A DNA stretch of 42,979 nucleotides from Oceanibaculum indicum P24 (GTDB taxonomy: Bacteria; Pseudomonadota; Alphaproteobacteria; Oceanibaculales; Oceanibaculaceae). Under the pieces are notes generated by a model that did not search any database, had not been told where the DNA came from, and worked only from the letters and a program-made list of their open reading frames with translations. The translations under genes and the position numbers were made by a program. Shown in pieces: positions 1 to 42,979 of this stretch. Within the stretch, counting starts at the first letter, position 1. Each line of letters opens with the position of its first letter. The stretch spans positions 1 through 42,979 of the forward strand of contig NZ_AMRL01000029.1 in NCBI RefSeq assembly GCF_000299935.1. The letters run 5' to 3'.

Positions 1-458
1 CTTTTGTAGAGCCCAAAGCAGCGCGGCAGTAGCCCAACAGTCACCGCCGACCCCCAAGATCGCCGCGGCAGACTGAACCGCTCATCCCAAAACGCAGATT
101 TGGACAGATTTGAACAGAATCAAAACCCAAGAATCACTTTCTAAGAAATAATATCATTTTTGATCGACAGATCACAACCAGAGAAGCCTCGCTTAACTAT
201 AAAAAATCTGCATTTTTTACTGAAAATAATATCAAACAATATAAGAGATACTTTTTTGAACCTCATGGTATTTCTAAAAATTTTTACAGATACAATCATA
301 TACACAGGGGATAAACCATCATCCGCCTTTAGAACAGCGCCCTTAAAGTGGTACTTTCTTTTCAAATTAACTTTATTCCGAGCCGGAAAAGCTCTTGAGT
401 GGCATGGTCAAATCGCCTTCACGCCAAGGCGCATGCCCCAAGGAGTACACTAGGGCCT
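1..458. other. AT-rich stretch without a convincing gene
   Basis: No recognisable gene is seen here. Roughly 120-400 is strikingly AT-rich against a very GC-rich background. Short open frames exist on both strands (for example 160-453 on plus, beginning with TTG), but they have no ribosome site, no recognisable domain and a composition that follows the AT-rich DNA. Three 10-bp phased direct repeats lie at 93-122 and are listed separately. The stretch could be a long regulatory region for a gene to the left of the window or the scar of an acquired element. Confidence 0.5.
93..122 (+). promoter_or_regulatory. Three 10-bp phased direct repeats (NNCAGAWTTG-like)
   Basis: Three adjacent 10-mers read CGCAGATTTG, GACAGATTTG and AACAGAATCA. 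The core CAGATTTG is perfect in the first two and degenerate in the third. The exact 10-bp period puts all copies on one face of the helix, as for a regulator binding direct repeats. The same pattern occurs at 40547-40576 upstream of the giant surface protein gene. The regulator and the gene controlled here are unknown. Confidence 0.4.
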
Positions 459-929
459 TCACCTGTAGCGGGCCGCCGTGATGAATTCGGAGAAGGATTC
501 GCACCAGATCAGCACGGTGGTATAGGCGGCGGGATCGACACCCGGCGGCAGGTCCAGCACGAAACCGCTGAAGCTCTTCACATCGCCGATCAGCCGGGCA
601 CTGGCCTTGATCGGCAGGAACTCCTCCTCATGCTCGACGAAGCGGTCGAGCAGATAGAGCTTGTAATCCGGCCCTGGCGCCAGCTTTCCCTCATGCACGA
701 TGCGGGTCGGCGTGAGGCTCACCTTGCCTTCGCCCCAGTGCAGGAAGTCACTGCCGCGCAGATCGCGCGTGAAGTCCGCCGTGAAACTGGCGCCCTGCGC
801 CTGTTCGCTGAGCACACCGGCATCGGGCGATTTCGGCGCGGTGAGGATCGGCAGCATGTAAATCCCGAGCGCGAAGCCAACAGCCAGCGCGCCGCCATGC
901 GTGACGGCCAGCAGAATGAACCGGCGCAT
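459..929 (-). CDS. DM13 domain protein, membrane-anchored or exported
   Basis: A 156-residue protein. The N-terminus is basic and then hydrophobic (about residues 2-28), so it is an uncleaved anchor or signal sequence. The rest, about residues 45-150, resembles a DM13 domain. Visible features are an FLHWGEGKV segment, a GPDYKLYLLD strand, a late IWCESF motif with the conserved cysteine, and a C-terminal alanine-rich end. DM13 domains are proposed to take part in redox or electron-transfer reactions outside the cytoplasm; the exact role here is not known. The start at 929 is chosen because GGGAGGGG lies just upstream; a longer frame to 995 lacks such a site and would bury the signal sequence. 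Confidence 0.75.
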   Translation of the reverse strand: MRRFILLAVTHGGALAVGFALGIYMLPILTAPKSPDAGVLSEQAQGASFTADFTRDLRGSDFLHWGEGKVSLTPTRIVHEGKLAPGPDYKLYLLDRFVEHEEEFLPIKASARLIGDVKSFSGFVLDLPPGVDPAAYTTVLIWCESFSEFITAARYR

Positions 930-1020
930 ATCCCCTCCCTCATCATCCCCCGATAGGTGGCAGCGTGGCCGGAAACCGCCCTCACGTCCAATCAAGGCTG
1001 CGTGACGGTAAAGGGCCCGG

Positions 1021-1653
1021 TCAGCGCCGGGCCTCGGTCGCCATCCGCACCGCCATCGCCGCCAGCACGCTTCCCATCAGCCAGCGTTGCGCCACCATCC
1101 AGCCGGGCCGGGCGATCAGGAAGGCCGCGATAGACCCTGCGGCAATCGCGATCACGCTGTTCACGGCCACGCTGATGACGATCTGCGTGGCGCCCAGCGC
1201 CAGCGACTGGGTCAACACGCTGCCCTGCGCCGGGTCGATGAATTGCGGCAGCAGGGAGAGATACATCACCGCGATCTTCGGATTCAGCAAATTGGTGAGA
1301 AACCCCATGGCGAACAGCTTGCGCGGGCTGTCCTTCGGCAGGTCCTTCACCTGGAAGGGCGACCGGCCGCCCGGCCGCACCGCCTGCCAGGCCAGCCAGA
1401 GCAGATAGAGCGCGCCGGCGAAGCGCAGCGCGTCATAGGCATAGGGCACGGCCAGCACGATGGCGGTGATGCCGAAGGCGGCGCACAACATGTAGAAGAC
1501 GAAGCCGAGGGCGACGCCACCCAGTGAGATCAGCCCGGCAACCCGCCCCTGGCAGATCGAGCGCGAGATCAGATAGATCATGTTCGGTCCGGGCGTCAGG
1601 ACCATGCCAAGCGCGATCAGGGCGAAGGCGAGCAGGCTGGCGGTATCGGGCAT
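1021..1653 (-). CDS. LysE/RhtB family amino-acid exporter
   Basis: A 210-residue inner-membrane protein of the LysE family, which exports amino acids or related small metabolites. It shows the family N-terminal motif LTPGPNMIYLISRS, an internal helix-rich stretch, the FAMGFLTNLLNPKIAVMYL segment and about six predicted membrane helices. The length matches the usual 200-215 residues. The start at 1653 follows GGAGA at good spacing and gives the normal family N-terminus. The frame stays open to 1743 with another ATG at 1680, which would add an atypical polar leader. The substrate cannot be read from the sequence. The gene downstream (DM13) is on the same strand about 90 bp away. Confidence 0.88.
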   Translation of the reverse strand: MPDTASLLAFALIALGMVLTPGPNMIYLISRSICQGRVAGLISLGGVALGFVFYMLCAAFGITAIVLAVPYAYDALRFAGALYLLWLAWQAVRPGGRSPFQVKDLPKDSPRKLFAMGFLTNLLNPKIAVMYLSLLPQFIDPAQGSVLTQSLALGATQIVISVAVNSVIAIAAGSIAAFLIARPGWMVAQRWLMGSVLAAMAVRMATEARR

Positions 1654-1789
1654 GGGACTCTCCGTTGGCTGTAGAGACATGCCCAGACGCGCGGCCTTTA
1701 TCCCCGCGCTCCCCGATGGTGCTCCATCTTCAGCGTCAGTCACGCGGTTATGTTGATATTCACTTTAATGCCGCCGCTTCGCAAGCCGG

Positions 1790-2413
1790 TTAGCGCGGCG
1801 CCTGCCCGGTCACAGGCTCGGGCGGCCAGACCGGCGATTGCCGCGGCAGATCGGTCGATTTGTATATAGCCTCCTGCTTCAGCACGATGGCGCGGGCCAG
1901 CGGCGCACGGTCGGTCGGCAGCATCTCCTCGCTGCGTGCCAGCATCTCCACCCACAATTCCTGCAGCCGCTCCAGATCGGTTGGCCCGCCCTTCATGCGG
2001 CCGATCTCGACCTGGCTCTTTTCAATCCAGTCCAGGGTCTTGCCGCGGGCGGCGTTCGCCTCCTCCACCTTCGACCGGAAGGCGCGGATTTCCTTCATCG
2101 CATCACCAGCCGAGCCGCGGCAGGTCGCGGTCAGCGCCTCGATCTCGTCGAAATCGGACGATGTCAGCTCGGCCAGCGGCTTGCCGTAATAGGTGAAGAT
2201 CAGGCTGTTCACGGACAGCTGGCCGGACAGCCGCGCGATCCGGTCCACCGGTGCATTGCCCCCCGGCAGGCGGGCGCATTGCGCATTGGCGCCTGCATCC
2301 TGCTGGTCGCCATTCTTCTTCTGCCCCTGCGCCTCGGTCGGCTGCGCGAGGCCCAGACCGGCACTGATCAGCACGATGCTGAGCAGGCGCATGGCGGCCA
2401 TACCGATTGTCAT
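1790..2413 (-). CDS. Secreted protein of unknown function
   Basis: A 207-residue protein whose family I do not recognise. Residues 1-29 form a signal peptide (hydrophobic run around MRLLSIVLISAGLGLA, then polar), so it is probably periplasmic. The mature part has two cysteines (QCARLPGG and TATCRGSA), which could pair. It also has a long charged, probably helical middle (KEIRAFRSKVEEANAARG) and a proline-rich C-terminus. The start at 2413 follows CGGAGA about nine bases upstream. It is divergent from the class IV aminotransferase gene; the 129 bp between them should hold both promoters, but I cannot pick out boxes. Confidence 0.7.
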   Translation of the reverse strand: MTIGMAAMRLLSIVLISAGLGLAQPTEAQGQKKNGDQQDAGANAQCARLPGGNAPVDRIARLSGQLSVNSLIFTYYGKPLAELTSSDFDEIEALTATCRGSAGDAMKEIRAFRSKVEEANAARGKTLDWIEKSQVEIGRMKGGPTDLERLQELWVEMLARSEEMLPTDRAPLARAIVLKQEAIYKSTDLPRQSPVWPPEPVTGQAPR

Positions 2414-2542
2414 GGCGACATTCTCCGACTTTGCATTGCGCGGCCCCGCCGCTTCCTCTTCAATATTCCTAACATTTTCAGGAGATCGCCGTCAGCCATC
2501 CGGCGCGGCGGCCCGGCAAAGACAAGAATGGGGAGGTCCAGC

Positions 2543-3478
2543 ATGAGTTCTCTCGCCAATGAGCGCGTCGCCTATTTCAACGGCCAGATCGTCCCGGAAA
2601 GCCAGGTGCTGATCCCGTTCCGCGACCGGGGCTTCAAATATGGCGACGCCGTATTCGACATGACGCGCACCTTCGGCCACCGCATCTTCAAGCTGAAGGA
2701 GCATGTGGACCGGCTTTACAAATCGCTCGCCTATCTGAAGATCGATCCGCAGATGTCATCTGCCGAGATGATGCGGATTTCCGAGGAGGTGCTGGAACGC
2801 AACCTGCACCTGATCGGCAAGGACGAGGATTACTGGGTCGGCCAGCGCATCTCGCGCGGCGTTGGGGAAAGCTTCTCCGGCACCCAGAACAGCGGCCCGA
2901 CCGTCATCGTCGAATGCCTGCCGCTGCCGCTGAAGAACCGCGCGCCACTGTACCGCGACGGCATTGACGTCATCGTGCCCTCGGTCCGCCGCACCCCGCC
3001 GGACGCGATGAGCCCGCGCGCCAAGACGCACAACTACATCAACCTGATCCTCGCCGATCTGGAGGCCCGCGCCCAGGACGCCGAGGCCTGGGCCGTGCTG
3101 CTGGACCAGGACGGAAATCTCTGCGAGGGGCTGGGCAGCAACGTCTTCGTTGTGACCGAGGGAAGGCTGCTCACACCGCGCAGCCGTTTCGTGCTGCCGG
3201 GCATCAGCCGGGGCCACACCATAGAGGCGGCGGAAGCGCTCGGCATCCCCTTCGCGGAAGCGGATATCGACCTGTACGACGCCTATACCGCCGACGAGAT
3301 GTTCCTGACCTCCACCTCCCTGTGCATCTGCCCGGTGCGCAGCATCAATGGCCGCACAATCGGCGACGGCCCAAGGGCAGGTAAAGTGCCCGGCCCGGTC
3401 ACCAAAAAGCTCATCGAAGGCTATGCGAAGTCGGTCGATTTCGACTTCATGGCCCAGTATCTCCGCCACCTCGCCTAA
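2543..3478 (+). CDS. Class IV (D-amino-acid/branched-chain type) aminotransferase
   Basis: A 311-residue PLP enzyme of the fold-type IV aminotransferases (IlvE, D-alanine transaminase, 4-amino-4-deoxychorismate lyase group). The N-terminal AYFNGQIVPESQV and the FRDRGFKYGDAVFDMTRTF segments are typical. The Schiff-base lysine is in RAKTHNYINLILADLEA. The cofactor glutamate and phosphate site are in CEGLGSNVFVV, and a TSTSL phosphate motif comes near the end. The start at 2543 is set by GGGAGG six bases upstream; the frame is open far upstream but that extension is not protein-like. The gene is 9 bp before a gamma-glutamyltransferase gene, so the two are probably co-transcribed. Substrate class (L-branched-chain, D-amino acid or amine) is undecided. 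Confidence 0.85.
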   Translation: MSSLANERVAYFNGQIVPESQVLIPFRDRGFKYGDAVFDMTRTFGHRIFKLKEHVDRLYKSLAYLKIDPQMSSAEMMRISEEVLERNLHLIGKDEDYWVGQRISRGVGESFSGTQNSGPTVIVECLPLPLKNRAPLYRDGIDVIVPSVRRTPPDAMSPRAKTHNYINLILADLEARAQDAEAWAVLLDQDGNLCEGLGSNVFVVTEGRLLTPRSRFVLPGISRGHTIEAAEALGIPFAEADIDLYDAYTADEMFLTSTSLCICPVRSINGRTIGDGPRAGKVPGPVTKKLIEGYAKSVDFDFMAQYLRHLA

Positions 3479-3487
3479 GGAAATTCC

Positions 3488-5050
3488 ATGCAGCCGCGTA
3501 TCGAAAACTGGCAGATCACCAAGCCCGTCATCCGCTCGAAGGGCGGCATCGTCGCCGCGCAAAGTGCGCGGGCGGCACGGCTGGGGGCCGAGGTGCTGGC
3601 CGATGGCGGCAATGCCGTCGATGCGGCGGTGACCACCGCCTTCGCCCTGTCGGTGTTCGAGCCCTGGATGAGCGGGCTGGGCGGCATCGGCTACATGCTG
3701 ATCTACAGCGCGAAGGAGAAGAAGGTCCACGCCATCGACTTCGCCGCCATCTCGCCGAAGAAGCTCGATACCGCCGCCTACCCGCTGGCCTCGGGCGGCA
3801 CAGATTCGGACTTCTTCAACTGGCCCGCCGTGAAGGAGGGGCGGAACCTGAAAGGCCCGCTTTCCATCGCCGTGCCGGGGGCGGTGGATGGCCTCGGCCT
3901 CGCGCATGAACGCTTCGGCTCGAAGCCCTGGGCAGATCTGCTGCAGCCCGCCATCGCGGCGGCAAAGGCCGGCCACCCGGTCGATTGGTGGACGACGTTG
4001 CGCGTTGCCGGCGAGGCGGTGACGATCCGCGAATTCCCGACAACGTCTGCCGTCTATATGCCGAACGGCCTGCCGCCGGCACAGGGCGAGGGCGCAGCCC
4101 CTCGCCTCGATATGGGGCATCTCGCCGACACCATGACGCGCCTTGCCGAGGCCGGGCGGCGCGATTTCTACGAGGGCGAGATCGCCCGCGCCATCGCCGC
4201 CGACATGAAGGAGATGGGCGGCTTTCTGGACCGCGATGATCTTGCCGCCTACAAGGCGCATTTCGCAACGCCGACGCAGCACAAGCGCGGTCAGGGCACC
4301 ATCCACCTGCTGCCGGGGCTGAATGCCGGGCCGACCTTCGCCGACACGCTGGCGCGGCTGCCCGCCGACCTCGGCAGGAATGCCAGCGATGCCGATTGTT
4401 TCGCGGCCTACGCCAAGGCACTGACCGCCGCCTACCAGCGCCGCATGGAATCGATGGGCCATGATGGCGACATGGCAGGCCAGGGCTGCACGACGCATTT
4501 CTCCGTGGTCGATGCCGAGGGCAACATGGTCAGCCTCACCAACACGCTGCTCTCCGTCTTCGGCTCCAAGGTCGTGCTGCCGAAGACCGGCGTGATGATG
4601 AACAACGGCATCAACTGGTTTGACCCGCGCCCCGGACGGGCGAATTCCATCGCTGCCGGCAAGCGCCCGCTCTGCAACATGTCGCCGGCCATGGTGACGA
4701 AGGATGGCGAGGGCTGGTTCGCGATCGGCGCCTCGGGCGGCCGGCGCATCTTCCCGGCGGTGTTCCAGCTCAGCCTGTTCCTGGCGGAGCGCGGCATGGA
4801 CCTTGAGACCGCAATGCACGCACCGCGCATCAATGTCGACGGCCCGGACCGCATCGAGGCCCATCCGGACCTTGACGCCGCGGTGCTGGACGCGCTGGAG
4901 AAGGTGGCGCCGGTGACGCTGACCGAGCCGACCATCTTACCGACCAGCTATGCCACGTCGCAGGTGGTGCTGCGCGAAGGCGGCGTGAATTACGGCGGCG
5001 CCCACCCGCATTCCCCGGCAGCAGCGGCGATCACCGTCCTGCCGGGCTGA
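3488..5050 (+). CDS. Gamma-glutamyltransferase family protein (Ntn hydrolase)
   Basis: A 520-residue member of the gamma-glutamyltranspeptidase family, which cleaves or transfers the gamma-glutamyl group of glutathione and related amides. The precursor normally self-cleaves before a threonine. Here GCTTHFSVVD puts the likely nucleophile at Thr335, followed by the small-subunit motifs VSLTNTLLSVFGSKV and NNGINWFDPRPG. N-terminal family motifs are GGNAVDAAVTTAFALSVFEPWMSGLGG. No signal peptide is visible, so it may be cytoplasmic, unlike the classical periplasmic enzyme; related families act as amidases or cephalosporin acylases. It follows the aminotransferase gene by 9 bp and is followed by a palindromic repeat element. 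Confidence 0.88.
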   Translation: MQPRIENWQITKPVIRSKGGIVAAQSARAARLGAEVLADGGNAVDAAVTTAFALSVFEPWMSGLGGIGYMLIYSAKEKKVHAIDFAAISPKKLDTAAYPLASGGTDSDFFNWPAVKEGRNLKGPLSIAVPGAVDGLGLAHERFGSKPWADLLQPAIAAAKAGHPVDWWTTLRVAGEAVTIREFPTTSAVYMPNGLPPAQGEGAAPRLDMGHLADTMTRLAEAGRRDFYEGEIARAIAADMKEMGGFLDRDDLAAYKAHFATPTQHKRGQGTIHLLPGLNAGPTFADTLARLPADLGRNASDADCFAAYAKALTAAYQRRMESMGHDGDMAGQGCTTHFSVVDAEGNMVSLTNTLLSVFGSKVVLPKTGVMMNNGINWFDPRPGRANSIAAGKRPLCNMSPAMVTKDGEGWFAIGASGGRRIFPAVFQLSLFLAERGMDLETAMHAPRINVDGPDRIEAHPDLDAAVLDALEKVAPVTLTEPTILPTSYATSQVVLREGGVNYGGAHPHSPAAAAITVLPG

Positions 5051-5075
5051 GGGGGCAGCAACTCTAGTTCTCGCA

Positions 5076-5177
5076 TGTCATTCCCGGCCTTGTGCCGGGA
5101 ATCCAGACATCAGCCCGCTCGACCAAAGCAAGGTACAAGCTGAAAAATGGACCCCCGCAACAAGTGCGGGGGTGACA
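5076..5177. repeat. 102-bp double-hairpin palindromic element with TGTCA/TGACA ends
   Basis: The element starts with TGTCA and ends with TGACA. Each end carries a perfect 9-bp hairpin: ATTCCCGGC/GCCGGGAAT with a 5-base loop (5080-5102) and ACCCCCGCA/TGCGGGGGT with a 5-base loop (5151-5173). The two loops, CTTGT and ACAAG, are reverse complements of each other, so the two ends are related inverted copies. It lies between the convergent gamma-glutamyltransferase and aminotransferase genes and may also act as a terminator. It resembles the dispersed intergenic palindromes common in alphaproteobacterial genomes. Only one copy is seen in this window. Confidence 0.7.
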
Positions 5178-5232
5178 CTTAAAAAATGCTGATTGATAGG
5201 GGCCAGAAAGTCCCCTTACGGCACTGGCAGCC

Positions 5233-6072
5233 TCACCCTTTATGGGCGAATTCCCAGTACAGCTTGCGGGCGAGCGTATAAACCGGCCCCGGCTGCAGGC
5301 TGCGGTCGCCCACGCCGGTGCAGGGCTGCACCTTGGCGTAATTGCCGGTAGAGAAAATCTCGTCGGCATTCATCAGGTCGTTCACCGTCACCTGGCATTC
5401 GACCACGCTGGTGCCCGCGTCGCGCAGCAGCTTGATGACACGCTGGCGGGTGATGCCGTTCAGAAAGCAGCCATTCGGCGCTGGCGTCATCACCGTGCCG
5501 TCCTTCACCATGAACAGGTTGGAGGTGGCGAATTCCGCGACATTGCCGATCTGGTCCAGGATCACTGCATTCTCAAAGCCGCTCTCGCGCGCCAGCCGCA
5601 TCGCCCGACCGCTGTTCGGATAGAGGCAGGACGCCTTGGCATCGGTCGGCGCCGTCTCCGGCGTCGGGCGGCGATAGGGCGAGATCATCGCGCGGAAATT
5701 GCCTGTAGGGTCCGGCATCGGCGATTCATAGACCGACAGCATGAAGCGTGTCGTCTCGGGATCGGGGTCGATCCAGCCACTTTCGGCGAAGAACATCGGA
5801 CGAATGTAGAGCTGCGTACCGCTGGGGAATTTCCGCACACCTTCCAGGCACAGCTCATGCACCTCGCCCGCCGTCAGCGGCGCGCGCAGGCCCAGCGCCT
5901 TGGCGGAACGGATCGAGCGCTCGCAATGCAGGTCGAGGTCGGGCGTGGTGCCCTCGAAGGCGCGCGCGCCATCGAAGATGATGCCGGACAGCCAGGTGGC
6001 GTGACTGAGCGGCCCCAGCACCGGCGGATTGCCGTCATGCCATTTGCCATCCACATAGCTGTAAGCCTGCAT
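5233..6072 (-). CDS. Branched-chain amino acid aminotransferase-type enzyme (class IV)
   Basis: A 279-residue fold-type IV PLP aminotransferase, closer to branched-chain aminotransferases than the neighbour at 2543. Visible signatures are SYVDGKWHDG at the start, LSGIIFDGARAFEGTTPDLDLH, the lysine in DAKASCLYPNSGRAM, the VAEFATSNLFMVKDG cofactor segment and the late DEIFSTGNYAKVQPC motif. It probably transfers amino groups between glutamate and a branched-chain or related oxo acid. The start at 6072 follows AGGAG eight bases upstream; the frame is open to 6306 but that part is not conserved-looking. The 232-bp leader shared with the divergent DUF952 gene contains a 6-bp inverted repeat GGGCAA/TTGCCC (6089-6112) just upstream of the ribosome site. 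Confidence 0.85.
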   Translation of the reverse strand: MQAYSYVDGKWHDGNPPVLGPLSHATWLSGIIFDGARAFEGTTPDLDLHCERSIRSAKALGLRAPLTAGEVHELCLEGVRKFPSGTQLYIRPMFFAESGWIDPDPETTRFMLSVYESPMPDPTGNFRAMISPYRRPTPETAPTDAKASCLYPNSGRAMRLARESGFENAVILDQIGNVAEFATSNLFMVKDGTVMTPAPNGCFLNGITRQRVIKLLRDAGTSVVECQVTVNDLMNADEIFSTGNYAKVQPCTGVGDRSLQPGPVYTLARKLYWEFAHKG

Positions 6073-6304
6073 CTTCTTAACTCCTGGTGGGCAAGCGAAA
6101 TGCCGGTTGCCCGCATCGCGGCGGGGTAAGCCCGGCATCCTTCTGATCGTTTCTGTGCGAACAGCATAGCCCGGCTTTATCGGCAAGGCCAAGACATGCC
6201 GGACCGGAATGGGTTGCGCATCAGCCTCGGCGCTCCTGCATGGCTTCGCACCGCATGACACCGCCGCTTGCCGGCCACTGCCGGTTTGACCTACTGTCCT
6301 GCGC

Positions 6305-6673
6305 ATGCGGACGAAAATGATTTACACCATGGCGCGTGCGGCCGATTGGCGCAGTGCCGAAGCGAGCGGACAGTATGATGGATCGGCCAACGACAAGGCC
6401 GATGGTTTCCTGCATTTCTCGACCGCCGAACAGCTCCCGGGCAGCGCCGCCAAGCACCGGCGTGGCGAAACGGATCTGATGCTTGTCGCCGTCGAGGCCG
6501 CGCGTCTGGGAGATGCGCTGAAATGGGAGCCGGCACGCGGCGGCCAGCTTTTCCCGCATCTCTATGGTTCCCTGCCGCTGGCGTTGGTGGACAGCGCCTC
6601 ACCCCTGCCGCTGGGGCCGGACGGGCTGCACATCTTCCCGCCGCTCGACCACAGCCCCACCGAAGAAAGCTGA
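6305..6673 (+). CDS. DUF952 domain-containing protein
   Basis: A 122-residue cytoplasmic protein matching DUF952: IYTMARAADWRSAEASGQYDG near the start, then DGFLHFSTAEQLPG, a LMLVAVEAARLGDALKWEP strand and the histidine-containing FPHLYGSLPL segment. Conserved FLHFST and PHLYG histidines suggest a binding or catalytic pocket resembling ADP-ribosyltransferase-like folds, but no activity is established. The stop is only 3 bp before the ATG of pyrD, so the two genes are probably one transcript; this DUF952-pyrD pairing fits a small housekeeping operon. An alternative start is the ATG at 6317. Confidence 0.85.
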   Translation: MRTKMIYTMARAADWRSAEASGQYDGSANDKADGFLHFSTAEQLPGSAAKHRRGETDLMLVAVEAARLGDALKWEPARGGQLFPHLYGSLPLALVDSASPLPLGPDGLHIFPPLDHSPTEES

Positions 6674-6676
6674 CGA

Positions 6677-7741
6677 ATGGACGCCGCCTCCCTGGCCATG
6701 CCGCTGCTGCGGCTCCTGCCGCCCGAAACCGCGCACAACACGACGATCTGCCTGCTGGCCAAGGGGCTGGCCCCGCGCAGCCGGGAGGCTGACGACCCGA
6801 TCCTGGCGACCCGTCTGTGGGGGCTCGATTTTCCGAACCCGGTAGGCCTTGCCGCCGGCTTCGACAAGGACGCCCAAGCCTACCACGCGATCCTCGGGCT
6901 GGGCTTCGGCCTGACGGAGATCGGCACCGTCACCCCGCGCCCGCAGCCCGGCAACCCGAAGCCGCGCCTGTTCCGCCTGACGGAAGACAATGCGGTGGTC
7001 AACCGCATGGGCTTCAACAATGACGGGATCGAGGCCGTGCTGCCGCGCCTGCGCGGCCCGCGCGCCGGCATCCTTGGCATCAATATCGGCAAGAACAAGG
7101 ACAGCACCGACGCGGTGGAGGATTATGTGACGGGGGCCACTGCCTTCGCCCCGCTGGCGGATTATCTGGTGGTCAATGTCTCATCCCCCAACACGCCGGG
7201 CCTGCGCGATTTGCAACGGCGCGAACCCTTCCTGGAGCTGGCCCGCGCGGTACGCGCCGCGCGCGACGCCGCCTGTGCCGCAGCCGGCAGGACACCGCCG
7301 CCGCTGCTGCTGAAGATCGCGCCGGACCTCGACGCGGCGCAGATCGAGGATGTCGCCGAGGTGGCGATGAGCGCCCCGGCGGACGGGCTGATCGTCTCCA
7401 ACACCACCATCGCCCGGCCGGACAGCCTGCGGTCGATCTACCGAGCGGAAGCCGGTGGCCTGAGCGGCGCCCCCCTGTTCGAGCCTTCGACCGAGGTGCT
7501 GCGCCGGATCGCCGGCCTGACCCAGGGCAAGCTGCCGCTGATCGGCGTCGGCGGCATTGCCAGTGGCGAGCAGGCCTATGCGAAGATCCGGGCCGGTGCA
7601 TCGCTGGTACAGCTTTATTCCGCGCTGGTTTATCATGGGCCGGGGCTTCTGGGGCGGATCAAGCGCGACCTGGCGGCGCGGCTGCGTGCCGATGGTTTTG
7701 CCAGCGTCGCGGAAGCGGTCGGGACCGGCCGGGACCGGTAG
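6677..7741 (+). CDS. pyrD: Dihydroorotate dehydrogenase (quinone), class 2
   Basis: A 354-residue flavoprotein that oxidises dihydroorotate to orotate in pyrimidine synthesis, passing electrons to quinone at the inner membrane. Class 2 features are the N-terminal helical extension (MPLLRLLPPETAHNTTI), then WGLDFPNPVGLAAGFDKD, GTVTPRPQPGNPKPRLFRL, NRMGFNNDG, the catalytic serine pair at 169-170 in NVSSPNTPGLRDLQ, LLKIAPDL, SNTTIARP, and the FMN phosphate site IGVGGIASGEQAYAKIRAGASLVQLYS. Length fits class 2 enzymes (about 340-360). The dihydroorotase gene that makes its substrate's precursor step is about 5.5 kb downstream on the other strand. Confidence 0.96.
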   Translation: MDAASLAMPLLRLLPPETAHNTTICLLAKGLAPRSREADDPILATRLWGLDFPNPVGLAAGFDKDAQAYHAILGLGFGLTEIGTVTPRPQPGNPKPRLFRLTEDNAVVNRMGFNNDGIEAVLPRLRGPRAGILGINIGKNKDSTDAVEDYVTGATAFAPLADYLVVNVSSPNTPGLRDLQRREPFLELARAVRAARDAACAAAGRTPPPLLLKIAPDLDAAQIEDVAEVAMSAPADGLIVSNTTIARPDSLRSIYRAEAGGLSGAPLFEPSTEVLRRIAGLTQGKLPLIGVGGIASGEQAYAKIRAGASLVQLYSALVYHGPGLLGRIKRDLAARLRADGFASVAEAVGTGRDR

Positions 7742-7749
7742 CTACGGCG

Positions 7750-7767
7750 AAGGGGGATCGGACAATC
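7750..7767 (+). promoter_or_regulatory. Ribosome site followed by a possible ATC start codon
   Basis: AAGGGGGA at 7750-7757 is the only strong Shine-Dalgarno sequence near the start of the EAL gene. Seven bases later comes ATC (7765-7767) in frame, followed by codons for a clean membrane helix. No ATG, GTG or TTG occurs in this frame between the pyrD 3' end and the TTG at 7825, which has no ribosome site. Initiation at ATC is inferred, not shown. Confidence 0.45.
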
Positions 7768-7824
7768 GTTCTGCAAACGCTGATTGCGCTCTGCATCGCC
7801 GCCGCTGCCGGCGCCGCTGCGCTG

Positions 7825-9018
7825 TTGCTGCCGGTCCATGTGCCGATGGCGATCGATCCCGTGCCGCTATCGCTGCTGGCAGCCTCCCTCATCCTGGTAC
7901 TGGGCCTCGGGCTGCAGGCCATCTTGCTGATTGCCGCGCGCCATCGCCGGCTGGCACGGCAGATCGCCTATCTGGCCCGCGACCAGCGCGAGCTGCGCAA
8001 CGCGACCGACCTGCTGGGCCAGCGGCTTGATGAGATCGTCAGCCTCGGCGGCGACGAAACGCCGGCCCGCGATCTGACGGAAGTGGTAGCTGAGGTCCGC
8101 GTGCTGCAAACGCTGATCGAGGAACTATGGACACGCAAGGGCGACGGCGCCGAAGGCGGCGCGCCGGGCGAGGATGAAGCCGAGCTGGCGGAAGCCGAAA
8201 TCCTGCCGCCATCGGCCGGGGGACGGCGTGTCCTGTCAGCGGCGCGGGAAACCGACGACCCGATGCTGAACCCGCGCGAAATCCTGGAGATCGTCCGCGA
8301 GGGGCTGCGCAACAACCGCATCGAAATCATGATGCAGCCCACCGTCACCCTGCCGCAGCGCCGGGTGATCCATTACGAATGCCTGTCGCGCATCCGCACC
8401 AAGACCGGCCTGCTGATCACCCCGGACCATTATATCGGCATCGCCGAGGAGGAAGGGCTGATCGGCGCTATCGACAATATGACGCTGTTCCGACTGGTGC
8501 AGCATGTCCGCCGCCATCGCGGGCCGATGGCCGAAAGCCGGTTCTTCTGCAATATCTCCAACCGCTCGCTGGAGGATGCCGGTTTCTTCGAGCAGTTCAG
8601 CGATTTCCTGACTGCCAACGCCACGCTGGCACAGTCCATCGTGTTCGAATTCGCCCAGGAAGGCTTCCCGGCGGAACCCTCGCCGATCCGCGACAAGCTG
8701 CTGGCCTTGTCGGAGGCCGGTTACCGCTTCTCGCTCGACCACATCACCGACCTCGACATCGACCCCGAGGAATTCGCGGCGCTGGGCTTCAAGTTCCTGA
8801 AGATCGACGCAGCGCTTCTGCTCTCCTATGCAGAGCATGAACCACCGCTGCTGGATATCGGGCTGCTGAAAGGCGCGCTGGACCGGGTTGCGATGGACCT
8901 GATCGTCGAGCATGTCGAAAACGAGGACATCTTGCTGCGCCTGCTTGACCATCCGGTGGATTTCGGGCAGGGCTACCTCTTTGGTGGCCCGATGGTCGAA
9001 GGGCGCCGGCCGCGCTGA
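7825..9018 (+). CDS. EAL-domain membrane protein (c-di-GMP phosphodiesterase-like); true start probably 7765
   Basis: At least 397 residues. From the TTG at 7825 there is a membrane helix (PLSLLAASLILVLGLGLQAILLIAA), a coiled-coil-like linker, then an EAL domain from about residue 150. EAL signatures are Glu185 in YECLSR, the NISNRSL asparagine, IVFEFAQEG, FKFLKIDAALL, LIVEHVENED and DFGQGYLFGGPM. The usual DDFGxG metal loop is altered to LDHITD, so activity is uncertain. The frame is open upstream and encodes another hydrophobic helix (LQTLIALCIAAAAGAAALLLP). The only good ribosome site, AAGGGGGA at 7750-7757, lies 7 bases before an ATC codon at 7765, suggesting a two-helix, about 417-residue protein. 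The gene follows pyrD closely. Confidence 0.78.
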   Translation: MLPVHVPMAIDPVPLSLLAASLILVLGLGLQAILLIAARHRRLARQIAYLARDQRELRNATDLLGQRLDEIVSLGGDETPARDLTEVVAEVRVLQTLIEELWTRKGDGAEGGAPGEDEAELAEAEILPPSAGGRRVLSAARETDDPMLNPREILEIVREGLRNNRIEIMMQPTVTLPQRRVIHYECLSRIRTKTGLLITPDHYIGIAEEEGLIGAIDNMTLFRLVQHVRRHRGPMAESRFFCNISNRSLEDAGFFEQFSDFLTANATLAQSIVFEFAQEGFPAEPSPIRDKLLALSEAGYRFSLDHITDLDIDPEEFAALGFKFLKIDAALLLSYAEHEPPLLDIGLLKGALDRVAMDLIVEHVENEDILLRLLDHPVDFGQGYLFGGPMVEGRRPR

Positions 9019-9056
9019 TTTTCCGACCGTACTATAACCAAGGATACCGGGGAATC

Positions 9057-9959
9057 ATGTCCGTCTCCCTCCAGCAGCCTGCTGACCGGCAGCCGCCGCT
9101 TCTCTCCGGCGTTTCGGAGATCGCCGCCGACTATGACGGCTATATCCTCGATGTCTGGGGCGTGCTGTACGATGGCGGGGCCGCCTATCCGGGCGTGGCC
9201 GAGTGCCTCACGCAACTGAAGAAGGCCGACAAGCGCATCGTCGTGCTGTCCAACGCGCCGCGCCGCGCGCAGGTGGTGGTGGACCGGCTGACCAATCTGG
9301 GTATCGGGCGGCATCTCTATGACGAGGTGCACACCTCGGGTGAGGAAGCCTTCATCGCGCTGCGCGACCGCACCGACGATTTTCACCGCACGCTTGGCAA
9401 GACCTGCGTCGATACCGGCGGCGACCGTTTCCTTGGGCTGCTGGATGGCAGCGGTGTGGAGGTCGTCGCCGATCCGGCGGCAGCCTCCTTCGTGATCGCC
9501 ACCGGCCCGCTGGAGGGCACCGATCCGATCGAGCGCTATGACGATCTGCTGTCGCGCTGCCAGGACCGCGGCCTGCCGATGCTGTGCGCGAACCCGGACC
9601 TGGAAGTGCTGCATGAGGGCGAGCGCCATCTCTGCGCCGGCTCAATCGGCGCGCGATACGAGCAGATGGGCGGCTTCGTGCATTATTACGGCAAGCCGCA
9701 CGAGGCGGTGTACGCGACCTGCCTGCGCCTGATGAACATTGAGGACCGCAGCCGCATCCTGGCGGTCGGCGACAATCTGGAAACCGATGTGAAGGGCGGC
9801 CGCGCGCATGGCACCGGCACGCTGCTGGTGGCCGGCGGCATTCATTGCGACCGGCTGGACATCACCATGGGCGAGCGGCCCGACCCGGCGCGCCTGACCG
9901 CGCTGTATGGCGCCTACGGCCTTATCCCGACGGCGACCGTCCCCGCCTTTACCTGGTAG
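9057..9959 (+). CDS. HAD superfamily class IIA hydrolase (TIGR01459-like)
   Basis: A 300-residue HAD phosphatase of the IIA subclass (NagD/phosphoglycolate phosphatase-like), matching the alphaproteobacterial subfamily TIGR01459. Motif I is in YDGYILDVWGVLYDGG, with Asp nucleophile and the usual second Asp position occupied by Trp-Gly-Val-Leu. Motif II is VVLSNAPRR, and motifs III/IV lie around GKPHEAVYATCL and ILAVGDNLETDVKGGRAHGTGTLLV. The missing second acidic residue in motif I is characteristic of this subfamily and makes the substrate hard to infer. The gene starts 38 bp after the EAL gene, with GGGGA before ATG, and ends 4 bp before the RsmB-like gene. Confidence 0.88.
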   Translation: MSVSLQQPADRQPPLLSGVSEIAADYDGYILDVWGVLYDGGAAYPGVAECLTQLKKADKRIVVLSNAPRRAQVVVDRLTNLGIGRHLYDEVHTSGEEAFIALRDRTDDFHRTLGKTCVDTGGDRFLGLLDGSGVEVVADPAAASFVIATGPLEGTDPIERYDDLLSRCQDRGLPMLCANPDLEVLHEGERHLCAGSIGARYEQMGGFVHYYGKPHEAVYATCLRLMNIEDRSRILAVGDNLETDVKGGRAHGTGTLLVAGGIHCDRLDITMGERPDPARLTALYGAYGLIPTATVPAFTW

Positions 9960-9963
9960 AGAA

Positions 9964-11310
9964 ATGACCCCCGGTGCCCGCATAACCGCCGCCATCGAAG
10001 TGCTCGAGGCGGTCACGGCCGGTGACGTGCCAGCCCCCGTCGATTCCGTGCTCGGCAATTACCTGAAGCAGCGCCGCTACATCGGCAGCAAGGACCGAAC
10101 GGCCATTCAGGCGCTGGTCTATGGCATTTTCCGCCGGCGTGCGCGGCTGGGCTGGTGGCTGGAGCGCGCGAAGGCGAAGGCGCTGCCGCGCAACCTGCTG
10201 ATCGCGCATCTGCTGCTGATCGAGAAGCTGACCGGACCGGAGCTGCGCAGCCATTTCGATGGCCGCCACTACCATCCCTATCCGCTGGAGGGCGGCGAGA
10301 CCGTGCTGGCCGACCGGCTGGAAGGCAAGTCCATCGACCATCCCGACATGCCGGAAGCGGTGCTGCTGGAATGCCCCGGTTGGGCCGAGGCCGGCCTGCG
10401 GGCCGCGCTGGGCGAGCGCTTCACCGAGGAAATGCGGGCGCTAAACGACGAGGCCTCGACCGACCTGCGCGTGAATGCGCTGGTCGGCACGCAGGAGGAC
10501 GCCATCGCGGCGCTGAAGCGCGATGGTATCTTCTCCAAGCCTGCCCTCTATTCGCCCGTCGGCTTGCGGCTAGGCGGACGGCCGGCGCTGGGCGGCACCG
10601 AGGCGCTGAAATCCGGGCTGGTGGAAATCCAGGACGAAGGCTCACAGCTGCTGGCGCTGCTGGTCGGCGCCCGGCCGGGCATGCAGGTGGTCGATTTCTG
10701 CGCCGGGGCCGGTGGCAAGACGCTGGCGATGGCGGCCCGGATGGAGAATAAGGGCCGCATCGTCGCCTGTGACGTCCACGCCAAGAGGCTGGAACGGCTG
10801 ACCCTGCGCCAACGCCGCGCACAGGCCCACAATATCGAGCGCCGCCCGCTGACCAGAGAACGCGATCCCTGGGTGAAGCGGCACAAGGGCAAGTTCGACC
10901 GGGTGCTGATCGACGCCCCCTGCACCGGCACCGGTACATGGCGACGCAATCCGGATGCCAAATGGGGCCGGGGCGGGCTCGACCTGGCCGAGATGACCAG
11001 CCTGCAATACGCGATCCTGGAAAGCGCTGCGCGACTGGTGAAGCCGGGTGGTCGGCTGGTCTATGCCACCTGCTCCCTGCTGGCCGCCGAGAATGAGGAT
11101 CGGATATCCGCCTTCCTGGCCGATCATCCCGATTTCAAGCAAATGTCAATTTTTGACATATGGCAGGAAACAGTCGGCACAGACGCGCCCCCGGAAGGAG
11201 CAGTTGCTGATTCCGCCCTGCGGCTGACCCCCGCGCGCCACGGCACGGACGGCTTTGTGGCCGCCGTTCTGGAGCGCGCTGCAACACAGGACGAGGCGGA
11301 AGAAGAATAG
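9964..11310 (+). CDS. rsmB: RsmB-type RsmB/NOP family 16S rRNA cytosine-C5 methyltransferase
   Basis: A 448-residue SAM-dependent methyltransferase of the Sun/Nop2 family, which methylates C5 of a cytosine (C967 in E. coli 16S rRNA). The N-terminal NusB-like RNA-binding part (about 1-140) includes LGNYLKQRRYIGSKDRTAIQALVYGIFRR. The catalytic part has the SAM site VVDFCAGAGGKTLAMAARM and the two cysteines of the family: Cys320 in DAPCTGTGTWRRNPD (motif IV) and Cys370 in YATCSLLAAEN (motif VI). The start at 9964 gives a 4-bp gap after the HAD gene; a frame from 9907 overlaps that gene and is not needed. The symbol is given by family resemblance; paralogues of this family share these motifs. Confidence 0.85.
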   Translation: MTPGARITAAIEVLEAVTAGDVPAPVDSVLGNYLKQRRYIGSKDRTAIQALVYGIFRRRARLGWWLERAKAKALPRNLLIAHLLLIEKLTGPELRSHFDGRHYHPYPLEGGETVLADRLEGKSIDHPDMPEAVLLECPGWAEAGLRAALGERFTEEMRALNDEASTDLRVNALVGTQEDAIAALKRDGIFSKPALYSPVGLRLGGRPALGGTEALKSGLVEIQDEGSQLLALLVGARPGMQVVDFCAGAGGKTLAMAARMENKGRIVACDVHAKRLERLTLRQRRAQAHNIERRPLTRERDPWVKRHKGKFDRVLIDAPCTGTGTWRRNPDAKWGRGGLDLAEMTSLQYAILESAARLVKPGGRLVYATCSLLAAENEDRISAFLADHPDFKQMSIFDIWQETVGTDAPPEGAVADSALRLTPARHGTDGFVAAVLERAATQDEAEEE

Positions 11311-11322
11311 CCATAAACAAAC

Positions 11323-11343
11323 AGCCCGGCACAAGACCGGGCT
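11323..11343. terminator. Bidirectional terminator between rsmB and the thiolase gene
   Basis: AGCCCGG (11323-11329) pairs perfectly with CCGGGCT (11337-11343) around a 7-base loop. On the minus strand the stem is followed by GTTTGTTT, a T-rich run, and on the plus strand by GCTGTTA. It lies between two convergent genes that end at 11310 and 11372, so it can serve both. Confidence 0.7.
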
Positions 11344-11371
11344 GCTGTTACATCAGGCCAGCGAACGCTGC

Positions 11372-12538
11372 TTAGCGCAGCGGCTCCAGGATCGAGACAT
11401 AGTTGGCGACGGCCGCACCGCCCATATTGAAGATGCCGGCCAGCCGCGGGTTCTTCACCTGCATATCGCCCGCCGTTCCGGTCAGCTGCATGGCGGAGAG
11501 CACATGCATCGACACGCCGGTGGCGCCAATGGGATGCCCCTTGGACTTCAGCCCGCCGGACGGGTTGACCGGCAGCTTGCCGTCCTTCTCCACCCAGCCT
11601 TCCTCGATGGCGACATGGCCCTTGCCGCGTGGCGTCAGCCCCATCGCCTCATATTCCAGCAGCTCGGCAATGGTGAAACAGTCATGGGTCTCGACCAGCG
11701 ACAGGTCGTCCAGCGTCACGCCGGACGCGGCGAAGGCCCGCTTCCAGGCTGTCTCGCAGCCCTCGAACAGGGTGATGTCACGTTTTGACATAGGCAGGAA
11801 ATCATTCACCTGCTCGGCGGCACGGAACACAATGGCCTTGTTCATCGACAGGGCCGTATCGGTGTCGGCCAGCACCAGCGCCGCCGCCCCGTCGGACACC
11901 AGCGAGCAGTCGGTACGCTTCAGCGGGCCGGCGACCAGCGGGTTCTTGTCGGAGACCGCCTTGCAGAACTCATAGCCCAGATCCTTGCGCAGCTGCGCAT
12001 AGGGATTGCCGACACCATGCCTGTGGTTCTTCGCGGCGATGCGCGCCATGGCATCAGTCTGGTCGCCATGCTTCTGGAAGTATTTCTGCGCGATCTGCCC
12101 GAACACCCCGGCGAAACCGCCCTGGATGTCGCCATCTTCCTTCAGATACCCGGCACGGATCAGGATATCGCCGACCTGCTGGCCGGAAACTTCTGTCATC
12201 TTCTCGACGCCGACCACCAGAACCCGCCGCGCCTTCTTCGCGGCGATGGCATTCAGCCCCATATGGATGGCGGCGGAGCCGGTGGCGCAGGCATTCTCGA
12301 CGCGCGTCGCCGGCTTGAAGCGGAACCGGTCATCGGCCTGGAACACCAGCGAGGAGGTGAATTCCTGGCGCACGAAGCCGCCATTGAAATGGCCGAGATA
12401 GATTTCATCGATGTCGTCGGGACCGAGGCCGGCATCTTCCAGCGCGGCGACGGAAACCTTCACGATCAGGCTTTCGACATCCTCCGCCTCATGCTTACCG
12501 AAGGGCATATGCGACCAGCCGACGATACAGGCGCTCAT
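11372..12538 (-). CDS. Thiolase family protein (acetyl-CoA acetyltransferase, SCP2-thiolase-like)
   Basis: A 388-residue thiolase-fold protein, expected to cleave or form beta-ketoacyl-CoA. The nucleophile is Cys84 in ENACATGSAA. Histidines are in VETHDCFTIAELLEYE and in the NPSGGLKSKGHPIGATG block. The third classical motif with a catalytic cysteine (CxGG) is replaced by FNMGGAAVANY, as in the SCP2/lipid-transfer thiolase subgroup, so the protein may work on branched or unusual acyl-CoAs or need a partner. The start at 12538 follows GAGGGAG. No acyl-CoA dehydrogenase or DUF35 partner gene is adjacent, so the pathway is not evident. Confidence 0.9.
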   Translation of the reverse strand: MSACIVGWSHMPFGKHEAEDVESLIVKVSVAALEDAGLGPDDIDEIYLGHFNGGFVRQEFTSSLVFQADDRFRFKPATRVENACATGSAAIHMGLNAIAAKKARRVLVVGVEKMTEVSGQQVGDILIRAGYLKEDGDIQGGFAGVFGQIAQKYFQKHGDQTDAMARIAAKNHRHGVGNPYAQLRKDLGYEFCKAVSDKNPLVAGPLKRTDCSLVSDGAAALVLADTDTALSMNKAIVFRAAEQVNDFLPMSKRDITLFEGCETAWKRAFAASGVTLDDLSLVETHDCFTIAELLEYEAMGLTPRGKGHVAIEEGWVEKDGKLPVNPSGGLKSKGHPIGATGVSMHVLSAMQLTGTAGDMQVKNPRLAGIFNMGGAAVANYVSILEPLR

Positions 12539-12644
12539 GGTGATAACTCCCTCTTGCTGCGGACTTCACGGTCCTGTTGCAGCGCACCCTAGCAGAGGCG
12601 CGGCAGAGGCCGGAAGTCTATTCGCGTTCACCTGATATCGGCAG

Positions 12645-13223
12645 TCAGTTCCAGGCGCGCAACCGCCCGACAATCGCAAAGCCCTTCGGGTTGTTCGGCA
12701 GCGGCCGCAGCACCACGCCTTCGCCCGAAGCCGGGAAGATGTCGGTCAGGGCCGTGATGTTCACCTGATGCGTGACCATCATCATATTGCCCGGCCCCTC
12801 AAAGGTCTGGATGCGTACGCGCGCCGCCTCGGTCTGGCCGGGACCACGCGCCCGATCCTGGAAGAAGCTGTCGATGGCCGGGAAGGGTTCGACAGTGCCG
12901 AAAGCGAGTTCCGCCGTCTCCGTCGAGCGGCACCAGCGGCTGGCCAGTACGCGGGCGATGGGCACCTCGCGCTGGCGGAAGGCGTCGCCGATGGCGCGCG
13001 CCTGCTGGCGGCCTTCCTCGCTCAGATTGCGCTGGGTGGAACAGTCGCCCAGCCGGAAATTTGCCGGGTCGCCGCCGCCGGGCGCGATGGCGTGGCGGAA
13101 CAGCACGACATGGCCGCCCTGGCGCAACGCATTCCACAGTGCCTCGCCCTCCAGCATCTCGGCACGGGCAGTACCGGGCAGGGCAAACAGCAGGATCAAC
13201 AGAAACGAGACTACAAGGCGCAT
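12645..13223 (-). CDS. Secreted histidine phosphatase family protein
   Basis: A 192-residue protein of the histidine phosphatase (phosphoglycerate mutase-like) superfamily with a clear signal peptide (MRLVVSFLLILLFALPGTARA), so it is probably periplasmic. The catalytic first motif is VVLFRHAIAPGG (RH pair), followed by the conserved RNLSEEGRQQARAIG and VLASRWCRSTETAELAFG segments, and the second catalytic histidine in MMMVTHQVNITAL. The substrate is unknown. It is about 67 bp upstream of the dihydroorotase gene end on the opposite reading order (both minus strand), with the thiolase gene about 106 bp further along. Confidence 0.9.
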   Translation of the reverse strand: MRLVVSFLLILLFALPGTARAEMLEGEALWNALRQGGHVVLFRHAIAPGGGDPANFRLGDCSTQRNLSEEGRQQARAIGDAFRQREVPIARVLASRWCRSTETAELAFGTVEPFPAIDSFFQDRARGPGQTEAARVRIQTFEGPGNMMMVTHQVNITALTDIFPASGEGVVLRPLPNNPKGFAIVGRLRAWN

Positions 13224-13290
13224 CGCACACCTCCTTGCCGTTAAAACAGTTTGGCAAGGAAGTGGCGCAGAACCGTCTTTCGTCCAGACG

Positions 13291-14628
13291 TCAGCCGTTC
13301 AGCGTCTCCGTGAAGCGCACGGGCTGGCCCAGCGGCTTGTCCTGAACCTCGCCATCGCGCATGACGATGCTGCCGCGGATGATCGTCGCCATCGGCCAGC
13401 CGGTGACTTCCATGCCATCGAACGGCGTCCAGCCAGACTTGTTGGCCATCATCGCGTGGGTGATGGTCTTCTTCGCCTGCAAATCCACCAGCGTCAGGTC
13501 GCCATCATAGCCGAGCGCAATGCGCCCCTTGCCGGCAATGCCGAATAGCCGCTGCGGGCCGGAACACAGCAGATCGACCAGCCGCTCCAGGGTCAGATTG
13601 CCTTCATTCACATGGTTCAGCATCAGCGGCAGCATGGTCTGCACGCCGGGCATGCCGGACGGGCTGTCGGGATAGGGCTTGGCCTTTTCCTCGCGCGTGT
13701 GCGGCGCATGGTCGGAGCCCAGCACATCGACCACACCCGCCGTAATGCCGCGCCACAGCCCGGCACGATGCCGGGCGTCACGGATCGGCGGGTTCATCTG
13801 CGCGAAGGTGCCCAGCCGGTCATAGCAGTCCGGCGCTTCCAGCGTCAGATGCTGCGGCGTGGTCTCTACCGTCACGTAATCCTTCTGGGTGGCGAGGAAT
13901 TCCATCTCCTCCGCCGTGGTGATGTGCAACACATGCACCCGCCGGCCGGTCTTGCGCGCCAGCGCGCAGACCCGCTTCGTCGCGTTCAGCGCCGTCTCCA
14001 CATCACGCCAGTCGGGATGGGCGCGCGGATGGCCGGCCTCCTTCGCGACATGGGCGCGCTCGCGCAGCCGCATCTCATCCTCGGCATGCACAGCGACACG
14101 CCGCACGCCATCGGCCAGCAGCGCCTCCAGCGTGGCATCATCCTCGACCAGCAGCGAGCCGGTGGAGGAACCCATGAACACCTTCACGCCGCAGCAGCCG
14201 GGCAGCCGCTCCAGGCTGGCCAGGTTGCCGATATTCTCCGGCGCCGCGCCCATGAAGAAGGCATGGTCGCACCAGGCCCGGCCGCGTGCACGGTTCAGCT
14301 TGTCAGCCAGCGCATCCTCGTCAGTCGTGGAGGGCTTGGTGTTCGGCATCTCGAAGATTGCCGTCACACCGCCCAGCACCGCGCCGCGCGTACCGGATTC
14401 CAGATCTTCCTTATGCTCGTTGCCGGGCTCGCGGAAATGCACCTGGGTGTCAATCACGCCAGGCAGCACGGTCAGCCCCGTCGCATCAAAGACCTGCGCC
14501 GCCTTGGCGCTGCCGAGATTGCCGAGCGCCACGATCCGCCCGCCGCGAATGCCAATATCGATCCGCTCCCGCCCGTTCGGTGTGACGACGGTGCCGCCGG
14601 TAACGGCGAGATCGAGAGAATCGGTCAT
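13291..14628 (-). CDS. pyrC: Dihydroorotase (class I type)
   Basis: A 445-residue cyclic amidohydrolase of the class I dihydroorotase family, which interconverts carbamoyl-aspartate and dihydroorotate. The binuclear zinc site is seen in GVIDTQVHFREPGNEHKEDLE, the carboxylated lysine in CCGVKVFMGSSTGSLL, histidines in VAVHAEDE and VHVLHITTAEE, and Asp in LGSDHAPHTREEK. A QMNPPIRDARHR substrate loop is also present. Allantoinase is a close relative, but the FREPG and NPPIR motifs favour dihydroorotase. AGGAGG precedes the ATG at ideal spacing. It follows a PAS protein gene by 10 bp on the same strand. Confidence 0.92.
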   Translation of the reverse strand: MTDSLDLAVTGGTVVTPNGRERIDIGIRGGRIVALGNLGSAKAAQVFDATGLTVLPGVIDTQVHFREPGNEHKEDLESGTRGAVLGGVTAIFEMPNTKPSTTDEDALADKLNRARGRAWCDHAFFMGAAPENIGNLASLERLPGCCGVKVFMGSSTGSLLVEDDATLEALLADGVRRVAVHAEDEMRLRERAHVAKEAGHPRAHPDWRDVETALNATKRVCALARKTGRRVHVLHITTAEEMEFLATQKDYVTVETTPQHLTLEAPDCYDRLGTFAQMNPPIRDARHRAGLWRGITAGVVDVLGSDHAPHTREEKAKPYPDSPSGMPGVQTMLPLMLNHVNEGNLTLERLVDLLCSGPQRLFGIAGKGRIALGYDGDLTLVDLQAKKTITHAMMANKSGWTPFDGMEVTGWPMATIIRGSIVMRDGEVQDKPLGQPVRFTETLNG

Positions 14629-14638
14629 GGCTTTCCTC

Positions 14639-15127
14639 CTAGCGAGTATTGATGCCGCGCAAATAAACCGTAATCGCCAGGATCATGTCGATGCTCTTAT
14701 CGTCACCGGCGAGCGGCAGCATGATCCTTTCCATCCGGACATGCTCCTTGTCCAGATGATAGAGCGGCCTGCCGGCACGGTAACTGGGCGTCGCGTTTTG
14801 CGCCACCTGCACGTAATCGCTGTAGGTCGGGTTGGTCAGGAAGGTCGGAAAGGCCTCGTCCATCCATTTTCCCGTCGGGTCGTGGCCCATGGTGGTGACA
14901 TGCTCCGTGCCCATCAACCGGGCGCGGAAGCGCAGCGGCCAGTCGGGCCTGTTGCGCTCGATATCCACCAGCCACAGCCAGCGCAGCAGATGCGGCAGGT
15001 CGATGGGGTCTATGTCAGAACGACGGGGCGGGCAGCCATCGCGGCATCGCGCCAGCCAATAGTCGTAAAGCGCCCGGACACGCACATCCCATAAATGTGT
15101 GTCCAGCGCCGCAGCATCTTCGCGCAA
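14639..15127 (-). CDS. PAS domain protein, PF07310 type (paralogue of 34295)
   Basis: A 162-residue protein of the alphaproteobacterial single-PAS family (PF07310). Typical features are the N-terminal ALYDYWLARCRDGCPPRRSDIDP, then PHLLRWLWLVDIERNRPDWPLRFRARLMGTEHVT, which is the PAS core start, GKWMDEAF, and the C-terminal strand MERIMLPLAGDDKSIDMILAI. No output domain is present, so it is a stand-alone sensor or binding protein; the ligand is unknown. The start is not certain: 15127 is a TTG, with no strong ribosome site, but no ATG or GTG lies nearby upstream. A second family member occurs at 34295-34837. The pyrC gene follows by 10 bp. Confidence 0.8.
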   Translation of the reverse strand: MREDAAALDTHLWDVRVRALYDYWLARCRDGCPPRRSDIDPIDLPHLLRWLWLVDIERNRPDWPLRFRARLMGTEHVTTMGHDPTGKWMDEAFPTFLTNPTYSDYVQVAQNATPSYRAGRPLYHLDKEHVRMERIMLPLAGDDKSIDMILAITVYLRGINTR

Positions 15128-15204
15128 AATAACAACAGGCCTTTCGGCAACGGGGGAATTGCGGCCGTATATGGCACGTCCCGCCGTTGCTTCAAGGCAA
15201 ATCT

Positions 15205-15235
15205 AGGCGGCCAAAGTCAGGCCCTCAGGCCGCCT
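15205..15235 (-). terminator. Terminator-like hairpin at the end of the DapA-family gene
   Basis: AGGCGGCC (15205-15212) and GGCCGCCT (15228-15235) form an 8-bp perfect stem with a 15-base loop. The stem overlaps the last codons and stop of the DapA-family gene. On the minus strand the stem is followed by AGATTTG, a weak T stretch, so rho-independent activity is uncertain. Confidence 0.4.
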
Positions 15236-16160
15236 TCGACAGCAGGCGCGCATTGTATTCCAGCAAGTCCTTGGCAGCCTTGCGGATTGCCGCGTGATGC
15301 TGTTCGGGAATGTTGGAGAGCGTGGGAAGCATGGGGCCCATGTCGCCAATGCCGGACAGCGTTACCGCCTCGTGCAGCACGCGGATCGGCGACAGCCCGT
15401 CGCGCAAATCCTCCAGCTCCAGGAAATGGTCACGGATGCTTTCCGACTGCTCGTAATCCTTCGCCTTCAGCGCAGCCCGCAGCGCCATGGACCCGGCAGG
15501 TGCGATGCAGACCGACCCGGAGGTGAAGCAGGCGAGCCCGAAATGGCGCAGATGATCGATCGCCGGCCGCTCGCCGATGCCGCTGACGATATGCTTCGGG
15601 CTGACCAGCTTCACCAGTTCCGCCAGATACTCGTCGCGGCGCGGATCGTCGCGCACGATGGCATATTTGACGCCAGCCACCATGCCATCCTCGAACAGGC
15701 GGGCGACATTCTCCGGCTCCAGAAAGCCCTCATTCTTGATATAGACGATCACCGGCTTGGCGTAGGTCTCCACGATGCGGCGAATGCCCGCCTCGGCACC
15801 CTCCGGCGTCGAGGGGAACTGCAGCGGCAGCACCATCGCGGTCGGGAAGGCGCGGTCGCGCAGGATCTTCGCCTGATCAACGGCGCGGCCGAAATCCGGC
15901 CCGATGGAGGGAATGACCCAGCTCTGATTGCCGGCAATCTCCTCCAGCATGTCGAGGATCGCCGGATACTCGCCAACGCCGATATTGTAGAAATTCGCAT
16001 TGCCGCCATACATCAGCGTGGAGACGCCGCCGGCTTCCAGATGCTTGACCAGCGCCTGGTTCGCCGCCTTGTTCAGGCTGAGGTCGGCATTGCGCGCCAG
16101 CGGCGGCACGGCCAGCACGGAACGGGCGAGATCGTCGGGCGTGACGGGCATGGTCTTCAT
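15225..16160 (-). CDS. Dihydrodipicolinate synthase (DapA) family aldolase/lyase
   Basis: A 311-residue class I aldolase of the DapA/NanA family. The Schiff-base lysine is Lys165 in GVKYAIVRDD, and the catalytic tyrosine is Tyr140 in VIVYIKNEGF. The substrate-binding loop near GGVSTLMYGGNANFYNIGVGEY differs from the GTTGE motif of true DapA, so lysine synthesis is unlikely and another pyruvate- or oxo-acid-linked lyase or dehydratase reaction is probable. AAGGAGG lies six bases before the ATG. The gene is divergent from an alpha/beta hydrolase gene (127 bp apart). No sugar-acid genes are adjacent to narrow the substrate. Confidence 0.85.
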   Translation of the reverse strand: MKTMPVTPDDLARSVLAVPPLARNADLSLNKAANQALVKHLEAGGVSTLMYGGNANFYNIGVGEYPAILDMLEEIAGNQSWVIPSIGPDFGRAVDQAKILRDRAFPTAMVLPLQFPSTPEGAEAGIRRIVETYAKPVIVYIKNEGFLEPENVARLFEDGMVAGVKYAIVRDDPRRDEYLAELVKLVSPKHIVSGIGERPAIDHLRHFGLACFTSGSVCIAPAGSMALRAALKAKDYEQSESIRDHFLELEDLRDGLSPIRVLHEAVTLSGIGDMGPMLPTLSNIPEQHHAAIRKAAKDLLEYNARLLSKAA

Positions 16161-16287
16161 CGGGAGCCTCCTTCAGCGATAATCGCTCGCAACGATGACC
16201 CGCCTGCGAAGCAGGGTCAAGGCCAGGCCGGGTTGTATCCGCCGCCCCGGACTCCCAAGTCGGAAAGACAGTAAAAGAGGGGCGGAC

Positions 16288-17112
16288 ATGACAAATGACA
16301 GCTGGAAGCTGACGCGGCGCTTCGATTTCCGCGGGCAGCAGGTCGCCTACGATATCGTCGGCGATGGCCCGCCGCTGGTGATGGTCCATGGCACGCCCTT
16401 CTCCTCCTATGTCTGGCGCCGCATCGCCCGCGAACTGGCCCGTGACTATACGATCCACCTCTATGATTTACTGGGCTATGGCCAGTCGGAGAAGCGTGAG
16501 GGCCAGGATGTATCGCTCGGCGTCCAGAACGGTCTGCTGGCAGCCCTGCTGCAACATTGGGGCCTGACCGCGCCCTTCATGCTGGCACATGATTTCGGCG
16601 GCGCCACGGCGCTGCGCGCGCACCTGCTCGATGGCTGCGACTATCGCAAGCTGCTGTTGGTCGATCCGGTGGCGCTGCGCCCCTGGGGCTCGCCCTTCGT
16701 GCAGCATGTCCGCCATCACGAGGCCGCCTTCGCCGGCGTGCCCGACTATCTGCAGCGCGCGATTCTGCGGGCCTATATCCGCGGCGCCGTGAGCCGGGAG
16801 ATGACCGACGCCGAGCTGGAGCCCTATCTTGCGCCCTGGCTTGGCGAGGCCGGCCAGCCGGCCTTCTACCGTCAGATCGCGCAGATGGACATGCGTTTCA
16901 CCGACGAGGTGGAGCCGCACTATGGCGCGGTGCGATGTCCGACCATGCTGCTATGGGGGCAGGAGGATGAGTGGATACCGGTGGAGCGCGGCCGGCAGCT
17001 TTCCCGGCTGCTGCCGGAATGCGACTATTGGGAAGTCCCAAGTGCCGGCCATCTGATGCAGGAGGATGCGCCGGAATCCATCGTCGCGGCGGCGCTGTCC
17101 TTCTTCAGATAG
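16288..17112 (+). CDS. Alpha/beta hydrolase, haloalkane dehalogenase/epoxide hydrolase type
   Basis: A 274-residue alpha/beta hydrolase. The oxyanion segment is VMVHGTPFSSYVW, and the nucleophile elbow AHDFGGATALR puts aspartate at position 102, as in haloalkane dehalogenases and epoxide hydrolases, not the serine of esterases. The acid lies in LLWGQEDEWIP and the catalytic histidine is His255 in SAGHLMQEDAP. A cap region of helices (residues about 130-205) fits the same group. The start at 16288 follows AGAGGGG; the frame is open to 16195 but without a ribosome site. Substrate cannot be inferred; the divergent neighbour is the DapA-family gene. Confidence 0.88.
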   Translation: MTNDSWKLTRRFDFRGQQVAYDIVGDGPPLVMVHGTPFSSYVWRRIARELARDYTIHLYDLLGYGQSEKREGQDVSLGVQNGLLAALLQHWGLTAPFMLAHDFGGATALRAHLLDGCDYRKLLLVDPVALRPWGSPFVQHVRHHEAAFAGVPDYLQRAILRAYIRGAVSREMTDAELEPYLAPWLGEAGQPAFYRQIAQMDMRFTDEVEPHYGAVRCPTMLLWGQEDEWIPVERGRQLSRLLPECDYWEVPSAGHLMQEDAPESIVAAALSFFR

Positions 17113-17118
17113 AAAGCC

Positions 17119-17682
17119 TCACGTCCCGCGCCCCTCTACATCGCGGCGCAGATCGCGGATGACGCTGTCCACATTCGGCAGGTTGGGATGGATGTCCCGG
17201 GCCTTCTCGAAGGCGCGTAGCGCGCCGCGCTTCTCCTCCAGCTCCAGATAGATCATGCCGAGGCCGGACAGCGCGCCGAAATGCTTTGGCTCGATGGCCA
17301 ACACCCGTTCGATGTCGGCAACGGAGGCGGCATAATTGCCCTGCCGGTAATAGACGGTGGCGCGCTTGTTCCAGCCCTCGGCAAAGTCCGGCGCGATCTC
17401 CACCAGCTCATCGAAATGCAGCAGTGCCGCCTCGAAATCCTCGCGCTCCATGGCGCCAAGGCCGAGGCGCATCAGCATGTTCGCGTCCTCGGATTCGGTC
17501 CAGGTCCAGATATGCCAGATCTGCGCTTCCAGGATCTGCGCAACCGCCGGGTCCTTGGCCCGCTTCAGCTGCTCAAACAGCGGATCGAGCCGGGCATCGT
17601 TGCGCGAATTGGCACCGGTCGCCAGGGCCGGCGCCGTGCCGGCGGCAAGCAGGATGATCAGGACGGCAAGCAGACGCTTCAT
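17119..17682 (-). CDS. Secreted tetratricopeptide-repeat protein
   Basis: A 187-residue protein with a signal peptide (MKRLLAVLIILLAAGTAPALA) and at least three TPR units from about residue 67: LGLGAMEREDFEAALLHFDEL, AEGWNKRATVYYRQGNYAASV and LSGLGMIYLELEEKRGALRAF. TPR proteins mediate protein contacts; here probably in the periplasm. Two tryptophan-rich turns (IWHIWTWTESED) precede the repeats. It lies 56 bp downstream of the large indolepyruvate oxidoreductase gene on the same strand, and a second secreted TPR gene lies at the other end of that gene, facing away. Confidence 0.88.
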   Translation of the reverse strand: MKRLLAVLIILLAAGTAPALATGANSRNDARLDPLFEQLKRAKDPAVAQILEAQIWHIWTWTESEDANMLMRLGLGAMEREDFEAALLHFDELVEIAPDFAEGWNKRATVYYRQGNYAASVADIERVLAIEPKHFGALSGLGMIYLELEEKRGALRAFEKARDIHPNLPNVDSVIRDLRRDVEGRGT

Positions 17683-17738
17683 AAGAGGAGTATGGGGCGC
17701 ACCAGCCGCCCCGCCAAGGGGGCGGCCGATAGGTCGTC

Positions 17739-20700
17739 CTATTCTGCCGCCTGGGCCGGCGCCTGCGGCCTGCGGAAGGCGGCCAGCAACTCCGCCTCCT
17801 CGGCCTTCGCCTTGGCGACATTCGCCTCCTTCACATGGCCGAAGCCGCGCACCTTGTCCGGCAGGCTGGCCAGCGCCACCGCCAGATGGTGATTGTCCGG
17901 CGACAGCTTCTCCAGAAGCTCGGCCAGCAGCGCCTCATACTCGGCGACAAGCCGGCGCTCCATGCGGCGTTCCTCGGTGCGGCCGAAGATGTCGAACGCC
18001 GTGCCACGAAGCCTCTTGAACCCGGCCAGCGTGCGGAACGCCGCCATCATCCACGGGCCATAGGCACGCTTCTTCAGATGACCGGTCTGCGGATCGCGTT
18101 CGGCGAACAGCGGCGGCGCCAGATGGAATTCCAGCTTGTAATCGCCCTCGAACTGCTGACTGAGACGCCGCTGGAACCCGCCATCGGTGTAGAGCCGGGC
18201 CACCTCATACTCGTCCTTGATGGCCAGCAGCTTGTGGTAATAGCGCGCCACCGCTTCGGCCAGCGCGCTCTGGCCCGGCGTCATGGCCTGCTCCGCCGCC
18301 CGGACGCGCGCCACCAGATCGGTGTAGCGCCTGGCATAGGCCGCATCCTGATAGTCCGTCAGATAGGCGGCGCGCTTCGCCACGATCTCGTCCAGGGTCT
18401 GGGCGATCTTGCGGTCCGGCGCGACAGCGGTTTCGGCCGGGGCCAGCACGCGCTCGACCGACGGCAAATCATGCGCGGCGCGGCGGCCCCACAGGAAGGC
18501 CTCGCGATTGAACGCCACCGCCACACCGTTCATTTCGATAGCCTTGTCGATGGCCTCCGCTGTTACCGGCACCAGCCCGCGCTGCCAGGCGAAGCCCAGC
18601 ATGAACAGGTTGCTGGCGATGGAATCGCCCAGCGCCGCCGTGGCCAGCCTTGAGGCATCGACGAAATCCGCCTTCTGCCCGCCAACGGCCTTCAGGAGGG
18701 CGTCGCGCAGCTTCGCCGTCGGGAAGGCGAGGTTCGGGTTACGGGTGAAGTCGCCGGTCATCGTCTCCTGCGTGTTCACCACCGCATGACTGCGCCCGGC
18801 ATGCAGCGTTGCCAGCCCCTCGGCGCTGGCCGACACCACGATGTCGCAGCCCAGCAGCAGATCGGCCCCGCCATGCGAAATGCGCGCGGCGTGCAGGTCG
18901 CCCGGCGTGGCACCGATGCGCACATGGCTGAGCACCTGCCCGCCCTTCTGGGCGAGGCCGGCCATGTCGAGCACGCTGACGCCCTTGCCTTCCAGATGCG
19001 CGGCCATGCCAAGCAAGGCACCGATGGTGACGACGCCGGTGCCGCCAATGCCGCCGATCATGATGTTGTAGGGCTGATCCAGCGCCGGCAGGATCGGTTC
19101 CGGCAGATCGCCGAAGACCGGGCGCGGGCCGGCCTGCTCCACCTTCTCCGCCTGCTTGCGCACCTTGCCGCCGACCACGGTGACGAAGCTGGGGCAGAAG
19201 CCCTTCAGGCAGGAATAATCCTTGTTGCAGGCCGACTGGTCGATGGCGCGCTTACGGCCATACTCAGTCTCGACCGGCAGCACGGAGACGCAGTTCGACT
19301 TCACGCCGCAATCGCCGCAGCCTTCGCACACCGCCTCATTGATGAAGACGCGCTTGGGCGGATCGACCATCAGCTTGCGTTTGCGCCGGCGGCGCTTCTC
19401 CGCAGCACAGGTCTGGTCGTAGATCAGGACGGTCAGCCCCTCGATCTCGCGCAGATCGCGCTGCACAGCATCCAGATCGTCACGATGCGAAATCGTCGCC
19501 TCCGCCGGGAAGACATTCAGCGGGTACTTGTCGGGATCGTCGGTGACGATGCGCACCGCCTTCGCCCCTTCGGCCAGCACCTGGCGGGCAATCTGATCGA
19601 CCGTGAAATGGCTGTCGGCGGGCTGGCCGCCGGTCATTGCCACGGCATCGTTGAACAGGATCTTGTAGGTGATGTTCACGCCCGACGCGGCGGCAGCGCG
19701 GATCGCCAGCGAACCGGAATGATTGTAGGTACCATCGCCCAGATTGGCGAAGATGTGCTTCGTCTTTGTGAAGGGCGCCTGGCCGATCCAGGGTGCGCCT
19801 TCGCCGCCCATCTGGGTGAAGGTCTCGGTCGAGCGGTCCATCCATTGCGACATGTAATGGCAGCCGATGCCGGCCATGGCGCGGCTGCCCTCCGGCACGC
19901 GGGTGGAGGTGTTGTGCGGACAGCCGGAGCAGAAATAGGGGGTGCGCTTGAAGCCGTGGGTCGGCACGGTCAGCCCGGCCTCCTCCTGCCGCAGCCGCAT
20001 CACCCGCCCGCGCAGCTCGGCATCGTCATGCTGCTTCAGCAGCCGCTCGCCGATAGCCAGCGCGATCTGGTTCGGCGACAGCTCGCCCGGCGCCTGGAAC
20101 AGGGTGCGGCCATCCTCGCCCTGCTTGCCCAGGATGCGCGGCCGGCGATCCGCCGGCATGTCATAGAGAATATCCTTCAGCTGCGGCTCGATCAGGCCAC
20201 GCTTCTCCTCCACCACCAGCACCTCCGGCAGGCCGGCGGCAAAGGCAGCCGCTCCTTCCGGCTCCAGCGGCCAAGGCATGCCGATCTTGTAGAGCCGGAT
20301 GCCCAGCGCCGACGCCCGCGCCTCATCGAGGCCCAGCGCATCCAACGCCTGGCGCACATCGAGATAGGATTTGCCGGTGGTGGCAATGCCGAGGCGCGGC
20401 GACGCACTGTCGATCAGCACGCGGTCCAGCCCGTTCGCCCGCGCGAAGGCCAGTACCGCCGGCATCTTGTGGGTGTGAAGCCGGTATTCCTGCGCCATCG
20501 GCTCGTCCGGCCAGCGGATGCTGAGTCCGCCTTCCGGCATCTCGAAGCCTTCGGGCAGCACGATCTTCACCCGGTCGGGATCGGCCTCGACCGAGGCGGA
20601 ACTGTCCATCGTGTCGGCCACGCACTTCATGCCGACCCACACGCTGGCATAGCGCGACATTGCCCAGCCGATCAGCCCGTAATCCAGGATTTCCTGGATG

Positions 20701-21224
20701 CCGGCCGGATTCAGCACCGGCATCATGGCATCGACGCAGGCGAATTCCGACTGGTGCGGCAGGGTGGAGGATTTGCAGACATGGTCGTCGCCGAGCAGCG
20801 CCAGCACGCCGCCATGGCGCGAGGTGCCGGCATTGTTGGCATGCTTGAACACGTCGCCGGTGCGGTCCACGCCCGGCCCCTTGCCGTACCAGATGGAGAA
20901 CACGCCATCATACAGCGCGTCGGGGAACAGGTTCAGCTGCTGGCTGCCCCAGATGGCGGTCGCCGCCATCTCCTCATTCACACCGGGCTGGAACTGGATG
21001 TGGTTGTTCTTCAGGAACTTCCGCGCCTTCCAGAGCTGCTGGTCGAGCGCGCCCAGCGGCGAGCCGCGATAGCCGGAGATGAAGCAGCCGGTATTCAGAC
21101 CCGCCGCCACATCGCGCTGGCGCTGGATCATCGGCAGGCGGACCAGCGCCTGCGTCCCGGTCAGGTAGAGCCGGCCGCGCTGGAGCGTGTATTTGTCGTC
21201 AAGGGTAACCGCAGCGAGCGTCAT
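17739..21224 (-). CDS. Indolepyruvate:ferredoxin oxidoreductase, fused alpha and beta subunits
   Basis: An 1161-residue fused enzyme that oxidatively decarboxylates aryl- or branched-chain 2-oxo acids to the acyl-CoA, reducing ferredoxin. The N-terminal half is the pyrimidine-binding domain of a 2-oxoacid:ferredoxin oxidoreductase (YRGSPLGALDQQLW near the start). The thiamine diphosphate-binding segment follows, with GDG at residues 496-498 in NLGDGTYNHSG. Next are a ferredoxin-like cysteine set (Cys633, 636, 639, 645 in CEGCGDCGVKSNC) and a second set around CNKDYSCLKGFCPSF. The C-terminal gamma-type domain begins IMIGGIGGTGVVTIGALLGMAA. Length fits the one-chain IorAB form found in many aerobic proteobacteria. 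GGGGA precedes the ATG. Confidence 0.93.
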   Translation of the reverse strand: MTLAAVTLDDKYTLQRGRLYLTGTQALVRLPMIQRQRDVAAGLNTGCFISGYRGSPLGALDQQLWKARKFLKNNHIQFQPGVNEEMAATAIWGSQQLNLFPDALYDGVFSIWYGKGPGVDRTGDVFKHANNAGTSRHGGVLALLGDDHVCKSSTLPHQSEFACVDAMMPVLNPAGIQEILDYGLIGWAMSRYASVWVGMKCVADTMDSSASVEADPDRVKIVLPEGFEMPEGGLSIRWPDEPMAQEYRLHTHKMPAVLAFARANGLDRVLIDSASPRLGIATTGKSYLDVRQALDALGLDEARASALGIRLYKIGMPWPLEPEGAAAFAAGLPEVLVVEEKRGLIEPQLKDILYDMPADRRPRILGKQGEDGRTLFQAPGELSPNQIALAIGERLLKQHDDAELRGRVMRLRQEEAGLTVPTHGFKRTPYFCSGCPHNTSTRVPEGSRAMAGIGCHYMSQWMDRSTETFTQMGGEGAPWIGQAPFTKTKHIFANLGDGTYNHSGSLAIRAAAASGVNITYKILFNDAVAMTGGQPADSHFTVDQIARQVLAEGAKAVRIVTDDPDKYPLNVFPAEATISHRDDLDAVQRDLREIEGLTVLIYDQTCAAEKRRRRKRKLMVDPPKRVFINEAVCEGCGDCGVKSNCVSVLPVETEYGRKRAIDQSACNKDYSCLKGFCPSFVTVVGGKVRKQAEKVEQAGPRPVFGDLPEPILPALDQPYNIMIGGIGGTGVVTIGALLGMAAHLEGKGVSVLDMAGLAQKGGQVLSHVRIGATPGDLHAARISHGGADLLLGCDIVVSASAEGLATLHAGRSHAVVNTQETMTGDFTRNPNLAFPTAKLRDALLKAVGGQKADFVDASRLATAALGDSIASNLFMLGFAWQRGLVPVTAEAIDKAIEMNGVAVAFNREAFLWGRRAAHDLPSVERVLAPAETAVAPDRKIAQTLDEIVAKRAAYLTDYQDAAYARRYTDLVARVRAAEQAMTPGQSALAEAVARYYHKLLAIKDEYEVARLYTDGGFQRRLSQQFEGDYKLEFHLAPPLFAERDPQTGHLKKRAYGPWMMAAFRTLAGFKRLRGTAFDIFGRTEERRMERRLVAEYEALLAELLEKLSPDNHHLAVALASLPDKVRGFGHVKEANVAKAKAEEAELLAAFRRPQAPAQAAE

Positions 21225-21605
21225 GTTCTGTCCCCTGCATCCGATTGCCGGTGGAGCGCCGCCTGGCGCCCTGCCTTACCCGGATGATCCTCCCGTCCGG
21301 CCCGATCGGGTCCGGCTGTTTATCGCCCGGCCATCCGCCGGATCGGTTTTCTTCCTTTAGTATTAGATGGTAGTGAGCCGGCAGGGTTGCGACAATCGCC
21401 CACAGGCAGGCATGTAAAAAAAGCAACGAACACGGCGTTTGGCAGGCGAATAGACGATCAGGCTTTGCGAATGAAGCCACGCCGCCGCAATGAAATTTCG
21501 CAACGCGATCCTCCTGCATCGCACAATATTATTGCCGCATTGCAGCAAATGAGGGGTGGCTATTCCAGACTTGCGGATGATCGCGCCGGCCCATATCTGT
21601 TCGCC
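21225..21605. other. Intergenic region between divergent genes
   Basis: About 380 bp between the indolepyruvate oxidoreductase gene (minus) and a TPR gene (plus). The middle, 21350-21560, is AT-richer than its surroundings and contains an A-run (21417-21423) and a short palindrome CAATATTATTG. It presumably holds both promoters, but I cannot assign boxes with confidence. The TPR reading frame is open upstream to 21387, but the signal peptide starts at 21606, so the upstream part is not regarded as coding. Confidence 0.5.
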
Positions 21606-22397
21606 ATGTCCCTGACGCCCTCATCTCCCCTGCGCCCTGTCCTGCTGCTGGCCAGTGCGCTGGCCATCGCTGCCCTGCCGGCCTTCGCCCAGAGCGAGGC
21701 CCCGCCCCCCATCGACCATGAATCGCAATATGCGGCCTGCATGCGGCTGGCGCGGGAAGCGCCCGCCGACGGCTACCGCAGCGGCGTCGCCTGGTACGAG
21801 AAGGGCGGCGGCAGCCCGGCCGAGCACTGTATCGCGGCCTCCTTGCTGCAACTGGGCGACTATGCCGAGGCCGCCACACGGCTGGAGCGCGTCGCCGCCG
21901 ACGAGTCTCTCTCACCGCGCCCGGAGACCCGCGCCGGCCTGCTGGCCCAGGCAGGCCTCGCCTGGGTGCTGGCCGGCGATGAGCGCAAGGCGGCCAGCGC
22001 ACGCGACAAGGCGCTGGAGATTACCCCCGACAATGTCGATCTGCGGATCGACCGGGCGTTGTCCCGCATGACGCTGGAGCAGTATTTCGAGGCGATCGAC
22101 GACCTGAATCGGGCGATCGACCTGGCGCCGCATCGGATGGATGCGCTGCTGATCCGCGCCTCGGCCTATCGCTATCTCGGCCAGCTGGACCTTGCCCGCG
22201 ACGATGTGGAACGCGCGCTGGCCCTCGATCCGGACCACCCGGATGCGCTGCTGGAACGCGGTGTGATCGCCCGTGCCGCCGGCAACAAGGATGCCGCCCG
22301 GAAGGATTTTCTGGCCGTCCTGAACCTGACCTCGGAAGGGCCGGCGGGCGATGCCGCGCGGCTGAACCTGGAAGCGATGGATGTGAGGGTCGAGTAA
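21606..22397 (+). CDS. Secreted tetratricopeptide-repeat protein
   Basis: A 263-residue protein with a signal peptide (about residues 1-28, ending ALPAFAQ) and TPR units over most of its length. It shows ASLLQLGDYAEAATRLERV, AQAGLAWVLAGDERKAASARDKALE, DLRIDRALSRMTLEQYFEAIDDLNRAID, IRASAYRYLGQLDLARDDVERAL and ERGVIARAAGNKDAARKDFLAV. It is probably a periplasmic scaffold; partner unknown. Two cysteines (AACMRL, EHCIAA) lie near the mature N-terminus. The start is chosen at the signal peptide methionine. It is convergent with the GST gene, whose stop is 6 bp away. Confidence 0.86.
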   Translation: MSLTPSSPLRPVLLLASALAIAALPAFAQSEAPPPIDHESQYAACMRLAREAPADGYRSGVAWYEKGGGSPAEHCIAASLLQLGDYAEAATRLERVAADESLSPRPETRAGLLAQAGLAWVLAGDERKAASARDKALEITPDNVDLRIDRALSRMTLEQYFEAIDDLNRAIDLAPHRMDALLIRASAYRYLGQLDLARDDVERALALDPDHPDALLERGVIARAAGNKDAARKDFLAVLNLTSEGPAGDAARLNLEAMDVRVE

Positions 22398-22403
22398 CCG
22401 GCC

Positions 22404-23084
22404 CTAGAAATCCAGATCGGCGTAGTGCTTGGGCGGTGACACGCCGGGGATACGGTCGGCCAGCAGCGGACGGAAGGCCGGACGGGACTTCACCCGGGCA
22501 TACCATTCCTTCGCCTCGGCATGCTCCTCCCACGGGACATTGCCGAGATAATCGACGCAGGAGAGATGCGCCGCGGCGGCAAGATCGGCCAGGCTCAGAT
22601 GATCGCCGGCCAGCCAGGTCCGCCGCTCGCACAGATAGCCGATATAGTCCAGATGGTAGTGGATGTTGGTCAGGCCGGCGCGGATCGCCTCGCTCGACGG
22701 CTCGCCCAGCCCCAGAAAGCGCTTCAGGATCTTCTCGCCGACCAGATTGCGCGTCACTTCCTCATAGAACTTGCAATCGAACCAGGCGACCAGCCGGCGC
22801 ACCTCGGCACGGTCGGTGGGAATACCGGGGATCAGCCCGCGCTTGGGATAGGCTTCTTCCAGATACTCGCAGATCGCCCCGGAATCGCACAGCGTGACCG
22901 GCCCGTCCGGCCCTTCATCGTCGATCAGCACCGGCACCTGGCCGGCCGGATTCAGCGCCAGGAAATCCGGGCGTCTTTCCCAGATTTTCTCGACACTCAT
23001 CTCGAAGGCGAGGTCCTTTTCGGCCAGGACCAGGCGAACCTTGCGGCTGAAGGGGGATAACCAGAGGTGATAGAGGGTACGCAT
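22404..23084 (-). CDS. Glutathione S-transferase family protein
   Basis: A 226-residue GST-fold protein. The thioredoxin-like N-terminal domain includes LYHLWLSPFSRKVRLVLAEKDLAFE, the cis-proline glutathione site NPAGQVPVLID and the DSGAICEYLEE motif. The all-helical C-terminal domain includes TWLAGDHLSLADLAAAAHL, the N-capping box region. Serine in SPFSRKVR is the likely glutathione-activating residue. The substrate is unknown. It lies 87 bp downstream of the class I aminotransferase gene on the same strand and is the last gene of that minus-strand run before the convergent TPR gene. Confidence 0.9.
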   Translation of the reverse strand: MRTLYHLWLSPFSRKVRLVLAEKDLAFEMSVEKIWERRPDFLALNPAGQVPVLIDDEGPDGPVTLCDSGAICEYLEEAYPKRGLIPGIPTDRAEVRRLVAWFDCKFYEEVTRNLVGEKILKRFLGLGEPSSEAIRAGLTNIHYHLDYIGYLCERRTWLAGDHLSLADLAAAAHLSCVDYLGNVPWEEHAEAKEWYARVKSRPAFRPLLADRIPGVSPPKHYADLDF

Positions 23085-23171
23085 TGCTTTCCGAATCGTC
23101 GCGGCGCCACCGCATATTGCGTAAAATCAACGCTAAAACGCAAGAAATGGTTGCGAATGACCCCTATCGCC

Positions 23172-24347
23172 CTAGCCCAGCATCGTCTCGATGCGGTCGA
23201 GGCAGTGATTCAGGATCTCCGGGCTGTTGGCGAAGCAGAGCCGCAGATGCCCTTCGCCACCCGGCCCGAAGGCGCTGCCCGGCGCGAGTCCGACGCGATG
23301 TTCCGCCACCAGCCGCTTGGCGAAATCTAGGCTGTCCGTCATGCCGTCCACCGCGAAGAAATGGTAGAAGGCGCCCTTCGGCTGCACGATGCGCACGCGC
23401 GGATGCTGCGACAGCCGGTCATAGACGAGATCACGGCCCTGCTTATAGCGCGCGACCGAGCGGGCGATGAACGGCTCTCCCTGCTTCACCGCCACCACAC
23501 CGGCATGCTGCGCGAAGGTGGAGGCCGAGGCGGTGTTGAACTCATTCATCTTCAGCAGCGTCGGGATCATGCCCAGCGGGGCGGTGATCCAGCCCATGCG
23601 CCAGCCGGTCATGCTCCAGGATTTGGAGAAGCTGTTCAGCGCCAGCACCGGATCGTCCTCTGACGCGATGTCGAGGAAGGAGGGTGCCCGCTTGCCCTCG
23701 AAAACCATGCGGTCATAGACCTCGTCGGCGATGATCCAGATGCCCTTCTCGCGCGCGAAATCGAGCAGCGCCTGCTGCTGGTCGCGCGGCATCACCCAGC
23801 CGGTCGGGTTGTTCGGCGAGTTGATGAACAGCGCGCGGGTATTCCCGTTGCAGGCATCCATCAGCCGCTCGATATCGAGTTGCCAGCCATCATTGCCCAT
23901 GGAGAGCAGTACCGGGCGCACCTCCCCGCCCATGATGCGCACCGTCTCGCTGCAATTCGGCCAGAGCGGGCTGGTGGTAACGACATTGGTGCCGGCATCG
24001 ACCAGCGACTGCATGACGATCTGGATCGCATTCATGCCCGAGGCGGTGATGACGATGCGCTCGGGCGAAATGGTGCGGCCGCACAGCGGCGTCAGATACT
24101 CGGCCAGTGCGGCGCGCAGTTCCGGCACGCCGGCGCTTTCCGTGTAGAAGGTGTGGCCCTGGCGCAGCGCCTCGGCTGCCGCCTCGCAGATAAAGGCGGG
24201 CGTCGGCTCGTCCGGCTCGCCGAACCATAGCGGCACCACGCCGCCCAGCTTCATGCCGTAATGCGCGACCTCACGGATGCGCGAATCGTCCAGCCGCAGG
24301 ATACCGGGACGGATGTCGGCGGGCGGAATCTGTGTCGTGAGGTCCAT
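23172..24347 (-). CDS. Class I/II PLP-dependent aminotransferase
   Basis: A 391-residue fold-type I aminotransferase (AspC/AraT/alanine aminotransferase-like). Family marks are LWFGEPDEPTPAFICEAAAEAL, TFYTESAGVPELRAALAEYL, ITASGMNAIQIVMQSLVDAG, FINSPNNPTGWVMP, the IIADEVYDRMVF aspartate segment, the PLP lysine in NSFSKSWSMTGWRMGW and the substrate arginine in HLRLCFANS. Specificity is unclear; given paaG next door and the indolepyruvate oxidoreductase 2 kb further on, an aromatic amino acid is a reasonable guess. The start at 24347 is chosen as the natural protein start; the open frame to 24782 runs antiparallel-like within paaG and is not coding. It lies 77 bp after paaG. Confidence 0.88.
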   Translation of the reverse strand: MDLTTQIPPADIRPGILRLDDSRIREVAHYGMKLGGVVPLWFGEPDEPTPAFICEAAAEALRQGHTFYTESAGVPELRAALAEYLTPLCGRTISPERIVITASGMNAIQIVMQSLVDAGTNVVTTSPLWPNCSETVRIMGGEVRPVLLSMGNDGWQLDIERLMDACNGNTRALFINSPNNPTGWVMPRDQQQALLDFAREKGIWIIADEVYDRMVFEGKRAPSFLDIASEDDPVLALNSFSKSWSMTGWRMGWITAPLGMIPTLLKMNEFNTASASTFAQHAGVVAVKQGEPFIARSVARYKQGRDLVYDRLSQHPRVRIVQPKGAFYHFFAVDGMTDSLDFAKRLVAEHRVGLAPGSAFGPGGEGHLRLCFANSPEILNHCLDRIETMLG

Positions 24348-24424
24348 GGAGCAAACTCGTCGATTACGGGTATGGCCCTTATGCGGCGGCAAACGCGCCG
24401 GGGCAACCCCTACTTCCCCTGCCC

Positions 24425-25213
24425 CTACTTCCCCTGAAAGGCCGGCGGGCGCTTGGCGAGGAAGGCGGCAACCCCCTCGCGGTAGTCGGCAGTGCGGCCG
24501 GCTTCGCGCTGCAGATCGCGTTCCATGTCGAGCTGGCCGTCCAGCGAATGACCCGTCGAGGCCTGGATCGCCTGCTTGATGAGGCCCAGCGCCCGGGTCG
24601 GCTGGGTGGCCAGATGCCGGGCGAGCTTCACTGCTTCCGGCATCAGCTCGGCATCGGGCAGCACCTTCCAGATCAGCCCCCATTCGGCGGCGCGCGCTGC
24701 CTCCAGCTTCTCCGCCGTCAGCGCCAGCGCCATGGCGCGGGCATGGCCGACGAGACGCGGCAGCAGCCAGGTACCACCGCAATCCGGCACCAGCCCGATG
24801 CGCGCAAAGGCCTGGATGAAACTGGCGGATTCAGCAGCAAGCACGATGTCGCAGCACAGTGCGAAATTGGCCCCGGCCCCGGCGGCAACGCCATTCACCG
24901 CGCAGACAACCGGCTTCGGCAGGGCGCGCAGTCGCTTCACCAGCGGGTTGTAGCGCTCCTCCAGCGAGGCGCCGAGATCGATATCGTCGGAGATCACCTT
25001 GCGGTCGCCCAGATCCTGCCCGGCGCAGAAGCCGCGCCCCGACCCGGTGATCAGGATCGCGCGCACCGCCTCCTCCTTCTCCGCCGCATCCAGCGCCACC
25101 GTCATCTCCGCCAGCATGACGGTAGTGAAGGCGTTCAGCTTGTCCGGCCGGTTCAGCGTGATCGTCATCACCCCGTCCGCGACATCGACCAGCAGGGTCT
25201 CGTAAGCAGCCAT
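24425..25213 (-). CDS. paaG: 2-(1,2-epoxy-1,2-dihydrophenyl)acetyl-CoA isomerase (PaaG-like enoyl-CoA hydratase)
   Basis: A 262-residue crotonase-fold enzyme. It closely resembles E. coli PaaG as I remember that sequence: GRGFCAGQDLGDRKV, RYNPLVKRLRALPKPVVCAVNGVAAGAGANFAL, IGLVPDCGGTWLLPRLVGHARAM, AAEWGLIWKV, LARHLATQPTRALGLIKQAI and the C-terminal ADYREGVAAFLAKRPPAF. PaaG converts the ring epoxide of phenylacetyl-CoA to the oxepin form and also acts as a delta3-delta2 enoyl-CoA isomerase. The catalytic aspartate is expected in LVPDCGGTW. The other paa genes (paaABCDE, paaZ, paaK) are not in this window, so here it may serve general enoyl-CoA isomerisation. GGGAGA precedes the ATG; creatininase gene is 17 bp upstream. 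Confidence 0.88.
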   Translation of the reverse strand: MAAYETLLVDVADGVMTITLNRPDKLNAFTTVMLAEMTVALDAAEKEEAVRAILITGSGRGFCAGQDLGDRKVISDDIDLGASLEERYNPLVKRLRALPKPVVCAVNGVAAGAGANFALCCDIVLAAESASFIQAFARIGLVPDCGGTWLLPRLVGHARAMALALTAEKLEAARAAEWGLIWKVLPDAELMPEAVKLARHLATQPTRALGLIKQAIQASTGHSLDGQLDMERDLQREAGRTADYREGVAAFLAKRPPAFQGK

Positions 25214-25230
25214 GGAGCGTCTCCCTTTCG

Positions 25231-26013
25231 TTATTCTTTCAACAGATCAGCGGGCAGCGTGTTGATCTCCGCCAGCAGCGCAGCAAGGCGCTCCGCCGCA
25301 AGCTCGACGATGAGCCTCCCCTTCTCCGCATCGGCCAGCGCGGCATTGCCAATGGCACCGCTGGCGTTCAGATCCTGCGTCATCCAGGCAAAGCCGGCCT
25401 TTTCAACCAGCGGATGGGAGACAGCCAGATCGCGGTAGCGCGAGGGGAAATCGGCCAGAAGCTCGCGGCGCACCTTATTGGGGTGCAGATGCAGCATCAT
25501 CGAGGTCTCGACCGCCCCGCCATGAATGCCATAGGCCAGCTCATCCTCCGGAAACAGCCCATCGGGCAGACCCAGATCGAACCAGCTGCGCCCGACCGTC
25601 AGCATCGACAACCGCACGCGCAGATCGACCGCGACGATATCCACGATCTGCGGCTGACCGCCATGCGAATTGAAGATCACCAGCTTGCGGATGCCGGCCC
25701 GACGCACCGATTCCGCGATTTCCGTCCAGCTGCGGATCAGCCCTTCGGCGGAGTGGGTCAACGTACCGGGAAAGGCCTGATGCTCGTTGCTCTTGCCGAT
25801 TTCCTGCATCGGCAGGGCCAGCACTGGCAGATCGTCCGGCACAAGCGCCAGTGCCCGCGCCAGGATGCCGGCATTCAGATCGGCATCGACCGACAGCGGC
25901 AAATGCGGGCCATGCTGCTCGATGGCCGCCACCGGCAGCACGGCAATGGCCCGCGCTGTATCGAGTGCGGCGATATCAGCGGTAGAGAGATCGCGCCAGT
26001 AACGGCCAGCCAT
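25231..26013 (-). CDS. Creatininase family amidohydrolase
   Basis: A 260-residue metal-dependent amidohydrolase of the creatininase family (creatininase, mycofactocin MftE, FAPy deformylase relatives). Metal and catalytic motifs are VAAIEQHGPHLPLSVDAD at the N-terminus, IGKSNEHQAFPGTL, VIFNSHGGQPQIVDIVAVDLR and AYGIHGGAVETSMMLHLHP. The substrate is probably a cyclic or linear amide but cannot be named. Its ATG overlaps the stop of the SbtB-like gene (TGATG at 26011-26015), which suggests translational coupling. It follows the permease and PII genes and precedes paaG in one minus-strand run. Confidence 0.92.
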   Translation of the reverse strand: MAGRYWRDLSTADIAALDTARAIAVLPVAAIEQHGPHLPLSVDADLNAGILARALALVPDDLPVLALPMQEIGKSNEHQAFPGTLTHSAEGLIRSWTEIAESVRRAGIRKLVIFNSHGGQPQIVDIVAVDLRVRLSMLTVGRSWFDLGLPDGLFPEDELAYGIHGGAVETSMMLHLHPNKVRRELLADFPSRYRDLAVSHPLVEKAGFAWMTQDLNASGAIGNAALADAEKGRLIVELAAERLAALLAEINTLPADLLKE

Positions 26014-26333
26014 CAGAAATGCTCGTCCCGGACGACCTCGACATCCGACATATAGACGATGCCGACATAATCCTTCAGCAGCCCCTGAGACTGGGCGAGG
26101 ATGGCGCGGGCGATCTCCTCCGTCGTCACCACCACGATCATCACATTGTCGAACACCTGCACCACATCGGCACCGCCGCGCATCCCACGCCGTCCCTTGC
26201 CGCCAAGATTGGGCACCACCGTATAGCCGGTCGCCCCCTGCTCCGTGATCATGCGCAGGATGCGGGGCGCGCGCGCCACCTCGACCACGATCTCCACCTT
26301 CTTTTTCTTATGGGTCTGCAGCTCGTCGGTCAT
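26013..26333 (-). CDS. PII-like signalling protein, SbtB type (DUF3240/P-II family)
   Basis: A 106-residue protein with the PII ferredoxin-like fold: KKVEIVVEVARAPRILRMITEQGATGYTVVPNLGGKGRRG, then MRGGADVVQVFDNVMIVVVTTEEIARAILAQSQGLLKDYVGIVYMSDVEVV. This pattern resembles SbtB, the adenylate-sensing partner that binds and inhibits the bicarbonate permease SbtA. The T-loop-like GGKGRRG region is present. The C-terminal redox loop with cysteines found in cyanobacterial SbtB is absent here, so control by adenine nucleotides alone is likely. It lies 13 bp after the SbtA-type gene and overlaps the creatininase gene. The start at 26333 is the ATG at the family N-terminus. Confidence 0.87.
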   Translation of the reverse strand: MTDELQTHKKKKVEIVVEVARAPRILRMITEQGATGYTVVPNLGGKGRRGMRGGADVVQVFDNVMIVVVTTEEIARAILAQSQGLLKDYVGIVYMSDVEVVRDEHF

Positions 26334-26346
26334 GGCGGCCTTCGCG

Positions 26347-27348
26347 TCAGAGGATCGCGCGGGCGAGCGCCGCATAGAGCGGCAGGCCGGCGATCAGGTT
26401 GAAGGGGAACGTCACCCCCAGTGACAGGGTAACATAGAGCGCCGGGTCGGCCTGCGGCAGGGCAAGGCGCATCGCCGCCGGCACTGCGATGTAGGAAGCG
26501 CTGGCCGCCAGCGTAGCCAGCAAGGTGCCGCCGCCGACCGACAGGCCGAGCGCCCAGGCGACGGCAAGGCCGAGGCTGGCGCCGATCAGCGGCATATAGA
26601 GGCCGAAGGCGATGAGGCGTGGCCGCAGCATCTGGAAGCCGGACACCCGGCGCGAGACCAGCAGCCCCATCTCCAGCAGGAACAGGCAGAGCACGCCCTT
26701 GAACGGCGTCTCGAAGAAGGGCTGCACGGCGGCATAGCCCTCGCTGCCGCTCACCCAGCCGATGACGAACCCGCCGACCAGCAGCATGACCGAGCCGTTC
26801 GCCAGTACCTCGCGCAGCAGCTCGCGGCGGTCGCCGCCATCCGCCGCCATCGCACCGCCTTCCAGCGCCAAGGCGCGGCCGGCCAGCAGCAGCCCGGCGA
26901 TGATCGCCGGCGTCTCCATGACCGCCAGCATGGCGACCAGATAGCCCTCATAGCCGGTACCGTCGCGCGCCAGCATCTGCGTCGCCGCGACGAAGGTGAC
27001 GACACTGACCGAGCCATAATGCGCCGCCACGGCGGCCGCATTCACCCGATCCGCCCCGGCGAGGCGGCGCAGCAGCGGATAGGCGATGTAGGGCATGCCG
27101 AAACTGAGGGCGAGCGCCGCCAGCAGTGCCGGCAGGATGGCAAGACCAAGGCCGGCATGGCCCATCTCCACCCCGCCCTTCAGCCCGATCGCGAACATCA
27201 GGTAGATGGCAATGGCCTTGCCCACGACCTCCGGCATATCGAGGTCGGATTTCACGAGGCCGGCCACCAGCCCGAGCACGAAGCTCAGCACCAGCGGCGA
27301 GAGAAGATTGCCGAGAGCGGCATCGATCAGCGAGTCCATGACCGCCAT
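26347..27348 (-). CDS. SbtA-type sodium-dependent bicarbonate permease family protein
   Basis: About 333 residues with some ten membrane helices, matching the DUF897/SbtA family. SbtA takes up bicarbonate with sodium. Visible family segments are LLSPLVLSFVLGLVAGLVKSDL at the start, KAIAIYLMFAIGLKGGVEM, AHYGSVSVVTFVAATQML, MLAVMETPAIIAGLLL, PFFETPFKGVLCLFLLEMGL, and the closing AASASYIAVPAAMRLALPQADPALYVTLSLGVTFPFNL. The start is not fixed: ATG at 27348 or at 27339; a TTG at 27360 is less likely. No carboxysome, RuBisCO or carbonic anhydrase gene is nearby, so in this probable heterotroph it may feed carboxylases or carry another small anion. Confidence 0.9.
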   Translation of the reverse strand: MAVMDSLIDAALGNLLSPLVLSFVLGLVAGLVKSDLDMPEVVGKAIAIYLMFAIGLKGGVEMGHAGLGLAILPALLAALALSFGMPYIAYPLLRRLAGADRVNAAAVAAHYGSVSVVTFVAATQMLARDGTGYEGYLVAMLAVMETPAIIAGLLLAGRALALEGGAMAADGGDRRELLREVLANGSVMLLVGGFVIGWVSGSEGYAAVQPFFETPFKGVLCLFLLEMGLLVSRRVSGFQMLRPRLIAFGLYMPLIGASLGLAVAWALGLSVGGGTLLATLAASASYIAVPAAMRLALPQADPALYVTLSLGVTFPFNLIAGLPLYAALARAIL

Positions 27349-27396
27349 AGCTGCCGTCAAGCCGCCGCCGAATCAAGCCGTTTCAATATGAAGCGC

Positions 27397-27705
27397 TCAG
27401 GCAGCGGGACGACCGAGGACGCGCCCTGGCTGCCAGCCCTCCGCCGCCTGATCGGCATCATAGGCATCCACTGCCGTTTGCAGGTTCAGCCAGAAGCGTG
27501 TCGTCGTCCCCAGCGACTTGGCAAGCCGCGCCGCCATTTCGGGCGTCACTCGCACATGCCCGTTCACCAACAGACTTATCTGCTTGCGGCTGGCACCCAG
27601 CGTTTCGGCCAGGTCCGTCACGGAAACACCGCGCGGCACCAGATAATGCTCCCGCAGTATCTCACCCGGCGCGGTCGGACGGCGATGGCGTTGCAAACCG
27701 GTCAT
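27397..27705 (-). CDS. higA: HigA family antitoxin, addiction module
   Basis: A 102-residue helix-turn-helix antitoxin of the HigA/VapI group. The start RPTAPGEILREHYLVPRGVS is followed by LAETLGASRKQISLLVNGHVRVTPEMAARLAKSLGTTTRFWLNLQTAVD, which is the typical HTH plus C-terminal helix. It should neutralise HigB and repress the operon. Its ATG overlaps the higB stop (TGATG at 27703-27707). The next gene downstream on the same strand is the SbtA-type permease, 48 bp away. Confidence 0.93.
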   Translation of the reverse strand: MTGLQRHRRPTAPGEILREHYLVPRGVSVTDLAETLGASRKQISLLVNGHVRVTPEMAARLAKSLGTTTRFWLNLQTAVDAYDADQAAEGWQPGRVLGRPAA

Positions 27706-27989
27706 CAATGGTAATCCTCCAGATCGATCACCTCGACATCCTTGCCGTCGAAAGTGAAGGTGATGCACCAGTTGCCGGAAACATGCATCGAATACTGCCC
27801 CCGGCGGCTGCCTTGCAAGGGGTGGAAATCTTTCACGCCCTCGCAGTCGGCAAGGTCAGCTACCGCATCAAGATGGTCGAGTATGAGCAGCGCATTGCGC
27901 TGGAGATCGCGACCGACACGCGCACTCCGTCCGGTCTCGAAAAGCTCACGCAGCCCCTTGTGGCGGATGCGGGAAATTGCCAAGCGCAC
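27705..27989 (-). CDS. higB: HigB/RelE-ParE superfamily toxin
   Basis: A 94-residue toxin of the RelE/HigB fold, which as a family cleaves mRNA on the ribosome. Recognisable parts are GLRELFETGRSARV near the start, the ILDHLDAVADLADCEG segment, the FHPLQGSRRGQYSMHVSGNWCITFTFDG strand-turn-strand block and the C-terminal VIDLEDYH. The start is a GTG at 27989; an in-frame TAA lies just upstream, and no ATG is available. The order toxin then antitoxin is the usual one for HigBA. The operator candidate at 27998-28014 sits directly upstream. Confidence 0.92.
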   Translation of the reverse strand: MRLAISRIRHKGLRELFETGRSARVGRDLQRNALLILDHLDAVADLADCEGVKDFHPLQGSRRGQYSMHVSGNWCITFTFDGKDVEVIDLEDYH

Positions 27990-27997
27990 CTCATAGC

Positions 27998-28014
27998 GTT
28001 ACCTGTATGGTAAC
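27998..28014. promoter_or_regulatory. Palindromic operator candidate of higBA
   Basis: GTTACC (27998-28003) and GGTAAC (28009-28014) form a perfect 6-bp inverted repeat with spacer TGTAT. It lies 8 bp before the GTG start of higB. The location and symmetry suit repression by the HTH antitoxin HigA. The liv permease gene ends 27 bp away upstream, so it also marks the border between the liv operon and this module. Confidence 0.6.
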
Positions 28015-28041
28015 AAACTGGCGTGATGAGCGCAATAAGCC

Positions 28042-29037
28042 TCACTCCGCCGGGGCGGGCTTTGCCGGCCGGCTCGCCTCGCCGCGTTTCTCCAGCCGTT
28101 CCAGCAGCGCGCCCAGGATGCCCTTCGGCATGAAGATGATGAACAGCACCAGCAGCAGACCGTAGATCGTACCGTCCAGCCCGTGCACATCATGGCCGAC
28201 CAGGATGCGCAGCGATTCCGCCAGCAGCAGTGTGAAGACCGCCCCCACCGTAGGGCCAAGCTGCACATACATGCCGCCGGCGATGACCGCGAACACGATC
28301 TGCAGGCTGATGGCGATGCCCGACATGGTCTCCGGGTTGATATAGAGCTGGTACTGCGCGTAGAGCACACCGCCCAGCGCGGTCAGCATGGCGCTCAGCA
28401 CCGTGATGGTCAGCTTGGTGCGGGTCACATTCATGCCGAGCGAGGCCGACGCATCCTCCTCCTCGGAGATCGCTTCCAGCGCATAGCGCGCCATCGACCG
28501 GTCCACCAGCTTCCACACCCACAGGCCGAACAGCCAGACCGCCAGCGCGATGTAGAAGAAGGTTTCCTTGTCGGAGAATTGCAGCGCCATCAGTGAATTG
28601 GGCGTGTCTGCCGAGCGCGGTGTGATGCCCAGCGAGCCGCCCGTGGTGTCGCGCAGCGCCACGATGGTCAGGCGTACCACCTCACTCAAGGCCAGCGTCA
28701 CCAGCGCGAAATAATGGCCGACGATGCGGAAGCGGAAGCAGGGATAACCGATCAGCACCGCCACGATGCCGGCGAACACCATGGCGATGGGAATGCCGAT
28801 CCAGGGCGACAGGCCGGCATCGTTCCACAGCAGCGTCACCGTATAGGCACCGATGCCCAGGAAAGCACCATGGCCCAGTGACACCAGCCCGAACCGGCCC
28901 ATCAGCGACCAGCTGGTATAGATGAAGCCCCAGATCAGGATGGTGATCAGCAGATGCAGATAGTAATTGCCGAGCCCGAGGAACGGGATGACGGCAAGCA
29001 CCGCGACGGCGATCAGCCAAGGCAACATACGCGGCAT
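28042..29037 (-). CDS. livM: Branched-chain amino-acid-type ABC transporter permease, LivM
   Basis: A 331-residue inner-membrane permease of the LivM family, with about nine to ten helices. Typical sequences are YYLHLLITILIWGFIYTSWSLMGRFGLVSLGHGAFLGIGAY, GLSPWIGIPIAMVFAGIVAVLIGYPCFRFRIVGHYFALVTLA, the coupling EAA-like loop around YALEAISEEEDASASLGMNVTRTKLTITVLSA, and GTVGAVFTLLLAESLRIL-like end segments. A charged C-terminal tail follows. It is the last gene of the importer operon, starting 1 bp after the LivH stop. The transported substrate is not certain; family members carry branched-chain amino acids, urea, amides or aromatic acids. Confidence 0.92.
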   Translation of the reverse strand: MPRMLPWLIAVAVLAVIPFLGLGNYYLHLLITILIWGFIYTSWSLMGRFGLVSLGHGAFLGIGAYTVTLLWNDAGLSPWIGIPIAMVFAGIVAVLIGYPCFRFRIVGHYFALVTLALSEVVRLTIVALRDTTGGSLGITPRSADTPNSLMALQFSDKETFFYIALAVWLFGLWVWKLVDRSMARYALEAISEEEDASASLGMNVTRTKLTITVLSAMLTALGGVLYAQYQLYINPETMSGIAISLQIVFAVIAGGMYVQLGPTVGAVFTLLLAESLRILVGHDVHGLDGTIYGLLLVLFIIFMPKGILGALLERLEKRGEASRPAKPAPAE

Positions 29038-29038
29038 C

Positions 29039-29908
29039 TCAGCGCCTCCTCGACAGGATGCCTTGCGGCTTCAGGAACATCATCAGGATGAAGAAGGCGA
29101 AGGCGATCACATAGCCCCACTCGATGGCGAAGAAGAAACCGCCGATGGAGATGAACTGGCTGAAGATGAAGGCCGCAACGAAGCCGCCGATCATGTTACC
29201 GAGCCCGCCCATGACACAGATCATGAAGGTGATCGGCCCGAAGCTGAGGCCGATGGCCGGATGCACGTCATATTGCAGCACCAGCAGGCAGGCCGACAGG
29301 CCGGCAAGCCCGCCGCCGATGGCCGAGGTCATCAGATAGACGCGCTGAGGGTTCACCCCCATCAGCGGCATGATCTCGCGGTCCTGGCTGATGGCGCGGA
29401 TCGCCGTGCCGATATAGGTGCGCGTCAGGAACAAATAGAGCGCCACCATCCCGGCCAGCGCGGTGACGAAGGCCAGCACGCGGGCAAAGCTGAAATACAT
29501 GTCGGCGAATTCCAGCACCGGCAGGCGCAGCCCGATATTGCGGAACTCCACGCCGAACACCAGCGTCGCCAGCGCCTGCAGGAAGAACAGCACGCCACCG
29601 GTCACCAACAGCTGGTTGATCGGCGCCGCCCCCAGGATCGGCCTTATGACAAGGTAATGCAGCAGGGCGCCGGCGGCGGCCACAATGACGATGCCCGCCA
29701 GGAAGGCCGGCACGATCGGCACGCCGTAAAAGGCGAACAGCCAGTAGACCGTGTACATGCCGATCATCACCAGCTCGGCATAGCAGATCCAGACCACGTC
29801 GATGACACCGAAGACGAGGTTCAGGCCCAGCGCCAGCAGCGCCAGCACCCCGCCCAGCAGAATGCCGTTCAGGATCGCTTCCAGAAGGAAGATATCGAAG
29901 ATTTCCAT
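29039..29908 (-). CDS. livH: Branched-chain amino-acid-type ABC transporter permease, LivH
   Basis: A 289-residue inner-membrane permease of the LivH family. Family marks are LLEAILNGILLGGVLALLALGLNLVFGVIDVVW at the start, FAFYGVPIVPAFLAGI, the coupling loop TRTYIGTAIRAISQDREIMPLMGVNPQRVY, and GLSFGPITFMICVMGGLGNMIGGFVAAFI near the end. It forms the membrane channel together with LivM, powered by LivG and LivF. It lies 15 bp after the LivF gene and overlaps the minus-strand reading of LivM by almost nothing (1-bp gap). Confidence 0.93.
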   Translation of the reverse strand: MEIFDIFLLEAILNGILLGGVLALLALGLNLVFGVIDVVWICYAELVMIGMYTVYWLFAFYGVPIVPAFLAGIVIVAAAGALLHYLVIRPILGAAPINQLLVTGGVLFFLQALATLVFGVEFRNIGLRLPVLEFADMYFSFARVLAFVTALAGMVALYLFLTRTYIGTAIRAISQDREIMPLMGVNPQRVYLMTSAIGGGLAGLSACLLVLQYDVHPAIGLSFGPITFMICVMGGLGNMIGGFVAAFIFSQFISIGGFFFAIEWGYVIAFAFFILMMFLKPQGILSRRR

Positions 29909-29923
29909 GTCCCCTGCTTCCCC

Positions 29924-30620
<697 letters not shown>

Positions 30621-30628
<8 letters not shown>

Positions 30629-31376
30629 GGGCCTCTCCCGTCTCCGCGATCTCGACCCGCTCGGAGCCGAGATAGACCTCCACCACCCTTGGGTCGCTGG
30701 CGACCTCGCGCGGCAGGCCCTCCGATATCTTCTCGCCGTGGTCGAGCACCATCACCCGGTCCACGACGCGCATCAGCACGCCCATGATGTGTTCCACCCA
30801 GATAATGGTGATGTTCTTCTCGCGCCGGATCATGCTCAGCATGTCGGCAGCCTGGTCCATCTCCTGCTCATCGAGGCCGCCCAGGCTCTCGTCGGCCAGC
30901 AGCAACTTCGGCTGGGTGGCCAGCGCGCGGGCCAGCTCCAGCTTCTTCAAGCCGGCCGCCCCCAGCCCGTCAACCGAGGCCTTCGCATCGGTCGGCAGGT
31001 TCACCAGGCCCAGCGCTTCCTCTGCCTGGGCCCAGGCCTGCTGCCGCGAGACCCGGCCGTTCTGGCCGTAATAGGCGGCGACAGCCACATTCTCCAGGAT
31101 CGACAGCCGCTTGAAGGGCCGCGGTATCTGGAAGGTGCGGCCGATACCCAGATGGCAGACATCCATCGGCCGCTGGCCGCCAATCTCCTGCCCCAGGAAG
31201 CTGATGCTGCCTTCCGTCGGGGCCAGCGTGCCGGCGATCAGGTTGAAGGTCGTGCTCTTGCCGGAGCCATTGGGGCCGATCAGCCCCAATATCTCGCCCT
31301 GCTCCAGACTGAAGGACACATGGTCAACGGCGGTGAAACCACCGAACCGCTTGGTCAGGTTAGATACGGTCAGCAT
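30621..31376 (-). CDS. livG: ABC transporter ATP-binding protein, LivG
   Basis: A 251-residue ATPase of the LivG family. Walker A is IGPNGSGKSTTFNLIAG, with the Q-loop around LGIGRTFQIPRPFKRLSILENVAVAAYYG, signature around GLGAAGLKKLELARALATQPKLLLADESLGGLDEQE (non-canonical signature, typical of some LivG) and IIWVEHIMGVLMRVVDRVMVLDHGEKI as the H-loop region. It follows the binding-protein gene by 61 bp and overlaps livF. Confidence 0.94.
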
Positions 31377-31437
31377 GAATCATCCGCCGTTGCCACGGAA
31401 ATCCGAACTCTGGTGAAGGGCAGGGCCGTCCGCACCC

Positions 31438-32736
31438 TCAGCGGGCGTAGACGTGGCCCTTCGGCAACGGCAGCACCGGATCGACCGTCTTGATAGCCGC
31501 CGGCCAGACCACCTTGGTGTCGCCATCGATGTACTGCATGACGACCGGGCTGGACCGCTCGTTCTGACCCGCCATCTCGGTGCCCGGACCATAGAACTTC
31601 ACGCCATAGCCCTGGATCGTGCCACCGACCGGGATGTCGGTGTCGAGCGCGGCCTTGCGCAGCGCCTCCGGATCGAAGCCGCCATACTTCTTGATCGCGC
31701 GCGGCAGCACGTCGGTCAGGAAGATCCAGGTCTGGTTGAAGCCCATGGAGGTGTGCGGCGGCACCTGGTCGGCCTTGGTCTCTGCCTTGTAGCGCTTCAC
31801 CATCTCGGCGGTCACGTCGCCCAGGCCCGGCGCCAGCGTCTTCGGGTCAAGCAGCTGGGCCGCCACCGGATCGACATTGTAGATGTAGTTGGCATCGGCG
31901 CCGAAGGTCTCGCGCAGCTTGTCGATCTGGCCGTAGCCGGCACCATGACCGATCAGCGCGCCCCACTTCAGGCCGAGCTCGCGCGCCTGACGCAGGAAAA
32001 GGGTGATGTCGGGATTGTAACCGGTGTGCAGGATGACGTCCGGGCGCTCGCGGCGCAGCTTGGTGACCAGGCTGGAGAGGTCGGGTGCGGTCGCGGCATA
32101 GCCTTCCTTCAGCACGATGTTCATGCCGAGTTCCTTGCACTTCGCCTCATTGCCCGAGGCGACGCCGGCACCGTAGGGACCATCCTCATAGATGATGGCG
32201 ACGCGCACATCCTTCGGATCCTTGCCCAGCTTCGCCTTCGCATTCTCATGGGTGAAGGTGCAGGAGGCCGCGCCGAACTGGTCGGAATGGACCTGAGCGC
32301 GGAAGGCATATTGCAGGTTCTTGCCCTTGAACACGGAAGAGGCGACGCAGACATTCGCCCACATGAACTTCTTCAGCTGATCGACGCGCTGGGCCATCGG
32401 CACGCAGTGCGCGCTGGAGAACACGCCCATGATGACATCGACCTTTTCCTGCTCCAGCAGGCGGGTCATCTCGTTGATCGCCACCTCGGCCTTGGACTGC
32501 GCATCGGCGTAGGTCGCCACGATCTTGTGGCCCTCGACACCGCCGCGCTCATTGATGATGTCGATGGCCGACTTGGTGCCGATCGCGGCGGCCTGCGACC
32601 CGCCGGCCGCGAACGGGCCAGTATAGTCGAAGATCACGCCGATCTTGATGTCGGCCTGGGCCGGTGCGGCGACGAACAGCGCGGCTGCCGCTGCGGCACC
32701 CGCGCAATATGCCTTTATCCCTTTGAGCTGGGTCAT
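31438..32736 (-). CDS. Periplasmic substrate-binding protein of the Liv-type ABC importer
   Basis: A 432-residue type I (Peripla_BP_6) binding protein with a 28-residue signal peptide ending APAQA before DIKIGVIFDYTGPFAAGG. Other family segments are IDIINERGGVEGHKI, the VDVIMGVFSSAHCVPMA binding segment, VAIIYEDGPYGAGVASGNE and DVILHTGYNPDITLFLRQARELGL. It captures the ligand for the LivHMGF transporter encoded downstream; the ligand is not evident from the sequence, and amides, aliphatic or aromatic acids are all possible. The start at 32736 follows GGAGG eight bases upstream; an earlier ATG at 32763 would bypass that site. First gene of the operon. Confidence 0.93.
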   Translation of the reverse strand: MTQLKGIKAYCAGAAAAAALFVAAPAQADIKIGVIFDYTGPFAAGGSQAAAIGTKSAIDIINERGGVEGHKIVATYADAQSKAEVAINEMTRLLEQEKVDVIMGVFSSAHCVPMAQRVDQLKKFMWANVCVASSVFKGKNLQYAFRAQVHSDQFGAASCTFTHENAKAKLGKDPKDVRVAIIYEDGPYGAGVASGNEAKCKELGMNIVLKEGYAATAPDLSSLVTKLRRERPDVILHTGYNPDITLFLRQARELGLKWGALIGHGAGYGQIDKLRETFGADANYIYNVDPVAAQLLDPKTLAPGLGDVTAEMVKRYKAETKADQVPPHTSMGFNQTWIFLTDVLPRAIKKYGGFDPEALRKAALDTDIPVGGTIQGYGVKFYGPGTEMAGQNERSSPVVMQYIDGDTKVVWPAAIKTVDPVLPLPKGHVYAR

Positions 32737-32748
32737 TGTGAGTCCTCC

Positions 32749-32798
32749 CATGTTGCGACCCATTTTCGGGTTCGCTTATTTAGTTTATGCGCAACATG
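32749..32798. promoter_or_regulatory. 9-bp inverted repeat upstream of the liv-type operon
   Basis: CATGTTGCG (32749-32757) and CGCAACATG (32790-32798) are perfect inverted copies separated by 32 bp. One arm lies directly 5' of the ribosome site of the binding-protein gene (minus strand). It could be a paired operator for a dimeric regulator acting at two sites or a hairpin in the mRNA leader near the start codon. No regulator gene is adjacent. Confidence 0.45.
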
Positions 32799-32889
32799 TT
32801 CCCGGCGGCGACAAGACTTGTCAACGGCCAATACAGACGAGCGACGGCAAGATCGCCTTCCATGCGTCATAAAGCGCGTTGATCGCCTC

Positions 32890-32917
32890 TTGCCGGACAT
32901 TGGCTTTCGCCTATACT
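32890..32917 (+). promoter_or_regulatory. Promoter candidate of argG
   Basis: TTGCCG (32890-32895) and TATACT (32912-32917) are separated by 16 bp, a good sigma-70-type match. The predicted start of transcription near 32924 would leave a leader of about 44 bases before the argG ATG at 32968. Confidence 0.55.
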
Positions 32918-32967
32918 CCCGGCCCACTTCCGCATCCCCCTAATCTACGTCAGAAGGCGCGTTTCCC

Positions 32968-34179
<1,212 letters not shown>

Positions 34180-34187
34180 CCATGAAA

Positions 34188-34230
34188 GGCAGGCCCGGCA
34201 TTCTCTTACCGACGGGAAGCCGGGCCCGCC
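34188..34230 (+). terminator. Hairpin downstream of argG
   Basis: Arms GGCAGGCCCGGC (34188-34199) and GCCGGGCCCGCC (34219-34230) pair over 12 bases with one mismatch around a 19-base loop. The stem is followed by ATTTC only, so it is a weak rho-independent terminator or a transcript-stabilising stem. Confidence 0.5.
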
Positions 34231-34294
34231 ATTTCACGATGGCAGGCCGGATCGGCCAGCCATTGGATAGACGGGCTATGGGGCGCTGACACCC

Positions 34295-34837
34295 ATGTAT
34301 CGCGCCGACATCATCGATCTCAGCCATATACAGGACCCGCGCCTGGCGCGGCTTGCCGATTATTGGCAGAGCAAGCGCGGTGACAGGCCGATCCCCTACC
34401 GCGCCGATATCGACCCGGTAGATTTCCCGAGGCTGCTGCCCAATGTCTGGCTGGTGCAGTACGAGGCGGCGCCGGACCGGTTCCTCTACCGGCTGTCCGG
34501 CGAGGAAATCCGGCGGGTGCATCCCGGCATCTCCTTCGGGCGCTATATCGATGAATTCCTTTCGCCGCAGGCGCTGGCCCGCATCCAGCCCTTTTACCGC
34601 GAGGTGCTGGGCCTTGATGGCGGCGCACCGACGATCCTGCATATGCACGGCTTCGTCTATCGGATGAGCGAATACGGCCTGTCCGCGACCGGCGAAAGGC
34701 TGGTCCTGCCGCTGCTGGATGGGGAGGGCGCACCGCGCTTCATCTTCGGCGCTACGCTCTACCGTTTCGACCCCGTGCCGCGGAATGCTCCGGACGGCGA
34801 CCCGCCGGTCACCCGCACGGCGGTGCCCATAGTTTAA
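34295..34837 (+). CDS. PAS domain protein, PF07310 type (paralogue of 14639)
   Basis: A 180-residue stand-alone PAS protein of the same alphaproteobacterial family as 14639-15127: LARLADYWQSKRGDRPIPYRADIDPVDFPRLLPNVWLVQYEAAPDRFLYRLSGEE runs parallel to the other protein's start (here split by natural sequence differences). A GRYIDEFL segment and a C-terminal strand RLVLPLLDGEGAPRFIFGATLY follow. No output domain; ligand and partner unknown. Its stop codon overlaps the stop of the convergent nnrU-type gene (34834-34837). Confidence 0.83.
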   Translation: MYRADIIDLSHIQDPRLARLADYWQSKRGDRPIPYRADIDPVDFPRLLPNVWLVQYEAAPDRFLYRLSGEEIRRVHPGISFGRYIDEFLSPQALARIQPFYREVLGLDGGAPTILHMHGFVYRMSEYGLSATGERLVLPLLDGEGAPRFIFGATLYRFDPVPRNAPDGDPPVTRTAVPIV

Positions 34838-35526
34838 TGCAGCAGCGCCACCCCGGCGAAATAGGGGTGCCCCAGCATCAGCAGCAGAAACACGGCCAGC
34901 GCGATGCCAAGGCGCCGCCAGCCAATGCCCGGCCAGTCGAACCGCGCGCGCCCTTCCAGAATGGCCATAAAGGGGATGATGGAGGTGGTCATCGCCAGCG
35001 GGCCCCATTTCGCGCCCATCTTCCGCGCCCGCTTGGAATCGACCGCCAGCATGCCGCCGAAGGCCAGGATGGCGAGCGCGCCGAACAGCACGATGCTGGC
35101 CTGATCGCCATTCGCCAGCAGATGCACCAGCGCCCACAGGCCAATGCCCCACATCACCGGATGCCGGGTGACACGGAAGATGCCGGGCGCAGGGTCGGGC
35201 GCCTCGAAGGCGCGCTCTCCGCCGACTGCCGTCGGGTTCGGGGTGAGGTAGCCCAGCACCACCAGCAGCACGGAGAACGGCATGATGGTGAAGACGACAT
35301 GCCGGGTCCAGGGGGCCGGATACCAGACATCGGCATAGGGCGCGTTGCCATAGGCAGCCAGCATCCAGACGAACAGCACCGTCGAGATGCCGGAATAGGC
35401 GATCATGAAGCCAACTTCGCCAATGGCCCGCACCACGCCCGCGCGCACCGGCTGGCTGGCCAGCAGGAAATGGGCGGCGACGAAGGTCACGGCAGCGACG
35501 AAAAGAGAGTCGATCGATCCGGTCAT
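34834..35526 (-). CDS. NnrU family membrane protein
   Basis: A 230-residue inner-membrane protein of the NnrU family, with about six helices. Family marks are FVAAVTFVAAHFLLASQPVR, IAYSGISTVLFVWMLAAYG, the GIFRVTRHPVMWGIGLWALVHLLANGD segment, and SKRARKMGAKWGPLAMTTSIIPF. NnrU was named for its place in denitrification regulons, but many members lie away from nitrite or nitric oxide reductase genes, as here; the PVMWG part resembles isoprenylcysteine methyltransferase-like membrane proteins. Function here is unknown. It is divergent from the DUF3253 gene. Confidence 0.88.
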   Translation of the reverse strand: MTGSIDSLFVAAVTFVAAHFLLASQPVRAGVVRAIGEVGFMIAYSGISTVLFVWMLAAYGNAPYADVWYPAPWTRHVVFTIMPFSVLLVVLGYLTPNPTAVGGERAFEAPDPAPGIFRVTRHPVMWGIGLWALVHLLANGDQASIVLFGALAILAFGGMLAVDSKRARKMGAKWGPLAMTTSIIPFMAILEGRARFDWPGIGWRRLGIALAVFLLLMLGHPYFAGVALLH

Positions 35527-35576
35527 GGCACGGACTATACTGGAATCATGTTACGGCGGCGACAGGAGGAAGCGGC

Positions 35577-35846
35577 ATGACCGAAGCGAAGGATCTGCGG
35601 GGGCAATTGCGCGCGGAAATCCTGGCCCTGACGGCGGCACGCGGGCCGGGCAAGTCGATATGCCCGTCGGAGGCGGCGCGGGCGGTGCGCCCGGAGGACT
35701 GGAACCGCTTCATGACGGAGACACGGCGCGTCGCCGTCCAGATGGCCGAGGCCGGGGAGATCGAGATCCTGCGCAAGGGCAAGCCGATAGCGCCCGACGA
35801 GGTGCGTGGCGTCATCCGCTTGCGCCGGCCCGTTACTGGCCTTTGA
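35577..35846 (+). CDS. DUF3253 domain protein
   Basis: An 89-residue protein matching DUF3253: LRAEILALTAARGPGKSICPSEAARAV, then DWNRFMTETRRVAVQMAEAGEIEILRKGKPI, a helix-turn-wing-like layout. The function of DUF3253 is not established; the shape suggests a winged-helix nucleic-acid- or protein-binding module. AGGAGG lies 8 bases upstream of the ATG. The divergent gene is NnrU type. Confidence 0.85.
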   Translation: MTEAKDLRGQLRAEILALTAARGPGKSICPSEAARAVRPEDWNRFMTETRRVAVQMAEAGEIEILRKGKPIAPDEVRGVIRLRRPVTGL

Positions 35847-35876
35847 ATTCCACCCAACGATGCTAATCTATAGGCC

Positions 35877-36056
35877 ATGAGCAAGGGTACGGACGATATG
35901 CGGCAACCCCGCCATCGCGTTTCAACGACGGCGCTGGTGCAGTTCTCCGTGTTTCTGGTCTTTGCCGTGATCGGGCTGTTCGCCCTGCCTTATGCAGCGG
36001 AAAGCGCGTTGCTGCAGCAGCTCTGGGTCGCGTTCTGCGCGACCGCAGGCTTCTAG
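35877..36056 (+). CDS. Small single-pass membrane protein, 59 residues
   Basis: An open frame of 59 residues, shorter than usual annotation limits. The N-terminus is basic (KGTDDMRQPRHRV), followed by a clear membrane helix (LVQFSVFLVFAVIGLFALPYA) and a short tail ending WVAFCATAGF. The ATG at 35877 is 30 bp after the DUF3253 stop and has only a weak ribosome site. Coding-like codon bias and the positive-inside charge pattern favour a real small protein, but no family is recognised. It ends 21 bp before the convergent zinc-finger gene. Confidence 0.5.
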   Translation: MSKGTDDMRQPRHRVSTTALVQFSVFLVFAVIGLFALPYAAESALLQQLWVAFCATAGF

Positions 36057-36077
36057 GCTTTAGGCTTACGCTTTACC

Positions 36078-36275
36078 TCAGTGACCGGCGGACGGCTTGG
36101 CGCCCGGCTTCATCTGGAAGCGGCGGCCGCAATAGGGGCAATCGACCTTGCCGTCGGCCCCCAGATTGAGAAAGACCCGCGGATGGCCCAGCGCACCGCC
36201 GCCGCCATCGCAGGCCACGCGCGTTTCCGTTACGTCGATGGTCTCGACAGGCTGCATGGTCGTCGCCATGTTCAT
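36078..36275 (-). CDS. Zinc-finger CHCC domain protein (NDUFS6-like)
   Basis: A 65-residue protein with the zf-CHCC pattern: TRVACDGGGGALGHPRVFLNLGADG, then DCPYCGRRFQMKPG. Cys and His in ACDGGGGALGH and the CPYC pair bind zinc. The domain is homologous to the C-terminal part of the NDUFS6 subunit of mitochondrial complex I, and alphaproteobacterial members are thought to serve complex I assembly or other electron-transfer complexes. GGAG precedes the start; a second ATG lies two codons in. Confidence 0.88.
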   Translation of the reverse strand: MNMATTMQPVETIDVTETRVACDGGGGALGHPRVFLNLGADGKVDCPYCGRRFQMKPGAKPSAGH

Positions 36276-36375
36276 GTTCCGCCTACTCCGAGGCCTGGCT
36301 AAGGCCCGATGATTTGCCCATTCGCTCGGCGGATGATACCCATTGCCGCCCCGCGATCAACTGTCGAGTGGTTCC

Positions 36376-37371
36376 ATGACGGCTTTCGCCGACCGCAACA
36401 CCCCTGTCCAGCCCGAAAACGCCATCGAAATATCGGGCCTCACCAAGCTCTACCGCGGCAAATCCGGCGAGAAGCTGGCGCTCGACCATGTCGATCTCGC
36501 GGTGCCGCGCGGCAGCCTTTTCGCCCTGCTGGGGCCGAACGGCGCGGGCAAATCGACGCTGATCAACATCCTGGCCGGGCTGGTGCGCAAGACCGAGGGC
36601 AGCGCGCGCATCTGGGGCATCGATATCGACGCCCATCCTCGCCAGGCCGCCAGCGCCATCGGGGTGGTGCCGCAGGAGCTGAACCTCGACGCCTTCTTCA
36701 CCGCGCGCGAGGCACTGGACATCCAGGCCGGCATGTATGGCGTGCCGAAATCCGAGCGCCGCACCGACGAGATCCTGGCCCGCATCGGCCTGACCGACAA
36801 GGCGGACGCCTATGCGCGCAGCCTGTCGGGTGGCATGCGCCGGCGGCTGCTGGTCGGCAAGGCGATGGTGCACAACCCGCCGGTGCTGGTGCTGGACGAA
36901 CCGACTGCCGGCGTCGATATCGAGCTGCGCCAGCAGCTGTGGAACGAGGTGCGCAAGCTGAACCGCGAAGGGGTGACGGTGGTCATCACCACGCATTATC
37001 TGGAAGAGGCCGAGGAGCTGTGCGACCGCATCGCCATCATCAATCATGGCAAGCTGGTCGCCTGCGAGAGCAAGGAGACGCTGCTGCGCCGGATCGACGG
37101 CAAGACGCTGAAGATCAGCCTGGCCGAACCGGTCGCGGCGGTCCCGCCGGCGCTCAGCCCGTTCGAGCCGGAACTGCAGCAAGGCGGCCGGCTGCTGGTC
37201 CTGCAGTACCGCCCGAGCCGCACCCGCATCGGCGATATCCTCGACGCGCTGGCCGCCAGCAGACTGTCCGTCGCCGACCTCTCCACCGAGGAGACCGACC
37301 TTGAGGATATTTTCTTGCAGCTAACTGCCAGCGGGCAGGACCGGCAGCGCAAGCCGGCCACGGCGGCATAA
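36376..37371 (+). CDS. ABC-2 type transporter ATP-binding protein (YadG/CcmA-like), permease not adjacent
   Basis: A 331-residue ATPase. Walker A is LLGPNGAGKSTLINILAGL, the Q-loop region is GVVPQELNLDAFF, the signature is SLSGGMRRRLLVGKAM, Walker B is VLVLDEPTAGVDI, and the H-loop is VVITTHYLEEAEELCDRIAI. The C-terminal part, about residues 230-331, is the usual extension of export-type (ABC-2) ATPases. Such ATPases pair with an ABC-2 permease, commonly encoded next door. Here the next gene is an alpha/beta hydrolase instead. The start at 36376 is the first methionine before the family N-terminus; upstream codons of this frame are not protein-like. Confidence 0.9.
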   Translation: MTAFADRNTPVQPENAIEISGLTKLYRGKSGEKLALDHVDLAVPRGSLFALLGPNGAGKSTLINILAGLVRKTEGSARIWGIDIDAHPRQAASAIGVVPQELNLDAFFTAREALDIQAGMYGVPKSERRTDEILARIGLTDKADAYARSLSGGMRRRLLVGKAMVHNPPVLVLDEPTAGVDIELRQQLWNEVRKLNREGVTVVITTHYLEEAEELCDRIAIINHGKLVACESKETLLRRIDGKTLKISLAEPVAAVPPALSPFEPELQQGGRLLVLQYRPSRTRIGDILDALAASRLSVADLSTEETDLEDIFLQLTASGQDRQRKPATAA

Positions 37372-37388
37372 GGGGCCAGGAGGCCAGG

Positions 37389-38519
37389 ATGCCAGGGCGG
37401 CGGCGCATCATGCGGGCATCGGCGCTGCTCCTGCTGTTTGCGCTGGGGCTGGGCGTGATGGCGCCGGGCTGCATCCCCGCCATCGGCATCCCGCCCTCCG
37501 ATATGGTCCAGGCGACGCCGGCCCTGCTGTCGCTGCCCGAACCCGCCAGCGGCACGAAGCACACGCTGGCGCCGCCGCATACGCTGCCCGTCGCCGAGAC
37601 GCATGGCGCGGCCCGAATGTCCGACGGGGTGGAACTGCCCTATGTGCAGTGGCGGCCGACCCTCCGCCCGGTCGAAGGCGTGATCGTGGCGCTGCATGGC
37701 TTCAACGATTACCGCAATGCCTTCGCCGCTGCCGGGCCGCTGCTGGCGGCATCCGGCCAGGCGGTCTTTGCCTATGACCAGCGCGGCTTCGGCCTGAATC
37801 CGCATCCCGGCAGCTGGAGCGGAGTCGGGCGCATGACCGCCGACCTGTCGCAGATGACGAAGCTGGTGCGCGCGCAATATCCGGGCAGGCCGGTCACGCT
37901 GCTGGGGGTGAGCATGGGCGGCGCCGTCGTGCTGTCCGCGCTGGCCCAGCCGATCCCGCCATCGGCAGACCGCGCCGTGCTCGTCGCGCCAGCCGTCTGG
38001 GGCCGCGCCACCATGCCGTTCTATCAGCGGGCAGCCCTCTGGCTGGGCGCGCATACCGTGCCCTGGATGACCCTCACCGGGCGCGGGCTGAAACGCTGGG
38101 CCTCCGACCATCTCGACATGCTGCGCCGGCTGGGCCGCGACCCGCTGGTGGTGAAGGAGACGCGGATCGAGGCGATCTGGGGTCTGGTGAACCTGATGGA
38201 CGCAGCACTGGAGGCCGGCCCGCCTGCCAGCGTTCCCAGCCTCATCCTCTATGGACGGCACGACCAGATCGTCCCGGCCGGGCCGCTGTGCCGGCTGCTC
38301 GACCGCGACTGGGCGCAGGTGCCGCAGCAGCCGCGCATGGCGCTCTATCCCGAGGGCTGGCACATGCTGCTGCGCGACCTGAACGGCCCTCTCGTGCTGC
38401 GCGATATCCTGGCTTGGCTGGACGATGCGAAGGCGCCGCTACCCTCCGGCAGCGAGGCGCCCGGCGCCTGGCCGGACGGTCTGTGCGGCCCGAAGCGGCT
38501 TGCCGCGCCGGCTTCGTGA
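37389..38519 (+). CDS. Alpha/beta hydrolase, lysophospholipase-like, with export signal
   Basis: A 376-residue alpha/beta hydrolase of the monoglyceride lipase/lysophospholipase group. The N-terminus has a hydrophobic run (LLLLFALGLGVMAPGC) that may be a lipoprotein signal, but the residues before the cysteine fit the lipobox only loosely. Catalytic elements are VIVALHGFNDYRNAF, the FAYDQRGFGLNPHPG loop, the nucleophile elbow LLGVSMGGAVVL (Ser), the acid in LILYGRHDQIVP and the histidine in PEGWHMLLRD. It probably acts on lipids at the cell envelope. It begins 17 bp after the ABC ATPase gene, so the two are likely one operon. Confidence 0.85.
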   Translation: MPGRRRIMRASALLLLFALGLGVMAPGCIPAIGIPPSDMVQATPALLSLPEPASGTKHTLAPPHTLPVAETHGAARMSDGVELPYVQWRPTLRPVEGVIVALHGFNDYRNAFAAAGPLLAASGQAVFAYDQRGFGLNPHPGSWSGVGRMTADLSQMTKLVRAQYPGRPVTLLGVSMGGAVVLSALAQPIPPSADRAVLVAPAVWGRATMPFYQRAALWLGAHTVPWMTLTGRGLKRWASDHLDMLRRLGRDPLVVKETRIEAIWGLVNLMDAALEAGPPASVPSLILYGRHDQIVPAGPLCRLLDRDWAQVPQQPRMALYPEGWHMLLRDLNGPLVLRDILAWLDDAKAPLPSGSEAPGAWPDGLCGPKRLAAPAS

Positions 38520-38539
38520 CCAGAACCGCGCTTCCCTAT

Positions 38540-38568
38540 TTGCATCGCCCCGCGGTTTCGCCTATGGT
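38540..38568 (+). promoter_or_regulatory. Promoter candidate of the tRNA-Arg gene
   Basis: TTGCAT (38540-38545) and TATGGT (38563-38568) are separated by 17 bp. The distance to the mature tRNA 5' end at 38631 allows a leader of about 55 bases, normal for a tRNA precursor. Confidence 0.55.
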
Positions 38569-38630
38569 GCGCCTCGCAAAACGATGGCCGCCCGCGCTTC
38601 GCCCTGTGCTTCGCGAGGCCGGCACCGGAT

Positions 38631-38707
38631 GCACCCGTAGCTCAGCTGGATAGAGTGCTGCCCTCCGAAGGCAGAGGCCGCAGGTTCGAATCCTGCCGGG
38701 TGCGCCA
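38631..38707 (+). tRNA. tRNA-Arg (anticodon CCG)
   Basis: A complete 77-nt cloverleaf. The acceptor stem GCACCCG pairs with CGGGTGC, the D-arm has AGCTCAGCTGGATAGAGT, the anticodon stem CTGCC/GGCAG encloses the loop CTCCGAA with anticodon CCG, and the T-arm contains GGTTCGAATCC. The discriminator base is G and CCA is encoded. It reads CGG arginine codons, which are frequent in GC-rich genomes. The region to its right changes character (phage-collar and giant-repeat protein genes). Confidence 0.97.
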
Positions 38708-38753
38708 TTTTCCCCGTCATTCAGACCATAACGGCAAACTGGCTGACCAGAGC

Positions 38754-38796
38754 GTTGCCCAGGACGCGCGCTTCATGGCGCCCGGCCCTGGGCAAC
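38754..38796. terminator. 10-bp inverted repeat downstream of the collar-protein genes
   Basis: GTTGCCCAGG (38754-38763) and CCTGGGCAAC (38787-38796) are perfect inverted copies around 23 bases. It lies between the tRNA gene and the convergent end of the two-domain collar gene. No T-run follows on either strand, so it may be a rho-assisted or transcript-protecting stem. Confidence 0.45.
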
Positions 38797-38811
38797 CGGC
38801 ACTGACAGGCT

Positions 38812-39981
38812 TCAGCCAGCCTTTAATCCCGCTGCTGCCAGGGCGGCTTCGATCGCGGCGGCCTCGCTTTCATGCTCCTGGCTGCTGCGCATCGGGTACA
38901 CGCCCTTGTAGCAGATGAAATAAGCGAGCGTCAGGCCGGGCTGCCGGTTCTCATGCGCCTCCCCGCCGCCCATTTCGCCGATGGATTGCGGCGCCATACT
39001 GCCATCCGGATCGGCATTGGAAAAAAGCCGCTGCCCCGGGCTGTAGGCCAGGGCGACGCCGTGCTGCGGGCCCGGCAACAGATCGCCCGGATCCGGCGGA
39101 ACATAGCCGGTATAGCTGTGCGAATGCGGCGGCAGCTCGTTCGTCTGCAGCGTAACGCTCGCGTCGCCTGCCGTCTGGCCCAGCGTCCGGTTGCTGAGGC
39201 CCGGCCCCTGGCCAATACCCATCACCGCCATGGAACCCAGATTGGGGATGCCGAATGTCTTGTCATTGACGCTGCCGCCGAAATTCCAGCCCAGTATCGT
39301 GAAAAGCAGCACATAGGGATCATCGTTCGACGCTGGCATTGGCAGCAGACGGCCATCGCAGGGCAACCAGCCATCCGGCGTGAAGGGCAGACAGGCAAGA
39401 CGGACTTCCCCGACATAGGCGTCGTCAAGCGACCCGAAGACCTTGCACACGACATCGCCGTCATAGCGCTCAGGGAAATTTCCATTCTGCGCCTGGATGT
39501 AGTTCAGCGCCATGGTCGGCATCATATTCTCATGTGCGTCGGCGGTATTGCCGCCGCTGCCGCCGACTGTTGCCAGAAAGCCCGGATCGAACAGTGTCGG
39601 CGTGGAGCTAGAGTTTGGCCAGGCGTAGGGGCCAGCGATGCCGGCACTGTTCTGCGCCGCCCACATATAACGGTTCGGATTACTGAAATAGGCGGCACTG
39701 CCCCCCGCAAAGGCATCATGCGTATGGTTGGGCATCTGCGGCAGGGTCAGCGACACTGTTTCTGAACCGCCGGTATCGCCAAAATTGCGCGGCGAGAGAC
39801 CCGGCCCCTGCCCCTGGCCAATCGGCACGCGGCCACGCAGGTCCGGCGCCAGGAATATCTGATAGGGTTCGGGCTGGGTGCCATCGCAGATTTCCCAGCC
39901 TCTCGGCGCCCAACTACCGGCGAACAGCCGGATTTCGCCATTGTAGCATTCGATCTGGGGTGAATCGCCAGGCGCGCTCAT
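38812..39981 (-). CDS. Phage tail collar domain protein with two collar domains
   Basis: A 389-residue protein with two tandem tail-collar domains of the 'microcystin-dependent protein' type. Domain 1 (about 12-170) has YNGEIRLFAGSWAPRGWEICDGT, PDLRGRVPIGQGQGPGLS, TLPQMPNHTHDA and AHENMMPTMALNYI. Domain 2 (about 190-370) has YVGEVRLACLPFTPDGWLPCDGRLL, the LLFTILGWNFGG segment, ELPPHSHSYTG, and HENRQPGLTLAYFICYKGVYP. Domain 1 lacks the roughly 25-residue ALFSLIGxxYGG part that domain 2 and the neighbouring gene keep. No signal peptide. Its ATG overlaps the stop of the upstream collar gene (39978-39981). Such proteins are often host genes, not prophage remnants; function is not established. Confidence 0.85.
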   Translation of the reverse strand: MSAPGDSPQIECYNGEIRLFAGSWAPRGWEICDGTQPEPYQIFLAPDLRGRVPIGQGQGPGLSPRNFGDTGGSETVSLTLPQMPNHTHDAFAGGSAAYFSNPNRYMWAAQNSAGIAGPYAWPNSSSTPTLFDPGFLATVGGSGGNTADAHENMMPTMALNYIQAQNGNFPERYDGDVVCKVFGSLDDAYVGEVRLACLPFTPDGWLPCDGRLLPMPASNDDPYVLLFTILGWNFGGSVNDKTFGIPNLGSMAVMGIGQGPGLSNRTLGQTAGDASVTLQTNELPPHSHSYTGYVPPDPGDLLPGPQHGVALAYSPGQRLFSNADPDGSMAPQSIGEMGGGEAHENRQPGLTLAYFICYKGVYPMRSSQEHESEAAAIEAALAAAGLKAG

Positions 39982-40511
39982 GAGGCTTCTCCTTCGTTTT
40001 CCGATGTGGCCTGCCTGGTCGGAAAGGCGCCCTGGTAGCAGATGCAGGCATTCAGCACGAGAAAGGGCTGCATATTGTCATGCGGCTGGCCATAGCCGGC
40101 AAAGCCCACCATCTGGGTGCTGAGTGGGACCGTGCTGCCCCCGCCGTAAAGATTGAAGGTCGTGCCGGCAGGGATTGCCCCATTCGCCGTCAGCCGGTTA
40201 CCAGCGGCACTGACCGACCTGGCATCGTGGCTGTGCGTCGGCATCTGCTTTTCAGAGAGCAGAACACTCTCGAAACCGAAAAGCGTTCCCAGATACTGGG
40301 GCGGATTGTTGTTAATCCCCGCAATGGTACGCCCCCGCAAATCCGGCAGAGCGAAGGTGGTACGCCCGTCTCCGCCGAAATAGTTACCGATAAGGACAAA
40401 CAAGGCTTGCGTGTCCTCGTTGATGGTCAATTTGCGGCCATCGCAGATCGCCCATCCCTGGACCTCATAGTCAAAGGGAAACCACCTTACTTCACCGATA
40501 TAAGAAGTCAT
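39978..40511 (-). CDS. Phage tail collar domain protein, single domain
   Basis: A 177-residue single tail-collar protein. Family marks are SYIGEVRWFPFDYEVQGWAICDGRKL, ALFVLIGNYFGGDGRTTFAL, PDLRGRTIAGINNNPPQYLG, SEKQMPTHSHDA and HDNMQPFLVLNACICYQGAFP. No signal peptide is seen. GGAGG lies upstream of the ATG. It is first in a two-gene operon with the fused collar protein and is divergent from the giant protein gene at 40640, with phased repeats in the 128-bp gap. The histidine-rich PTHSH and HDNMQP motifs are typical of this family. Confidence 0.88.
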   Translation of the reverse strand: MTSYIGEVRWFPFDYEVQGWAICDGRKLTINEDTQALFVLIGNYFGGDGRTTFALPDLRGRTIAGINNNPPQYLGTLFGFESVLLSEKQMPTHSHDARSVSAAGNRLTANGAIPAGTTFNLYGGGSTVPLSTQMVGFAGYGQPHDNMQPFLVLNACICYQGAFPTRQATSENEGEAS

Positions 40512-40546
40512 GCCCCGCCTCCACAGTACAAATTTATTACAATTCT

Positions 40547-40576
40547 GTCAGAATTGGTCAGATTTGATAGAATTCG
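40547..40576 (+). promoter_or_regulatory. Three 10-bp phased direct repeats between the collar and giant-protein genes
   Basis: The three 10-mers read GTCAGAATTG, GTCAGATTTG and ATAGAATTCG, in the same frame and orientation. The first two share the core CAGAWTTG; the third is degenerate. They sit 36-65 bp before the collar gene start and 64-93 bp before the giant gene start, so one regulator could control both. The pattern equals that at 93-122. Confidence 0.45.
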
Positions 40577-40618
40577 TAAGTTTTATATTTCAGTTGCTTT
40601 GTTCGATCTAAGTATTAT

Positions 40619-40634
40619 TTTGATGATCGTCAAA
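40619..40634. promoter_or_regulatory. 16-bp near-perfect palindrome before the giant gene
   Basis: TTTGATGATCGTCAAA matches its own reverse complement at all but one base pair and is centred on GATC. It ends 5 bp before the ATG at 40640. If translation begins at the GTG pair at 40673-40678 instead, it would lie in the 5' leader. It may be an operator; no protein can be named. Confidence 0.35.
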
Positions 40635-40639
40635 TAGAC

Positions 40640-42979
40640 ATGCCTGGATTCACTAGATTGATTGAGGGTAGAGTGGTGGGCAGCCTGATTTTCGTCGATT
40701 CGCGCGTTCCGCAGACCGAAACCCTGCAGCGGCATCTGCCGCATGGCGCGCTGGTGTCGCGGATTGGCGCGCAGGAAGACGCGCTAGCTCATATCGCGAA
40801 CCGGATATCTGGTGAGGCGGGCATTGAAGATCTGCTGCTGGTCGCGCATGGCGCGCCGGGCGCGCTGTATCTGGGCGCGACGCCGCTGACAGCAGACCTG
40901 CTTGACACGCGCACCGATGCGCTGGCCGCCATCGGCGCCGCTCTGGCGCCGGACGGGCTGATCTCTCTCTATGGCTGCCGTGTCGCGGCGGGTGCGGCGG
41001 GTGAGGCCCTGCTGGACCGGCTGGAGGCGCTGACCGGGCGTGCGGTTGCCGCCACGGACAGCCTCGTCGGCCATGCTGACCTCGGCGGTGACTGGACGCT
41101 GTTCCGCCGTGATCTCGCGCAGCCCGTGCCGATGCCCTTCGCCGCCGGACTGGCCGGCGAGTTCCGCGCCGTACTGGTGACGCATGATTTTGAAGGGGAA
41201 AGCACGAGCGGAAGCAGCCCCAGCATCACCGTCACAGACGATGGCGTAGCGATGCTGTATACAGCTGGAAACCTTTCTAATAATGAAAATTTCACCATCG
41301 GCGATTATATTTATATCGACGATATATTTGATCCAGGTGATCAGGGATTTTCTTTAACGATATCTCGACCGGGGAATCTTGCATTCTATGTTACATCATT
41401 GAAAATAAGCGCTAATGATTACGGAACCCCGACAATTGTGTTGCTGGATTCCAGTGGCGATCCAATAGATGGAAGCAGTAAAAATATCGACAACATTACA
41501 AATGGGGACGTCACTGATCCAGGGAATTTCAAGACATATACATTCAGCAATGCCGAGGCATATGGAATTAAAATTTCCACTGCCCCAGGTGGCAACGGCG
41601 CTGAACTTGCCCTCGACGACTTTATCTTCCAGACCAGCCTGAACGCGGCGCCAACCGTTACCGGCACGCCAGCCACGATCACCGTCACCGAGGATACGGC
41701 GGGCACTGTCGATCTGTCGGCCCTGAGTTTCGCGGACAGCGATGGCGACACGCTGACGGTCACGCTGTCGGTGACTTCCGGCAGCTTTAGCACGCCGGTG
41801 GACGGGAGCGCTGTCGGAGCCGGGGTCACCGAAACGCTGGTCAATGCCAAGACCATCACGCTGGTTGGCAAGGCGGCAGACATCAACACCTATCTGGATA
41901 CCGCATCCAACATCAACTATACGGGCGGCGCCAATATCGCCGGCAACAATGCGGCGACGATCACGGTCAGTGCCAGCGACGGCACGAACAACCTGTCCTC
42001 GAACCCGCAGGTCAAGATCAACATCACCGCGGTGAACGACGCGCCGACAATGTCGGGCGAACCGGCCACGCTGACCGTCACCGAGGATGCGGAAAGCAAT
42101 GTCGATCTCTCCAGCCTCACTTTCGAGGATGTGGATGACGACCACATCACCGTCACGCTGAAGGTGGATGCCGGCAGCTTCAGTACGCTGGCAGACGGGG
42201 CGGACAGCAGTGTCACCGAGACTCTTCTGCCCGATTCGAAGACCATTACGCTGTACGGAACAGCGGGCGACATCAACTCCTACCTCGATAACGCCAGCAA
42301 CATCAAATATACCGGTGCCACCAATGCCAGCGGGAATGACGCAGCGACGCTGACCATCAGCGCGACCGACGGCACGCTCGGCCTTGCAGCTGACAAGCAG
42401 GTGAAGATCAACATCACCGCCGTGAACGACGCGCCGGTGCTGGACAATTCTAAATCGCCCAGCTTCGGCACGGTAGCGGAGGATCTGCCCGCGCCGACCA
42501 ATGGCAGCACGGCGAACAGCGTGACGGTATCCAGCCTGCTGACCGGGGCCGTCACCGATGCCGACAGTGGTGCTGTCGCCGGCATTGCGGTTATCGGCGT
42601 CAGCACGCAGGGTACCCTCTATTATTCGATCGATTCGGGTGCGACCTGGGCCTCGGCCGGTACACCCGGCAATTCGGACAGCCTGTTGCTGAATGGGGAT
42701 GCGCTGCTCTATTTCCGGCCGAACGAGAATGTTGAAGGCGAGATCACCGATGTCCTCACCTTCCGCGCCTGGGACCAGACCAGCGGCTCGAACGGGGCGA
42801 CGGCCAGCACGGCTGTAGTCAGCGGTCCGACGGCCTTTTCTTTTAATGTCGAATATGTCGCGATCAGCATCACCGGCGAGAACGACGCGCCGACGGTGAC
42901 TTCCGACGCGACCGCCAGCTTTGCGGAGAATGGCACCGGCACCGCCTATACGGTGACGGGCAGCGACCCGGATACCGGC
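40640..42979 (+). CDS. Giant surface or secreted protein: DUF4347 domain then cadherin-like repeats (open at window edge)
   Basis: At least 780 residues with no stop before the window end. Residues about 14-160 match DUF4347: SLIFVDSRVPQTETL, LLLVAHGAPGALYLG, LISLYGCRVAAGAAGEALLDRLEALTG, VAATDSLVGHADLGGDWTLF. Residues 175-330 are an AT-rich beta-sandwich-like segment ending LALDDFIF. From Asn335 come tandem cadherin/VCBS-like units (335-465, 466-595, 596-747, 748 on) marked by INITAVNDAP and VTEDT. No N-terminal signal is seen, as for type I-secreted adhesins whose signal is C-terminal. The start is uncertain: ATG 40640, or GTG 40673/40676 behind GAGGG. Codons in 41195-41640 are unlike the rest. 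Confidence 0.85.
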   Translation, partial: MPGFTRLIEGRVVGSLIFVDSRVPQTETLQRHLPHGALVSRIGAQEDALAHIANRISGEAGIEDLLLVAHGAPGALYLGATPLTADLLDTRTDALAAIGAALAPDGLISLYGCRVAAGAAGEALLDRLEALTGRAVAATDSLVGHADLGGDWTLFRRDLAQPVPMPFAAGLAGEFRAVLVTHDFEGESTSGSSPSITVTDDGVAMLYTAGNLSNNENFTIGDYIYIDDIFDPGDQGFSLTISRPGNLAFYVTSLKISANDYGTPTIVLLDSSGDPIDGSSKNIDNITNGDVTDPGNFKTYTFSNAEAYGIKISTAPGGNGAELALDDFIFQTSLNAAPTVTGTPATITVTEDTAGTVDLSALSFADSDGDTLTVTLSVTSGSFSTPVDGSAVGAGVTETLVNAKTITLVGKAADINTYLDTASNINYTGGANIAGNNAATITVSASDGTNNLSSNPQVKINITAVNDAPTMSGEPATLTVTEDAESNVDLSSLTFEDVDDDHITVTLKVDAGSFSTLADGADSSVTETLLPDSKTITLYGTAGDINSYLDNASNIKYTGATNASGNDAATLTISATDGTLGLAADKQVKINITAVNDAPVLDNSKSPSFGTVAEDLPAPTNGSTANSVTVSSLLTGAVTDADSGAVAGIAVIGVSTQGTLYYSIDSGATWASAGTPGNSDSLLLNGDALLYFRPNENVEGEITDVLTFRAWDQTSGSNGATASTAVVSGPTAFSFNVEYVAISITGENDAPTVTSDATASFAENGTGTAYTVTGSDPDTG
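41642..42979 (+). repeat. Tandem cadherin-like repeat units within the giant gene
   Basis: Units begin at 41642, 42035, 42425 and 42881, each opening with an AAC-GCG/GAC-GCG-CCG (Asn-Ala/Asp-Ala-Pro) turn. Lengths are 131, 130 and 152 residues, and the fourth is cut by the window. The first two are alike in sequence (VTEDT.. VDLS.L.F.D.D.D, GSFST, TITL.G.A.DIN.YLD.ASNI.YTG, and KINITAVNDAP ends); the third is a different, longer type with a LLTGAVTDADSGA-like start. Calcium-binding DxD pairs occur at unit borders. The near-identical DNA at unit borders makes this gene prone to repeat expansion or assembly error. Confidence 0.85.

Follow-up and report, generated by a model that had tools for sequence, protein, structure and literature searches.

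The window analyzed here, a stretch of 42,979 nucleotides from Oceanibaculum indicum P24, carries a gene for an SbtA-type permease directly followed by a gene for a PII-like SbtB relative. The analysis established the identity of both genes, their predicted folds, their conserved pairing and the conservation of their motifs. In the favored interpretation, the permease takes up bicarbonate in a Na+-coupled manner, is gated by an SbtB that senses energy charge, and feeds biotin-dependent carboxylases; we consider this mechanism, taken as a whole, reasonably probable, and bicarbonate quite likely to be the substrate. More tentatively, and with somewhat less than even confidence, we propose a broader scheme for heterotrophic Alphaproteobacteria: (i) a widespread bicarbonate-supply module would be built on a distinct SbtA class, (ii) control of this module would fall to a PII-like valve or else to a divergent LysR regulator, (iii) the PII-like T-loop would have changed once from Arg to Trp, implying a change of signal, (iv) the Trp branch would have repeatedly taken in carbonic anhydrase, and (v) the window would represent the older Arg-type valve.

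The sbtAB pair and its neighbors

The genes considered are all encoded on the minus strand, as follows.

26347..27348, minus strand: sbtA, Sbt_1-family Na+-dependent bicarbonate-type permease of the ASASYIAVP class (PF05982, AlphaFold2 model)
26013..26333, minus strand: sbtB-like gene for a PII-like protein without the C-terminal Cys loop, T-loop RGMR (PF00543, PDB sequence and fold matches, alignment)
25231..26013, minus strand: creatininase-family hydrolase, one-base TGATG overlap with sbtB (PF02633, 221.5 bits)
24425..25213, minus strand: paaG-like enoyl-CoA hydratase/isomerase of a liv-linked block (passes the PaaG equivalog TIGR02280, 407.7 bits against a cut-off of 345.15)
23172..24365, minus strand: class I/II PLP aminotransferase of the liv-linked block (PF00155; NF004770 over its cut-off)
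27397..27989, minus strand: higBA toxin-antitoxin pair between livM and sbtA (TIGR02607, PF05015)
28042..32763, minus strand: five-gene branched-chain-type ABC transporter upstream of sbtA, with two permeases, two ATPases and a binding protein (PF13458)

The original prediction placed an SbtA-type permease and its PII-like partner at positions 26013-27348. Both assignments proved correct, and the coordinates hold to within the choice of start codon (in the list of open reading frames, SbtA has a TTG start at 27360, four codons further upstream than 27348). SbtA has 333 amino acids, scores 372.5 bits (E 2.2e-111) against PF05982 with its curated cut-off of 27, and is the sole match of this family in the genome. 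Its AlphaFold2 model (pLDDT 90) has the SbtA fold of 10 transmembrane helices in a 5+5 arrangement; the top five PDB matches of the model, 7egl, 7cyf, 8zor, 7egk and 7cye, are all SbtA (TM 0.78-0.86), and bile-acid transporter and antiporter folds rank below the SbtA entries.

The PII-like protein, encoded 13 bp from sbtA, has 106 amino acids and matches PF00543 (63.4 bits, E 2.6e-17) and DUF190 (E 2.2e-5). Its sequence matches in the PDB are CPII and SbtB, and the top fold matches of its AlphaFold2 model (pLDDT 88) are Thiomonas CPII and SbtB entries; it thus combines a PII ferredoxin-like fold with a location adjoining sbtA. The protein ends in VVRDEHF and contains no cysteine, so that the CGPxGC R-loop is absent, as had been noted from the sequence. 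This loop is described as present only in some SbtB proteins, Cyanobium SbtB being one that lacks it (PMC10991534), and its absence is no bar to SbtB-like status because it does not define all SbtB. Na+-dependent bicarbonate transport is predicted for SbtA, and adenyl-nucleotide binding and complex formation with SbtA are predicted for its partner.

The creatininase, paaG and aminotransferase genes share the strand of sbtAB, and the TGATG overlap of sbtB with the creatininase-family frame is visible in the sequence, both as originally described. The creatininase-family protein scores below the equivalogs TIGR04448 (creatininase; 89 bits, cut-off 235) and TIGR03964 (MftE; 97 bits, cut-off 172) and can be assigned, by profile matches, at the Pfam family level only. 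Directly upstream of sbtA and on the same strand lie higBA and the ABC transporter genes, four of which, other than the binding protein gene, bear names that we presume from their translations. A promoter and terminator scan of the window gave a result at chance level, and no match indicating a phage link was found. Downstream of the aminotransferase gene, positions 22404-23084 encode an FzlA-like protein (NF050814, 306 bits, cut-off 300); this gene follows the aminotransferase gene in the window and in G001 and lies on another contig in G002 and G003.

Sequence class of SbtA and the predicted substrate site

We compared 52 sequences of the ASASYIAVP class with two cyano-type alphaproteobacterial ones, using Synechocystis numbering from the alignment. 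Residue roles were taken from PMC8352866, and those of V113, S114, S324 and I326 were deduced from the residue list given for SO_3758 in PMC12093963. The Na+-site and central substrate residues G111, S114, S322, S324 and I326 are invariant in all 52 sequences. The D325 position is Tyr throughout the class (52/52), the Y140 position is never Tyr, and the S327 position is Ala in 48 sequences and Val in 4. Judged by this motif, these proteins form a sequence class distinct from cyanobacterial SbtA.

The docked bicarbonate site consists of S114, Y140, S324 and S327 (PMC8352866). The window SbtA retains S114 and S324 and carries Leu in place of Y140 and Ala in place of S327; because these two of the four residues are altered, we file it, on its sequence, as a member of the Sbt_1 family and not as a cyanobacterial-type SbtA. 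In the cyanobacterial protein, replacing either Y140 or S327 by alanine left 10-40% of transport (PMC8352866), and the change of these two positions across the class counts against the importer reading.

The creatininase-family gene is rarely near sbtAB in relatives

A motif scan with one genome per species yielded at least 583 relatives, of which we retained the best 80, each with flanks of up to 8 kb; fractions of named loci refer to these nearest 80, and neighbor counts are based on all open reading frames of each locus. No creatininase gene was found within 6 kb of sbtA in any of the 80 named loci (best 80 of at least 583), and among the loci of 18 class relatives only that of the sister species G001 has one. 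We also inspected the creatininase homologs of 7 class relatives, taken from 14 genomes outside the genus with a creatininase match, and found no SbtA or SbtB homologs around them.

The family and order of the window consist of one genus with four genomes in the collection (G000-G003), two of which, G000 and G001, have sbtA. G001 shows the same gene order as the window, with a HicB antitoxin gene (L024:9370-9753) in place of higBA before sbtA. In G002, sbtAB is missing from the interval between the end of livM (L058:10597) and the start of the creatininase frame (10708), after which come paaG and the aminotransferase gene; in G003, where sbtAB is likewise lacking, creatininase-paaG and the aminotransferase gene are located close to contig ends. 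Thus, the liv-linked block of creatininase, paaG and aminotransferase genes occurs in genomes that lack sbtAB as well. The livM-sbtA junction is a site of changing toxin-antitoxin genes (higBA in the window, HicB in G001, nothing in G002).

The original prediction had joined sbtAB and the creatininase gene into a nucleotide-regulated uptake and amide-hydrolysis unit. That these genes, with paaG and the aminotransferase gene, form one such system is very improbable, although some observations would suit it: the TGATG overlap recurs, by coordinates, in the sister genome, one unrelated genome (G094) has a paaG-like gene after sbtAB, and the creatininase-family protein is only 67-69% identical between the sisters with sbt and those without (L058, L059), whereas the figure is 81-91% for the neighboring liv, paaG and aminotransferase proteins. 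The absence of creatininase from the 80 loci, the block without sbtAB in G002 and the creatininase homologs of 7 class relatives lacking SbtA and SbtB nearby led us to discard the partnership. Judged by the refuting condition set with the original prediction, the catabolic neighborhood does not travel with sbtAB in relatives; we judge the creatininase-family gene to be a neighbor of the pair and not its partner, and the adjoining breakdown-enzyme genes look like local bystanders.

Carbon metabolism of the host genus

No carbon-fixation genes had been seen, and for RuBisCO this holds genome-wide: PF00016 has no match in the four genomes of the genus, so that the RuBisCO component of a CO2-concentrating mechanism is missing and we rejected a role in CO2 fixation. 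PEP carboxylase (PF00311) and PYC_OADA (PF02436) likewise have no match in these four genomes, and we rejected anaplerosis via PEP carboxylase or pyruvate carboxylase in the genus; this leaves biotin carboxylases as the proposed bicarbonate sink. All four genomes have beta-carbonic anhydrase (PF00484) and carboxyltransferase (PF01039), and the window genome has two carbonic anhydrase genes on another contig than sbtAB. A strong PF01039 match (>688 bits) is present in the two sbt-less genomes (G002:C1:218335-219780 and G003:C174:361-1806) and missing from the two genomes with sbt, a contrast that involves just two genomes on each side.

Among 96 relatives, RuBisCO over the cut-off was observed in 3 of 18 genomes with SbtA and 10 of 78 without, which shows no association (Fisher p 0.71); one of the three genomes with both, G031, has a cyano-type SbtA. 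Both SbtA classes (L027 and L035), each with its own PII-like gene, occur in G094, where the first pair precedes the paaG-like gene and no RuBisCO match was found.

The PII-like partner and its T-loop

A PII-like gene directly follows sbtA in 71 of the 80 named loci (best 80 of at least 583), 78 of which have at least 350 bp downstream. In the window protein, R49-G-M-R52 matches the R43xxR46 motif of the T-loop, which is reported to coordinate ATP phosphates in SbtB (PMC10117731). Of 82 PII-like relatives, 71 carry Trp at the R46 position and 11 carry Arg; the pattern used allowed only Arg or Trp and matched all 82, and a 36-row alignment likewise shows only these two residues. The RxxR motif is kept in 6 of the 11 Arg-type relatives. 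On the SbtA tree the Arg/Trp label requires a single change. Arg is likely the ancestral state, retained in the window, because the cyano-type loci are of the Arg type. The Arg-to-Trp switch provides natural variants in which to probe T-loop sensing.

Carbonic anhydrase genes adjoin sbtAB in relatives

Beta-carbonic anhydrase genes, with identity Pfam-confirmed on three examples, were observed within 1 kb of the sbtA locus in 29 of the 80 named loci (28 on the same strand) and farther than 1 kb in one (best 80 of at least 583). In the same set, the near flanks (156,406 bp in total) and far flanks (929,832 bp in total) differ 172-fold in carbonic anhydrase density; p values for this adjacency are inflated by the relatedness of the loci. 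The carbonic anhydrase label requires 11 changes, on several branches, on the finished SbtA tree, from which the fragmentary L038 and L039 were left out and in which L037, L034 and L030 sit on long branches with unsure placement; on an earlier, preliminary tree, 7 changes were forced by supported branches. In six loci, by coordinates, the first base of the carbonic anhydrase gene coincides with the final base of sbtB, in the slot held by creatininase in the window.

This adjacency points to bicarbonate as the substrate and, because of it, bicarbonate is a better reading than another anion. It is unlikely that the SbtA class carries another small anion, such as formate or another short carboxylate, gated by the PII-like protein. 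The class-wide changes at Y140, D325 and S327 would be in line with such a substrate, but the core site residues are invariant and carbonic anhydrase adjacency recurs, together with one RuBisCO neighborhood. Expression of Shewanella SO_3758, a relative that shares Y271-I272-A273, increases tolerance to formate, in Zymomonas as well (PMC12093963); the Shewanella work, as far as described there, concerns tolerance and docking rather than transport. Of the two options raised originally, heterotrophic bicarbonate supply or another anion, the first gains from the lack of RuBisCO, the conserved pair with its PII-like partner and the recurrence of carbonic anhydrase, and the second is less favored. 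The window is of the Arg type, and none of the 11 loci of that type has carbonic anhydrase nearby; thus, the window is tied to this association by kinship only, and the substrate inference for the window itself is weakened.

SbtB or LysR

Six of the eight named loci without SbtB (L091, L099, L104, L121, L127 and L136) are accompanied by a LysR-like gene no more than 110 bp away and on the opposite strand, versus three of the 72 named loci with SbtB that have one within 200 bp (best 80 of at least 583; Fisher p 7e-6; leaving out L127, whose contig stops just past sbtA, gives 5e-5). Among 16 plasmid records matched, six homologs of the same motif class (L161-L166) were examined in PLSDB gene tables, which are incomplete: none has an annotated PII-like gene adjoining, and all six have a LysR-type gene adjacent or one gene away. 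In three of the six, that gene is labelled 'hydrogen peroxide-inducible genes activator', which we take to be LysR-type. On plasmid p1 of Cereibacter azotoformans (L166), LysR genes flank the same-motif SbtA gene, and form I RuBisCO genes (cbbLS) are found two genes from it.

Proposed mechanism

From homology and the kept motif we infer the substrate, direction of transport, ligand, gating and physiological use of sbtAB as follows. SbtA would be an elevator-type (5+5 helix) importer that couples bicarbonate uptake to Na+, and its PII-like partner an adenylate sensor. At low energy, with AMP or ADP bound, the T-loop of the partner would enter the cytoplasmic cleft of SbtA and thereby close the transporter, whereas with ATP or cAMP bound the partner would release SbtA. 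Lacking the redox R-loop, the PII-like protein would read energy charge only. Imported bicarbonate would then serve biotin-dependent carboxylases (acetyl-CoA and acyl-CoA carboxylase) and not CO2 fixation. For the known proteins, Na+-driven elevator import by SbtA, insertion of the SbtB-AMP T-loop into SbtA, prevention of the complex by cAMP and a response mainly to energy state in SbtB without the R-loop are described in PMC8352866, PMC10117731 and PMC10991534.

Several further observations bear on the importer reading. The lack of nearby carbonic anhydrase in Arg-type loci and the existence of two of the four genus genomes without sbtA count against the importer reading; the same-motif SbtA near form I RuBisCO in Cereibacter counts for it, as does the presence of NhaA Na+/H+ antiporter genes in the vicinity of sbtA (5 of 98 loci). 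Since heterotrophs produce CO2 themselves, a need for bicarbonate import is not obvious. This consideration, like the NhaA neighbors, could suit a permease that exports bicarbonate or serves pH or Na+ homeostasis rather than supplying carboxylases, and the Shewanella authors favor efflux for SO_3758 (PMC12093963). We regard such a role as rather improbable: cyanobacterial relatives of the same fold import (PMC8352866), and a PII-like valve closing at low energy would suit an energy-costing importer.

Similarity to known systems

SbtA-SbtB is mainly treated as a part of the cyanobacterial CO2-concentrating mechanism. The window pair shares with Synechocystis slr1512-slr1513 (7cyf, 7egk, 7egl) both folds, the order sbtA-sbtB, the Na+-site with S114, S324 and I326, and the T-loop RxxR; it differs in the low identity of SbtA (~24%), the D325Y, S327A, Y140L and S323A replacements, the lack of the CGPxGC R-loop, and a host without RuBisCO. 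By both sequence and fold, the PII-like protein is matched best by CPII of Thiomonas intermedia K12 (PDB 5d4n-5d4p, 5ds7), which is ~30% identical; ADP, AMP and bicarbonate are listed as ligands in the titles of these entries. CPII is described as lying near the carboxysome genes of an autotroph.

Among heterotrophs, Shewanella oneidensis SO_3758 is a Sbt-like permease with Ala at the S323 position and the residues S-A-S-Y-I-A, a likeness drawn from the residue list of the paper; it was studied for formate tolerance, and the parts of that paper considered describe no PII-like partner (PMC12093963). 'Ca. Phycosocius' and SAR11 IIIa/LD12 are, like the window host, Alphaproteobacteria not known to fix CO2 that have an Sbt permease, and anaplerotic use of inorganic carbon is discussed for them (PMC10008586, PMC10030771); in the sections considered, these papers describe no PII-like partner, carbonic anhydrase operon or motif class. 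A heterotrophic SbtA with an anaplerotic role was proposed for 'Ca. Phycosocius' (PMC10008586), an Sbt permease was noted in SAR11 IIIa (PMC10030771), and PMC10880623, where SbtA is treated in autotrophs, mentions that the toolkit genes are widespread in heterotrophs too. The idea of a heterotrophic SbtA for anaplerotic bicarbonate is therefore already in print. For the carbonic anhydrase operon, the Arg-to-Trp switch and the SbtB/LysR alternation we found no description in the openly licensed literature, which is weak evidence of absence.

If heterotrophs supply carboxylases through the same PII-like valve, the basic job of the pair would be bicarbonate homeostasis under energy control, and the disputed gating of SbtA by SbtB could be tested in genetically easy, non-photosynthetic hosts. 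The plasmid records already annotate these homologs as 'sodium-dependent bicarbonate transport family permease'.
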